Source: Acholeplasmatales bacterium
Lineage (GTDB): Bacteria; Bacillota_I; Bacilli_A; Acholeplasmatales; Anaeroplasmataceae
Direction: 5' to 3'
Assembly (NCBI GenBank): GCA_016288855.1
Contig: JAEELJ010000036.1
Location: forward strand, 1-49,985
Length of the DNA: 49,985 nucleotides
Below the pieces are notes generated by a model. That model saw only the letters and a list, made by a program, of their open reading frames with translations. It did no database searches and was not told where the DNA came from. A program made the position numbers and the translations under genes. This document shows, in pieces, positions 1-49,985 of this stretch (position 1 is the stretch's first letter; every line of letters starts with the position of its first letter).

Positions 1-268
1 CGCCTTGGTGGGCCTTTACCTCACCACCTAGCTAATGCGCCGCAGGCCCCTCATCAAGTGACATAATAATCTTTAATCGTTTAATCATGTGATTTTTAAC
101 GACCTATCCAGTATTATCCTTCGTTTCCAAAGGTTATCCTCGACTTGAAGACAGGTTACCTACGTGTTACTCACCCGTTCGCCATGGATAGCAAGCTACC
201 CATTCGACTTGCATGTATTAGGCATGCCGCCAGCGTTAATCCTGAGCCAGGATCAAACTCTCCAAAAA
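1..268 (-). rRNA. rrs: 16S ribosomal RNA, 5' portion (cut by window start)
   Basis: Read on the minus strand, this is the 5' end of 16S rRNA: the universal 27F primer site lies at 242-261, followed by the ACGCTGGCGG and ACATGCAAGTCGAA signatures and, near the window edge, the conserved ATTAGCTAGGTGGTGAGG stretch. Placing primer position 8 at base 261 puts the mature 5' end near 268. Only about the first 270 nt are present; the rest of the operon lies outside. The GGATTAACGCTGGCGGCATGCC variant is typical of Mollicutes-related Bacilli, which is my main lineage clue. Confidence 0.98.
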
Positions 269-429
269 AATTTATTTTTTAGAATTTTAATTCTTTTTGC
301 TCATTCATATTTCTAGTTTATTAAACTATTTGAATTGATCATTGTTTGTAATTCAATTTTACGTTTAATGTTTGTCATATACAGTTTTCAAAGACTCAAT
401 TTGTTTTGCGCTTTTCAGTGCGCCTCTAT
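269..429 (-). promoter_or_regulatory. rRNA leader with boxA-like antitermination site
   Basis: This is the untranslated leader between the rRNA promoter and 16S. At 382-397 the minus strand reads GAGTCTTTGAAAACTG, which resembles the boxA-containing rRNA leader element of Bacilli (TTCTTTGAAAACT) used by Nus-factor antitermination. The rest is AT-rich and would pair with spacer downstream of 16S to form the RNase III processing stem, which cannot be seen here. Confidence 0.6.
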
Positions 430-458
430 ATATTAGCACCAAGAAGTTTTATTGTCAA
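430..458 (-). promoter_or_regulatory. rRNA operon promoter (sigma-A type)
   Basis: On the minus strand a perfect -35 TTGACA (453-458) is separated by 17 bp from TAATAT (430-435). A TGC immediately before the -10 gives an extended -10 element. The transcript would start near 423 and run into the 16S leader. This is the strongest promoter in the window, as expected for an rRNA operon. Confidence 0.85.
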
Positions 459-567
459 CAACAAAATCATCTATTTTTATTATGAAATCGCTAACATTTT
501 AAACTTCTTTTAAAACCCAATAAAATCAGGACTTTTGTGCAATTTTTATCTGTATTTTGTAAAGAAA

Positions 568-594
568 ATAGGCTCCTTTTTTCAAGAAACCTAT
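568..594 (-). terminator. Rho-independent terminator of the MATE gene
   Basis: The minus-strand RNA forms an 11-bp stem (ATAGGTTTCTT with AAGGAGCCTAT, two G-U pairs) with a GAAAA loop, followed by TTTTCTTT. It lies just past the MATE stop codon and insulates it from the rRNA promoter. Confidence 0.75.
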
Positions 595-607
595 AAAATA
601 TTCTTTG

Positions 608-1996
608 TTAATTTAAAACTAATTCCTTATTAATATTTTCATTCCTTTTAAAGCCATATTTCATAGAAAAGAAAATTAATGACATAACACCAGATATTAT
701 CCATCCAATAGGCCATGCCCACCAAATACCACTTACACCTAGTATATAATTAAATACAAATGATAAACCAACTCTTAAAGCTAAATCTACTAATGTATCA
801 GCCATAAAGAACTTCATTAATCTAGATCCTCTTAATACACCATCAGTACATAGCTTTGTTGCAATAACAAAATAGAATGGTGAAACAATATATATAAATG
901 ATTTTCCAACATTATATGCCTGATCAATCTTTTCTCTTGGATTATCTACTGTTTCTATATCATTTATGAAGAATGAAAGTAAAACATTAGCTAATACTAA
1001 ATATAATAAAGTAATAACCAAAACTATAGTATATGCAATAATTAAACTAGAAAATAATCCTTTTCTAATTCTTTCATTCTTTCCTGCACCTAAATTTTGT
1101 GCTGTGTAATTAGATACACCATTTCCAACAGCTGTTAAAGATGTAATAATAACATTATTTAGCTTTATTGCAGCACCATATCCAGCCATAGCACCTGAAC
1201 CATATGCATTTATTTCTGCTTGAATAACTAAATTACCAATTGAAACAAATGATTGTTGAATAATTGATGGTATTGCTACACTTAAAAATGTTTTTAGAAC
1301 CTTTTTATCAAATATTTTAATTTTATCACTTGTTTCAAGCTTATGTAATTTCACTAAAACAACTAAGAATGATAATACTGCTGATATAACCTGACATATA
1401 AATGTAGCCCAAGCTAATCCAGCAACACCAAATCCTAAATATGCAAATAGCATATCAAGCAAAATATTAAATACACTTGATACTGCAAGGAATATAAATG
1501 GAGTTTTGCTATCTCCTAATGCCGCGAATATACCCGTTGCGATATTATATATAAATACAAAAGGTAATGAAAAGCAATAAATTAATAAATATTCTCTTGA
1601 TGGGCCAAGTAATGCCTCATCAGTCTTCATTAATCTTAATAATGGAGTACAAAGACTAATTCCTAATATCATTAATACTACACACATTATTAATGAAGTA
1701 ATAGTTGACGTATATACAGCTGTTTTAACCTTTGAATAGTTCTTAGAGCCAAAAAATTCTGCAACTATTACAGATGTTCCGATATTACATCCAAACGCAA
1801 ATGCAATAAAAACTAAAGTAACCTCATATGAATTTGATATTTCAGATAATGCATCATTACCAATCATTTGACCTGCAACTATAGAATCACCTATTGAATA
1901 CAATTGCTGAAACAAGGCTGATAAAAACAAAGGGATACAAAAAGCTATTAATAACTTTGTAGGATTTCCAATTGTTAAATCTCTATTTTTAACCAT
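608..1996 (-). CDS. MATE family multidrug/toxin efflux transporter
   Basis: The 462-residue protein is an integral membrane protein with about 12 hydrophobic segments in two similar halves, the layout of MATE (NorM/DinF-type) sodium- or proton-coupled efflux pumps. The N-terminal half has the typical GNPTKLLIAFCIPLFLSAL start and the ...YSIGDSIVAGQMIG segment of the bacterial family. An AAGGAT ribosome site precedes the ATG. It is divergent from a LysR regulator 100 bp away, which probably controls it. The substrate cannot be read from sequence. Confidence 0.93.
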   Translation of the reverse strand: MVKNRDLTIGNPTKLLIAFCIPLFLSALFQQLYSIGDSIVAGQMIGNDALSEISNSYEVTLVFIAFAFGCNIGTSVIVAEFFGSKNYSKVKTAVYTSTITSLIMCVVLMILGISLCTPLLRLMKTDEALLGPSREYLLIYCFSLPFVFIYNIATGIFAALGDSKTPFIFLAVSSVFNILLDMLFAYLGFGVAGLAWATFICQVISAVLSFLVVLVKLHKLETSDKIKIFDKKVLKTFLSVAIPSIIQQSFVSIGNLVIQAEINAYGSGAMAGYGAAIKLNNVIITSLTAVGNGVSNYTAQNLGAGKNERIRKGLFSSLIIAYTIVLVITLLYLVLANVLLSFFINDIETVDNPREKIDQAYNVGKSFIYIVSPFYFVIATKLCTDGVLRGSRLMKFFMADTLVDLALRVGLSFVFNYILGVSGIWWAWPIGWIISGVMSLIFFSMKYGFKRNENINKELVLN

Positions 1997-2057
1997 TCTA
2001 CCACATCCTTTTTAATGATATTGTAGAACAAAATATCTTATAAATAAAATATATATA

Positions 2058-2066
2058 TGATATAAT
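2058..2066 (+). promoter_or_regulatory. Extended -10 promoter of the LysR gene
   Basis: TGATATAAT is a perfect extended -10 element (hexamer 2061-2066) 31 bp before the LysR ATG, with only a poor -35. The 100-bp divergent region must also hold the MATE promoter and any LysR operator; no clear T-N11-A palindrome stands out in the AT-rich background. Confidence 0.5.
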
Positions 2067-2096
2067 AATTATATAAATTACTTATGGAGGTATTTT

Positions 2097-2960
2097 ATGG
2101 ATATTTCATATGACTACTATAAAGCATTTTATTATATTGCAAGAGAAAAAAGCTTTACTAAAGCTGCATCTATTCTTCTTACCTCTCAACCTAATCTATC
2201 AAGAATCGTTAGGATATTAGAAGATACATTAAATGTCAAATTATTAAATAGAGAAAAAAATGGTCTATCACTAACTGATGAAGGTATCATATTATATCAG
2301 CATTTAAATATTGCAATTAAGGAAATTGAAAATGCTGAAGATATATTATCAGATAGATTAAAGGAAGATATAGGTATTATTAGAATAGGTACAACTGAAA
2401 CAGCACTAAACCTATATCTTGCAAGAATTCTTATGGAATATCATAATATTAAGCCAAATATTCGTTTTAAAATAACAAATTATAATACTATAGATGCAAT
2501 TAAGGTACTAGATTTAAATTTAATAGATTTAGCATTTGTTACATCTCCTATTAAAAATAATAATTCAAAAAAAGTATTAGAATTTAAGGATATAATAATC
2601 GGAGGTTCTAATTTCAATAATTCATATTCTTTAACTGAATTATCAAAGCTTCCTAAGATTGGTCTTTCATCAAATACAGTTTCATATAAATACTATTCTG
2701 ATTTATTTAATGAAAAAGGATTATCCTATGATATTGATATTGAAGTATCTACTGTATCAGAAATAATACCTTTAGTAGAAAAAAACTTAGGTATAGCATT
2801 TATACCTAAGAGTTTAGTTAAAGATTATAATATGATACATGAAATTAAAACTGACCTAGACTTGAAAGAAAGGCAAGTTTTAATGCTTAAAGGCAATTTT
2901 GAGAATAGAATTACAAATTCATTTATAAACTTCATAAAAGACGAAAATAAGCCGAATTAA
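2097..2960 (+). CDS. LysR family transcriptional regulator
   Basis: The 287-residue protein begins with the LysR winged helix-turn-helix (about residues 1-60: YKAFYYIAREKSFTKAAS, LLTSQPNLSRIVRILED, LLNREKNGLSLTDEG), then a linker helix and a periplasmic-binding-type effector domain (about 90-285). GGAGG sits 9 bp before the ATG. It is the only plus-strand gene in the first 30 kb and is divergent from the MATE pump, the classic arrangement for a LysR activator and its target. The inducer is unknown. Confidence 0.92.
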   Translation: MDISYDYYKAFYYIAREKSFTKAASILLTSQPNLSRIVRILEDTLNVKLLNREKNGLSLTDEGIILYQHLNIAIKEIENAEDILSDRLKEDIGIIRIGTTETALNLYLARILMEYHNIKPNIRFKITNYNTIDAIKVLDLNLIDLAFVTSPIKNNNSKKVLEFKDIIIGGSNFNNSYSLTELSKLPKIGLSSNTVSYKYYSDLFNEKGLSYDIDIEVSTVSEIIPLVEKNLGIAFIPKSLVKDYNMIHEIKTDLDLKERQVLMLKGNFENRITNSFINFIKDENKPN

Positions 2961-2972
2961 TCGGCTTTTTTC
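2949..2972 (+). terminator. Convergent terminator between LysR and TldE genes
   Basis: AAGCCGA, loop ATTAA, TCGGCTT followed by a T run. The hairpin includes the last LysR codons (AAG CCG AAT TAA). The opposite strand can use the same stem for the TldE operon, though with a poorer T tract. Confidence 0.8.
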
Positions 2973-4247
2973 TTATAATACTTTAGCATTATTAAACATT
3001 AATAATTTAGGTCCTAAATATCCCTCATAAACCTCTTCTTCCTTTGATAATACTAAATTATCAAATAAAGATTTAATAGATGTTTGGAAGGATACACCTG
3101 TAATAGGCTTTATACCATCCTTAGTATGTAAATATCCTAATCTAATTTCTCCACCTACATAATCATTATACATATCAACCTGTAAGCCAGATAATGAAAC
3201 TAATTCAAAATATGGTAATTTAAAATCCTTAATTGATGTATTACCACACTCTACTTTTTTATTAGATAATGCACCTGTGTTTTTCATATTAGTATATGTT
3301 GCATATTTAACACCACCAAAATATGAAATAACCTTACCATTATCAATTAGCTTAGTAGTTAATAAAGATGAACCATCAGAATCAAATTTATGGTTATTAG
3401 ATCCACCTTTTATTTCTGATGCCATGGTTAAAGTTAGCTTATCACATTTATTACTTGGATTTAGGTCATCACCAATTTTAATAATGTTTGCTTCCTGATA
3501 TACTGATGCATAGCTTAATTGTAATGCAATTTCATTAAATAACGTTTGTTGTTCAAGACCTCTTATTGCAATAGGGCAGTTGATTTCCTCTTCAGGCTTT
3601 TTTGCCTCAAATCTAGCTTTAACTTCCATTAATGCTTCATTAATTTTTAGAGTAATATCATCTAAATTAAGATTAGAGAAATTATATTGCTTATATAATT
3701 CTACAGAATCATTACCAATTGTCCAAGTAGGAATTGCCTCAACCATTGCTTCATATGATACTTCTTTTCTATCAATATTAGTTGATGTAACAATTCTTCT
3801 TGTAATCTTTTTAACAAATATTTCTAAAGCATTAATTGATGCGTTAGTAATATTATCTGCCTTAAATGCTGCTTCACTTATTTTTTCAGCAATGTCCTTT
3901 AAATTATATTCTTTGAAATTAGATTCAATTTCATCATTTGATTTAATATCACTTTCTAATGAATATACTTTATTAGAGACCTCCTTAGCATTTAAAATAG
4001 TATTATTTATTTTTTCTTCAATTTCTTCTTCAGTTTGAGACTTAAATACTTTAAAAGATGCATCCCCAATAAATCCATCATGCATGATATATAAAGTTAC
4101 ACTATATTCAGTAGTTGATACATTTCTTACAGTCTCTATATTCTTATGAACAAAATATAATTCGCTTGAAATTACATTTCTTTCTATTATTTTATATGAA
4201 GATATTTCTTTATTATTTTTTAATAATTTTTCGATTAAATTTATCAT
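2973..4247 (-). CDS. tldE: TldE/PmbA-like metalloprotease subunit (non-catalytic partner)
   Basis: The 424-residue protein matches the TldD/PmbA (U62) fold but lacks the HExxxH zinc motif, as expected for TldE, which forms the heterodimeric peptidase with TldD. Conserved family features include the C-terminal SLSGLQVDMYNDYVGGEIRLGYLH region. The chosen ATG at 4247 overlaps the TldD stop as ATGA and has AAGGTGA at the right spacing; an upstream in-frame ATG at 4265 has no such site. In Escherichia coli the pair matures microcin B17 and degrades unstructured peptides; no peptide substrate gene is recognisable here. Confidence 0.9.
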   Translation of the reverse strand: MINLIEKLLKNNKEISSYKIIERNVISSELYFVHKNIETVRNVSTTEYSVTLYIMHDGFIGDASFKVFKSQTEEEIEEKINNTILNAKEVSNKVYSLESDIKSNDEIESNFKEYNLKDIAEKISEAAFKADNITNASINALEIFVKKITRRIVTSTNIDRKEVSYEAMVEAIPTWTIGNDSVELYKQYNFSNLNLDDITLKINEALMEVKARFEAKKPEEEINCPIAIRGLEQQTLFNEIALQLSYASVYQEANIIKIGDDLNPSNKCDKLTLTMASEIKGGSNNHKFDSDGSSLLTTKLIDNGKVISYFGGVKYATYTNMKNTGALSNKKVECGNTSIKDFKLPYFELVSLSGLQVDMYNDYVGGEIRLGYLHTKDGIKPITGVSFQTSIKSLFDNLVLSKEEEVYEGYLGPKLLMFNNAKVL

Positions 4248-5644
4248 GATAACTTCACCTTGCATTTAACATTTGCTCCACCACTAGAAACCTTTACCCA
4301 TTCCTTGTAGCCCTTTCCACAATAACCTGAACCTTCAATTTCATAATCATTTGAAATCATAGTTATACTCTTTAATAAATCAGGTACATAACCACTCATT
4401 ACTGCAGGTGAGAAATAATTATCAGTTAGCTTACCATCAATAATTTCTATTGCATATTCAGCAGTACATTGAATATTCCAATTCTTTGGATCTTCCATTC
4501 CGTTATTAGTCTCAGCTAAATAAAAACCATGCTTAATAGATTTAATCATTTCATCTAATGTACTATTACCCTTTAAGAAGAAGGTATTAGTCATTCTTGT
4601 ATATGTCTTATGGCTAAATGATTGTCTTCTACCATTACCTGTAGGCTTGCAGCCTAATTGTAATGCTGATTGCATATCACATATACCACTCTTAAGCTTA
4701 CCATCAACAATAATATCAGTATCTCCTGCAAGAATTCCATCATCATCAAAGAAATATGATGCAACACTTAAATCAGATTTAGCTCCATCCTTCATATTTA
4801 GAATTGTAGATGCAACATATTCACCCATACAATGCTTAGCATATGCACGGTCCTTTACAAATTGATCCATTTCAACGCCATGTCCAAATGCTTCATGAGC
4901 AATAAGACCTGTAATAGATGCATCAGTTATTACATCATAGAATCCAGGAACAATTGGCTTTGCAAGTGTAAGCTTATGTGCTTTTGAAACAAGCTTATCC
5001 ATTAATGTAGGAAGCTTATCTAAAACTTCCTTAACATTTATAGAATATGCTCCTTCTCTTACTTGTACTTGCTTACCATTTTCATTAACCATTAATATTA
5101 TAATGCCATTAACCCAAGTATAGTTTTGAGTTAAGCACTTATTTTTTGATACAAATATTTTTGAAACATCAGTTGTCATTAAAATACAGCCTGCAGTTAA
5201 GCATGAAGGACACTTATTAATTAATTCATCTTTAATATTTGATGCACTTACTAATAAATCCTTTGCTTGATAATTTGAAAGATCTGATTCTCTAACAAAA
5301 TCCTTTTCAAGCTTTTCTTCATCAATTGCATATCTTTTTATATGCTTACTTTCTAAAGATTTTGATATTTTAGATTCTAAAACAATCTTTAAAGCTAATT
5401 CTTTAATATCACCATTAATATCATCAAGTGAATATTCAAAGAATATATCATCATTTGTCATTTTAACAACAAATCCACATTCATTATAACCATCATCACT
5501 AACAGTTTGATTTTGCTTTGTTGCTTGAGCTCTTATACCTTTAACATCAGTACCTAAAATACTAACATATTTATAAGTTTTACTTAATTCTTTAACTAAG
5601 CATTTTAAAGCTTCTTTTCTAGAAGCTAAAAATTTTGAAAACAT
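4244..5644 (-). CDS. tldD: TldD-like zinc metallopeptidase
   Basis: The 466-residue protein carries the U62 zinc motif HEAFGH (HExxxH) within GLIAHEAFGHGVEMD, and the GNGRRQSFSHKTYTRMTNTF segment of TldD proteins. It is the catalytic subunit of the TldD/TldE peptidase, a cytosolic enzyme that cleaves unfolded peptides and matures some ribosomally made peptides. It is the sixth gene of a seven-gene operon; its TGA stop overlaps the TldE start. It lies 18 bp after the FabK-like gene. Confidence 0.93.
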   Translation of the reverse strand: MFSKFLASRKEALKCLVKELSKTYKYVSILGTDVKGIRAQATKQNQTVSDDGYNECGFVVKMTNDDIFFEYSLDDINGDIKELALKIVLESKISKSLESKHIKRYAIDEEKLEKDFVRESDLSNYQAKDLLVSASNIKDELINKCPSCLTAGCILMTTDVSKIFVSKNKCLTQNYTWVNGIIILMVNENGKQVQVREGAYSINVKEVLDKLPTLMDKLVSKAHKLTLAKPIVPGFYDVITDASITGLIAHEAFGHGVEMDQFVKDRAYAKHCMGEYVASTILNMKDGAKSDLSVASYFFDDDGILAGDTDIIVDGKLKSGICDMQSALQLGCKPTGNGRRQSFSHKTYTRMTNTFFLKGNSTLDEMIKSIKHGFYLAETNNGMEDPKNWNIQCTAEYAIEIIDGKLTDNYFSPAVMSGYVPDLLKSITMISNDYEIEGSGYCGKGYKEWVKVSSGGANVKCKVKLS

Positions 5645-5662
5645 ATTTTAACTACCCTTTCT

Positions 5663-6613
5663 TTATATATTATTTATTTCATCCATTAAAGACAAATACT
5701 TCTTATTTGCTTCCTTTGCCTCAAGAATAATATCTTCAAATATTTTCTTAACAGGCTTAATTTCACTAATCACAGATGATATTTCACCAGCCATTAGTGA
5801 ACCATTAATAACATCACCAGAAATTGCCTTTTTTAAAGAGCCTACAGTTAATAATTCTAAATCTAAAACAGATGTAGCATCCTTTTCAATCTTATGATAA
5901 TTTGCAGACATTTCATTTTTAATTACTCTAACAGGTAAACCAAATTTTAATCCTGTAAGAGTAGTCTTATTATCTCTTGAATTAATAATTGCTTCTTTAT
6001 ATTTAATATCAACATTTGCTTCTTCTGATGCTAAAAATCTTGTTCCCATTTGAATACCTTGACATCCCATCATTAAAGCAGCATTTAGGGACTCACCTGT
6101 TGCAAAACCACCTGCAGCTATGATTCTAACATCAGGAAATTCTTTTTTAAAAACTTGAATTAAAGGAAGGGTTGATTCAAAACCAACATGTCCTCCTGAT
6201 TCAGTTCCTTCAACAATAAATCCAAAAGGATTATATTTATATAATCTCTTTGCAAAAGATGTACTTGAAACTAATGCAAAGACTTTAACATTAGCTTCAT
6301 TCAATCTATCCATATATTTAACAGGACTACCTGCACCAAAAATAACAATTGGTACCTTCTCTTCTATTATTAAATCAACAATGTCATCACTATAGGGACT
6401 TTGAAGCATTATATTAACTCCAAAAGGCTTTGATGTTAAAGTCCTAATTAAATCAATTTCTTTTTTTACCTCATCCTTAGTCATGTCTCCTGAAGCAATT
6501 ACACCTAATCCTCCAGCATTAGAAATAACGGAAGCAAATCTTGCGTCCGTTATTCTAGCCATTGCACCTAAGAATATAGGATATTTTATACCTAATTCTT
6601 TATTTATTAACAT
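5663..6613 (-). CDS. fabK: FabK-like enoyl-ACP reductase / nitronate monooxygenase family flavoprotein
   Basis: A 316-residue FMN-dependent TIM-barrel protein. Features shared with FabK and nitronate monooxygenases are YPIFLGAMA near the N-terminus, SNAGGLGVIASG, KPFGVNIML, ESGGHVG (active-site His region), AAGGFATG and MGTRF. The C-terminal GDVINGSLMAGEISSVISEIKPVKKIFEDI resembles FabK more than the detoxifying nitronate enzymes. FabK reduces enoyl-ACP in fatty acid synthesis, but no other fatty-acid gene lies nearby; the operon partners are an aldo/keto reductase and TldD/E. The choice between FabK and nitronate monooxygenase is tentative. Confidence 0.75.
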   Translation of the reverse strand: MLINKELGIKYPIFLGAMARITDARFASVISNAGGLGVIASGDMTKDEVKKEIDLIRTLTSKPFGVNIMLQSPYSDDIVDLIIEEKVPIVIFGAGSPVKYMDRLNEANVKVFALVSSTSFAKRLYKYNPFGFIVEGTESGGHVGFESTLPLIQVFKKEFPDVRIIAAGGFATGESLNAALMMGCQGIQMGTRFLASEEANVDIKYKEAIINSRDNKTTLTGLKFGLPVRVIKNEMSANYHKIEKDATSVLDLELLTVGSLKKAISGDVINGSLMAGEISSVISEIKPVKKIFEDIILEAKEANKKYLSLMDEINNI

Positions 6614-6625
6614 TTTAACTCCTAA

Positions 6626-7423
6626 TTAACTTCTAAATGGTCTTGTTGATGCTTGAGGAGTTAAGCTATTTAAATATTCAATATCCTTTTCCTCAAGCTT
6701 AAAATCAACATCCAAATTTGCTTTTATTCTTTCTTCCTTAGTAGATTTAACAAGTGGCACAGTATTTGTATCAATACAATATCTAATGCAAATTTGTGCT
6801 TCTGTCTTGCCGTATTTCTTTGCCATTTTCTTAACTTCATCACTTTGTAAAAGTTCTGATGTTGCAAGTGGAGAATAAGCCATTATTACAATGTTATTCT
6901 TTATGCAATAATTATATGTATCTATTTGTCTATTTCCAATAAAATATCTAATTTGATTAGCCATAGGCATAACACCTGTAGCCTTATAAAGCTTTTCTAT
7001 TTCATCAGGGTGGAAATTTGAAACACCTATTGCGCCAACCTTACCAGCCTTATATAAATCACAAAAAGCCTTCCAAACCTCAATATTACCTTCCATGCAA
7101 TCCTTGCCCTGCTGATCCCATGGCCATGGTGCATGTATTAAATATAAATCTATTCTACCAAGCTTCTTTAATGATTCATTAAAATGAGAAATTGCCTCAT
7201 CATAAGTTTTATATTGTGCAGGAAGCTTAGTTACAATAAATATATCCTCTGTTGACTTAAATGAACTAATACATTCTTTTTCATTACCATAAGATTCAGC
7301 TGTATCAATCATTTTATATCCAGCTTCATATGCCATCTTACAAGCTAAGGATGCATCCTTAGGATCAATTTGCCATGTGCCAAAACCAATCTCTGGCATC
7401 ATAAGTCCATTATATAATTTCAT
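6626..7423 (-). CDS. Aldo/keto reductase
   Basis: A 265-residue (alpha/beta)8 NADPH-dependent oxidoreductase. The catalytic tetrad is visible: Asp40 and Tyr45 (DTAESYGNE), Lys66 (VTKLP) and His97 (YLIHAPW). GVSNF and the C-terminal VPLVKSTKEERIKANLDV cofactor segment match the AKR5 / 2,5-diketo-gluconate reductase type. The likely role is reduction of small aldehydes or ketones in the cytosol. It is the fourth gene of the operon, with gaps of 12-13 bp on each side. The substrate cannot be assigned. Confidence 0.92.
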   Translation of the reverse strand: MKLYNGLMMPEIGFGTWQIDPKDASLACKMAYEAGYKMIDTAESYGNEKECISSFKSTEDIFIVTKLPAQYKTYDEAISHFNESLKKLGRIDLYLIHAPWPWDQQGKDCMEGNIEVWKAFCDLYKAGKVGAIGVSNFHPDEIEKLYKATGVMPMANQIRYFIGNRQIDTYNYCIKNNIVIMAYSPLATSELLQSDEVKKMAKKYGKTEAQICIRYCIDTNTVPLVKSTKEERIKANLDVDFKLEEKDIEYLNSLTPQASTRPFRS

Positions 7424-7436
7424 AAAATCCCACCTT

Positions 7437-8756
7437 TTATTGATAAATAATTGTTACTTCTTCAGTTGTATTATCTATTGTTATATTTTTGATCTTATTT
7501 CCATAAGTTCCTAATAATTCACTTAAAGGAATTTCAATAGATTGCATTATAGTACCATCACCATCAGTGAATGCACTTGCTTTTATTTTTCCTGCATATA
7601 CATTATTAATGTTAATTATTACTAATCTATTATCCTTATCAAAGTTAAAATCAATACTAATTAATGCAACTGAATTAGTTTGATTAAATTTAAAATTACC
7701 TACTAATTCTTCATTTCCTAAATCAAAATAAGGATTAGAAATACTTAATGTTACTAATTCATCACCAAGATTAATATTTTTATTAAATTCAGCAATTCTA
7801 CTATTTAATCCGTCATTAATTAACGCATTAAATTCATCCTCTGATAGAGTTGTTGGATTATTTTCTAAAGAATCAGTTACGATTCTTGCAAAAACATCCA
7901 TCTTATTAGCTGTAATTTCATTTATAGCATCACTTGAGAAAATATTATTTGTATCTACATCTAGGTAAATCTTTGGTTCAGTATCAGTATCACGCTTTTT
8001 AATATTCACCTGATAGTCACAAGATTGTAATAAAGATAATAAGAATTCATCACTACAACCATTCTTTAAAACTTCATCAAAATTCAAATATAAAGCCATT
8101 CTATTAACATCAAAATTAACACCTGAATCAATATTTAAATTAAAATTCTTTAATACTGATTTGATCCAAGATGCAGAAACACCTAATGTATTACCTAGCT
8201 TTAATTCACTAAATTCAATATCTAAGATATGCTTATCATCTTTAAAATTAACACAAGATGCACCTGAATCAACTAATTCACTACCAGTTTTAACGCTAAT
8301 ATTTGCAGCCAAATATAATGAAGTTTGATAGAAAGATAATGCATTTAATCTAATTTTAGCTGCTAATGTTAAATCTTCATTCATGATAAATTCAACAGTA
8401 TTGAATCTAATATTATTTTCTTCTAATATATACTTCTTTTCGTCACTAGAACCATCATAATATTTTTCATTACCATCCATAGTTCTAATCATTTCAAAAA
8501 CAAAATCATTTAAAGTATCTGCAGTAATACCAATTTCAATTTTATTTTTGTCTTCTTCATAATTTGATTCATATATACTATTTAATGAATCAACCATTTC
8601 AGTACCAACAACATGCTCAAGCTTTAAATGAGATCCATATGGATCAAATCCTAAAGTAGAACCATCAAATGCAATAACTGCTAAAACTATAATACCAATT
8701 GTTAATAATAAAATGATTACTAATAAAGTTATAATTATTCTTTTTAAAATTTTCAT
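7437..8756 (-). CDS. Membrane-anchored exported protein of unknown function
   Basis: The 439-residue protein has a strong N-terminal hydrophobic segment (about residues 7-29) after KILKR and no lipobox, so it is probably anchored by an uncleaved signal. The rest is polar, rich in Asn/Asp/Ser and beta-prone, with stretches such as LGVSASWIKSVLKNFNLNIDSGVNF suggesting a repeated or lipid-binding-type fold. I do not recognise a family. It lies 4 bp after a 68-residue membrane protein and 13 bp before the aldo/keto reductase, so it belongs to the tldDE operon. Confidence 0.8.
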   Translation of the reverse strand: MKILKRIIITLLVIILLLTIGIIVLAVIAFDGSTLGFDPYGSHLKLEHVVGTEMVDSLNSIYESNYEEDKNKIEIGITADTLNDFVFEMIRTMDGNEKYYDGSSDEKKYILEENNIRFNTVEFIMNEDLTLAAKIRLNALSFYQTSLYLAANISVKTGSELVDSGASCVNFKDDKHILDIEFSELKLGNTLGVSASWIKSVLKNFNLNIDSGVNFDVNRMALYLNFDEVLKNGCSDEFLLSLLQSCDYQVNIKKRDTDTEPKIYLDVDTNNIFSSDAINEITANKMDVFARIVTDSLENNPTTLSEDEFNALINDGLNSRIAEFNKNINLGDELVTLSISNPYFDLGNEELVGNFKFNQTNSVALISIDFNFDKDNRLVIININNVYAGKIKASAFTDGDGTIMQSIEIPLSELLGTYGNKIKNITIDNTTEEVTIIYQ

Positions 8757-8760
8757 ATTA

Positions 8761-8967
8761 TTACCTCTTAAATTTGCTTAACCATATTAAAGTTAATAAA
8801 AATAAAATTCCACCAAATATCATGATGAATGTTCCATACATTTCATTTATATTAGTAAACATCCAACCAAATATAAAAATAGGAATAGAAAGTGAGGCTA
8901 ACAATATTAAAATAGTTAGTTTAAAATTTGATAATTTTGAATGTGATTTTTCTAAACTTGTTGCCAT
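8761..8967 (-). CDS. Small two-helix membrane protein
   Basis: A 68-residue protein with two hydrophobic segments (about 18-36 and 46-63) and a basic C-terminus (LSKFKR). No family recognised. It lies 11 bp after the DUF1294 gene and 4 bp before the anchored protein; this tight spacing supports it as a real gene in the operon. Confidence 0.7.
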   Translation of the reverse strand: MATSLEKSHSKLSNFKLTILILLASLSIPIFIFGWMFTNINEMYGTFIMIFGGILFLLTLIWLSKFKR

Positions 8968-8978
8968 ACTATAATCTC

Positions 8979-9284
8979 CTAAAATTTAATAATTCCATAT
9001 GCATATAATGCTAGGCATGCTGCACATAAAATTTGTAGTAGCAATGCTACAAATATTGTAATTGTAAAATAGATTTTATCAGTTTTATGGTGTGCAATAA
9101 TTCTTCCTAAGAATCCACCAATTGCACCACCATATGCAATAAAGCCTAGTAATGTTTTTTCTTTAATTCTATTAACATCGCCACTTTTTGCAATTTTCTT
9201 ATCCTTGATAAATAAAAATAAAGTTATTAAGGACATAAATGCTAAGTAGCAAATGTAAATTATAAAAATTAACTTATTATCCAT
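8979..9284 (-). CDS. DUF1294 family membrane protein
   Basis: A 101-residue protein with the DUF1294 pattern: an N-terminal helix, the KDKKIAKSGDVNRIKEKTLLGFIAYGGAIGG segment, a HHKT motif and two C-terminal helices. The function is unknown. An in-frame ATG at 9308 is rejected as the start because the TATAAT of the promoter overlaps it; transcription would begin near 9300. The ATG at 9284 has AGGGGTGG just upstream. It is the first gene of the seven-gene operon. Confidence 0.85.
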   Translation of the reverse strand: MDNKLIFIIYICYLAFMSLITLFLFIKDKKIAKSGDVNRIKEKTLLGFIAYGGAIGGFLGRIIAHHKTDKIYFTITIFVALLLQILCAACLALYAYGIIKF

Positions 9285-9306
9285 AGTCCCACCCCTACTA
9301 ATAACC

Positions 9307-9315
9307 ATTATAACA
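9307..9315 (-). promoter_or_regulatory. Extended -10 promoter of the DUF1294-tldDE operon
   Basis: The minus strand reads TGTTATAAT, an extended -10 with a perfect TATAAT (9307-9312) and no good -35. The start point near 9300 leaves a leader of about 16 nt before the ATG at 9284. All seven genes down to 2973 follow with gaps of 18 bp or less and no internal terminator, so this probably drives the whole operon. Confidence 0.6.
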
Positions 9316-9353
9316 TAATTTTTATTTATATAAATAAAATATCTATATTAAAT

Positions 9354-9380
9354 AAAAATAAAATCACCCTTATCGGGTGA
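9354..9380 (-). terminator. Terminator of the tandem diguanylate cyclase operon
   Basis: TCACCC (9364-9369), five-base loop, GGGTGA (9375-9380). On the minus strand the hairpin covers the last codons of the first GGDEF gene and is followed by TTTTATTTTTATTT. Confidence 0.75.
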
Positions 9381-10449
9381 ATTTAAATTTTTTACTATTA
9401 TGCTTATTAACAATACCAATAAGTTCTGATAAATAATAAGTTAATGCTAATTCTTCATCTTGCCATATGTGCTGTGTTGTTCTAGATAAAACAAATAAGT
9501 AACCATATAGTTCATTTTTAGCATACATTACTTTAACAAGCATAAATGATAATATACGATTTTGCTCTAGAAACTTAAATACTTTAGAATTTCCTTCTAA
9601 TTCAACTCTATCTGTACATGATGTCATTCCATTAGAATCAAAATTATCAAATATTTCTTCTGGGAATTTTATTCCTAATTTCTCACAATAATAATCATTA
9701 TCAATTAATACAGCTTCATCAACTCTTATTGCTTTTTCAATATAATTTAGAGAATCATTAATTCTATCATCAGGATTTATATTCTCACGTAGCATTCCAG
9801 ATATTGTTGTAATCATTTCATACATTGATCTCTTCTTCATTCTAGATATATCAATGTCTCCATGCTGTTCTTTATTAAAAATAATGAAGCAGTTTCTGCC
9901 TTTCATCTTTCCTCTATATAAAGCCTTATCCATATTAATGAATAATTCTTCATAGTTTTCTCCATCATCTGGGAACTTAACTGAACCAATAGTTGATGTT
10001 ACAAATGGACAAACAGAACCTAATCCACAATATCTACGATAAACTGTATTATTATAATACATACCATTGATGAATTCATGAATATCATCATATTCATAAT
10101 TGCCATTTAAAAGCATTACAAATTCATCTCCACCATATCTACCAACAACACCTTTATCTCCAACATATTGAATCAAAGATGAAGAAATTGTTTTTAATAC
10201 AATATCGCCTAATGAATGACCATAATTATCATTAATTTGCTTAAAATTATCTAAATCAGAAATAACATATGTGAATTTTACTTTTTTAGATATTAAATAT
10301 CTAACATATCCTTCGATATATCTTCTTGATACTACACCAGTAAGTGAATCTAAAACATTAGATAAATCAGCATCTAATGGTTTATCATCAATTGAATCAT
10401 GATATTCTTCAAAATATGGAATTTTAGATAAGTTTAAATAATTATACAT
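9370..10449 (-). CDS. GGDEF domain protein (diguanylate cyclase), copy 1
   Basis: A 359-residue cytosolic protein. After a 35-residue N-terminus, the GGDEF domain (about 33-195) has SDLDNFKQINDNYGH (metal Asp65 and Asp67, substrate Asn73 and Asp74) and intact GGDEF at 106-110, so it should make c-di-GMP. No RxxD inhibitory site lies at the usual place before GGDEF. The C-terminal 150 residues, ending with an HIWQDEELALTYYLSELIGI segment, look like a degenerate GAF-type sensor. It aligns without gaps to the adjacent upstream copy across residues 1-110, so the two arose by tandem duplication. Confidence 0.92.
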   Translation of the reverse strand: MYNYLNLSKIPYFEEYHDSIDDKPLDADLSNVLDSLTGVVSRRYIEGYVRYLISKKVKFTYVISDLDNFKQINDNYGHSLGDIVLKTISSSLIQYVGDKGVVGRYGGDEFVMLLNGNYEYDDIHEFINGMYYNNTVYRRYCGLGSVCPFVTSTIGSVKFPDDGENYEELFINMDKALYRGKMKGRNCFIIFNKEQHGDIDISRMKKRSMYEMITTISGMLRENINPDDRINDSLNYIEKAIRVDEAVLIDNDYYCEKLGIKFPEEIFDNFDSNGMTSCTDRVELEGNSKVFKFLEQNRILSFMLVKVMYAKNELYGYLFVLSRTTQHIWQDEELALTYYLSELIGIVNKHNSKKFKFTR

Positions 10450-10474
10450 ATGTTACTCCTATTAAATGATTACT

Positions 10475-11563
10475 TTAATTTTCAGAAATCATTTTAAAAT
10501 ATTTCAATTCAGCAATCAAATGTGCTGCACAATATGTAATAAGTGCATCTTCTTCTTGCCAAATATGATGTATTTCCTTATCATATACAATTATATATCC
10601 ATGGGCTTCACCTTTGAATACACATTTTTGTAATATAAATGCTGATACATTTGCTTCCTTAATTGAATCAAATAGCTTATTTTCAATAACATTAACTCTT
10701 TGACTACAAACAAATTGATTATTATCATCAAGAAGTTCATCAATATATTTTGGATTAAAATATATATTAAATCCTCTACAATAACCAGAAGGTTCAATAT
10801 AATATGTACCATTTGATGATATAAATTCTCTTAAGAATTCAAATATTTTTCTTACTCTTAAGCATATATCATCATCTTTATTTTCTGCAAAATGGTTTAA
10901 TCTTGTTACACCATCTAAGATTGATTTTTTCTTTAATTTATTTATATCAATATGCGCATGCTTATCCTTTAAATAAATAATATAGCAATTTCTACCTTTT
11001 TCTTTTCCTCTATATAATGCCTTATCTGCTGCTAAGAATAATTCATCATATGTTTTTGCATCCCCAGGATATTGTACCGCACCTAAAGTTGCTGTTATAA
11101 AAGGTTGGAAATCATTATATTTTAAAGTCTTTCTAAATACATTTGAGCATGTACCATCCTTTGGTGTTTGAAACATTTGTCTTATTATTTCATAAATAGA
11201 ATTATAATCAAAATCTCCATTTAAAACAACTAAATATTCATCTCCACCAAAGCGTCCACATAATCCTCTTTTACCGATAAATCTCATTAGGTCTAATGAA
11301 GTTGTTCTTAAAACCTTATCTCCATTGTTGTGGCCATAGTTATCATTAATTTGTTTAAAATTATCTAAGTCAATAATCATAAGTCTAAATGGTGATTTTT
11401 GTTCGATTAGATATTTAGCATATCCAATAATATACTTTCTAGAAATTAAACCAGTAAGTGAGTCTAATATATTCTCAAAATTATCTTCAATTGTAAAACT
11501 GCTTTCAATTTTATGATATTCCTCAAAATAAGGAAAATCTTTTAAAAATTCTATCGAATACAT
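10475..11563 (-). CDS. GGDEF domain protein (diguanylate cyclase), copy 2
   Basis: A 362-residue paralogue of the adjacent downstream gene. It has IDLDNFKQINDNYGH and GGDEY at 106-110 (Tyr for Phe, usually tolerated), without an RxxD inhibitory site. The C-terminal half ends in an HIWQEEDALITYCAAHLIAE segment like its twin. The start is set at 11563: AGAAGGTGA precedes this ATG, and the PYFEEYH motif then falls at the same residue number as in copy 1. An in-frame GTG at 11572 lies within that ribosome site. It is first in a two-gene operon with a clear promoter. Confidence 0.92.
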   Translation of the reverse strand: MYSIEFLKDFPYFEEYHKIESSFTIEDNFENILDSLTGLISRKYIIGYAKYLIEQKSPFRLMIIDLDNFKQINDNYGHNNGDKVLRTTSLDLMRFIGKRGLCGRFGGDEYLVVLNGDFDYNSIYEIIRQMFQTPKDGTCSNVFRKTLKYNDFQPFITATLGAVQYPGDAKTYDELFLAADKALYRGKEKGRNCYIIYLKDKHAHIDINKLKKKSILDGVTRLNHFAENKDDDICLRVRKIFEFLREFISSNGTYYIEPSGYCRGFNIYFNPKYIDELLDDNNQFVCSQRVNVIENKLFDSIKEANVSAFILQKCVFKGEAHGYIIVYDKEIHHIWQEEDALITYCAAHLIAELKYFKMISEN

Positions 11564-11645
11564 AAAAATCACCTTCTCTTTAGATTAAATATTTCATTCC
11601 CCAACAAAATATTATTATTCTTTTTTTAAAGAATTCTTTGCACAT

Positions 11646-11674
11646 ATTATATAACTTAAGTTATATTTTTACAA
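11646..11674 (-). promoter_or_regulatory. Promoter of the tandem GGDEF operon
   Basis: On the minus strand TTGTAA (-35, 11669-11674), 17 bp, TATAAT (-10, 11646-11651). The start would be near 11639, giving a leader of about 76 nt. A perfect palindrome fills the spacer (separate entry). Confidence 0.7.
11649..11666. promoter_or_regulatory. 18-bp perfect palindrome between -35 and -10 (candidate operator)
   Basis: ATATAACTTAAGTTATAT is a perfect 9+9 palindrome centred between the -35 and -10 hexamers of the GGDEF promoter. A dimeric repressor bound there would block RNA polymerase. A second palindrome, AAAGAATTCTTT at 11628-11639, overlaps the predicted start. No adjacent regulator gene is present. 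Confidence 0.5.
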
Positions 11675-11699
11675 GTTTTTTTAGAAATACATATCGCCA

Positions 11700-11741
11700 A
11701 AGTATAAAATAAAAGCCAATCATTTACAATTGACTGGCTTT
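11700..11741 (-). terminator. Terminator of the ABC exporter operon
   Basis: On the minus strand AAAGCCAGTCA pairs with TGATTGGCTTT (one G-U pair) around an eight-base loop, followed by TATTTTAT. It lies 7 bp after the stop codon. Confidence 0.65.
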
Positions 11742-11747
11742 AATAAA

Positions 11748-13562
11748 CTACTTTAATAAGTTATTTACTTTATCTTCTGAGAACTGATTTGAATATAATT
11801 CAAAATAATAACCCTTTTGTTTTAATAACTCATGATGATTACCTTTCTCAACAATTATACCATCCTTCATTACTAAAATTAAATCACAATTTACAACAGT
11901 AGATAATCTATGAGCAATCATAAATGTAGTTCTTCCCTTCATAGATATATCTATAGCATTTTGAATCTTTGTTTCAGTTTCTGTATCAATAGATGAAGTT
12001 GCTTCATCTAATATTAAGATTCTTGGATTTTTTACTATAGCACGAGCAAAAGATATTAATTGCTTTTCTCCTAATGAAAGCTTTCCTCCGCCTTCACCAA
12101 CATTAGTATTATACCCTTCATCTAATTTTTCAATGAATTCATCTGCATTAACAGTTTTTAAAGCTTTAATACATTCTTCATCTGTTGCATTTAGATTACC
12201 ATATCTAACATTATCTAAGATAGTACCCGTAAATAATTCAGGTGTTTGTAATACATAGCCTAGGTTTGAATGAAGCCATGTAATACTTCTATCCTTATAA
12301 TTCTTTCCATCAATTAATATTTCACCCTTTGTAGGCTCATAGAATCTACAAATTAAATTTACAATTGTTGATTTACCACTACCTGTATGGCCAACTAAAG
12401 CAACACTACTACCTGCCTTAACATTTAAATTAAAGTCATGTAAAACTTCTTCTCCAACCTGATACTTAAATGATACATTTTTGAATTCTACATCACCAAC
12501 TAATGGTTCAAAGTTTTCATATTTAGGATTCATTATTGTACCATATTTTTCAATAACCTCAGGTGTATCTACAATATCAGGTTTTTCATCTATTAATGCA
12601 ATGATTCTTTCTGCAGAAGCTTGAGCCTGTTGGAATTCACCTAATGTTTGAGATAAATGCATTACTGGATCATAGAATCTAATTGTATAATCAACAAACA
12701 CATATAATGCTGGTGCAGATATAGCTAGAGTTGCACCGACATATAATGTTGTACCAACTGAGAAATAGCATGTAATAAAGATTATTGGTCCAAATAAAGC
12801 ACTTATTAATGCTGCTCTTAATGCTTGATGCTTATATCTTGAAGCAATAATTCTAAATTCTTCTGAATTCTTATCCTCAATAACTAAGGATTTAGTTGCT
12901 TTAATACCCATAAATCCTTCATTTAGTGCGGCAGTAACCTTAGAATTTTCTGCTCTTGCTTCTCTATAAGCCTTAAGAATCTTTCTATTTAACCAAATTG
13001 TTACAACAAAAATAATTGGTAGAATTATTAATAATATTAATGATAATCTAATATTTTTAATCATTAATACAATAAGTATACCTATCATAGTAACACTCAT
13101 TGATAAGATATCAATAGCACCCCATGATATAATTTCTGCAAGTCTTCTTGTATCAGAAGTTAATCTTGCCATAATCCATCCTTGCTGAGTTCTATCAAAA
13201 TAAGAGAATGGAAGTTTTTGTAGGTTCTCATATGCTTCCTTTCTTAATTCATATGATGTCCAAGCATCAACCTTTCCAGCAAAGAAAATGAATAAGAATG
13301 TGCCTAAACCAAATAGACATGCAAAGCCTATATAAATAGCGATGAACATTCCTACAGTAGAATAATCAGGTACACCTTCTTCTGGGAAGTAATGTGTTAA
13401 TGCATATTCATTAATTAATGGAATCATAACATCAATAATAGATGAGAATATGCCAGAAAATATTAATCCAAATGCATATTTTTTATGCATAAATACAGTT
13501 TTAATTATTTTCTTCCAAGGATGATTATTATATCTCTTATGGTCTAAATTTTCTTTTTCCAT
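11748..13562 (-). CDS. Heterodimeric ABC exporter, subunit with catalytic Glu
   Basis: A 604-residue half-transporter: six membrane helices (about 20-310), then an ATPase domain. Walker A GHTGSGKST and Walker B ILILDEATSS with the catalytic Glu are intact, but the signature is LSLGEKQ instead of LSGGQ. Together with the partner's Asp in Walker B this is the pattern of heterodimeric exporters with one degenerate ATP site (BmrCD, LmrCD, TM287/288). The chosen ATG at 13562 lies one base after the partner's TAA in GGTGAATAATATG. An upstream in-frame ATG at 13574 overlaps the partner gene. The substrate is unknown. Confidence 0.93.
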   Translation of the reverse strand: MEKENLDHKRYNNHPWKKIIKTVFMHKKYAFGLIFSGIFSSIIDVMIPLINEYALTHYFPEEGVPDYSTVGMFIAIYIGFACLFGLGTFLFIFFAGKVDAWTSYELRKEAYENLQKLPFSYFDRTQQGWIMARLTSDTRRLAEIISWGAIDILSMSVTMIGILIVLMIKNIRLSLILLIILPIIFVVTIWLNRKILKAYREARAENSKVTAALNEGFMGIKATKSLVIEDKNSEEFRIIASRYKHQALRAALISALFGPIIFITCYFSVGTTLYVGATLAISAPALYVFVDYTIRFYDPVMHLSQTLGEFQQAQASAERIIALIDEKPDIVDTPEVIEKYGTIMNPKYENFEPLVGDVEFKNVSFKYQVGEEVLHDFNLNVKAGSSVALVGHTGSGKSTIVNLICRFYEPTKGEILIDGKNYKDRSITWLHSNLGYVLQTPELFTGTILDNVRYGNLNATDEECIKALKTVNADEFIEKLDEGYNTNVGEGGGKLSLGEKQLISFARAIVKNPRILILDEATSSIDTETETKIQNAIDISMKGRTTFMIAHRLSTVVNCDLILVMKDGIIVEKGNHHELLKQKGYYFELYSNQFSEDKVNNLLK

Positions 13563-13563
13563 A

Positions 13564-15384
13564 TTATTCACCATCCTTTAAAACATTTTTATATTCACTT
13601 TCAAGCTCACCTTGGATACCCCAAAGTTTTGAATATAATCCACCATTATTAACAAGATAATCATGAGTACCCATTTCAGATATTACACCACCATCTAAAA
13701 CTAATATTAAATCAGCTTCCTTTGCGGTTGTAATTCTATGTGTAATAATAATCATTGTTTGTTCTTGAGACTTAAGCTTTAAAGCCTTACGAATTAATAC
13801 ATCAGTCTTTGTATCAAGTGCTGATAGAGAATCATCAAATATAATTACTGGTGCTTCATCAACTAACATACGTGCTATCGCAACTCTTTGCTTCTGTCCA
13901 CCAGATAATGTAGTACCCTTTTCACCAACTACAGTCTTATATCCTTCTTTAAACTTTAATACATCCTCATGTATTGCAGCTGTTTTTGCAGCATTGATTA
14001 CCTCACAATCACTAATATTCTTTTTAGAGATTGCAATATTTTCATATACTGTTTTAGAGAATAAGAATGGATCTTGTACAACATATCTTATATTATTTCT
14101 TAAATAATGCTTATCAATATTTCTAATATCAGTTCCATCGATTAAGATTTCACCAGAATCAATTTCCAAGAATCTTGCTAAAAGATTACAAATTGTAGAC
14201 TTACCAGAACCTGTCTTTCCAACTAACGCAATAGTTTGACCTGCTTTAATTTTAAAGCTTATACCATCTAATAAATGTCTATCATCATCCTTAAACTTAA
14301 ATGAAACATCCTTAAATTCAATATTACCCTTAATCTCTGGCTTTTCATTACCATTAATAGTATATTCACTTGGAGAATCTAAAACTTCACCAATTCTATT
14401 TGCAGCAACTGATGCCTTACCAAATGATGAAATAATTCTACCTAAACCTCTCATTGGAAATACTAACATATTTAATAATAATATTACTGCTGATACTTCA
14501 GCAACAGTAACTAATCCCTTTTTTGCAAGTCCAATTGATACTGCCATTGTAACTGCAAATTGAATAAATACAACTACATCCTGTAATGCCCAATATATAG
14601 CCATGACATTGTTGAATTTTACATTTTCATCTCTATATACATTTGCAAGCTTATCCATTTTTTCATATTCATATTTTTCATTTGAAAAAGCTCTTACTAC
14701 TCTTGATGCATTAACATTTTCTTGAATTGCAGTAGTCATTTTTGATTCAGCCTTATCAATCTTATTAAATTGTCGGTTACAATATCTAAAATAAATAATT
14801 GAAGATATTGCAGTTACAGGTACTACTGCAACTGAAACCCACATCAATTGAACATTGATCATAGCAACCTGAATTGCACCAATAAACACTGTCGCAAAAA
14901 CATTAATAAATGAAATAATTTGGTTTGCAACGAAATCAGCTACCTGATCAACATCAGATGTAGATCTTTGAATCAAATCACCAACGTCATGATTTTGATG
15001 AAATGAGAATGGTAAATCCTCTATATGATCATATAGCTTTACTTTTAATTTAAATCTAATTAATTCAGCTAATCTTTTTTGAGAATAGTTACATAAGAAT
15101 CTTAATACACTTCTTATTGCCTGTAATAAAATCATTGAGATACCAACAATTAATACTATTTTTAAAACATCAGACTGTGATTCAAACCAGCTAATTAAAA
15201 ATGATGGTAAATTTACATTTTTAGAATAGCTTGAGTCAGGTTCAATTACTGCTAACGCATAATTAACATGTAATGGTAAATAAGAATATAGCCATTGCAA
15301 GAATACTGAAATTAAGACTATGAACACAAATAAAAAAGTATACTGCTTAGCCCAGCCAACAATTCTTTTGATACCTTTCATCAT
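13564..15384 (-). CDS. Heterodimeric ABC exporter, subunit with degenerate Walker B
   Basis: A 606-residue half-transporter with six N-terminal membrane helices and a C-terminal ATPase. Walker A GKTGSGKST and the signature LSGGQKQRVAIARM are canonical, but Walker B reads VIIFDDSLS, with Asp in place of the catalytic Glu. This complements the neighbouring subunit, so the dimer should have one consensus and one degenerate ATP site. AAGGGGG precedes the ATG (a second ATG follows directly). The function is export of drugs, lipids or peptides. Confidence 0.93.
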   Translation of the reverse strand: MMKGIKRIVGWAKQYTFLFVFIVLISVFLQWLYSYLPLHVNYALAVIEPDSSYSKNVNLPSFLISWFESQSDVLKIVLIVGISMILLQAIRSVLRFLCNYSQKRLAELIRFKLKVKLYDHIEDLPFSFHQNHDVGDLIQRSTSDVDQVADFVANQIISFINVFATVFIGAIQVAMINVQLMWVSVAVVPVTAISSIIYFRYCNRQFNKIDKAESKMTTAIQENVNASRVVRAFSNEKYEYEKMDKLANVYRDENVKFNNVMAIYWALQDVVVFIQFAVTMAVSIGLAKKGLVTVAEVSAVILLLNMLVFPMRGLGRIISSFGKASVAANRIGEVLDSPSEYTINGNEKPEIKGNIEFKDVSFKFKDDDRHLLDGISFKIKAGQTIALVGKTGSGKSTICNLLARFLEIDSGEILIDGTDIRNIDKHYLRNNIRYVVQDPFLFSKTVYENIAISKKNISDCEVINAAKTAAIHEDVLKFKEGYKTVVGEKGTTLSGGQKQRVAIARMLVDEAPVIIFDDSLSALDTKTDVLIRKALKLKSQEQTMIIITHRITTAKEADLILVLDGGVISEMGTHDYLVNNGGLYSKLWGIQGELESEYKNVLKDGE

Positions 15385-15447
15385 TATCGCCCCCTTAGAA
15401 TATAATTATTTTACTCTTATTATATATTACTTCAAGGAAAAAGTATC

Positions 15448-15483
15448 ACAAAACAAAGGCCTTATTGAAAATAATAAGACCTT
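15448..15483 (-). terminator. Terminator of the M6 protease gene
   Basis: AAGGTCTTATT pairs with AATAAGGCCTT on the minus strand (11 bp, one G-U) and is followed by TGTTTTGT. It lies 13 bp after the stop codon. Confidence 0.7.
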
Positions 15484-15496
15484 TTTATATAAAATA

Positions 15497-17170
15497 TTAA
15501 ATTTGAGTGAATCTTATAGTTGCAGATTCATTACTTAAGGATAATATTTCAATTTTATAATTTAGTTCATTTCCATTGTTTAATTTTGTACTATTTGGGA
15601 ATAAACTCTTATAATCTGACATTGTAAATGTGTCACCATTATGAAATAAATGACTATTAGTTCCATAGAAGCTTGAGTTATCTTTAAATGGATTTCTTGA
15701 TGTATTAGACTTATTTCCTAATGATTTATCCGCATTTATAATATTAATTAAATCATAATTGCCTTGTATAGCATCTCTATCAACTGAATTAGTAGCAGCA
15801 ACCTTATAAGCATATTTTAAATTTACATTAGGTGTTGTATATGAATATGTTCCCTTACCACCAGAGCTAGAATAACATAGTCTTGAATCAACATGATATA
15901 TTTTAACACCTGCTTCAGTATAGCAAATAGGGTATGCAGATGAATATGCATAATGTGAATCATAATAATTTAGTCCTTCTGGAGTGAATAATTCTAACAT
16001 TAAATATTCATCAAATGCATTAGAATCATAAGAATCAGCTAATATAATACATTCATCATATAAAGCACTAGACTTAATTGTTATTGTACAATCTCCTGTT
16101 ACAATATATGGAGTATTCCATCCTAATGTTGCCTTTGAATAAGCATTATGATCATAAATATTTCCTTCCATCATATCTGCAAATCCAACTCTAGAATAAG
16201 TATCATCTCTATAATACTCATCATCATATGAATAATAATCATCTAATCCTAGCATATGACCAAATTCATGATCAAATGTATGTGAATCAACATTACCACC
16301 TATTTGGCAAGTTTGATATTCATACATGAAATCATACGATGCCCAGAAGTATGATGCAGGTAATGGAGATTCCTTTAATTGATTCTTATTCTTATGACCA
16401 CTAATACCATTTTCTGCATAATATAATAGCTCAGCACAATTATTAGAGTCCCAATAACAATATGCCCAATATAGTGATTGCTCAGTATCACCAACTTCTC
16501 TTGCGAAATTAGTGTTATTACCACTATTAGGACAGCTATATATAAGCATTACACCATCAATTAATCCATCATTATCATTATCAAATTCTTTAAGTTTTGA
16601 ATCGCCATAAAGTGATCTATAGCTTTCTACTGCTTCTTCTAATATATAAGTTGATCTATCAGTATCACTATCTATACTACTATTAGTAAGGCTCTTAAAT
16701 TGCTTTGCAGTAAGGCCAACCTCATATTTAGGTGCTATTTCAAATGATAAATTTAATTTACCATAGCTTGATTCTTTATAGAATTCACTAACAGATTTAA
16801 AATATCCAGTTTCCTCTTCTGTTCCATTATAAACTCTATTTAAGTCATCATATAACTGAGAATCTGTTTCATAACCAGCATAACTAAATGTATAATCACT
16901 AAATTCAACTGGAATAACTAATAAATTTATATAACCAGTTGATGGTACAGCATCAACATAAATAGAATTATTTATTAGTTTATAATTACAATTAGATGTA
17001 ATTGGATCTAAATCCTTATAATAATTTCCTAAATCCTCATACTCTGTTGTTTCAGTTGCTGTAGTTGTTTTTGTCATATTATCTAAGAATGATTGAATCA
17101 AGCTACATGATGATAATGACATCATCAATAGCGTAGATAAAGTAGCTAAAAATATTCTTTTGTATTTCAT
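15497..17170 (-). CDS. Secreted M6-family metalloprotease lipoprotein
   Basis: A 557-residue protein with a signal peptide ending in a lipobox (SLSSC, Cys22), so it is probably lipid-anchored outside the cell. The zinc motif HEFGHMLGLDD at 301-311 (HExxHxxGxxD) is that of M6 (immune inhibitor A-like) metalloproteases; Asp-rich DNDNDGLIDG (197-206) is a likely calcium-binding loop often seen in this family. The C-terminal region is beta-rich with no recognised binding domain. It is monocistronic, bounded by terminators on both sides. It may digest host or environmental proteins. Confidence 0.9.
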   Translation of the reverse strand: MKYKRIFLATLSTLLMMSLSSCSLIQSFLDNMTKTTTATETTEYEDLGNYYKDLDPITSNCNYKLINNSIYVDAVPSTGYINLLVIPVEFSDYTFSYAGYETDSQLYDDLNRVYNGTEEETGYFKSVSEFYKESSYGKLNLSFEIAPKYEVGLTAKQFKSLTNSSIDSDTDRSTYILEEAVESYRSLYGDSKLKEFDNDNDGLIDGVMLIYSCPNSGNNTNFAREVGDTEQSLYWAYCYWDSNNCAELLYYAENGISGHKNKNQLKESPLPASYFWASYDFMYEYQTCQIGGNVDSHTFDHEFGHMLGLDDYYSYDDEYYRDDTYSRVGFADMMEGNIYDHNAYSKATLGWNTPYIVTGDCTITIKSSALYDECIILADSYDSNAFDEYLMLELFTPEGLNYYDSHYAYSSAYPICYTEAGVKIYHVDSRLCYSSSGGKGTYSYTTPNVNLKYAYKVAATNSVDRDAIQGNYDLINIINADKSLGNKSNTSRNPFKDNSSFYGTNSHLFHNGDTFTMSDYKSLFPNSTKLNNGNELNYKIEILSLSNESATIRFTQI

Positions 17171-17192
17171 AATACCAACTTCTTTCCTCGTT

Positions 17193-17201
17193 ATTATATC
17201 A
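17193..17201 (-). promoter_or_regulatory. Extended -10 promoter of the M6 protease gene
   Basis: TGATATAAT on the minus strand (hexamer 17193-17198) with a weak -35. GAGGAAAG follows as ribosome site before the ATG at 17170. Confidence 0.55.
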
Positions 17202-17209
17202 CAAATAAA

Positions 17210-17242
17210 CTAAAAATTCCCTTAAAAAATATAAGGGAATTT
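17210..17242 (-). terminator. Terminator of the yhaO-yhaN pair
   Basis: AAATTCCCTTA (17214-17224) pairs with TAAGGGAATTT (17232-17242), an 11-bp perfect stem. On the minus strand a TTTTAGTTT tail follows. It lies 8 bp after the stop. Confidence 0.75.
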
Positions 17243-17249
17243 AAAAATA

Positions 17250-19586
17250 CTATTTTATTTCTCTTGATTCATGACAAGTGAAATAAACAATTTGATACTT
17301 ATCAGAAATTGATTTCATTAAACGTTTAGATAATTCAAGCTTTGAATCATCAAAGTTTACAAATGGATCATCTAATATTACAAATGGCTTTTCATTTGGA
17401 TATAGACAGTCAATTAATGCAAGTCTCATACATAAATTAATAATTGTTTGTAATCCTCTTGAATATTGATCAAGCTCTTTAATACCATTTTCAGTAACAA
17501 ATTGGAATTTGAAATTAACATCAATGTTATAATCATTGTTCTTTTCTAAGAATAATGAAACATATTTGTTAACTGAATCTCTCATTGGTTTAACATATGT
17601 TTCTAAAAGTCTTGTTTGGCTTTCCTTTAAGAAATCACTTGTTAATCTAATCATATTATATTCATTATCAAGCTCATTGATAACATCAACTAATTCTTCT
17701 CTCTTTTCATTTAATGAATCAAGCTTATCAATATCAGATTCAAATTCAACTATCTTATTAGATAATGTAGTTTTTTCATTATTAATAGATTGAATTTTAT
17801 CATCTATTGCTGAAACTAGCTTATTTAATGCTTCAATATCAACATCTGTTTCCTTAACATCGCCAAGCTTATTTAAAGTAACATATTGATTATATCTAGC
17901 TTGTTTTTGAATTAAAAGATTTTCAATTTCTCTTTGTCTTCTTAGGTGTGTATTTAACTCACCAATCTTTTCTTCAACTGTTACTGCAGTTGTTGCAAAT
18001 TGCTGTAAGAAATCTAAGACAAGCTTTTCAATTTCTTTAATCTTAGACATAATTTCATCATTAGTCTTATTAGCACTTTCATATTCATCTTTAATTTCTT
18101 TATAACGTTGTGTATTAATACGAATAATATATAGGTTATTAGAGAAATCTGAAGAATAAAGGTGGTATTTACCAAAGAATTCTCTTAGTCTTTCTTCAGT
18201 TTGATGTAATTCGAAATCATAATTCTTAACCTTTGCATATGGGATTTCAATTCCTTGGTTCTTTTGGAAATTATAAACTATTAATGCTAAAGAACCAATT
18301 ATTCCTAATGCACCTATCGCAACACAAATAATACCAATAATTAATAAAGAATTCTTTAAATCAGGTGAATTTGTATTTTGCTCAGCTTGAGGTGCTGATT
18401 GAATAAATCCACTAATTATGATTAATGCAATACCAATTGCTGCAAGAATAACTGATGCAATTGCTAATATTATTGCAGTTGTATTTTTCTTCTTTTCAGT
18501 TTGTGGAGATGCTTGAGTATTCGCATGCTCTAAGGATTTAATGCTTTGATATTTTTCAACAGCCTTAGAGATTTCTTGAATTTCTTCATCTGTTGGTGGA
18601 TTATCATCCTTAAAATTAATTTGATTCTTTAAATCATTTAATCTTGTTTCAACATTTGTATATTGATTTTTAATTTCATAGGTTGTTTTTAAATTTAGTA
18701 ATTCCTTATTCTTTGTACGAATTCCTAATACCTCTTCTTGAGTTACCTTATGACCATTAAAAATCTGATTATTTTCTTCAAGCTGTCTCTTTGTATTTTC
18801 AATATCTTCCATGTAAGTTTTTGCAATACCTTGCATTGCAATCTTATCCTGAAGATGATGGAAATCTAAAATCTTTTTATTTGCATCTCTTTTTTGTTCT
18901 TGAAGATCAGAAAGATTTTTATTTAGATTTTGAATATTTTCTTCAATTTGCTTAACACCATCAATCTTATTATTGCATTCTTCGATTTCAGAATCTAATT
19001 CTGCAAGTTCAAATTTCTTTTCAATAATAAGACCTTTTTTAGAATTCATTTTTAATTCTTTTAATCTATCAGCAAGTATTCCTTGTGCCTCTTCATAAGT
19101 TTGAGAGTCATTTGTGCCACCAATTAGATTTGCAAGCTTTGCTTCAATATCAGAACCAAATCCTTCATCATATAATTCCTTTTGTGGAATAAATACACTT
19201 CTTTCAAATGATTTATCGTTTAAATTTAAGAATACTTCACCAATATTTGATCCAAATTTATTTAATTCAAGATTACTTTTTAAATCAAATATTTTAAATG
19301 AATCTAATGAAGCTTTTTGAGGTGAGAATTGACGTTCAATTCTATATTTATGGTCTCCAACCTCAATTACTAATGAACCACCAAATGAAGTTAGGTTGTT
19401 CCATGGAGTATATTTAGCTCTTTCAGTTCTATCATTTAAGCCATATAGCATAGCCTTAATGAAAACTGTCATAGTTGTTTTACCCCAACCATTTTCTTCA
19501 TATATAGAATTCATTTTTTCATTAAAATCATATGAATAATTATTAAATTTTCCAAATGAGGAAATATATAAGCTAATTAATTTCAT
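17250..19586 (-). CDS. yhaN: SbcC/YhaN-like AAA ATPase with central membrane segments
   Basis: A 778-residue RecN/SbcC-type ATPase. The N-terminal P-loop reads YEENGWGKTT (30-38), with Glu replacing the first Gly of the usual GxxxxGKT. Long coiled coils (about 190-350 and 455-650) flank two hydrophobic segments at 371-395 and 412-438 where SbcC has its zinc hook. The C-terminal half has SRGLQTIINLCMRLAL (signature region) and Walker B FVILDDPFVNFDD. The start lies one base after the nuclease stop, so the two form an Mre11/Rad50-like complex, here probably membrane-tethered. The role is likely DNA end processing. Confidence 0.85.
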   Translation of the reverse strand: MKLISLYISSFGKFNNYSYDFNEKMNSIYEENGWGKTTMTVFIKAMLYGLNDRTERAKYTPWNNLTSFGGSLVIEVGDHKYRIERQFSPQKASLDSFKIFDLKSNLELNKFGSNIGEVFLNLNDKSFERSVFIPQKELYDEGFGSDIEAKLANLIGGTNDSQTYEEAQGILADRLKELKMNSKKGLIIEKKFELAELDSEIEECNNKIDGVKQIEENIQNLNKNLSDLQEQKRDANKKILDFHHLQDKIAMQGIAKTYMEDIENTKRQLEENNQIFNGHKVTQEEVLGIRTKNKELLNLKTTYEIKNQYTNVETRLNDLKNQINFKDDNPPTDEEIQEISKAVEKYQSIKSLEHANTQASPQTEKKKNTTAIILAIASVILAAIGIALIIISGFIQSAPQAEQNTNSPDLKNSLLIIGIICVAIGALGIIGSLALIVYNFQKNQGIEIPYAKVKNYDFELHQTEERLREFFGKYHLYSSDFSNNLYIIRINTQRYKEIKDEYESANKTNDEIMSKIKEIEKLVLDFLQQFATTAVTVEEKIGELNTHLRRQREIENLLIQKQARYNQYVTLNKLGDVKETDVDIEALNKLVSAIDDKIQSINNEKTTLSNKIVEFESDIDKLDSLNEKREELVDVINELDNEYNMIRLTSDFLKESQTRLLETYVKPMRDSVNKYVSLFLEKNNDYNIDVNFKFQFVTENGIKELDQYSRGLQTIINLCMRLALIDCLYPNEKPFVILDDPFVNFDDSKLELSKRLMKSISDKYQIVYFTCHESREIK

Positions 19587-19587
19587 T

Positions 19588-20646
19588 TTATATTTCCTCC
19601 TTTAATAGAGCTTTAATACCATATTCAATAACTGAATTTTTTTCATCATCAGTAAGGTTAGAAGCTAAAACATTTCTAATAAATTCACCCTTTAATGATA
19701 CATCATTTTCAAAGTCCTTAGGATTAACATTTAATTTAGATTTATCTTCAACCTTCGCAAAGAAATATTCATCATTTAATGAATCTAGTAATAATTCATT
19801 TTGTTTAATAAGATCAATATTATATTTTCCAACTAATGTTATTTTAACCATATCAGTAGATGGTATACCATTAAGCTTTAGTGAAATAGTTTTTCTAATA
19901 TCAATCCAGTTATCTAGATTAGTTATATCAACTTCAATATTATGAAGCTCTCTTCTTGCAAATTTATGGAAATTAGATTTAATTTCTCCATTTTTAACTT
20001 CGATTTCAACGAATCCCTTTGGACCAATTTCATCAAATCCTCTTCCTTCAAGGCATCCAGGATATACATATATTCCCTTATCATCAAGTGAGCCTTTAAT
20101 ATATTTATGAATATGACCTAATGCTAAATAATTTATATTCTTATCCTTTAATAAATTTAAATTAATTGCATCTTCGCCTTCAATAGGTCCATGAATAACA
20201 ACAATATTTGGTTTTTTAGAATCTAGTGATAAAGTATCATACATATATGTTTTAGATGCTTCATTATATACTATTGCAGTAATATCAACATCATCATATG
20301 TAATAGTTTGCCACTTAGAATTAAATGTATATAGATTTGATGGAACATCATCAAATTCTGAAATTATTAAGTCCTCATCATGATTTCCACTAACATATAT
20401 AAAGTCAATATTAGAATATTCTCTAATTAGTCCAACAATAAACTCACGTGTTTTAATTGAGACTCTAGCTTTATCAAACATATCTCCAGCAATAATAATT
20501 GCTTTAACATCATTAGTTTTAGCATACTCAACCAATCTTTTGAATGACAATAATAATTCATTTTTTCTTTCTTTTGCTTTTAATGAATCTAGATGTGTTT
20601 CCATCTTAGAATCAATATGAAGATCTGCAGTATGAATTATTTTCAT
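19588..20646 (-). CDS. yhaO: Mre11/SbcD/YhaO-type metallophosphoesterase nuclease
   Basis: A 352-residue calcineurin-like nuclease with all metal motifs: HTADLHID, AGDMFD, SGNHDE, VIHGP and GHIHKY. The C-terminal capping region (about 230-350) is variable, as in YhaO/SbcD. It should be a Mn-dependent DNA nuclease partnered with the adjacent SbcC-like ATPase; the final codons carry the GGAGGA ribosome site for that gene. The upstream region is very AT-rich with several possible -10 boxes and GGGAGG before the ATG. Confidence 0.9.
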   Translation of the reverse strand: MKIIHTADLHIDSKMETHLDSLKAKERKNELLLSFKRLVEYAKTNDVKAIIIAGDMFDKARVSIKTREFIVGLIREYSNIDFIYVSGNHDEDLIISEFDDVPSNLYTFNSKWQTITYDDVDITAIVYNEASKTYMYDTLSLDSKKPNIVVIHGPIEGEDAINLNLLKDKNINYLALGHIHKYIKGSLDDKGIYVYPGCLEGRGFDEIGPKGFVEIEVKNGEIKSNFHKFARRELHNIEVDITNLDNWIDIRKTISLKLNGIPSTDMVKITLVGKYNIDLIKQNELLLDSLNDEYFFAKVEDKSKLNVNPKDFENDVSLKGEFIRNVLASNLTDDEKNSVIEYGIKALLKEEI

Positions 20647-20729
20647 ATTATGGTCCTCCCAAAAATTACTATACTATAATTATATAATAATTATCTTAAA
20701 ATTTATATATTTTATTTAATGAAAATAAA

Positions 20730-20756
20730 TGAAAAAGGATAGCCTATGCTATCCTT
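20730..20756 (-). terminator. Terminator of the FprA operon
   Basis: AAGGATAGC, loop CTAT, GCTATCCTT: a perfect 9-bp stem followed on the minus strand by TTTTTCATTT, directly after the HAD hydrolase stop. Confidence 0.85.
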
Positions 20757-20758
20757 AC

Positions 20759-21394
20759 TTATAAACAATTAACATCATAAATTGCTGTTACAAAATTTTT
20801 TACTTCTTCTATTTCTTTTTCGTTAAATTGATCCTTTATAAATATTGTATCAAAGCCATATTTTGAAGCTGTTTTAATAACATCCTTATCATTATCTAGG
20901 ATTAAAATTTTATCCCTTGGAATATTATTATCGTATGTAATATATTCAAATCCGGAATCATCATATTTTGATATATTTAATTCCTTTGCAGTATAAATTT
21001 TATTGAAATAATCTTTTATATTATTAGCTTCTAAAGATGGTATTACAATTTTACTAGGAGATGAAGAAAATAGTATTTTCTTCTTCATAGATAATCTTTC
21101 TAATAAAGATTTCATATTTGGTCTTGTTTTAACTGATGGATAAGTATCAAGAATGAATAATTCCATTTCCTTTAATACCTCATCAATTCCACCCTCAAGG
21201 TCATATTCTTCAATGAATTTATTTGCAACATCATGAGTTAAGTAATAAACTACAGTGTCGTCTAAATCATCCTTTGGCTTTTTACCCTTATGTAATATAA
21301 ATTCAGTTGATATATGATACCAGTAAGGCATTGAATCAAGAATTACACCATCATAATCAAATATTATTAATTCATATTTAGAAAAATCAAACAT
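20759..21394 (-). CDS. HAD superfamily hydrolase (phosphatase-like)
   Basis: A 211-residue HAD protein: nucleophile motif IIFDYDGVILDS (Asp13, Asp15), motif II Ser in ILFSSSPSK, and acidic motif IV ILILDNDKD. A helical cap lies between motifs I and II, as in phosphoglycolate phosphatase/beta-phosphoglucomutase-like enzymes. Its ATG overlaps the FprA stop (TAATG), so it is translationally coupled. The substrate is unknown. Confidence 0.88.
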   Translation of the reverse strand: MFDFSKYELIIFDYDGVILDSMPYWYHISTEFILHKGKKPKDDLDDTVVYYLTHDVANKFIEEYDLEGGIDEVLKEMELFILDTYPSVKTRPNMKSLLERLSMKKKILFSSSPSKIVIPSLEANNIKDYFNKIYTAKELNISKYDDSGFEYITYDNNIPRDKILILDNDKDVIKTASKYGFDTIFIKDQFNEKEIEEVKNFVTAIYDVNCL

Positions 21395-22524
21395 TATTTC
21401 TTTAGTGCTCCAACAAGTAAATTTAGTTGTTGAACAGTATCAGAAGTTATAGCACCCTTCATTGTAATTGTAGGAGTAATAATATCACAATTCTTGAAGT
21501 AAACATCAATATATTCCTTCATCTTTTTATTAGCTATAGGTGCCCATGAGCCATTTTCAATTAATGCAATAGTTCTTCCTTGGTAATTTCTTTCAGCTAA
21601 AGCATTTAAGAATGTCTTCATAACTGGGAATAAATCTCCATTATATGTTGGACATGCTAAAACTATTTTCTTATAATAGAAGGCCTTAGATACAGCCTCA
21701 GATAAATCAAATCTTGCTAAATCAATAATTTCAGAATTCTTCATTTGAAGCTGATCGTATAATCTCATTGCAGCTTTTCTTGTGTTACCATAAATAGATG
21801 CATAGAAAATACATACTCCATTATCCTCAGGCTGATATGTTGACCATTTTGTATATAAATCAATTACATGAGCTAATGTTTCTTTAATAATTGGTCCATG
21901 TAATGGAAGAATTGCTCTAATATTAAATGGTGTAAGCTTCTTTATTAGTTGATTAACCTGAACACCATATTTACCAATAATACCATGGTAATATCTTCTT
22001 GCTTCATCATCCCAGTTGTCTTCAAATTTTAAAGCACCGAATTTACCAAATGCATCTGCACTAAATAATATTCCATTATCAACAGACATCATTACCTCTG
22101 GCCAATGTACCATAGGTGCAAAAACGAAAGTTAATGAATCATTTTTACCTAATGATATCTTGTCTCCATCCTTTACTTCTTTCTTATTAGCCAAAACCAA
22201 TTGTGGGTAGAATTGCTTTAACATTACAAAAGTTTTAGCATTACCTACAACTGTAGTTGTTGGATATTTTTTTAAGAATGCTTGTACAGCTCCTGAGTGA
22301 TCAGGCTCCATATGATGTAATACTAAATAATCAGGAACCTTTTTATTTAATACCTTTTTAATATTTTCTAACCATTCATTTGCATATGCAAATTCAACAG
22401 TATCCATTACAGCTATTTTTTCATCATAAATAACATATGAGTTATAGCTCATACCATTTTTTACAACATACTGACTTTCAAATAAATCAACATTTAAATC
22501 ATCAACGCCAACATATTTAATCAT
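21394..22524 (-). CDS. fprA: FprA-type flavodiiron protein (O2/NO reductase)
   Basis: A 376-residue A-type flavoprotein. The N-terminal metallo-beta-lactamase domain has the di-iron ligands HHMEPDH (His71, Glu73, Asp75, His76), a His in PMVHWPE, Asp in SADAFG and His in LPLHGP. The C-terminal flavodoxin domain starts at FYASIYGNTRKAA. There is no rubredoxin extension, so electrons come from a separate donor. The enzyme reduces O2 or NO to water or N2O and protects anaerobes. It sits between a CoA-binding protein (8-bp overlap) and a HAD phosphatase (TAATG overlap). Confidence 0.93.
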   Translation of the reverse strand: MIKYVGVDDLNVDLFESQYVVKNGMSYNSYVIYDEKIAVMDTVEFAYANEWLENIKKVLNKKVPDYLVLHHMEPDHSGAVQAFLKKYPTTTVVGNAKTFVMLKQFYPQLVLANKKEVKDGDKISLGKNDSLTFVFAPMVHWPEVMMSVDNGILFSADAFGKFGALKFEDNWDDEARRYYHGIIGKYGVQVNQLIKKLTPFNIRAILPLHGPIIKETLAHVIDLYTKWSTYQPEDNGVCIFYASIYGNTRKAAMRLYDQLQMKNSEIIDLARFDLSEAVSKAFYYKKIVLACPTYNGDLFPVMKTFLNALAERNYQGRTIALIENGSWAPIANKKMKEYIDVYFKNCDIITPTITMKGAITSDTVQQLNLLVGALKK

Positions 22525-22894
22525 TATTCTCTACCTCGATTCCTTTATATACTTTGAATGCTAAAAGTAAGCATCCTAAAACATAATCAATATTATGTTC
22601 CTTTAAATAATTTATTATCTCATCAGATTCAGCACCTGGTTGGATAACAACATATTTATAAGTCTTTTTAGAGTCTTTTAAATATTCTAATCCGTATTTA
22701 GGATTTATGCATAAATCAAGTACATCAATATCAAATGGCACTTCATTTAATGAATTACCATCTTCTTTAATTGAAAAGCAATTTTTATTTGCTCTTAGGA
22801 TACTAGATTTAATTTTATATGCATACTTTTCTTTATTAATAGTATTACCTATAATAACAAAGTTATTAAATTCTAAACTCTCCTTAATATTCAT
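22517..22894 (-). CDS. CoA-binding domain protein
   Basis: A 125-residue Rossmann-fold protein of the CoA_binding (YccU-like) family: FVIIGNTINKEKYAYKI near the N-terminus, VLDLCINPKYGLEYLKD in the middle, and YVVIQPGAESDEIINYLKEHNIDYVLGCLLLAF, in which QPGAESDEI matches the family and the Cys near the end is conserved. The biochemical role is not well defined. Overlap with fprA suggests a redox or metabolic link. Confidence 0.85.
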   Translation of the reverse strand: MNIKESLEFNNFVIIGNTINKEKYAYKIKSSILRANKNCFSIKEDGNSLNEVPFDIDVLDLCINPKYGLEYLKDSKKTYKYVVIQPGAESDEIINYLKEHNIDYVLGCLLLAFKVYKGIEVENND

Positions 22895-22974
22895 TAATAT
22901 TTCCCCTTAAAATAAACTTCTTTATTTAATTATACAAGAATTCTTATGATTTGTTAATTAGATTATTACAAATA

Positions 22975-23007
22975 AAAGAAAAAAGTCTAGATTATTAAAA
23001 TCTAGAC
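22975..23007 (-). terminator. Terminator of groESL
   Basis: GTCTAGATT, five-base loop, AATCTAGAC: a perfect 9-bp stem followed on the minus strand by TTTTTTCTTTT, 7 bp after the groEL stop. Confidence 0.88.
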
Positions 23008-23014
23008 ATATTTT

Positions 23015-24640
<1,626 letters not shown>

Positions 24641-24922
24641 TTATTCAATAACTGCAAGAATATCATCTTGTGAAACTATTAAGTAATCCTCACTAGAAAT
24701 CTTAACCTTAGTTGGACTATAGCTTTTATAAATAACCTTATCTCCAACCTTAACATTCATAGGAATTAATTCGCCATTATCCTTCTTTATACCTTCTCCT
24801 ACAGCAACAACCACTGCGTATTCAGGTTCTTCTTCAGTCTTAGATAAGATAATTCCTGATGCTGTCTTATTTTCAATTTTTTCCTTTTTTAAAACCACAT
24901 TATTATTTAATGGTCTAATCAT
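24641..24922 (-). CDS. groS: Co-chaperonin GroES (Hsp10)
   Basis: A 93-residue GroES: IRPLNNNVVLKKEK at the N-terminus, the mobile loop ENKTASGIILSKTEEEP, and VKVGDKVIYKSYSPTKVKISSEDYLIVSQDDILAVIE. It caps the GroEL ring. First gene of groESL, preceded by a good promoter and a CIRCE-like operator, so it is likely heat-regulated by HrcA. Confidence 0.97.
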   Translation of the reverse strand: MIRPLNNNVVLKKEKIENKTASGIILSKTEEEPEYAVVVAVGEGIKKDNGELIPMNVKVGDKVIYKSYSPTKVKISSEDYLIVSQDDILAVIE

Positions 24923-24944
24923 TTTAAAACCTTCCTTCTGTAGA

Positions 24945-24971
24945 TTGGCACTCTTTAGTATTAACTGCCAA
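24945..24971. promoter_or_regulatory. CIRCE-like HrcA operator (divergent left arm)
   Basis: On the minus strand TTGGCAGTT, nine-base spacer, GAGTGCCAA. The CIRCE consensus is TTAGCACTC-N9-GAGTGCTAA: the right arm differs at one base and the left arm at four. It lies just after the transcription start of groES, the usual place. hrcA itself is not in the window. Confidence 0.8.
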
Positions 24972-24982
24972 TTACATTTTCA

Positions 24983-25010
24983 ATTATAGTCCATTTTTAC
25001 ACACTGTCAA
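24983..25010 (-). promoter_or_regulatory. groESL promoter
   Basis: Minus strand: perfect TTGACA (25005-25010), 16 bp, perfect TATAAT (24983-24988). The start falls next to the CIRCE-like operator. Confidence 0.88.
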
Positions 25011-25019
25011 GTTTTTATA

Positions 25020-25059
25020 CATAAAAAAAAGATTTACCTAAAAATATAGATAAATCTTT
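25020..25059 (-). terminator. Terminator of the J-domain operon
   Basis: AAAGATTTA at 25028-25036 pairs with TAAATCTTT at 25051-25059, with a further inner CTA/TAG pairing; the minus strand continues with a T-rich tail. It overlaps the J-domain stop codon and insulates groESL. Confidence 0.7.
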
Positions 25060-25654
25060 ATCTTAATACTGCAATAGTTAATAATAGCAATAATGTTACA
25101 ATTAAACCAATTAATAATAAAATAAATGAATACATTATATTTATTTTCTTTTTAGATTCATTTATATAAAATGAAGAATCTTTATAATATGAAATATTAT
25201 TTAACACCTTTATTGTCTTAAAATATCTTTTCTTATTAAAATAAGAAATTCCATCATTATATATCTTATTATTTATAGATTCTAATATAATAATTGCTTC
25301 TTCCTTTAATTTAATTGAATCCTTATAATCCCCTAAGCTAGAAAACAAATTTATTGCAGTTAAATAATCATCACTATTAAAGCATTCAATAGCTTTAGAA
25401 TAAATATATTCATTAGAATTATTTGAATAATAATACATCCTCAAATTTTCTATGTAAGCTAAATTATTTATTAAAAAATTCTTAGCGTCAATTAATTTAA
25501 CAAATTCATTTCCATCCTTATTTACTGAAGTATCTGGATGATATTTTTTGGCAAGAATTTTATATCTTTTATTTATTTCTTCCTTTGATACTTCATCATA
25601 ATTATTAAATTCAAATAAAATTAAACAATTCTTCAATTTCTCTTCAAATGTCAT
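25058..25654 (-). CDS. Tail-anchored J-domain protein
   Basis: A 198-residue protein with an N-terminal J-domain (about 1-60; EINKRYKILAKKYHPDTS, HPD at 39-41), a helical repeat region with TPR-like spacing (SKAIECFNSDDYLTAINLFSSLGDYKDS and a second similar unit) and a single C-terminal hydrophobic segment (about 172-195), so the J-domain faces the cytosol. It should recruit DnaK to a membrane site. It starts one base after the stop of the CpXC protein, which suggests joint function. Confidence 0.83.
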   Translation of the reverse strand: MTFEEKLKNCLILFEFNNYDEVSKEEINKRYKILAKKYHPDTSVNKDGNEFVKLIDAKNFLINNLAYIENLRMYYYSNNSNEYIYSKAIECFNSDDYLTAINLFSSLGDYKDSIKLKEEAIIILESINNKIYNDGISYFNKKRYFKTIKVLNNISYYKDSSFYINESKKKINIMYSFILLLIGLIVTLLLLLTIAVLR

Positions 25655-25655
25655 A

Positions 25656-27092
25656 TTAATAATTAATTAAAATAATATTTCTTATTTTTCTTATTGCAAC
25701 ATTACATAAATAATTATAATTATCTAAATCTAAATTATGCTTATTAATTACCTCTTCTTTAGATATTCTACCATCTATAGAATAAATAATATCTAAATAA
25801 ACATCTCCTAAATAAGCCTTCTCTAAATCAGTAATCATATCAATAAACGAAGACATTCTTTCATTATAAGAAAAATATATTGAGCTTCTATAATCCATCA
25901 GCTCATGAGCTTCCATTTTCAAATTAGCATCAACAAATAATATACCCTTATAGCTTTTTGGATCCATTGTAACAATTCTTATTACATCATCTAAAGATGA
26001 AGCAATCTTTAATCCATCATCATTAGAAGCATATATTCTAACATAACCATCATCATCTTTTAATATATCATTTTCTATTTCAGCAAAAACAAATGTATTA
26101 AACATTAAATCATCAGGTCTATAATCTATATCCTTCTTTTCCTTATATAGCTTTAAGGCATCAACTAAAGGTGAATTATCTATTTTAATATCAACCTTTC
26201 TAACTGCCTTTAATTCTCTTTTACCTATAACAGTTGGATATCCTAATAATTCTAAAGAAAAATCTAGCAAATGTCCTTCTCTTACATTTAATATAACTGC
26301 GTTATATAAAGAATCCTCACTATATATAACAACATCATCTCCAGCCTCACAATAATCCTTTAAAAGCTCTGGAATATATACCTCTTCTATAATACCATTA
26401 TGCTCAATCAAGCCTACATGGTAAATATTATTATCAATATAGCAATATCCATTTTTATTTAAAATAATATTTTGAGCTAAATCTAAGTCTAGCATTAACG
26501 CATTATTGCCTTCCATTATTCTTGTTATTTCAGGTAATAAATCATTATAGTATTCAAAATTAAAAGGTATTGTTCTTAAATCATTTTCTTTAATTTCTAA
26601 ATTAATTAATAATTTATTATCAGATGAATAATCAAGTGACATAGATCTAATTTCTTCAATATCATCCTTATATACCTTTAATAAATTATGTCTTAATATA
26701 ACAAAAAATATTCTTAAATATCTTGTGTCTATATGATTTTCAGATGCGATTATATTAGTTTTAAAATCTAATAAATTAGTTGAAAAGCTATAATTAAGCT
26801 TTGGCGTGTTATCCTCTAGTGCTAAATCAGATATATTTATAAATGCATCATAATTCTTATAGCAATCATATAGATCTCCTAAATAAGACATAAAGCCATT
26901 TTTAAAATCAGAATATATCATTGACTGAGGAATAAATGTTTTATTGTTACAATTAGGACAATTATGCATAAAAATCATTCCAGTTAATACATCATCTCTT
27001 AATTCAGGATTATCCATTATATTAACCTCATTATAAATATTTTCTTTATAATTAAAGCCACATTTCTCGCATGTGTAATTAATCTCTTTCAT
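25656..27092 (-). CDS. CpXC domain protein with long unknown C-terminal region
   Basis: A 478-residue protein. The N-terminus is a CpXC-type zinc ribbon (CEKCG with Cys8 and Cys11; CPNCN with Cys45 and Cys48) in the usual FxP-SMIYSDFKN context. The remaining 400 residues are acidic and not recognised; no signal peptide or membrane helix is evident. It is coupled to a D-2-hydroxyacid dehydrogenase (8-bp gap) and a J-domain protein (1-bp gap). CpXC proteins are of unknown function. Confidence 0.75.
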   Translation of the reverse strand: MKEINYTCEKCGFNYKENIYNEVNIMDNPELRDDVLTGMIFMHNCPNCNNKTFIPQSMIYSDFKNGFMSYLGDLYDCYKNYDAFINISDLALEDNTPKLNYSFSTNLLDFKTNIIASENHIDTRYLRIFFVILRHNLLKVYKDDIEEIRSMSLDYSSDNKLLINLEIKENDLRTIPFNFEYYNDLLPEITRIMEGNNALMLDLDLAQNIILNKNGYCYIDNNIYHVGLIEHNGIIEEVYIPELLKDYCEAGDDVVIYSEDSLYNAVILNVREGHLLDFSLELLGYPTVIGKRELKAVRKVDIKIDNSPLVDALKLYKEKKDIDYRPDDLMFNTFVFAEIENDILKDDDGYVRIYASNDDGLKIASSLDDVIRIVTMDPKSYKGILFVDANLKMEAHELMDYRSSIYFSYNERMSSFIDMITDLEKAYLGDVYLDIIYSIDGRISKEEVINKHNLDLDNYNYLCNVAIRKIRNIILINY

Positions 27093-27100
27093 AATTACTC

Positions 27101-27976
27101 CTATAATTCATCATCAATTTTAATACCATCTAGGATATTAATTAAATTATTATATAATCTTTCTCCCATTTCATCTAAGGCTTCTTTTGTGTTTGCGCCG
27201 ATATGAGGTAGGATTATTGTATTATAATTTAAGATTTCATCATCTAACATAACAGGCTCTGGATAATATGTATCACAGCCAAAGCCTTTAATTAAATTAT
27301 TCTTTAATGCATATTTTAAATCAAAATTATTAATTAAAGCCCCTCTTGCTGAATTAATAATATATGGTTTCTTTTCCATCAATAAAAAAGCATCCTTATT
27401 TATCATTTCCTTTGTTTCATCAGTTAATGCTAAAGCTAAAATGATATAATCAGATTTTTTATATAATTCTTCTAGGCTAACATTTATGACATTAGGGATA
27501 TCTTTTTTAGTTCTATTATATCCAATAATATTACAGCCAAAGCCATTATATAGAATTTCTTTAGTTCTAATTCCTATATGTCCTAATCCAATAATACCAA
27601 CTGTTTTTCCTCTAAGCTCTTCACCTAAATAATTAATATCTCCAAGTATCCTTGTTTTTTTAACCTCATCATATTTTCTTGCAAGATTAAGCATAAGCAT
27701 AACATTTAATTCAGAGACTGCATTCACATTTAAAAAAGGTGTTCTAAACACAATAATCCCCTTTTCTTTTGCATAATCTAGATCAATCATATTATATCCA
27801 GTACCATGTACTGCAATAATTTTTAAAAATTTATTATTATCAATAATATTTTTATCTACAACCTGATTTCTAGATATTATAATTTCACAATTAAAAATAT
27901 CCTTAGTTAAAGTGAATATTTTATTAAGCTTTTCTATTAAATTTATAGATACTGGTTCATTTAAATAAATTCTCAT
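27101..27976 (-). CDS. D-isomer specific 2-hydroxyacid dehydrogenase
   Basis: A 291-residue NAD-dependent dehydrogenase: AVHGTGYNMIDLDYAKEKGI, Rossmann motif GIIGLGHIGIR, and the catalytic Arg (NSARGAL), Glu (YPEPVM) and His (LPHIGANT). Possible substrates are phosphoglycerate-, lactate- or hydroxyisocaproate-type acids. The start is taken at the ATG with AGGAG (27976); an in-frame TTG at 27997 would lie upstream of the predicted transcription start. First gene of the operon with the CpXC and J-domain genes. Confidence 0.92.
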   Translation of the reverse strand: MRIYLNEPVSINLIEKLNKIFTLTKDIFNCEIIISRNQVVDKNIIDNNKFLKIIAVHGTGYNMIDLDYAKEKGIIVFRTPFLNVNAVSELNVMLMLNLARKYDEVKKTRILGDINYLGEELRGKTVGIIGLGHIGIRTKEILYNGFGCNIIGYNRTKKDIPNVINVSLEELYKKSDYIILALALTDETKEMINKDAFLLMEKKPYIINSARGALINNFDLKYALKNNLIKGFGCDTYYPEPVMLDDEILNYNTIILPHIGANTKEALDEMGERLYNNLINILDGIKIDDEL

Positions 27977-27999
27977 ATAATCTCCTAAAAAGTACAATT

Positions 28000-28008
28000 A
28001 TTATAACA
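28000..28008 (-). promoter_or_regulatory. Extended -10 promoter of the dehydrogenase/CpXC/J-domain operon
   Basis: Minus strand TGTTATAAT with a perfect TATAAT (28000-28005); the -35 TTTTAA is weak. The predicted start near 27993 leaves about 17 nt before the ATG. Confidence 0.55.
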
Positions 28009-28023
28009 TATAATATTTTTAAT

Positions 28024-28053
28024 TAAAATAAAAATGGTATCATAAGATACCAT
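28024..28053 (-). terminator. Terminator of the membrane GGDEF gene
   Basis: ATGGTATC, loop ATAA, GATACCAT: perfect 8-bp stem followed on the minus strand by TTTTATTTTAATT. It lies 3 bp after the stop. Confidence 0.85.
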
Positions 28054-28055
28054 CT

Positions 28056-29087
28056 TTAAAATACTGTTTTGTTCTTACCACTATTTTTACCAAAATATAA
28101 TTTTTTATCTGCCCTTAGAATCCATTGATCTAAATTATCATTTTCATAATATTCAGAAACACCAACTGTGATTGTTGAATGAAGTACTTTTCTTTCATAT
28201 ACAAATTCAAATTCTTCAATACTCTTTCTAATTCTATCAATCTTTTTAACAGTTTCTCCAATGTCTCCTTCAATTTTAGAAATAACAACGAATTCCTCTC
28301 CACCCCAGCGTGACACAAAATCATCAGCTGAGTTTTCTTTTGCAATTCTTGCAATTTCTTTTAATACATAATCTCCACATAAATGTCCATTAACATCATT
28401 AAATTGCTTAAAGCTATCTATATCAAATATAGCTGCAAGATAATGATTCTTTTCATTACCTAGGTTGTTAAAGAATCCATTTAATGCATTTCTATTTGCA
28501 ACCTGAGTTAATTTATCAATTTCACTTTCTCTAATAATATTCTTTTCAAGTCTTAAAATATAATTAGTTATTATATACATAAAGAATAAAACGAATATAA
28601 ATACTACTATAGAATGTGCAATATATAATACATCCTTTAATATTAGAGGAAAATCATATGGATATGGATTAACAAACTTAGTTATAACAAAAACAAATAT
28701 ATATAAAATCATATAACCTAATCCTATTGGTAAAGGCTTAATTAATTTTTTACCAAATTTAGAAAAATATGATGCAAAGAATGCTAATATTGTTAATCCA
28801 ATAAAGCATAGTTCAAATCCAAATCCAAATCCACATATTATTGTTGCTGAAGTCATATATGCTGCAATTTCAATTGCAACACTATAAGAATATAAATTTA
28901 AAGACCTACTCTTAATCAGTAAGAATATCATTATATAAAAGCCTATACTAAAGCAATTTATATATACTAACATCATAGCTTTAAACGATAAAAATATTAT
29001 TAAATATAAAATATGGCATAATAAAAATAATACATTAGAAAAATAACATATTTTGGTTATGGTCTTCTCATATTCAATATTATCCAT
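28056..29087 (-). CDS. Membrane diguanylate cyclase (GGDEF domain)
   Basis: A 343-residue protein: about six hydrophobic helices in residues 15-175 form a membrane sensor, then a GGDEF domain (about 185-343) with FDIDSFKQFNDVNGHLCGD and GGEEF at 262-266, so it is probably an active c-di-GMP synthase. No RxxD inhibitory site precedes GGEEF. The start is set at 29087, where GGCGGTGA is correctly spaced; an in-frame ATG at 29102 overlaps this site. It is a single gene. No EAL or HD-GYP phosphodiesterase is in the window. Confidence 0.9.
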   Translation of the reverse strand: MDNIEYEKTITKICYFSNVLFLLCHILYLIIFLSFKAMMLVYINCFSIGFYIMIFLLIKSRSLNLYSYSVAIEIAAYMTSATIICGFGFGFELCFIGLTILAFFASYFSKFGKKLIKPLPIGLGYMILYIFVFVITKFVNPYPYDFPLILKDVLYIAHSIVVFIFVLFFMYIITNYILRLEKNIIRESEIDKLTQVANRNALNGFFNNLGNEKNHYLAAIFDIDSFKQFNDVNGHLCGDYVLKEIARIAKENSADDFVSRWGGEEFVVISKIEGDIGETVKKIDRIRKSIEEFEFVYERKVLHSTITVGVSEYYENDNLDQWILRADKKLYFGKNSGKNKTVF

Positions 29088-29181
29088 ATTATCACCGCCC
29101 ATAATGTAAATTTGTAATCGTAGTACTTATTTATCTTAATTTTATCATATATTAATAAAAATTACTATATTTTAATGAAAT

Positions 29182-29209
29182 TAAAAAAAAGAGCTTATCA
29201 TAAGCTCTT
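29182..29209 (-). terminator. Strong orphan terminator
   Basis: AAGAGCTTA, loop TCA, TAAGCTCTT; a run of T on the minus strand only. No coding gene ends within 250 bp upstream. Confidence 0.8.
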
Positions 29210-29400
29210 GTATTTTAGAATTAAACTCCTTTTAAAAAAATGATTTTTGAATAGTATAGAGAAAGAAAACAAAAAAGGAGTTAATATAACGTTATTTGTT
29301 GGTCCAAATGAGAAAGAATAAAACAACCAACGACTATATAATACCAAATATTTTTAAAAATAAAAGAGGTATTTAATCATTTTATTGATGTAAACGTTTG
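29182..29400 (-). ncRNA. Candidate structured noncoding RNA ending in a terminator
   Basis: Four inverted repeats follow each other: AATACC/GGTATT (29340-29373), GTTGGT/ACCAAC (29298-29331), a 10-bp AACTCCTTTT/AAAAGGAGTT pair within 29221-29284, and AAGAGCTTA/TAAGCTCTT (29189-29209). On the minus strand the last is followed by eight T residues, a textbook terminator, although the nearest upstream coding stop is over 250 bp away. This suggests a separate RNA of about 200 nt, or an unusually long structured 3' UTR of the 29468 gene. The class is not recognised; the 5' end is uncertain. Confidence 0.4.
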
Positions 29401-29467
29401 CCTTATTTTACAGTGTTTTCATTATTTTTTCATAACATATGAAAGATTTTTTCATTTTGGTAATTTT

Positions 29468-30100
29468 CTATAGTATTTCCTTTATTTCTTCTTTTATTTC
29501 AAAAAGCATCATTTGTAAAAACATAACTGGATTCTTTTTATTTAATAATTCACTTAACCTATTATTAATAAAATCAAAATTAATAGTAATACCATAATTA
29601 AAATTTGTTAAAGCTAAAACATCATCACTAGAAAATACCTCAAATATACTTCTTGCTAAAAAAGATGCTTCATCACTAACATTCATAAAAGCCTTTAGCT
29701 TATTAAACATATCACCAAAGCTTTCCTCGAATATTTTAATTCTTTCTTCTATTTTATCCATTTGGTATAAAACACCAAAATCAATAAAATATTTTTTTGT
29801 TTTAAAAACTCTTACCTCAGATAATTCTACTAATAATTTTGCAATACGATAATTAATAATATTAAAATCTATACCACTATTATTATCTTCTTCTATTTTA
29901 GATAATATATCATCAATGTAATCAAAATTAACATATAAATCTAGACCTAGATTTTCAACATAATATAAATCCTCTAAATTCTTTTTTATAAGCATTAAAT
30001 CTAATGTTTTAATTTTAGATTGCATTTGCATAATATGATTAAAAATATCATCTAAATTTTTAGTTCTTTCGTTTTTATTTTTAATAATATAATTATTCAT
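29468..30100 (-). CDS. Hypothetical protein, helical
   Basis: A 210-residue, mostly alpha-helical, acidic protein without membrane segments, signal peptide or recognised motif. It overlaps the upstream HAD gene by 8 bp, so the two are translationally coupled. Two segments (LDLYVNFDYIDDILSKIEE and ITINFDFINNRLSELLNK) share the form x-I/L-x-(V/I)NFD-(F/Y)I-(D/N)-x2-L-S, which suggests an internal repeat. Function unknown. Confidence 0.75.
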   Translation of the reverse strand: MNNYIIKNKNERTKNLDDIFNHIMQMQSKIKTLDLMLIKKNLEDLYYVENLGLDLYVNFDYIDDILSKIEEDNNSGIDFNIINYRIAKLLVELSEVRVFKTKKYFIDFGVLYQMDKIEERIKIFEESFGDMFNKLKAFMNVSDEASFLARSIFEVFSSDDVLALTNFNYGITINFDFINNRLSELLNKKNPVMFLQMMLFEIKEEIKEIL

Positions 30101-30683
30101 CTACTTTAATTCCTTCTTTTGAAAAATAATCAAATAATTCTTCATTTGTTGTAAATAGGTGAGGAGTTATATTAAATTCCTCAAGACCAACTAGATTTTT
30201 CATATTATCATCAATAAAATAGATTTTATCAAATTTATAATCTTTATATGAATCTATACATAATTTATAAAATTCTTTTTCAGGCTTTCTTGTATGATGC
30301 TCCCACGAATTAAATGTCTTATCAAAAATATCTTTTAGATAATTAGGATCTTCAAATAAAAAATTAACAAACCCTTTTACTACATTTGATAATAAGCATA
30401 AATGATATTTGCCTTTTAATTTTCTTATATAATCTATTAATTCATCATTTTTATGAAATATCATTTTCCATTCAGTTAATATTTCATAGGTTGGAATTTT
30501 TGTTTCATCACTAATTTTTCCAACTAATTCATGAATATCAATATCTCCCCTATCAGCCCCATTAAAAAACTTAGGTTTTAAAACCTTAGCCTCTTCATCA
30601 GTAAAATGCATTCTAAACCACTTAGGAGATATTTCAGTACAAAGTACTCCAAAGCAATCAAATATAATTAATTTATTTTCCAT
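30093..30683 (-). CDS. HAD superfamily hydrolase, IA-type
   Basis: A 196-residue HAD protein: IIFDCFGVLC (nucleophile Asp present, the second Asp replaced by Phe, as in YihX-like members), CLLSNVV (motif II), a Lys in HHTRKPEKE (motif III), and IYFIDDN (motif IV). The start was chosen at 30683; in-frame ATGs at 30689 and 30695 also exist and the ribosome site (GGTGATG) is weak. It is divergent from the lipoprotein genes. The substrate is unknown. Confidence 0.82.
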   Translation of the reverse strand: MENKLIIFDCFGVLCTEISPKWFRMHFTDEEAKVLKPKFFNGADRGDIDIHELVGKISDETKIPTYEILTEWKMIFHKNDELIDYIRKLKGKYHLCLLSNVVKGFVNFLFEDPNYLKDIFDKTFNSWEHHTRKPEKEFYKLCIDSYKDYKFDKIYFIDDNMKNLVGLEEFNITPHLFTTNEELFDYFSKEGIKVDE

Positions 30684-30786
30684 ATTCATCACCATTTTGA
30701 TTTTATCATAGCATATCTATTAAAAGAAAGCGTTATTTGCGAATATTTTATTTCATTTGAACTTTTATTACATTTTTGTCTTAGTG

Positions 30787-30792
30787 TATAAT
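30787..30792 (+). promoter_or_regulatory. -10 box of the lipoprotein gene pair
   Basis: A perfect TATAAT preceded directly by TG; the -35 region (TTTATT at 17 bp) is poor. The transcript would start near 30799, about 40 nt before the chosen start. Confidence 0.45.
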
Positions 30793-30838
30793 AAATGTGT
30801 AGTGTGATTTTTTAAATTAATAAGGGGAGTTGATAATT

Positions 30839-33418
30839 TTGTTTAAAAAATTAGGGATAATAATAACCTTAGTAATGCTTACTTTAGGAATTTGTGCTTG
30901 CGCTAATGATAATGGCAATAGCAATCAAATAGCCTTACAAAATGTAAAAAGGGTAGACGATATTGAATTTGATGATACCTTATCCTATGAAAAGATAAAT
31001 ATTGATAATCCAGATTATTTATCAAATACATTTATGGATGTAGAGCCTGATTTTCAGGTTAAGGTTTTAATTGAATCATTTTATTTAAGTGATTCTGATA
31101 TTGAATCATCAATCATAGGAACTGAATGTGGTGGTGATGATATATCATTATCATATAAATTTTCAAATGATTTAGACCAAAGAGTTGTATTAGTTTCTGC
31201 AAAAGATGGATTCCTACCAGGTAATGCATATACTATAGATATATCTAATGATAATAATTTAACATTTTATGCAAAGAATCCAAATATTAGAAATATTATA
31301 TTTACTGTTAAGGATCAAGACCATGAGGAATTAGAAACAATTACATATCCTGATTATGATTTCAATAAGGTATCTCACTTCTTAGGATATGGTGATTATG
31401 ATACTTATTTATATTTCGATGGTACTATTAATGAAGATACATCTGATATAATCACTTTTAGTAACAATAGTGAAAAGATATATATCGAAATATTAAGAAA
31501 AACAACTGAAAATGGATTAACTAAAATTTATTATAAATGTCCTGATGCTGATAAGATATTTAATAAATGTGATATGCATATAGATAATAAAGAACTAAAT
31601 ATGGAAGATGATTTCGTATTAAGTGACGTTGAAGAAATGGCATTAAATATGATTTATTCTGATTTTGTTTTAGTTCATTTATATGCAATAACTGATTCAT
31701 ATGGCTTTTCACCTGCAATAGATAAATTAATTGATATTGCATCAGTTGGCGTTAACTTTAAACCTGAAGGAAATAAAATCACTTTAGGATTTAATATAAC
31801 ATTTACATTTGAATTTGATTCGGGCTGGAGATTATGTGCTTCATTTAAATTCCAATGGGTTAAAACATTTAATGCTTCTGCGGATGCTGAATTAGAAACA
31901 TTTTTAGGAATTCCTACTGGTATAAAAATGAATTGTGCTGTTTCAAGTGATGAATCATTTACATTCCAATTCTTAGTTTCATTAAAAAATCCAAAATTTA
32001 ATGTTGGATATGTACCTGATACACCAAAGGACTTAGATTTATCTCGTGCAACAAGAGCCGTTAATGAATTAAAGGAAAAGTGGGTTGAGGCAGATAGTCT
32101 AGGATATAAGCGTGATAAGGTAGTTGGAGATACAATGATGATTAATATCGGATATATTTTCTTCCATTTTGGATATGTATCATTAGATATTGATTTATAT
32201 GTTTGTATGAAACTAGATTTAAATATTACACTAGGTATTGCATATACATATAGTAGACATGATGTAATAGTTAATTATTCTTCATCAAGTGGTAATGGAG
32301 ATGGTGGTGCATCACCATCTAAGGTTGAAGCAAGTGTTGTATCAGGCTCACTTGCAGGTACACTATCTAATGAATTATTCTTAAAAATAAGATTCTCACT
32401 ATATATTACAGGTTTAAAATATTTAGCATCTATAAGTGTTGATTTAGATGCTGGAGTTTATCTTACTATATCAGGACTTGGAAGTATTTCTTATAATTTC
32501 ATAACTGAAGAATTTAATAGTGATGCAGCTGCACAAATAGAATTTGGGTTCTTCTTTAGAGTGAAATTAAGCGTCAGTCTTTTATATATATTTAATCCAA
32601 GCTGGGACTTATATAACGTTAAAGCACCTTTATTAAAGCTAGGCTGGCAATATAATATTAAAGAAAGATCTTCTTCTGATACATTAGAATTAAATAAAAT
32701 AGAAACTAATATAAAAGATACTAATTTATTAGTATTTAATGTATTTGATGCAGATGGACTTGCGGTAATGACAAAAACATTTAGCTATGATACTGAGGTT
32801 AATTTCTTAGAATCAGTATTTATTTCAAAGCCATTATCATATAGTCTATTCAAATCAATTACTACTGATAATGATAAGGTTAGAATCGCAAATGGTAAAA
32901 TATTTGTAGATAATGATGTTGCAGAAACAAGTGGAAATATCATTATAGAAATAAATACTTCTTCTTTTTCATCAAGAAAAATAACAGTACCATTCCACTA
33001 TAAATCATCTGATGCAAAATATGTAACAATAGATGGTAATAATAGAACACCATACCTACCTGGTCAAACTGTTACAGTTAATTCAGATGTTTTATATAAG
33101 GATGGTTATATTTTTAGAGGATGGTATTATAATGGAAAAATATATCATGTAAATGATACATTTATTATGCCGGATAGAGATGTTAATTTAGTAGCTTATT
33201 ATACATTAGAGGTATATTACACAGTAAGATTCTTTGATGGAAATGGTAATTTAATTTCAGAGCAACTAGTATTAAATACAGATGGTGCTATTGCACCAGA
33301 ATATGAGCAATATAAAATGGATGATTATCATTTCGTATGCTGGGATAAGGATTTCTCTTCTATAACAGGTGATACTGATGTTTATGGTATTTATGAAAGG
33401 GAAGGTGAAATCATATGA
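30839..33418 (+). CDS. Large beta-rich surface lipoprotein with InlB-type repeats
   Basis: An 859-residue protein with a lipoprotein signal (hydrophobic core to TLGICAC, two Cys). The middle (about 260-600) is rich in alternating hydrophobic/polar strands. The C-terminus has two Listeria-Bacteroides (InlB B-repeat) type units: YVTIDGNN...YIFRGWYYNG...NLVAYY and YTVRFFDGNGN...HFVCWDKDF...VYGIYE. The start is a TTG at 30839, 9 bp after AAGGGGAG; an upstream in-frame TTG at 30830 touches the ribosome site and is unlikely. The TGA stop overlaps the next start (ATGA). Probably surface-exposed; function unknown. Confidence 0.8.
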   Translation: MFKKLGIIITLVMLTLGICACANDNGNSNQIALQNVKRVDDIEFDDTLSYEKINIDNPDYLSNTFMDVEPDFQVKVLIESFYLSDSDIESSIIGTECGGDDISLSYKFSNDLDQRVVLVSAKDGFLPGNAYTIDISNDNNLTFYAKNPNIRNIIFTVKDQDHEELETITYPDYDFNKVSHFLGYGDYDTYLYFDGTINEDTSDIITFSNNSEKIYIEILRKTTENGLTKIYYKCPDADKIFNKCDMHIDNKELNMEDDFVLSDVEEMALNMIYSDFVLVHLYAITDSYGFSPAIDKLIDIASVGVNFKPEGNKITLGFNITFTFEFDSGWRLCASFKFQWVKTFNASADAELETFLGIPTGIKMNCAVSSDESFTFQFLVSLKNPKFNVGYVPDTPKDLDLSRATRAVNELKEKWVEADSLGYKRDKVVGDTMMINIGYIFFHFGYVSLDIDLYVCMKLDLNITLGIAYTYSRHDVIVNYSSSSGNGDGGASPSKVEASVVSGSLAGTLSNELFLKIRFSLYITGLKYLASISVDLDAGVYLTISGLGSISYNFITEEFNSDAAAQIEFGFFFRVKLSVSLLYIFNPSWDLYNVKAPLLKLGWQYNIKERSSSDTLELNKIETNIKDTNLLVFNVFDADGLAVMTKTFSYDTEVNFLESVFISKPLSYSLFKSITTDNDKVRIANGKIFVDNDVAETSGNIIIEINTSSFSSRKITVPFHYKSSDAKYVTIDGNNRTPYLPGQTVTVNSDVLYKDGYIFRGWYYNGKIYHVNDTFIMPDRDVNLVAYYTLEVYYTVRFFDGNGNLISEQLVLNTDGAIAPEYEQYKMDDYHFVCWDKDFSSITGDTDVYGIYEREGEII

Positions 33419-34812
33419 AAAAAATAATGTTATTTATAACAACTATTCTCTTATTAGTCCTTTTAGTATCATGTAATAATAACAATAATAATAGTAATGA
33501 TGATATAGAAACAATAGTTCCAAGTGTTTTTAAAAATCCTAATGTTTCAAAATTAGAATTCGTTAATGTACCAAATCAAGCAATTGAAATTGGTCATTTC
33601 TCAGAACAAAACATAAAGCTTAAGGCAACATACCTAGATGGTAGTACTTCATATCAAAAGGTTACTGAAGCGTTATTTTCTGATGATGAATTAGAAAAAT
33701 TTTTAACACCAGGAGAAAAGTTCTTTGATTTCATTTACAAGGGTGGACATCTACCATTAAGATTTACCTTAAAGGAATCTTCAACACCAATTTATTTTAC
33801 AGTCACTTTTAAAAATTATAATGATAATTTATTACAAGAAAAAACTGTAAAATATTTATCAAGTGTTTTATATAGTGGTAAGACGGATTCAATTAATTAT
33901 TCATTAAATGATAAATATTATAGATTTAATGGTAATTGGACAGAAAATCTAAATCATATATTTACTAATTTAGTAGCATATCCAGAATATGACATTTGTG
34001 ATTATCAAAATGATTTTGAAAATCACTATAATGTAGTAGGATATCCAGTTATTGCTTCTTCTTCAAATGGCTCATTCCATAATAGCTTATTATATTTAGG
34101 TAGAGCAAATGATGTAATGATTGATAAATTTGATCCAATAAAAAGATCATCATATGAAAGAAATACATATGAATATGATATATATGATTCTGATATCACT
34201 AATACATATAAAATGTTTAGCTCTAGAATATATGATAGCCTAATTTCTAATTATGTTCATGAAAAAACACATATTTATTATGATGGTATGATAAATAATT
34301 CATATCTTTTAGATTTTAATCTATCTAAAGATAAAAGCCAAGAGATAATAGATGAAAAACGTAATGAAAAATATATAGCACCAAGCTTCTTTATTGATGA
34401 TTTTAGTAATAAAGATTATCAAATGCCAGATAATGGTATTAATAGATATGATAATACATATTCTTCTATTAAAAATATTTTAGATATTAATGATTCTACT
34501 CCATATCAGGAATATCATAAGGCTAGCGCTACTAATTTATCTTTAACCCAGGATTATCCATTAGGTTTCTATAAGCTTTTATTCCTATGTGATATTGATT
34601 GTTATTTAGATATTGAATATAGAGTAGTATATTTTGATCCATATGTTGTATTTGAATTATATGAAGTGAATCTAGCATTCTGTTATGTAGAAGATAGCCT
34701 TAAATTCGAAGCAAAATATTCACTTGATGGTAATTATTATACATATAATAATCCATTTACTATTTCTAACTGGATATTAGCTGAATCTTTATATATGTAT
34801 CATAATAATTAA
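33415..34812 (+). CDS. Surface lipoprotein, second of the pair
   Basis: A 465-residue protein with signal peptide and lipobox (LLVSC, Cys20) followed by an Asn-rich linker. Residues about 45-115 resemble a bacterial Ig-like strand layout, and about 125-195 an InlB-type repeat (YFTVTFKNYNDNLL...YRFNGNWTENLNHIFTNLVAYPEY). The C-terminal 270 residues are Tyr/Asp/Asn-rich and unrecognised. The ATGA overlap with the larger lipoprotein implies coupled translation and possibly a joint surface complex. Confidence 0.8.
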   Translation: MKKIMLFITTILLLVLLVSCNNNNNNSNDDIETIVPSVFKNPNVSKLEFVNVPNQAIEIGHFSEQNIKLKATYLDGSTSYQKVTEALFSDDELEKFLTPGEKFFDFIYKGGHLPLRFTLKESSTPIYFTVTFKNYNDNLLQEKTVKYLSSVLYSGKTDSINYSLNDKYYRFNGNWTENLNHIFTNLVAYPEYDICDYQNDFENHYNVVGYPVIASSSNGSFHNSLLYLGRANDVMIDKFDPIKRSSYERNTYEYDIYDSDITNTYKMFSSRIYDSLISNYVHEKTHIYYDGMINNSYLLDFNLSKDKSQEIIDEKRNEKYIAPSFFIDDFSNKDYQMPDNGINRYDNTYSSIKNILDINDSTPYQEYHKASATNLSLTQDYPLGFYKLLFLCDIDCYLDIEYRVVYFDPYVVFELYEVNLAFCYVEDSLKFEAKYSLDGNYYTYNNPFTISNWILAESLYMYHNN

Positions 34813-34819
34813 ATCGATG

Positions 34820-34849
34820 AAGGCATGAATTAAATCATGCCTTTTAATT
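34820..34849 (+). terminator. Terminator of the lipoprotein pair
   Basis: AAGGCATGA, loop ATTAAA, TCATGCCTT (9-bp perfect stem) then TTAATTT on the plus strand, 7 bp after the stop codon. Confidence 0.8.
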
Positions 34850-34880
34850 TAAAATACCTCCAAGGCTTACTTGGAGGTAT
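34845..34880 (-). terminator. Terminator of the DHH phosphoesterase gene
   Basis: ATACCTCCAAG (34854-34864), loop GCTTA, CTTGGAGGTAT (34870-34880): perfect 11-bp stem followed by TTTTAAATT on the minus strand. It lies back-to-back with the preceding plus-strand terminator. Confidence 0.85.
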
Positions 34881-34883
34881 ATT

Positions 34884-35804
34884 TTATCTACCATTTAATT
34901 TATTAATTATAATTGGTAATTCATTATCAACCTTATCATTATCTAATTGGCATGTACCAGCATTAACATGTCCGCCTCCGCCATAAGATAAGCATAATGC
35001 ACCAATATCAAATTTAGAATTCTTATTTACAATACTCTTTCCAATCATTACTGCAGTATTTTGCTTCTTAAATCCCCACGCAACATGTACAGATATTTCT
35101 ACTTCTGGATACATTGCGTAAACCATAAATCTATTACCAGCATAAATTATATCTTCATTTCTTAAATCAATTACTGCAACCTTATCATGAATCTTAGTTA
35201 TTCTTCTCAATTGCTCCTTAAAAAGATTAGCTTGTTCAAAATATAAATCTACTCTTTCCTTTACATCAGGTAATTCTAATATTTCATCAATTGAATGCTT
35301 GACGCAATTATCAATTAATTCCATCATTAAATCATAATTAGAAATTCTAAATTCACGGAATCTACCTAAACCAGTTCTTGCATCCATAATGTAATTTAAT
35401 AAAACCCATCTCTTTGGATTTAGGATTTCATCAACTGTAAAATCAGCAGAATCTCCTTTATCTACTGCTTCCATTATTTCTTCAGAAACGCCTTTTATTT
35501 TTTCTTTTCCACCATAGTAATTATAAACGACTCTTGCGGCACTCTTTGCGTTACCATCAATAATTAATTTTGATGTATCAACATCCTTTAATCTAATTAA
35601 TTCACTTTCATGGTGATCGAATGATAATCCTACTCTTTTATCAAATGGTAGGTTTGTTGTAATATCATTTGAAGTTAAATCAACCTTACCATCTTGAACA
35701 TCCTTTGGGTGTACAAATTTGATGTCATCAATAAGATTTAGCTCCTTTAATATCATCGCGCATACAAGCCCGTCAAAATCACTTCTTGTTACTAATCTCA
35801 TCAT
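34884..35804 (-). CDS. DHH family phosphoesterase
   Basis: A 306-residue DHH/DHHA1 protein: RSDFDGL (metal Asp residues), the signature FDHHES, and C-terminal LSYGGGGHVNAGTCQL of the DHHA1 domain. Family members hydrolyse phosphodiester bonds in pyrophosphate/polyphosphate, short oligonucleotides or cyclic dinucleotide products. Three diguanylate cyclases lie in the window, so a role in degrading linear dinucleotides is possible but is only inference. AGAGGTT precedes two consecutive ATGs. Confidence 0.88.
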   Translation of the reverse strand: MMRLVTRSDFDGLVCAMILKELNLIDDIKFVHPKDVQDGKVDLTSNDITTNLPFDKRVGLSFDHHESELIRLKDVDTSKLIIDGNAKSAARVVYNYYGGKEKIKGVSEEIMEAVDKGDSADFTVDEILNPKRWVLLNYIMDARTGLGRFREFRISNYDLMMELIDNCVKHSIDEILELPDVKERVDLYFEQANLFKEQLRRITKIHDKVAVIDLRNEDIIYAGNRFMVYAMYPEVEISVHVAWGFKKQNTAVMIGKSIVNKNSKFDIGALCLSYGGGGHVNAGTCQLDNDKVDNELPIIINKLNGR

Positions 35805-35898
35805 AATATAACCTCTTTTCTTTTGTATCGTTCCCTATTAGTAATAGAATACCACATTTTTTGTATTAATTACATATGAAAGTGTAAAAAGGTTATAT

Positions 35899-37050
35899 TT
35901 ATTTTAATAAATCATTTATTATTTTCTTAGAAGCTAATATACCCATCATTTTATAAGCTTGCTTAGATGGATGAAGATGATCTCCTGAATCATATCCTTC
36001 CTTAAAGCGATATATTCCACCATAAAGATATGAAACCTCTTTTGAAAAATCTATACAATTGTAATTCTTTTTTAAATCTTTATTAAATGAATTTTTTAAT
36101 TCTTCTCTAAAATCTTCAAATGTTCTCCAATTATATATAGGAAGTAATGTTCCAACTATAAATTCTAAATTTAGGCTTTCTGATATCTTCTTATAATAAT
36201 TTATTCCACCAATTAATTCATCCTTAGTTGGTAGGTCTGATAATGGTCTAAATATATTTATATCTGTACCAACTGGATGAATTATATCATTTATACCTTG
36301 CTGAACAATTACTGCCTTTGCACCCATAACAGATGAAACCTCATGCATAAATCTATTTTCACCCTTAAGACCATAAGATTGATATGTTATACAATCATAT
36401 TGTCTTAATATTCTTGTACCAGATACTGCTTTTCTTACAACAGATATATTTTTAATACCATTTTCTCTTAATGATAATAACATATAATCAGGCCAATCCT
36501 GTGATGTAATAGAATCTCCATAGCAAATAACTGAATAATTATTATCAGAAGTGTATAAATCTATATTAGATAAAAAATATACCCAAGATGTTGATTTTGA
36601 TTTATTAATATCAAGCTTGTTTAATAATCCCATATCACCATATCCAAAATATCCCTTAGATAATGGTCCTTTAATATCAACACCACCACATAAATTAGTA
36701 AAATCCTTTAAATATATTGATACCATTAAATAAGAATCACTATTAAGCTTTATATCAAAGGGATCAGATTTGATATAAGAATGTGCCTTTATTGAAACAT
36801 TTCTTTTTCCATCAAAAGTTAAATATCCTATATTATTTATAACTTCATCAGATAACCTATCTGATATACCAATAGATATATAATTAATAAATACTTCCTC
36901 ATCAATCAAAAAATTATCTAATGTTATTCTTATTTTATCACCATCAAATGGTACAAAAATTGGATATCTTAATGTTAAATCCTTTGCATATCTTTGGGGT
37001 TCAGGAACACAAATAGATTGTGCATTCCCCCATATTGTTACCCATTTCAT
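35899..37050 (-). CDS. SGNH/GDSL family hydrolase with N-terminal beta domain
   Basis: A 383-residue protein: an N-terminal beta-sandwich-like domain (about 1-165), then an SGNH hydrolase with block I CYGDSITSQDW (nucleophile Ser), block III GINDI and block V SGDHLHPS (Asp-His pair). No signal peptide, so probably cytosolic; likely an esterase acting on acetylated or acylated sugars. GAGGAG precedes the ATG. It is downstream of a small kinase-like gene with a 29-bp gap. Confidence 0.88.
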   Translation of the reverse strand: MKWVTIWGNAQSICVPEPQRYAKDLTLRYPIFVPFDGDKIRITLDNFLIDEEVFINYISIGISDRLSDEVINNIGYLTFDGKRNVSIKAHSYIKSDPFDIKLNSDSYLMVSIYLKDFTNLCGGVDIKGPLSKGYFGYGDMGLLNKLDINKSKSTSWVYFLSNIDLYTSDNNYSVICYGDSITSQDWPDYMLLSLRENGIKNISVVRKAVSGTRILRQYDCITYQSYGLKGENRFMHEVSSVMGAKAVIVQQGINDIIHPVGTDINIFRPLSDLPTKDELIGGINYYKKISESLNLEFIVGTLLPIYNWRTFEDFREELKNSFNKDLKKNYNCIDFSKEVSYLYGGIYRFKEGYDSGDHLHPSKQAYKMMGILASKKIINDLLK

Positions 37051-37079
37051 TACTATAATCTCCTCAATAATGCTTAATA

Positions 37080-37577
37080 TTATAAGCTATTTATAAAATC
37101 ATTTGCTTGATTTCTATCTTTAAATTCAATAATTGTTTTAGTATCCCTATACTTATCTAATAAATTTAAAAGAATTGGTTTAGTTTCAATAAACCAATTC
37201 TTTATCCATTGCATAAATAAAGGATCAAATTCCTCTTCAACCCAAGGAATATCTAAACGCTTCTTCCCTATTCTTTCTGAAACGCCATTAATACACAAAT
37301 CTAGTGGATAATTAAGAAATATAATAGTATCTGAATTTTTAAATCTAGCTTCATATGTCCTAGAATAATCGCCATCAATAATATAATTATCTAATGATAA
37401 AATCTCTTCAAGCTTTTTATCAAATTCTTCTTTAGTTATATGTGTTTTATCACTATTCCAAAATATATTATCTAAATGATATAAGCTAATATTAAGCTTA
37501 CTACTAAGTTTTCTTGAAAGTGTACTTTTCCCAGCACCACTAGGACCTACAACTACTATTTTATTCATAAAATTCAA
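37080..37577 (-). CDS. Small P-loop kinase-like protein (FlaR/topology modulation type)
   Basis: A 165-residue nucleotide-binding protein: Walker A GPSGAGKST, LYHLDNIFW, and IIDGDYSRTYEARF, the pattern of adenylate-kinase-like 'topology modulation' proteins. The role is not defined; substrates may be nucleotides or small molecules. The start is a TTG at 37577 with AAGGAG 5 bp upstream; the in-frame ATG at 37568 would be 14 bp from that site. The TTG overlaps the TGA of a short upstream frame (TTGA). Confidence 0.85.
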   Translation of the reverse strand: MNFMNKIVVVGPSGAGKSTLSRKLSSKLNISLYHLDNIFWNSDKTHITKEEFDKKLEEILSLDNYIIDGDYSRTYEARFKNSDTIIFLNYPLDLCINGVSERIGKKRLDIPWVEEEFDPLFMQWIKNWFIETKPILLNLLDKYRDTKTIIEFKDRNQANDFINSL

Positions 37578-37690
37578 GATATCTCCTTAAAACTAATATA
37601 ATCAATATCTATTGTACCACTATTATTATAAATAGTTATAGTATTATTAGCTAACATTTCAAATTCTAAATAATAATCACCAAATTTATA
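37574..37690 (-). pseudogene. Short open frame resembling the end of a carbohydrate-binding beta domain
   Basis: The minus strand is open for 38 codons, ending in TGA that overlaps the kinase TTG start. The encoded ...YKFGDYYLEFEMLANN... and TITIYNNSGTIDIDYISF resemble the last strands of a CBM6/35-like domain. A good ribosome site (GGAGGTG, near 37692) lies just upstream but is out of frame; an in-frame TGA separates them. The best in-frame ATG (37657) gives 27 residues. Either a decayed gene tail or a short coupled leader peptide; I favour a remnant. Confidence 0.4.
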
Positions 37691-37709
37691 TCAAAACACC
37701 TCCAATATA

Positions 37710-37739
37710 AAATTAAAAAGTAGGGGTATCACCCTACTT
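37710..37739 (-). terminator. Rubrerythrin terminator
   Basis: AAGTAGGG (37718-37725), loop, CCCTACTT (37732-37739), followed on the minus strand by TTTTTAATTT; 8 bp after the stop codon. Confidence 0.85.
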
Positions 37740-37747
37740 AGTAAAAA

Positions 37748-38290
37748 CTAGTAATTTTCAGCATTTATTTCGAAATATGATTGTGGATGATTGCATACAG
37801 GGCATACCTCTGGTGCATTAGTACCTACAACGATATGTCCACAGTTTCTACATTCCCAAACCTTAACTTCACTTTTCTTAAATACTTCTTGCATTTCTAC
37901 ATTTCTTAATAAAGCTCTATATCTTTCTTCATGGTGCTTTTCAATTAATGCAACCGCTCTAAATTTAGCTGCAAGCTCTATAAATCCTTCTTTTTCTGCA
38001 GTTTTTGCAAATTCCTCATACATGTCTGTCCATTCATAGTTTTCGCCATTTGCGGCCGCTAAAAGATTATCTTTAGTATCTCCAATACCATTTAATTCCT
38101 TAAACCACATTTTTGCATGTTCTTTTTCATTATCTGCAGTTTTTAAGAATAATGCGGCTATTTGCTCATAGCCTTCCTTTTTTGCAACACTTGCAAAATA
38201 AGTATACTTATTTCTTGCTTGCGATTCACCTTCAAATGCTTTTTCTAGATTCTTTTCAGTTTGAGTACCTTTATACTTATTATCCTTCAT
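37748..38290 (-). CDS. rbr: Rubrerythrin
   Basis: A 180-residue protein: four-helix di-iron domain with two EExxH-type stretches ([37 protein letters not shown]) and a C-terminal rubredoxin domain ([21 protein letters not shown]). It reduces hydrogen peroxide in anaerobes. Monocistronic, with its own promoter and terminator. Together with FprA it provides oxidative-stress defence, and the rubredoxin domain distinguishes it from bacterioferritin. Confidence 0.96.
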
Positions 38291-38339
38291 AATATCATCC
38301 TCATTTCTTAAATTGTATATATTGGTTACCTTTATGTTA

Positions 38340-38368
38340 ATTATAACTGATATTTTTTAAAAAGTTAA
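38340..38368 (-). promoter_or_regulatory. Rubrerythrin promoter
   Basis: Minus strand: TTAACT (38363-38368), 17 bp, TATAAT (38340-38345). The leader is about 40 nt. No obvious PerR-like palindrome is seen in the AT-rich flank. Confidence 0.65.
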
Positions 38369-38381
38369 GATAAACTTTATA

Positions 38382-38430
38382 AAACAAAAAACTGATTATG
38401 TCATTAAGTATTACCTAATAGTATAATCAG
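38382..38430 (-). terminator. Terminator of the putrescine operon
   Basis: A long hairpin: outer CTGATTAT/ATAATCAG plus an inner ATTAGGT/ACTTAAT-type stem across a 2-bp mismatch, followed on the minus strand by a TTTTTTGTTTT tail. Confidence 0.75.
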
Positions 38431-38449
38431 CTTTTAAATTTATTTTATT

Positions 38450-39319
38450 TTAGATATTAAATGAATCATCTGTTTTAAGGATAGGAGTATATAAATCTAC
38501 TCTTCTATCTCTAAATACACCCCAAGAATATCTCTTTTTTCTTATTACATCTAAATCAAATTCATATGAAATAAAGCCTTCAGTTACTCTATCCATTTCC
38601 TTAATCTTAGTTCCTTCTTCATTTGCTATAAATGATGAACCAAAGAATGTCATAGATGAATCGCCTTCAACCTCAGTACCAATTCTATTTGATGCAATAA
38701 CTGGCATAATGTTTGCGGCAGCATGACCACACATTGTATTTTGCCAATGATCCTTTGAATCCTTAGGTAATACAGGTTCAGTACCTATTGCAGTTGGGAA
38801 GAATAATAATTCTGCTCCCTTTAATGCTAAAATTCTAGCTGTTTCAGGGAACCATTGATCCCAACAAATTCCACATCCTACATGACCAAACTTTGTATTA
38901 AATACCTTAAATCCTGTATCACCAGGTGTGAAATAGAACTTTTCTTCATAGCATTCACCTGTTGGAATATGGCTTTTTCTATATAATCCTAGGATTTTTC
39001 CATCAGCATCAATCATTGCTAAAGAATTATAGAAATTATTGCCACTTCTTTCAAAGAAAGAAATAGGTAAAACAACATTATATTTCTTAGCCATTTCTTG
39101 GAAATGGGCTAAATATTTATTATTCTTATATTCTGTTGCTAATTCGAAATATTCATATTTTTCCTTTTGACAAAAATATGGTGTTAAGAATAATTCTTGT
39201 AATAAAACAATATTTACACCATCTTTAGCACAATTTTCAATCATTGAATCTGCTTTTTTAATATTAGATTCAATATCCCATGAAATAGACATTTGAGTTG
39301 CAGCTACTTTTACCTTCAT
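38450..39319 (-). CDS. aguB: N-carbamoylputrescine amidase
   Basis: A 289-residue nitrilase-family enzyme. The catalytic triad is Glu42 (LLQELFLTPYF), Lys115 (YRKSHIP) and Cys152 (GICWDQW), with the AguB-type sequence HVGCGICWDQWFPE. It hydrolyses N-carbamoylputrescine to putrescine, CO2 and ammonia. The start is the ATG one base after the aguA stop in GGTGAATAATATG; an in-frame GTG (39328) is part of that ribosome site. Last gene of the speA-aguA-aguB operon. Confidence 0.93.
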   Translation of the reverse strand: MKVKVAATQMSISWDIESNIKKADSMIENCAKDGVNIVLLQELFLTPYFCQKEKYEYFELATEYKNNKYLAHFQEMAKKYNVVLPISFFERSGNNFYNSLAMIDADGKILGLYRKSHIPTGECYEEKFYFTPGDTGFKVFNTKFGHVGCGICWDQWFPETARILALKGAELLFFPTAIGTEPVLPKDSKDHWQNTMCGHAAANIMPVIASNRIGTEVEGDSSMTFFGSSFIANEEGTKIKEMDRVTEGFISYEFDLDVIRKKRYSWGVFRDRRVDLYTPILKTDDSFNI

Positions 39320-39320
39320 A

Positions 39321-40397
39321 TTATTCACCTCTACCTATTTGCATTGTAACACAATGGATATTACCACCTGCTACTAAAATCTTTCTTGATTCAATTTGAT
39401 GAATCTTTTTCTTACCTTTATAGAAATTATTTAAAACATCATATGCTTCATTATCTTCTTCTACATTAAATTTTGGAAGAATAATAAAATCCTTACCCAT
39501 ATAGAAATTAACATATGAGCCTGCTAATCTATCTCCTTCAAGTCTAGGCTTAGCATTACCATCTAAAACAATAGAATTTGCTTCTTCCTTTGTTAATGCT
39601 AAATATGGATTAGGGCAATTTACCAAAATTACATTTAAATTATTATCCTCTAATACCTTTTTTGCTTCCATACTCCACTTATATTGAATATCATTTTTAT
39701 CCTTAGATGTTGCAAGTAATACTGTATTTTCATCTAAGAAGCATGCCATATTATCAACATGCTCATTAGTTTCATCATTATAAATTCCATGAGGAAGCCA
39801 TATTACCTTGTTCATTCCAAGCATATTCTTTAAATGTTCTTCAATTTCTTCTTTAGTTAGGTTTATGTTTCTTCCCTTAGATAATAAGCATGCCTCAGTT
39901 GTTAATAATACACCTTTACCATTAGAATGAATTGAACCACCTTCTAAGATAAAATCCTTATCACTATAGTATTCAACATTTAATAATTGAGCTAATTGTG
40001 ATCCTAGCTTATCATCATTTTCCCAAGATGAATAAAGTCCATCGAAATTACCACCCCAGGCATTAAATCCAAAATCTACACATCTTAATTTTCCTTCTTT
40101 ATTTCTTAAGAAAATTAATGTATTATCTCTTGCCCAAGAATCATCATATTCTAAATTATGAACTGATACATTTTTCTTATTATTTAAAATACTTGTATCA
40201 TATTTAACATTCTTACTTTTAATAACATATACATGCTCATATAAAGAAATTGCATCAATGATATTTAAAAATTCACTAAATGCTTTTAAACCTCCATCTT
40301 CCCATGTATCAATTCTATATGGAAGTAAAATTATAGTACCATCATGCATATTTCCTTCAAATGGTAACGTGTATAAATCATTTAATGGATTAGTCAT
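39321..40397 (-). CDS. aguA: Agmatine deiminase
   Basis: A 358-residue guanidino-modifying enzyme: YDDSWARDNTLIF, WGGNFDGL, the His/Glu-bearing LPHGIYNDETNEHVDN and the catalytic Cys in GGNIHC near the C-terminus. It converts agmatine to N-carbamoylputrescine. The ATG at 40397 overlaps the speA stop by 8 bp and has GGAGGA; an in-frame ATG at 40415 is upstream of the ribosome site. Context with speA and aguB confirms the role. Confidence 0.94.
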   Translation of the reverse strand: MTNPLNDLYTLPFEGNMHDGTIILLPYRIDTWEDGGLKAFSEFLNIIDAISLYEHVYVIKSKNVKYDTSILNNKKNVSVHNLEYDDSWARDNTLIFLRNKEGKLRCVDFGFNAWGGNFDGLYSSWENDDKLGSQLAQLLNVEYYSDKDFILEGGSIHSNGKGVLLTTEACLLSKGRNINLTKEEIEEHLKNMLGMNKVIWLPHGIYNDETNEHVDNMACFLDENTVLLATSKDKNDIQYKWSMEAKKVLEDNNLNVILVNCPNPYLALTKEEANSIVLDGNAKPRLEGDRLAGSYVNFYMGKDFIILPKFNVEEDNEAYDVLNNFYKGKKKIHQIESRKILVAGGNIHCVTMQIGRGE

Positions 40398-41883
40398 CAA
40401 ATCTATCCTCCACATTCTCTCTATTTTCTAAATATTGATCATAATCAACAACAGATACAGTAAGATCATCATAATCCATTAATACAGTCGCATTTGTCTT
40501 CTTATATTGCTTAATACGATCAATAATATTTTGATCAAAGACTTCACCTGGAATAATTAGAGGGATTCCTGGTGGATATATCATAATAGATTCCTTTGAT
40601 ATTAAACCAATTGCATCATCAAGCTTAACTCTTAATACAGGGGCCTGATAAGCTACACGTGGTCTCATAACCATTTTTGGGAATGGTGAATCATAATAAT
40701 ATTTAGGGTATGTTCTCTTTTCTACGTAATATTTATTTGAAATATCCTTTAAAGCATTTATTAAATTATCTAAATGCTCCTTTTTTGTACCTATTGCAAG
40801 TATCGCAAGTACAACATATTGCTCAGCTAATTCCATCTGAACATTATATTCATCCTTAAGTATATTATATAACTCAAATCCATTAATTGTTAATGATTCA
40901 AGTTCAATAACTAATTTAGTACAATCATATGCATAAGAGCCTTGATTAATGAAGTATTCTCTTCCTCTAGCCTTAAAGCCTGGTATTTCATTAATTCTTG
41001 CTCTTGCATCATTACCCATATTAATAACTTCTTCTAATCTTTTTTCACCATTATGATATAAATAATGTCTTGCAGATTCAAGTGATGCAATTAGTAAATT
41101 AGAAGGTGAAGTTGTATTAATAACCATTAATGCTTTAAAAACATCATAATGAGTTACTCTATTACCCTTTCTTAATAAAACTGAAGCTTGTGTTAAAGCA
41201 CCACCAGTTTTATGCATTGAAACTGCAGATAAATCAAAATCTGCATCCATTGCAGCGATAGGTAATCTGTCATGGAAGCCTAAATGTGCACCATGTGCCT
41301 CATCAGCAAGGGCTATCATACCTCTCTTATGAGCTTCTTCAGCTAATCTAACCATATCATTTGTTGCTCCAAAATATGTTGGATTAATTACAAAAATAGC
41401 TTTAGCATTTGGATGGCTATCCATTTTTTCAATATAATCTTCAACAGTTGGTTGATTTGATATTTCAAGATTTCTATCAAATTCAGGCATAACAAACACA
41501 GGAATTGCACCTGATAAAATAAGTGCATTAATTACTGACTTATGACAATTTCTAGGTAAAATAATTTCTTCATGAGCCTTAACACTAGCTAAAATCATTG
41601 CAATAATACCTGAAGATGTACCATTTATTAAAAAGAATGCTTCATCTGCATGATAGCAATCAGCCATTATCATTTGAGATTCTTGAATTACACCATTAGG
41701 ATGATTTAGATTATCAAGTCCTCTTGGAGCATTAACATCACACATATATGTTAGCTCTCCAACATAATCCTTGAATAAATTATCTACATTTCCCATATGA
41801 TGTCCTGGAACATCAAATGGTGATACTTTTTCATCAATATACTTCTTTAATGCATCTAAAAAAGGTGTTCTATCTTGATCCAT
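40390..41883 (-). CDS. speA: Arginine decarboxylase (Orn/Lys/Arg decarboxylase, fold I)
   Basis: A 497-residue PLP enzyme of the aspartate-aminotransferase fold, as in Bacillus SpeA: TPFLDALKKY, DVPGHHMG, the PLP Asp in LADEAHGAHLGFH and the Schiff-base Lys in SMHKTGG. The family also includes lysine and ornithine decarboxylases; the following aguA and aguB genes point to arginine, giving agmatine. The ATG at 41883 has GAGGG upstream; an in-frame TTG at 41898 is less likely. Confidence 0.9.
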   Translation of the reverse strand: MDQDRTPFLDALKKYIDEKVSPFDVPGHHMGNVDNLFKDYVGELTYMCDVNAPRGLDNLNHPNGVIQESQMIMADCYHADEAFFLINGTSSGIIAMILASVKAHEEIILPRNCHKSVINALILSGAIPVFVMPEFDRNLEISNQPTVEDYIEKMDSHPNAKAIFVINPTYFGATNDMVRLAEEAHKRGMIALADEAHGAHLGFHDRLPIAAMDADFDLSAVSMHKTGGALTQASVLLRKGNRVTHYDVFKALMVINTTSPSNLLIASLESARHYLYHNGEKRLEEVINMGNDARARINEIPGFKARGREYFINQGSYAYDCTKLVIELESLTINGFELYNILKDEYNVQMELAEQYVVLAILAIGTKKEHLDNLINALKDISNKYYVEKRTYPKYYYDSPFPKMVMRPRVAYQAPVLRVKLDDAIGLISKESIMIYPPGIPLIIPGEVFDQNIIDRIKQYKKTNATVLMDYDDLTVSVVDYDQYLENRENVEDRFDD

Positions 41884-41923
41884 TCTAAACCCTCGCAAAT
41901 ACTATTATTTTAAAAACAAATTA

Positions 41924-41951
41924 ATTATAAAAAAAATCCCCAAAAAATCAA
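41924..41951 (-). promoter_or_regulatory. Promoter of the speA-aguA-aguB operon
   Basis: Minus strand: TTGATT (41946-41951), 16 bp containing a GGGG and T tracts, TATAAT (41924-41929). The leader to the speA ATG is about 35 nt. A cre-like sequence at 42021-42034 lies about 70 bp upstream of the -35 (weak, three mismatches to consensus). Confidence 0.65.
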
Positions 41952-42064
41952 TACTTTTATTTAATAAAATGTGTAAAATATATTGAATTATTAATATATG
42001 AGATTCATTTATACAAATTGTAAACGAAAACGCTTTAGAAGTTCTATTTCTATTTTTATTTTAG

Positions 42065-42100
42065 CACAAAAAAACCTTATAAAATTTTACTTTTATAAGG
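42065..42100 (-). terminator. Terminator after the small membrane protein gene
   Basis: CCTTATAAAA (42075-42084), loop, TTTTATAAGG (42091-42100), followed on the minus strand by TTTTTTTGTGC. Confidence 0.85.
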
Positions 42101-42111
42101 CCTTACAAAAA

Positions 42112-42543
42112 TTATTTAGTAGTAGTTTTAGTACGGACTAATTCCTTAATATCAAATGAAACAGCCTCGCAATCACTTACATGTCTTACAGTATAAACAT
42201 TTCCTTTAGTTTTTATTATTACTGTACCAGATGTATATCTTGGCCAATTTCTTGAACGATCACATTTATAAGTTACATCAACTATTTCATCTAATCTAAT
42301 TACATTATCATAAATCTTTAATTCCTTATCATTCAACTGAACAATTAGATTTCTTGGAGTAGATATTAAAATAATTAATAATACAATTGAAACAACAATT
42401 GCTAATGCTGACATAAAAGTAATATAAGCACCTTCTCCATCAAAACCTATTGAAAGACCTGCAATTAAACCAAATATTCCAATTATTAGAACAATAAAAT
42501 ATATAATAATCCAACCACTTGCTTTATAACCTATTGTTTTCAT
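42112..42543 (-). CDS. Small membrane protein with C-terminal cytosolic domain
   Basis: A 143-residue protein: two hydrophobic helices (about 11-33 and 41-61), then an 80-residue soluble domain with strands like LKIYDNVIRLDEIVDVTYKCD and GTVIIKTKGNVYTVRHV. The layout resembles bacterial PH-like (YdbT/YcxB-type) domains, but I am not certain. It lies downstream of a GNAT gene (41-bp gap). Confidence 0.7.
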   Translation of the reverse strand: MKTIGYKASGWIIIYFIVLIIGIFGLIAGLSIGFDGEGAYITFMSALAIVVSIVLLIILISTPRNLIVQLNDKELKIYDNVIRLDEIVDVTYKCDRSRNWPRYTSGTVIIKTKGNVYTVRHVSDCEAVSFDIKELVRTKTTTK

Positions 42544-42584
42544 CTATTACCACCATAAAAAAATATTATATGGCTAGCATAATA

Positions 42585-43106
42585 TCATATTTTTATCCCC
42601 ATTTCAACCCTAATATTTTTTTCATTAAAACTTTCATTAGAATATGCATATAGGTCAAACCCAATAATTTCAAAGCCATTTTTTTGATAAAATTTGATTG
42701 CATTATAATTATAACTTTGCGTTTCTAATACAACCATTCTTGCATTACTAGCTTTTGCATCTATAAGTATTTTATCAAGTAAAGACTTACCTAAGCCACT
42801 TCTTCTTTTATAGTTATCAAACACACAAATATTAGTAATTCTAAATCTATTATTCCAGTCTTCTTTAAAACCTTCAACAAATCCAACTAACTCATTATCT
42901 ATAAATGCACCATAGCTTATAGGATTATCTAACCAATCTGATAGCATATCATCAGATAATACTTTTTCTATAGTATTTTCTGATTTTATAAATTCTAAAT
43001 CAAATCCTTTTATGGTTCTTTTTATATCTAAGTAATAATCAGATTTTATATTACAGCTATATCTAACGCCTTTATATTTTTCATAATCAAGCTTTTTAAT
43101 TTCCAT
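42585..43106 (-). CDS. GNAT acetyltransferase (streptothricin acetyltransferase-like)
   Basis: A 173-residue GNAT protein: acetyl-CoA pyrophosphate loop in YKRRSGLGKSLLD, then VVLETQSYNYNAIKFYQKNGFEIIGFDLYAYS. The LETQ...N..A..FY..NGF..(G)FD pattern is that of streptothricin (SatA/Sat4-type) acetyltransferases, but general GNATs share parts of it, so drug specificity is a guess. It ends with TGA, one of few such stops here. Confidence 0.85.
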   Translation of the reverse strand: MEIKKLDYEKYKGVRYSCNIKSDYYLDIKRTIKGFDLEFIKSENTIEKVLSDDMLSDWLDNPISYGAFIDNELVGFVEGFKEDWNNRFRITNICVFDNYKRRSGLGKSLLDKILIDAKASNARMVVLETQSYNYNAIKFYQKNGFEIIGFDLYAYSNESFNEKNIRVEMGIKI

Positions 43107-43160
43107 ACTATTGCCTCACACTTTTTATATAATATATCATTTCTTATAATTTAGAAAGAA

Positions 43161-43191
43161 AAAAACTTTGATTTTTTTCATCAAAGTTTTT
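43161..43191. terminator. Bidirectional terminator
   Basis: AAAACTTTGAT and ATCAAAGTTTT around a T-rich loop, with T runs on both strands. It ends the HD-domain gene on the minus strand. Confidence 0.75.
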
Positions 43192-43198
43192 CTAATTA

Positions 43199-43711
43199 TT
43201 AAAATAATGTTTTTATATAATCTAAATATTTATCTACATTCTTATCTTTATGCTTCTTACTTGTAAATACTTCTTTTGTTGCAATAATATTATCAGCATT
43301 ATTAACAATTCTTGCCTCAGTGCTTTTAGGAAACATTTTAAAATTATAAGGCCACATATGGACTTTAATAATATATGCAACAGATTCAGGAATATCAAAA
43401 TCTCTTTTTGCATTTTCAACTGAAATAAATGGATGTCTACTTGCATGATGCTTTTTTAATTTTTTGTTTTTACGCCAATCATATAAATAATAATCATGTA
43501 ATATAGATGCAATTAAAATAGATTCTAAGTCTAATTTCTTTCTTCTTTTTAAAGCCCTTTTTATTGCAAGCTTTGCAACCTTAAATGAATGAATGTAAGT
43601 ATTTGAACCTCTGTGCATACTTATTTCCTTCATTTTCAAAATCTTTTCATCATTTAAAAATCTTTGGTAGATATCTTCTAATTTACTTTTTTCTTCATTA
43701 GTTAAGTTCAT
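43199..43711 (-). CDS. HD-domain phosphohydrolase-like protein
   Basis: A 170-residue HD-superfamily protein: His in SNTYIHSFKVAKLA, the HD pair in ASILHDYYLYDW, HH in LKKHHASRHP and a further His in IIKVHMWPYN, consistent with a metal-dependent phosphohydrolase fold. ADNIIA near the end supplies the last Asp. The substrate is unknown. The ATG at 43711 is preceded by AGGTGG; an in-frame TTG at 43732 lies upstream of this site. Confidence 0.82.
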   Translation of the reverse strand: MNLTNEEKSKLEDIYQRFLNDEKILKMKEISMHRGSNTYIHSFKVAKLAIKRALKRRKKLDLESILIASILHDYYLYDWRKNKKLKKHHASRHPFISVENAKRDFDIPESVAYIIKVHMWPYNFKMFPKSTEARIVNNADNIIATKEVFTSKKHKDKNVDKYLDYIKTLF

Positions 43712-44018
43712 ATTATCATACCACCTATTCAAAATAATTATACTTATATTGCATATTAAGTCTAGATTTTTAAATATCTTATGTACATTAAAATGTTTTC
43801 ATAATCCATAAAACAATTTCAAATGTAAAAAATAATAAATAAAAAAATATTCATAATATACTCCTAAAAATAAAAAGCTGATTTATTCTATGAGTAAAAA
43901 ACTCATAGACGTCATCAGCTTAAATAAGCGGTTTTGTATAAAGCAAGAAAGACAATCATTCCCAAACAGCTAAGTTAAATTACAAACAGTAATATCTATC
44001 TATATTTTAATATATTAT
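43712..44018. other. Intergenic region with a compound hairpin
   Basis: No credible gene. At 43875-43921 a two-level hairpin has an outer AAGCTGA/TCAGCTT and an inner perfect CTATGAGT/ACTCATAG with an A5 loop; the minus strand then reads TTTTTATTTTTAGGAG followed by an ATG for an 11-codon hydrophobic frame (43843-43808 region). The hairpin can serve as a terminator for the 44019 gene, 98 bp away. A 27-codon plus-strand frame starts inside the hairpin (43890-43973) but lacks a ribosome site. Confidence 0.5.
43866..43921 (-). terminator. Compound hairpin terminator
   Basis: The outer 7-bp and inner 8-bp stems are followed on the minus strand by TTTTTATTTTT. It probably ends the GNAT/Nim-like operon after a 98-nt untranslated tail. 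Confidence 0.6.
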
Positions 44019-44495
44019 TTACTGTTCATTAACTAGCTTCCCAGACATATGCTCTATTTTTAAACATAGCAATTGAGTTCTATTAATAGCGCTATTTATT
44101 TCTTTTTCAATAGCTTCAGTATCATTCGTAAATTTATAAGATAATTTTCTACAAATATCTTTCACCTTTTCTATATCAGAAACAAATTCAATAGTCCCAA
44201 AGATAATAACACTTCTTACATCATATGACCAATGATCTATTCTTTTAGTTCCTTTTTCAAAAACACAATAACTAACCTTATTACAATTTTTTAAAGAATC
44301 AATTTTATGTCCTTCCTTTGCACCATGAAAATAAATCAAATTATCTTTTTCATCATAATAATGATTAATTGGTAATCCATATGGATATCCATCATCACCT
44401 AATAAAGATAATACTCCTCTTTTCTCATTAATTAATAATTCTATACATTCATCCCTAGATATTTCTTGCTTAAATCTTCTCATTTTTCTAAACAT
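44019..44495 (-). CDS. Nim-like flavoprotein (pyridoxamine 5'-phosphate oxidase family)
   Basis: A 158-residue FMN-binding split-barrel protein: MFRKMRR at the start, RGVLSLLGDDGYPYGLPINHYYDEKDNLIYFHGAKEGHKIDSL and KVSYCVF match NimA/NimB-type nitroimidazole-resistance proteins and their housekeeping relatives. The likely role is flavin-dependent reduction of small molecules. It is 16 bp after a GNAT gene. Confidence 0.87.
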   Translation of the reverse strand: MFRKMRRFKQEISRDECIELLINEKRGVLSLLGDDGYPYGLPINHYYDEKDNLIYFHGAKEGHKIDSLKNCNKVSYCVFEKGTKRIDHWSYDVRSVIIFGTIEFVSDIEKVKDICRKLSYKFTNDTEAIEKEINSAINRTQLLCLKIEHMSGKLVNEQ

Positions 44496-44511
44496 AATTA
44501 TTATCCATTCC

Positions 44512-45303
44512 TTAATTAATTCTTATAGAACATAGCTTACCTTGAAGCTTATATCCTATTTTTTCATAGCACTTATTTGATGCAATATAAAAAGCATCAG
44601 TATAAAGCATAGGCGTATATCCTAATTCTTTTGCAATCATTGTAACCTCATATACTAGCTTTTCTGCATAATGCATTCTTCTATATTCTTTTTTAGTATA
44701 TACTAAAGAAATAGATGCTAAATTACCATTAGGTACATATCTTGCAGATGCAACAAATATACCATTTTCATTTTTAAATAAATATGTGTTCTTTTGTTTA
44801 ATAAATTCCTCTGCATCCTTTGAATAATCATCCTTTTTATCTAATCCAAGCTCAGTATGGAACAATTCTAAGATATTAACTATTTCATTTATATCTTCTT
44901 CTAAGCATAAATGAATACTACCTGGTACATCATTTTTTGGTTTAATTGGATTGATACAATCATAAGCAAACATATTTATTGAAATTTTAATATCTATATT
45001 ATCTTCTTTTGCCCTATTAATAAAATATTCATATAATTCATATTTTATATTAAAGCTATATTTATTATTCAATAAACCTTTTTCTTTTATTAAATTATAA
45101 ATATAATCCTTCTTATCATTAGATATATTATCCTTTGTCCAAATCCAAATAGGATATGGGCTTTCGGTAAAGCAAATTATTATATCCTCATGATTAGATA
45201 ATAATAAATTACATTTTCCACCCATTACTCTTTTTAAAACAAAGAAGGTATATTTATCTTTTTCTAATAATTTATAATCTTTTTCATTAACAAAATTATC
45301 CAT
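44512..45303 (-). CDS. GNAT acetyltransferase with extended N-terminal domain
   Basis: A 263-residue protein with a variable N-terminal half (about 1-125) and a C-terminal GNAT domain: FVASARYVPNGNLASISLVYTKKEYRRMHYAEKLVYEV (acetyl-CoA loop partly degenerate: RRMHYA) and LYTDAFYIASNKCYEKIGYKLQGKL. The acceptor substrate is unknown. First gene of a two-gene unit with the Nim-like protein. Confidence 0.82.
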   Translation of the reverse strand: MDNFVNEKDYKLLEKDKYTFFVLKRVMGGKCNLLLSNHEDIIICFTESPYPIWIWTKDNISNDKKDYIYNLIKEKGLLNNKYSFNIKYELYEYFINRAKEDNIDIKISINMFAYDCINPIKPKNDVPGSIHLCLEEDINEIVNILELFHTELGLDKKDDYSKDAEEFIKQKNTYLFKNENGIFVASARYVPNGNLASISLVYTKKEYRRMHYAEKLVYEVTMIAKELGYTPMLYTDAFYIASNKCYEKIGYKLQGKLCSIRIN

Positions 45304-45446
45304 TTTAACCCCCTACCAATCTTAAATAAATTGTATACTTTATCTATTTCACCATTATCTGATTCAAAATGTTTTTAATAAATGTTATTCCATTTTTATA
45401 GCTTTTTAAGATGAAATATTATTTATATTATCTGATAAAACCATCC

Positions 45447-45515
45447 TTAGGAATCTAAATAATCAAGATTCATTTCTCTTATTATTAATTCTTTAGCTTC
45501 TAATATAATTTTCAT
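45447..45515 (-). pseudogene. Remnant of a RimJ/RimL-type acetyltransferase N-terminus
   Basis: A 22-codon frame MKIILEAKELIIREMNLDYL followed by two residues and a TAA has the exact look of the first residues of RimJ-like GNATs (xxRLIIREMxxxDxDxL). Downstream to 45330 the minus strand shows out-of-frame fragments (for example MVLSDNINNISS) broken by stops. It lies 7 bp after the next GNAT gene, without a ribosome site. I read it as a decayed gene. Confidence 0.5.
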
Positions 45516-45522
45516 AATTGTA

Positions 45523-46173
45523 TTATAAATCCATTCTAAAACTAAAATTTTCAACAGTTCTATTTTTATATTTTAGATTTTCTTCTTTGATGAGAGAAAA
45601 ACCATTTTTAATATAAAAATCAACATTATGTTTCGCATTAGTCGTAACAGTGATAAGATTACCGTTTTTTTCTTTAACAAAAGGTATTAAAAAATTCTTT
45701 ATGGCATCAGAACCAACACCTTCGCACTGATGATTTGGTTCAACTACTAAAAAATAAAGATGCCAACGTGGCTCTTTAATGCTTTTTACAACAATTTCTG
45801 TCTCATCAGAAAGCTTAAGAAACTTTAAAGCATTAAATAATCCTAGCTTTAATATAGGTTTTATGCCTCCACATAAGACATAATCCAAAAATCCTACAGG
45901 CCTATCAGTAGGAGCATCAATAATAATAAAATCAATGACTTTTCCATCATTTATACCAATATAACATTCATTCTTTCTGATTGTTGCTTTAAATAAAGAC
46001 TTCATAAAACTATCATAAAAACTATGGTATCTTTTTTCTGTTTTAAAATCATTCTTAACAATCTCAAAAAGAGGATAATGTTCAAAGGCTTTAATAAATA
46101 TATTTATTACTTCTTGTTCATAGGATGTATTATATTTCTTATATTCAATTGAATTCATTATATTATTTTTCAT
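45523..46173 (-). CDS. GNAT acetyltransferase
   Basis: A 216-residue GNAT protein: HLYFLVVEPNHQCEGVGSDAIKNFLIPF carries the beta4 strand and acetyl-CoA loop (Q-x-x-G-V-G), and ITVTTNAKHNVDFYIKNGFSLIKEE the C-terminal strand-helix. The N-terminal half (EVINIFIKAFEHYPLFEIV) resembles other AF-x-x-(D/Y)P GNATs. The substrate is unknown. CGGTGA precedes the ATG. Confidence 0.85.
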   Translation of the reverse strand: MKNNIMNSIEYKKYNTSYEQEVINIFIKAFEHYPLFEIVKNDFKTEKRYHSFYDSFMKSLFKATIRKNECYIGINDGKVIDFIIIDAPTDRPVGFLDYVLCGGIKPILKLGLFNALKFLKLSDETEIVVKSIKEPRWHLYFLVVEPNHQCEGVGSDAIKNFLIPFVKEKNGNLITVTTNAKHNVDFYIKNGFSLIKEENLKYKNRTVENFSFRMDL

Positions 46174-46314
46174 ATTAATTCACCGTTATAAAATATTAGT
46201 TTTCTTTAACCATAGTATAATTGATATCTATTTATAATTCTACCAAAAATTTTATTAACAAACTAAAATGTATAAATAATCTATAATCATTAAATACTAT
46301 TAGTTTTATCATTA

Positions 46315-46350
46315 TATAAATAAAATAGCCAATACTTTCGTATCAGCTAT
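46315..46350 (-). terminator. Terminator of the condensation/ACP/ligase operon
   Basis: On the minus strand ATAGCTGATAC, a GAAA tetraloop, GTATTGGCTAT (11 bp, two G-U pairs), then TTTTATTTATAT. Confidence 0.85.
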
Positions 46351-46393
46351 ACCTTACTCTAATGTAATATTTAAAATCTTTTTTAGTTATATA

Positions 46394-47938
46394 TTATCTT
46401 TTGATTTTTCTTGTTGTTGTTTTTTCAAATTCAAAATCTCTATATATGATTTTTGAAATTCTTTTATATGGAGGCATTTGATGATTTAATAAATCTATTT
46501 CTTTATCTATTTTTTTATTACCATCTATATATACTTCAGCAACAATAATATCATTTTCACCTTTTACAACAACTTCTTCTACACCATCAATTTCATATAT
46601 TTTCTTTTCTAATTCCTCAGCAGATATATTTTTACCATTAGATAGAATTATTAAATTTTTAATTCTACCTGTTACAAAAATAAAACCATTTTTATCTTTA
46701 TAGCCAATATCTCCCGTATGGAAATAATCATTTTTTATTGCATCTGATGTTGATTTTTCATCTTTATAATAGCCAAGCATTACACTATCGCCTTTAACAC
46801 AAATTTCACCATCAATTATTTTAACATCAAGACATGAAATTGGCATACCTACTGAATTTTTAATTCTTTTTTTATATCTATTTACGCTAACAATAGGTGA
46901 ACACTCAGTTATTCCATAACCATTGAATACTTTTATACCAATGCTATCAAAAAAATCAATATATTTTTGATCTAAAAATGCTCCACCACATATAATATTT
47001 TCTAGATTTTTACCAATATTAGATGTGATTTTTTTAAAAAATATTTTTCTTAGGTCAATACCAATTTTTCTTAATCTATCACTTAATTTTATTGCGTTAG
47101 TTAATTTATCTAAAGAATTATTTTTCTTTGCAGTTAACCATATATTTTTATATATTGTTTCTAAATATAATGGAACTAATGCTAAACTTCTAGCATTATA
47201 ATATTTTAGTTCCTTTGTAAAATATCTTATCCCTTTAGAAATATAAACAGGACATCCACAAATATATGCACCAATTATATTAACAGACAAAGCGAAAGTA
47301 TGATGAAGTGGCAATGTCAAAACTGAATTTCCCTTTAACCATAAACTAAGGCTTGCATAATAACTATCATAACAAATATTTCTTTCAGATAACATTACTG
47401 CCTTAGGTAAGCCTGTAGTGCCTGATGTAAAAATTATTGCGCAAAGATCATCTATACCTCTTTTATATTCATAATATTCTTTATAATCATATAATAATAT
47501 ATTATCGATTTCATCCATTGATAATATATTTATTTTTAATTCGTTATTTAATTTATTTGCTATATCTTCATATGATTTTGAATAAATTAATAATTCACAT
47601 TCTCCTCTTTTTAATAAATCAGATAAATCTGAAAAAGGAAGATCTTTATCTAATGGAACAATTATATTATCAGAAAAAATAGATGCAAAATAGCTAATAA
47701 TCCAATTATAGCTATTTTCACCTATTAGAGCTATTTTTTTATTATTATAAATTTTACTTAAATAAGTTCCCAGTTTTAATACATCATAATAAAAATCACT
47801 TACACTCTTTTTTATTTCTTTTCCTTCATCACCATATAAATATAAGATATTATCTGGATCATATTTAACTCTTAATTCAAATATACTTTTAAAATTAATA
47901 TCTTTTAATTTTTTATAATGATTCTTTAAATTTTTCAT
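46394..47938 (-). CDS. AMP-dependent synthetase/ligase (acyl-ACP or amino-acid activating)
   Basis: A 514-residue adenylate-forming enzyme: FTSGTTGLPK (170-179), NGYGITECSP, YFHTGDIGYKDKNGFIFVTGRIKNLIILSNGKNI and a C-terminal KTTTRKIKR with the catalytic Lys. The sequence is closer to long-chain acyl-CoA/acyl-ACP synthetases than to amino-acid adenylation domains, but the substrate pocket cannot be decoded by eye. It overlaps the carrier protein gene by 4 bp, so it probably loads an acyl or aminoacyl group onto that carrier. Alternative: DltA-like, not favoured as no dltB/dltD is present. Confidence 0.87.
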   Translation of the reverse strand: MKNLKNHYKKLKDINFKSIFELRVKYDPDNILYLYGDEGKEIKKSVSDFYYDVLKLGTYLSKIYNNKKIALIGENSYNWIISYFASIFSDNIIVPLDKDLPFSDLSDLLKRGECELLIYSKSYEDIANKLNNELKINILSMDEIDNILLYDYKEYYEYKRGIDDLCAIIFTSGTTGLPKAVMLSERNICYDSYYASLSLWLKGNSVLTLPLHHTFALSVNIIGAYICGCPVYISKGIRYFTKELKYYNARSLALVPLYLETIYKNIWLTAKKNNSLDKLTNAIKLSDRLRKIGIDLRKIFFKKITSNIGKNLENIICGGAFLDQKYIDFFDSIGIKVFNGYGITECSPIVSVNRYKKRIKNSVGMPISCLDVKIIDGEICVKGDSVMLGYYKDEKSTSDAIKNDYFHTGDIGYKDKNGFIFVTGRIKNLIILSNGKNISAEELEKKIYEIDGVEEVVVKGENDIIVAEVYIDGNKKIDKEIDLLNHQMPPYKRISKIIYRDFEFEKTTTRKIKR

Positions 47939-48153
47939 CTACATTTTTCTTCCAAATATTTTAATATATCATCTACAGTTAAAAAGTTATATATATCCTT
48001 ATCTTCAATTTTTATATTAAATTCATCTTCAAAATCAGCAACAATAGAAACTATATCAAGTGATGATAAGCCAAGATCTCCAACTAGTGAAGAATCTTCT
48101 TTTATTTCACTTTCCGTATAATTTTCTAATATTTTTTTTACCTTATCAAACAT
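47935..48153 (-). CDS. Acyl/peptidyl carrier protein
   Basis: A 72-residue carrier protein: GDLGLSSLDIVSIVADFEDEF with the phosphopantetheine Ser at residue 31 (SSLD in place of DSLD), acidic helix II and IEDKDIYNFLTVDDILKYLEEK. It follows the condensation-type gene by 1 bp and overlaps the ligase by 4 bp. Needs a phosphopantetheinyl transferase encoded elsewhere. Confidence 0.93.
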   Translation of the reverse strand: MFDKVKKILENYTESEIKEDSSLVGDLGLSSLDIVSIVADFEDEFNIKIEDKDIYNFLTVDDILKYLEEKCR

Positions 48154-48154
48154 T

Positions 48155-49504
48155 TTAATCCTCCACTGTTAAATCCTTAATTAATAATTCATTATTATTA
48201 AGAACCTTATTTATTATATTTGAAATTACATTTAAAATTTTTATTGCCTCAACATCTTTAATTTTTATATTATGATCAAAATACATATTAAAGGTTTTAG
48301 TATTAAAATTCTCTTCTATTGCAAGAGTAACTACATTTCCAAAAGCCATTGGGAAATACTCTTTTATTCTTAAATTAGAATCTGTATTTATAGTTGCGTT
48401 ACGGAAGCTTATATAAAAATCAGTATATAATCCATTTACTTCTTTTGGTTTAACATATCCTCTTACACGTCTTAATAATGATATAGTCTTTTCTTTATTT
48501 AGAACTAAAAAATCTTTAAACGACATTTTACTAGATACTTCTAATAACAATGGTAATTGTAATGCCGCTAGACCAACCATATTTTTTTCAATAAGACCTA
48601 ATCTATTAGCATTAATCATTCCAACATAAAACTTATCATTTTTTATTTTATTATATAGTGCTATACCTATAGCACTAATAAAAAAGACGCTTTCAGATAT
48701 TTGATTCTCTTTACAGTAATTTTTTATTTTATTTGATACTTCTATATCAAATGCAAATTCTTTTCTTTTCCCTTTAAAAGAATAAATCTTACCAGGAAAT
48801 ATAACAGTTTTATTTGGATATTTTAACCATTCGTTTTTAAAATATTCTTTATCTAGAATTCCTCTTTCACTTAATTCATAATTTTTATTATTTTCTATAA
48901 AATAATTATATTCATAAGTTTTAAATTCTTCATTATTTAAAGATTTTAATAATTGGTTTGCGATTAAATACATTGACCAACCATCAGATATTATATGATT
49001 CATTTTTATAAATGCACCACTAGCATTTGGTAATTGGATTAGAATAATGTCAAAGCATGATAATTCATTATCCATTAATCCTAATTTCTTTTTATTTTTT
49101 TTAATACTATTTTGTTGCTTCAAATAATTAAATAATAAAAAAATATTATGTGACTTTTTTTTCTTTATTTTATCTTTTTCATCATCACATACTATCTTAT
49201 AATTTTGAGGAATAGTTGCATAAATCTTTCCAAATTCATCCATTTCTTCAATAGAGTTAAAAAATTTTATTTTAAAATTTCTCTTTTTATATGGTTCAAA
49301 ATCTTGATAAGTTTTTTGATTTTTTTCAATAAAATATGTACGAAGAGTCTTATTTTCTCTTAAAAGATTATTTACTGCAATTTGTAATTCTTCATCACTA
49401 TATTTTTTAAAAAGAACAGCACTACCACATAAGGTTAAACTTTGATTTAATCCTCTTTTATTGACTGAGTGCATAAATAATTGAGCATTATTTAATTCAA
49501 ACAT
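48155..49504 (-). CDS. Stand-alone condensation-domain-like acyltransferase
   Basis: A 449-residue protein of the chloramphenicol-acetyltransferase/condensation-domain superfamily. The active-site motif reads NHIISDGWS: the catalytic second His and the Asp-Gly of HHxxxDGWS are kept, the first His is Asn. The later NxxxxGxxxxQLPL-type stretch (NMVGLAALQLPLLLEV) and VNGLYTDFYISFRN fit the family, which includes NRPS condensation domains, PapA-like and alcohol acyltransferases. The ATG at 49504 is chosen; an in-frame TTG at 49522 is less likely. First gene of the cassette with the carrier protein and ligase. Confidence 0.82.
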   Translation of the reverse strand: MFELNNAQLFMHSVNKRGLNQSLTLCGSAVLFKKYSDEELQIAVNNLLRENKTLRTYFIEKNQKTYQDFEPYKKRNFKIKFFNSIEEMDEFGKIYATIPQNYKIVCDDEKDKIKKKKSHNIFLLFNYLKQQNSIKKNKKKLGLMDNELSCFDIILIQLPNASGAFIKMNHIISDGWSMYLIANQLLKSLNNEEFKTYEYNYFIENNKNYELSERGILDKEYFKNEWLKYPNKTVIFPGKIYSFKGKRKEFAFDIEVSNKIKNYCKENQISESVFFISAIGIALYNKIKNDKFYVGMINANRLGLIEKNMVGLAALQLPLLLEVSSKMSFKDFLVLNKEKTISLLRRVRGYVKPKEVNGLYTDFYISFRNATINTDSNLRIKEYFPMAFGNVVTLAIEENFNTKTFNMYFDHNIKIKDVEAIKILNVISNIINKVLNNNELLIKDLTVED

Positions 49505-49553
49505 AAAATCATCCCATCCCAAATTTAATTTACAATAAAAATATTTCTATATT

Positions 49554-49562
49554 ATTATACCA
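49554..49562 (-). promoter_or_regulatory. Extended -10 promoter of the condensation/ACP/ligase operon
   Basis: Minus strand TGGTATAAT with perfect TATAAT (49554-49559); the -35 (TTTGTT) is weak. The leader is about 45 nt. Confidence 0.55.
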
Positions 49563-49602
49563 TAGATGAATAAAGAAACAAATAAAAGAGTTTTATATCC
49601 AC

Positions 49603-49631
49603 TTGAAAAAATGACTAAAATACGATAAAAT
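49603..49631 (+). promoter_or_regulatory. Promoter of the flavodoxin-fold oxidoreductase gene
   Basis: TTGAAA (49603-49608), 17 bp, TAAAAT (49626-49631), then AAGGAG before the ATG at 49663. It is divergent from the condensation operon promoter, about 45 bp away, so the two could be co-regulated. Confidence 0.7.
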
Positions 49632-49662
49632 CAACAAAATATATTTTTTAAGGAGTCAAACT

Positions 49663-49985
49663 ATGAAAATACTAATTATCAATTGTAGTCCTGTTAGAGA
49701 TGGTGCAACACAAAGAATTGTTGATATTGTTTCAAATAATCTTTCTTCTTCTAATACTATTAAAAAGGTTTGTATAGATGATTATGACATTAAACTATGC
49801 AAAGGATGTCGTAAATGTCATAAGACTGCAAAATGTTATCAGAATGATGATGTTGATAAGCTTATTGAAGAGTATGAATGGGCAGATAAAATAGTTTCTG
49901 TATCTCCATCTTATTGGGCAGATATTCCAGGACAATTCAAAGTGTTTATAGATAGATGTACTCCTTGGTGTAACACTCATGAACC
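49663..49985 (+). CDS. Flavodoxin-fold NAD(P)H-dependent FMN reductase, partial (cut by window end)
   Basis: The first 107 codons are present. The N-terminus MKILIINCSPVRDGATQRIVD is the FMN-binding start of NADPH-dependent FMN reductases, and SPSYWADIPGQFKVFIDR is the conserved second FMN segment. A compact Cys motif C-x2-C-x2-C-x5-C (Cys46, 49, 52, 58) matches that of iron-sulfur flavoproteins (Isf), which bind a 4Fe-4S cluster. The role is electron transfer or reduction of small molecules. It has its own promoter and AAGGAG. The C-terminal part lies outside the window. Confidence 0.9.
   Translation, partial: MKILIINCSPVRDGATQRIVDIVSNNLSSSNTIKKVCIDDYDIKLCKGCRKCHKTAKCYQNDDVDKLIEEYEWADKIVSVSPSYWADIPGQFKVFIDRCTPWCNTHE

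Follow-up and report, generated by a model that had tools for sequence, protein, structure and literature searches.

A rare three-gene condensation protein, carrier, and ligase cassette of an Acholeplasmatales bacterium as a probable fatty-acyl amide synthase of separate origin

Three adjacent genes of an Acholeplasmatales bacterium probably encode a stand-alone fatty-acyl-ACP:amine N-acyltransferase, which would work as the fatty acid amide (FAA) clusters of gut Clostridia do, would have a separate origin in the initiation step of nonribosomal peptide synthetases (NRPSs), and would belong with relatives at three other loci (L017, L219, and L220) to a rare second lineage. The genes lie in what we call the window, the whole 49,985-nucleotide stretch of contig JAEELJ010000036.1 that was analyzed. 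In the FAA clusters, three free-standing NRPS-like proteins (adenylation, ACP, and condensation) join fatty acids to free amines (PMC13142362). Their discovery is credited to Chang and colleagues (in PMC13142362), their products are lipid signals that act on human GPCRs, and the OaaA/OaaACP/OaaC system of Coprococcus eutactus has been reconstituted in vitro, with OaaC crystallized (PMC13142362). The sequence-only reading of this DNA had placed such parts normally in multidomain NRPSs or, for the ligase and carrier, in dlt operons and had overlooked the FAA clusters, which consist of the same free-standing parts.

The cassette and the hairpin that follows it are laid out as follows.

49504-48155, minus strand: condensation protein P0001, 449 aa (ATG start; motif NHIISDGWS; PF00668, 2.3e-23)
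48153-47935, minus strand: acyl carrier protein P0002, 72 aa (phosphopantetheine site GLSSLD; PF00550, 8.3e-11)
47938-46394, minus strand: adenylate-forming ligase P0003, 514 aa (motif TSGTTGLPK; PF00501, 1.2e-50)
46350-46325, minus strand: weak terminator-like hairpin past the ligase gene (11 pairs, 3 of them G-C; pattern scan)

The gene order is condensation protein (C), ACP, ligase. The stop codon TAA of the C gene is separated by 1 bp from the ATG of the carrier gene, and the carrier and ligase genes share a 4-bp ATGA overlap. The positions, strand, and junctions originally described for the trio were verified, all three motifs are intact, and the Pfam assignments agree with them; with three intact families within one operon, chance is excluded. 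That the operon lies between one promoter and one strong terminator, as had also been claimed, is plausible only, given that promoter-like sites were not enriched (42 observed versus 43.1 in shuffles, with a standard deviation of 7.0) and that the pattern scan returned 1 terminator-like hairpin against 0.5 expected, with 3 G-C pairs. When the neighboring genes were read, no phosphopantetheinyl transferase (PPTase), thioesterase, or exporter was seen adjoining the cassette, which bears out the first description, and a candidate PPTase lies on another contig.

The neighbors of the cassette encode GNATs, a pyridoxamine-oxidase-like protein, and a flavodoxin-like reductase; two GNAT acetyltransferases and the pyridoxamine-oxidase-like protein are encoded directly downstream (44019-46173, minus strand). 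About 4.5 kb from the cassette lies a putrescine-type operon (38450-41898, minus strand) for an Orn/Lys/Arg decarboxylase and for agmatine-deiminase-like and N-carbamoylputrescine-amidase-like proteins. It is a possible amine source for the cassette, with nothing that ties the two. There is a small chance that the contig is chimeric, as the cassette sits close to its end, but groEL and other core genes are present on the same contig.

The profile matches of P0002 were acyl carrier protein models (best, 3.9e-16), with DltC at an E value of 0.057. For P0003, the best curated models were fatty-acyl and succinylbenzoate ligases, and DltA fell outside the best 25. Aligned with amino-acid A domains (an alignment from which DltA was left out), P0003 lacks an Asp at the column that we take to bind the amino group and reads LPLHHTFAL there, like its relatives. 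Its C-terminal segment KTTTRKIKR retains a Lys, presumably the catalytic one. We propose that P0003 is a fatty-acyl-AMP/ACP ligase. Because of the missing Asp and the fatty-acyl and succinylbenzoate character of its best models, amino-acid loading by P0003, D-alanylation included, is unlikely on the strength of its sequence. A DltA/DltC-like role in D-alanylation or the loading of another amino acid, which the combination of a stand-alone ligase and a small carrier in the style of a dlt operon would allow, is therefore an extremely improbable reading of the cassette as a whole: both the family of the ligase and its residue at that column indicate fatty acids, the carrier is far closer to acyl carrier proteins than to DltC, a condensation protein is present, and no DltB-like or DltD-like genes were seen beside the cassette. 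The sequence-only reading had allowed for either an acyl or an amino-acid group; acyl loading followed by transfer to a free acceptor agrees with the relatives and the known analogues, and the absence of the Asp speaks against the amino-acid option.

P0001 falls within the NRPS condensation superfamily by both its PF00668 match (2.3e-23) and its fold. An AlphaFold2 model built from eight sequences (pLDDT, 81; pTM, 0.80) had solved condensation domains as its leading PDB matches (Z, 33-38), headed by the RzmA starter C domain with C8-CoA (Z, 37.9; rmsd, 2.7 over 395 residues), which was tied with several others; the match supports the fold class and leaves the substrate unaddressed. In the motif NHIISDG, the catalytic His (His170) and Asp (Asp174) are retained and the first residue is Asn (HH to NH). 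Asn also occupies this position in several FAA-type C proteins of our own FAA set, and the final Gly recurs at locus L190 and in 17% of the published FAA set (PMC13142362). Upstream of the motif-carrying strands, the N lobe holds an insert of ~45 residues (at ~107-149), modeled as a helix at 121-141 with low confidence at 111-118. In our alignment this insert was common to the C proteins of the window, L017, L219, and L220 and was absent from FAA and starter C domains. P0001 forms a long branch, with ≤30% identity to its nearest relatives. By analogy with the FAA enzymes, we propose that it is an acyl-ACP:amine N-acyltransferase.

For comparison with the FAA clusters, the FAA set was defined by proteins matching the published features and not by the OaaC sequence itself. 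One operon recovered in this way, L137, has the published FAA features, encoding a C protein (motif DHLTMDA), an ACP, and a ligase. A search with the L137 C protein matched 63 of the 397 genomes of its gut family, 9 of them through NRPS-type C domains only, and FAA-type C proteins were thus found in 54. Among 21 loci examined, 18 carried all three genes, in the order C-ACP-ligase in 16 of the 18, which is also the order in the window. The two systems share a discrete ligase, a small ACP, and a stand-alone C protein (~450-470 aa in FAA clusters), without a thioesterase, and the window proteins, at 514, 72, and 449 aa, show the FAA layout of a ligase, an ACP, and a stand-alone C protein of 300-520 aa encoded together. 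The FAA motif (D/H)HxxxD(S/A/G) is represented by NHIISDG with its second His and its Asp conserved and with Asn as the first residue; FAA proteins mostly read DHxxxDA or DHxxxDS, whereas the window form is NHxxxDG. The window cassette differs further: its C protein has the extra ~45-residue N-lobe insert, neither this protein nor the ligase is placed within the FAA clades, and its host belongs to a different group.

In the C tree, the window protein and those of L017, L219, and L220 formed a clade (100/99) nested among starter C domains that make up the N termini of NRPSs and come from operons with ligase and ACP genes as well, while the FAA C proteins formed a separate clade (100/100) without the window protein. 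When the first tree held only two cassette members, an FAA clade including the cassette was not formally rejected (AU p=0.076). Two more cassette members were added after this result and before a second AU test; with the resulting four, constraining the cassette and FAA proteins together cost 50.5 log-likelihood units (AU p=0.036). In the ligase tree, a common clade with the FAA ligases was rejected more firmly (AU p=0.0007, in a test that omits one odd FAA ligase, L189, placed elsewhere in the tree), and P0003 sat with NRPS-associated ligases encoded beside an ACP, outside the FAA-ligase grouping.

The known model for such lipo-initiation ancestry is the daptomycin-type FAAL:ACP:CIII step (PMC9113097). 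Like that step and the gut NRPS loci L018, L019, L020, L024, and L072, the window encodes a stand-alone ligase and a free ACP together with a starter-type C, and both trees show the C domains and ligases of those systems as nearest relatives. In those systems, the C domain forms the N terminus of an NRPS and its acceptor is a carrier-bound amino acid, whereas P0001 is a separate, single-domain protein of 449 aa encoded by the sole PF00668 locus of its genome. Since that genome is rated 100% complete, this single locus leaves no NRPS module to act in trans. On present evidence, the window cassette lies outside the FAA clade by descent, and its function is most likely FAA-like. Its separate source appears, from the present trees, to be the step in which a ligase, an ACP, and a starter C domain initiate lipopeptide NRPSs. 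We lean, by a modest margin, toward regarding the window, L017, L219, and L220 cassettes as a second family of stand-alone fatty-acyl amide synthases that evolved independently, was freed from lipopeptide NRPS initiation, converged with the FAA clusters, and is marked by the insert.

The closest relative, L017, was the best match of a ligase-alignment scan of genome contigs and comes from an Oscillospiraceae metagenome-assembled genome from water-buffalo rumen. Its proteins are 48% (ligase), 30% (C), and 54% (ACP) identical to those of the window, and its genes run ligase-C-ACP, with the gene of a MacB-like ABC transporter immediately behind them. Searching 400 genomes of the L017 family yielded the other two: L219, with an L017-like arrangement including the MacB-like ABC transporter and with a ligase truncated by its short contig, and L220 (3-5830), in which one run encodes a ligase, a C protein, a GH3-family protein (PF03321), an ACP, and a second C protein cut by the contig end. 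L220 thus has the cassette in a richer form. Searches of the 54 other genomes of the window's family, of 160 genomes of its order, of 392 genomes of its phylum, and of the rest of 391 genomes of the L017 class turned up no stand-alone relative. The expectation that the trio stays together as a unit held only in part: the 54 other family members searched lack it, and distant Oscillospiraceae-type genomes have it. The cassette is rare, and its absence from those family members indicates that it was probably acquired laterally. Base composition was dropped as proof of lateral origin, as the cassette has 22.5% GC against 26.8% for the rest, and other stretches of the window are also near 23%.

A single-protein scan of IMG/VR with P0001 gave no match, and a C search of plasmids gave NRPS pieces only. 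The plasmid ligase match L013 was rejected as a trio (a ligase, ACP, and acyltransferase region with no C gene), and two further plasmid ligase matches, L014 and L015, were without annotation. The seemingly stand-alone C open reading frames of L099, L106, L113, L134-L136, and L138-L141 were likewise rejected as trios, being contig-cut, NRPS-type pieces, or without a ligase and ACP. On an IMG/VR contig (L016, 1565-10175), a C-A-T-R-like NRPS, a ligase, an ACP, and a PPTase lie beside two serine-recombinase-like genes, which suggests that lipo-initiated NRPS cassettes travel on mobile elements. In a relative's genome of the class Bacilli (L010, 5459-18526), a single-strand run encodes a PPTase-like protein, an ACP, a ligase, an HD-type response regulator, a histidine kinase, and an NRPS of 2402 aa with two modules and a reductase-like end. 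Eight further loci in Bacilli (L038, L040, L047, L061, L080, L084, L087, and L091) hold, in most cases, a related ligase, an ACP, a PPTase, two GT8 proteins, and PlsC-type acyltransferases, and probably represent a glycolipid cluster that relies on this activation pair too.

An initial search with PF01648 (E, 0.001) suggested that the window genome has no PPTase, a result overturned by a relaxed threshold and a reading of the locus concerned. A 193-aa protein on contig C53 (L196, 1708-2286) carries the Sfp-type signature GIDIE ... WTFEEA ... K and matches PF01648 at 14.6 bits, under Pfam's cutoff; it is likely a divergent Sfp-type PPTase and could act in trans on the window carrier. Its gene has that of a FakA-like fatty-acid kinase on one side and that of a ligase-ACP fusion on the other, and next comes a two-half PlsC-like protein (the ACP and PlsC identities were read from sequence by eye). 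The genome thus holds a second, separate fatty-acid locus, with a FakA-like kinase, a PPTase, a ligase-ACP fusion, and a tandem PlsC-like protein (L196, 1-3501; L201, 1323-4601).

In the mechanism that we propose, a PPTase encoded elsewhere in the genome would convert the carrier into holo-ACP, and the ligase, judging from its family and residues, would adenylate a free fatty acid with ATP and load it onto the ACP. As in the FAA clusters, the C protein would then bind the acyl-ACP thioester together with a small amine that diffuses freely and would form an amide, and amide formation would itself free the product without a thioesterase. This function is favored because the three free-standing parts of the cassette match those of the reconstituted Oaa system (PMC13142362), because the trio recurs in L017 and L219, each with a MacB-like transporter, as well as in L220, where a GH3-type amidosynthetase and a second C protein accompany it, and because the genome has no other PF00668 locus. 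It is further favored by the grouping of P0001 with starter C domains whose operons hold a ligase and ACP, by a ligase that lacks the amino-acid-binding Asp and groups with ACP-linked NRPS ligases, by a fold search that returned condensation domains throughout with the RzmA starter domain first (tied), and by a likely Sfp-type PPTase beside FakA-like and acyltransferase genes. Against it stand the replacement of the first motif His by Asn, the long branch at ≤30% identity, the AU values behind the separate origin (p=0.036, or 0.076 with fewer members, for the C protein and p=0.0007 for the ligase), and the sub-cutoff score of the PPTase.

Condensation-fold enzymes can also make esters, and GH3 proteins conjugate amino acids in plants. 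With the same loading, the acceptor could accordingly be an alcohol, an amino acid, or a lipid head group, and the product an ester or a membrane aminolipid; L017 and L219, the nearest trios, have an ABC transporter that would be compatible with any lipid bound for export, and L220 encodes a GH3-type protein. We consider such an acceptor rather unlikely, since the characterized analogues of this exact three-protein layout yield amides (PMC13142362) and no acceptor-supplying gene adjoins the window cassette.

We give little probability to each of two other readings. If the ligase and ACP served to feed exogenous fatty acids into phospholipid, with the C protein incidental, the arrangement would recall the eight Bacilli loci in which related ligase and ACP pairs adjoin PPTase, GT8 glycosyltransferase, and PlsC-type acyltransferase genes, but no acyltransferase gene adjoins the window cassette, the C protein is encoded within a tight operon and within the trios of L017, L219, and L220, and the genome already has its separate FakA, PPTase, ligase-ACP fusion, and PlsC-like locus. 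If the cassette were what is left of a lipopeptide NRPS cluster, decaying or inactive, this would account for the Asn in place of the first motif His, the long branch, and a genome without a remaining NRPS. Such a remnant is hard to reconcile with three intact open reading frames, tight junctions, and catalytic residues (His, Asp, Ser, and Lys) that are all in place, or with stand-alone trios in other genomes whose gene order has been rearranged.

If the cassette is indeed a fatty-acyl-ACP:amine N-acyltransferase of separate origin, a minimal amide synthase would have arisen more than once, in this case from the starter step of lipopeptide synthesis, and surveys seeded with OaaC would overlook the second lineage. 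The differences in motif and insert would then allow a natural comparison of the ways in which a condensation domain shifts from a carrier-bound to a free acceptor.
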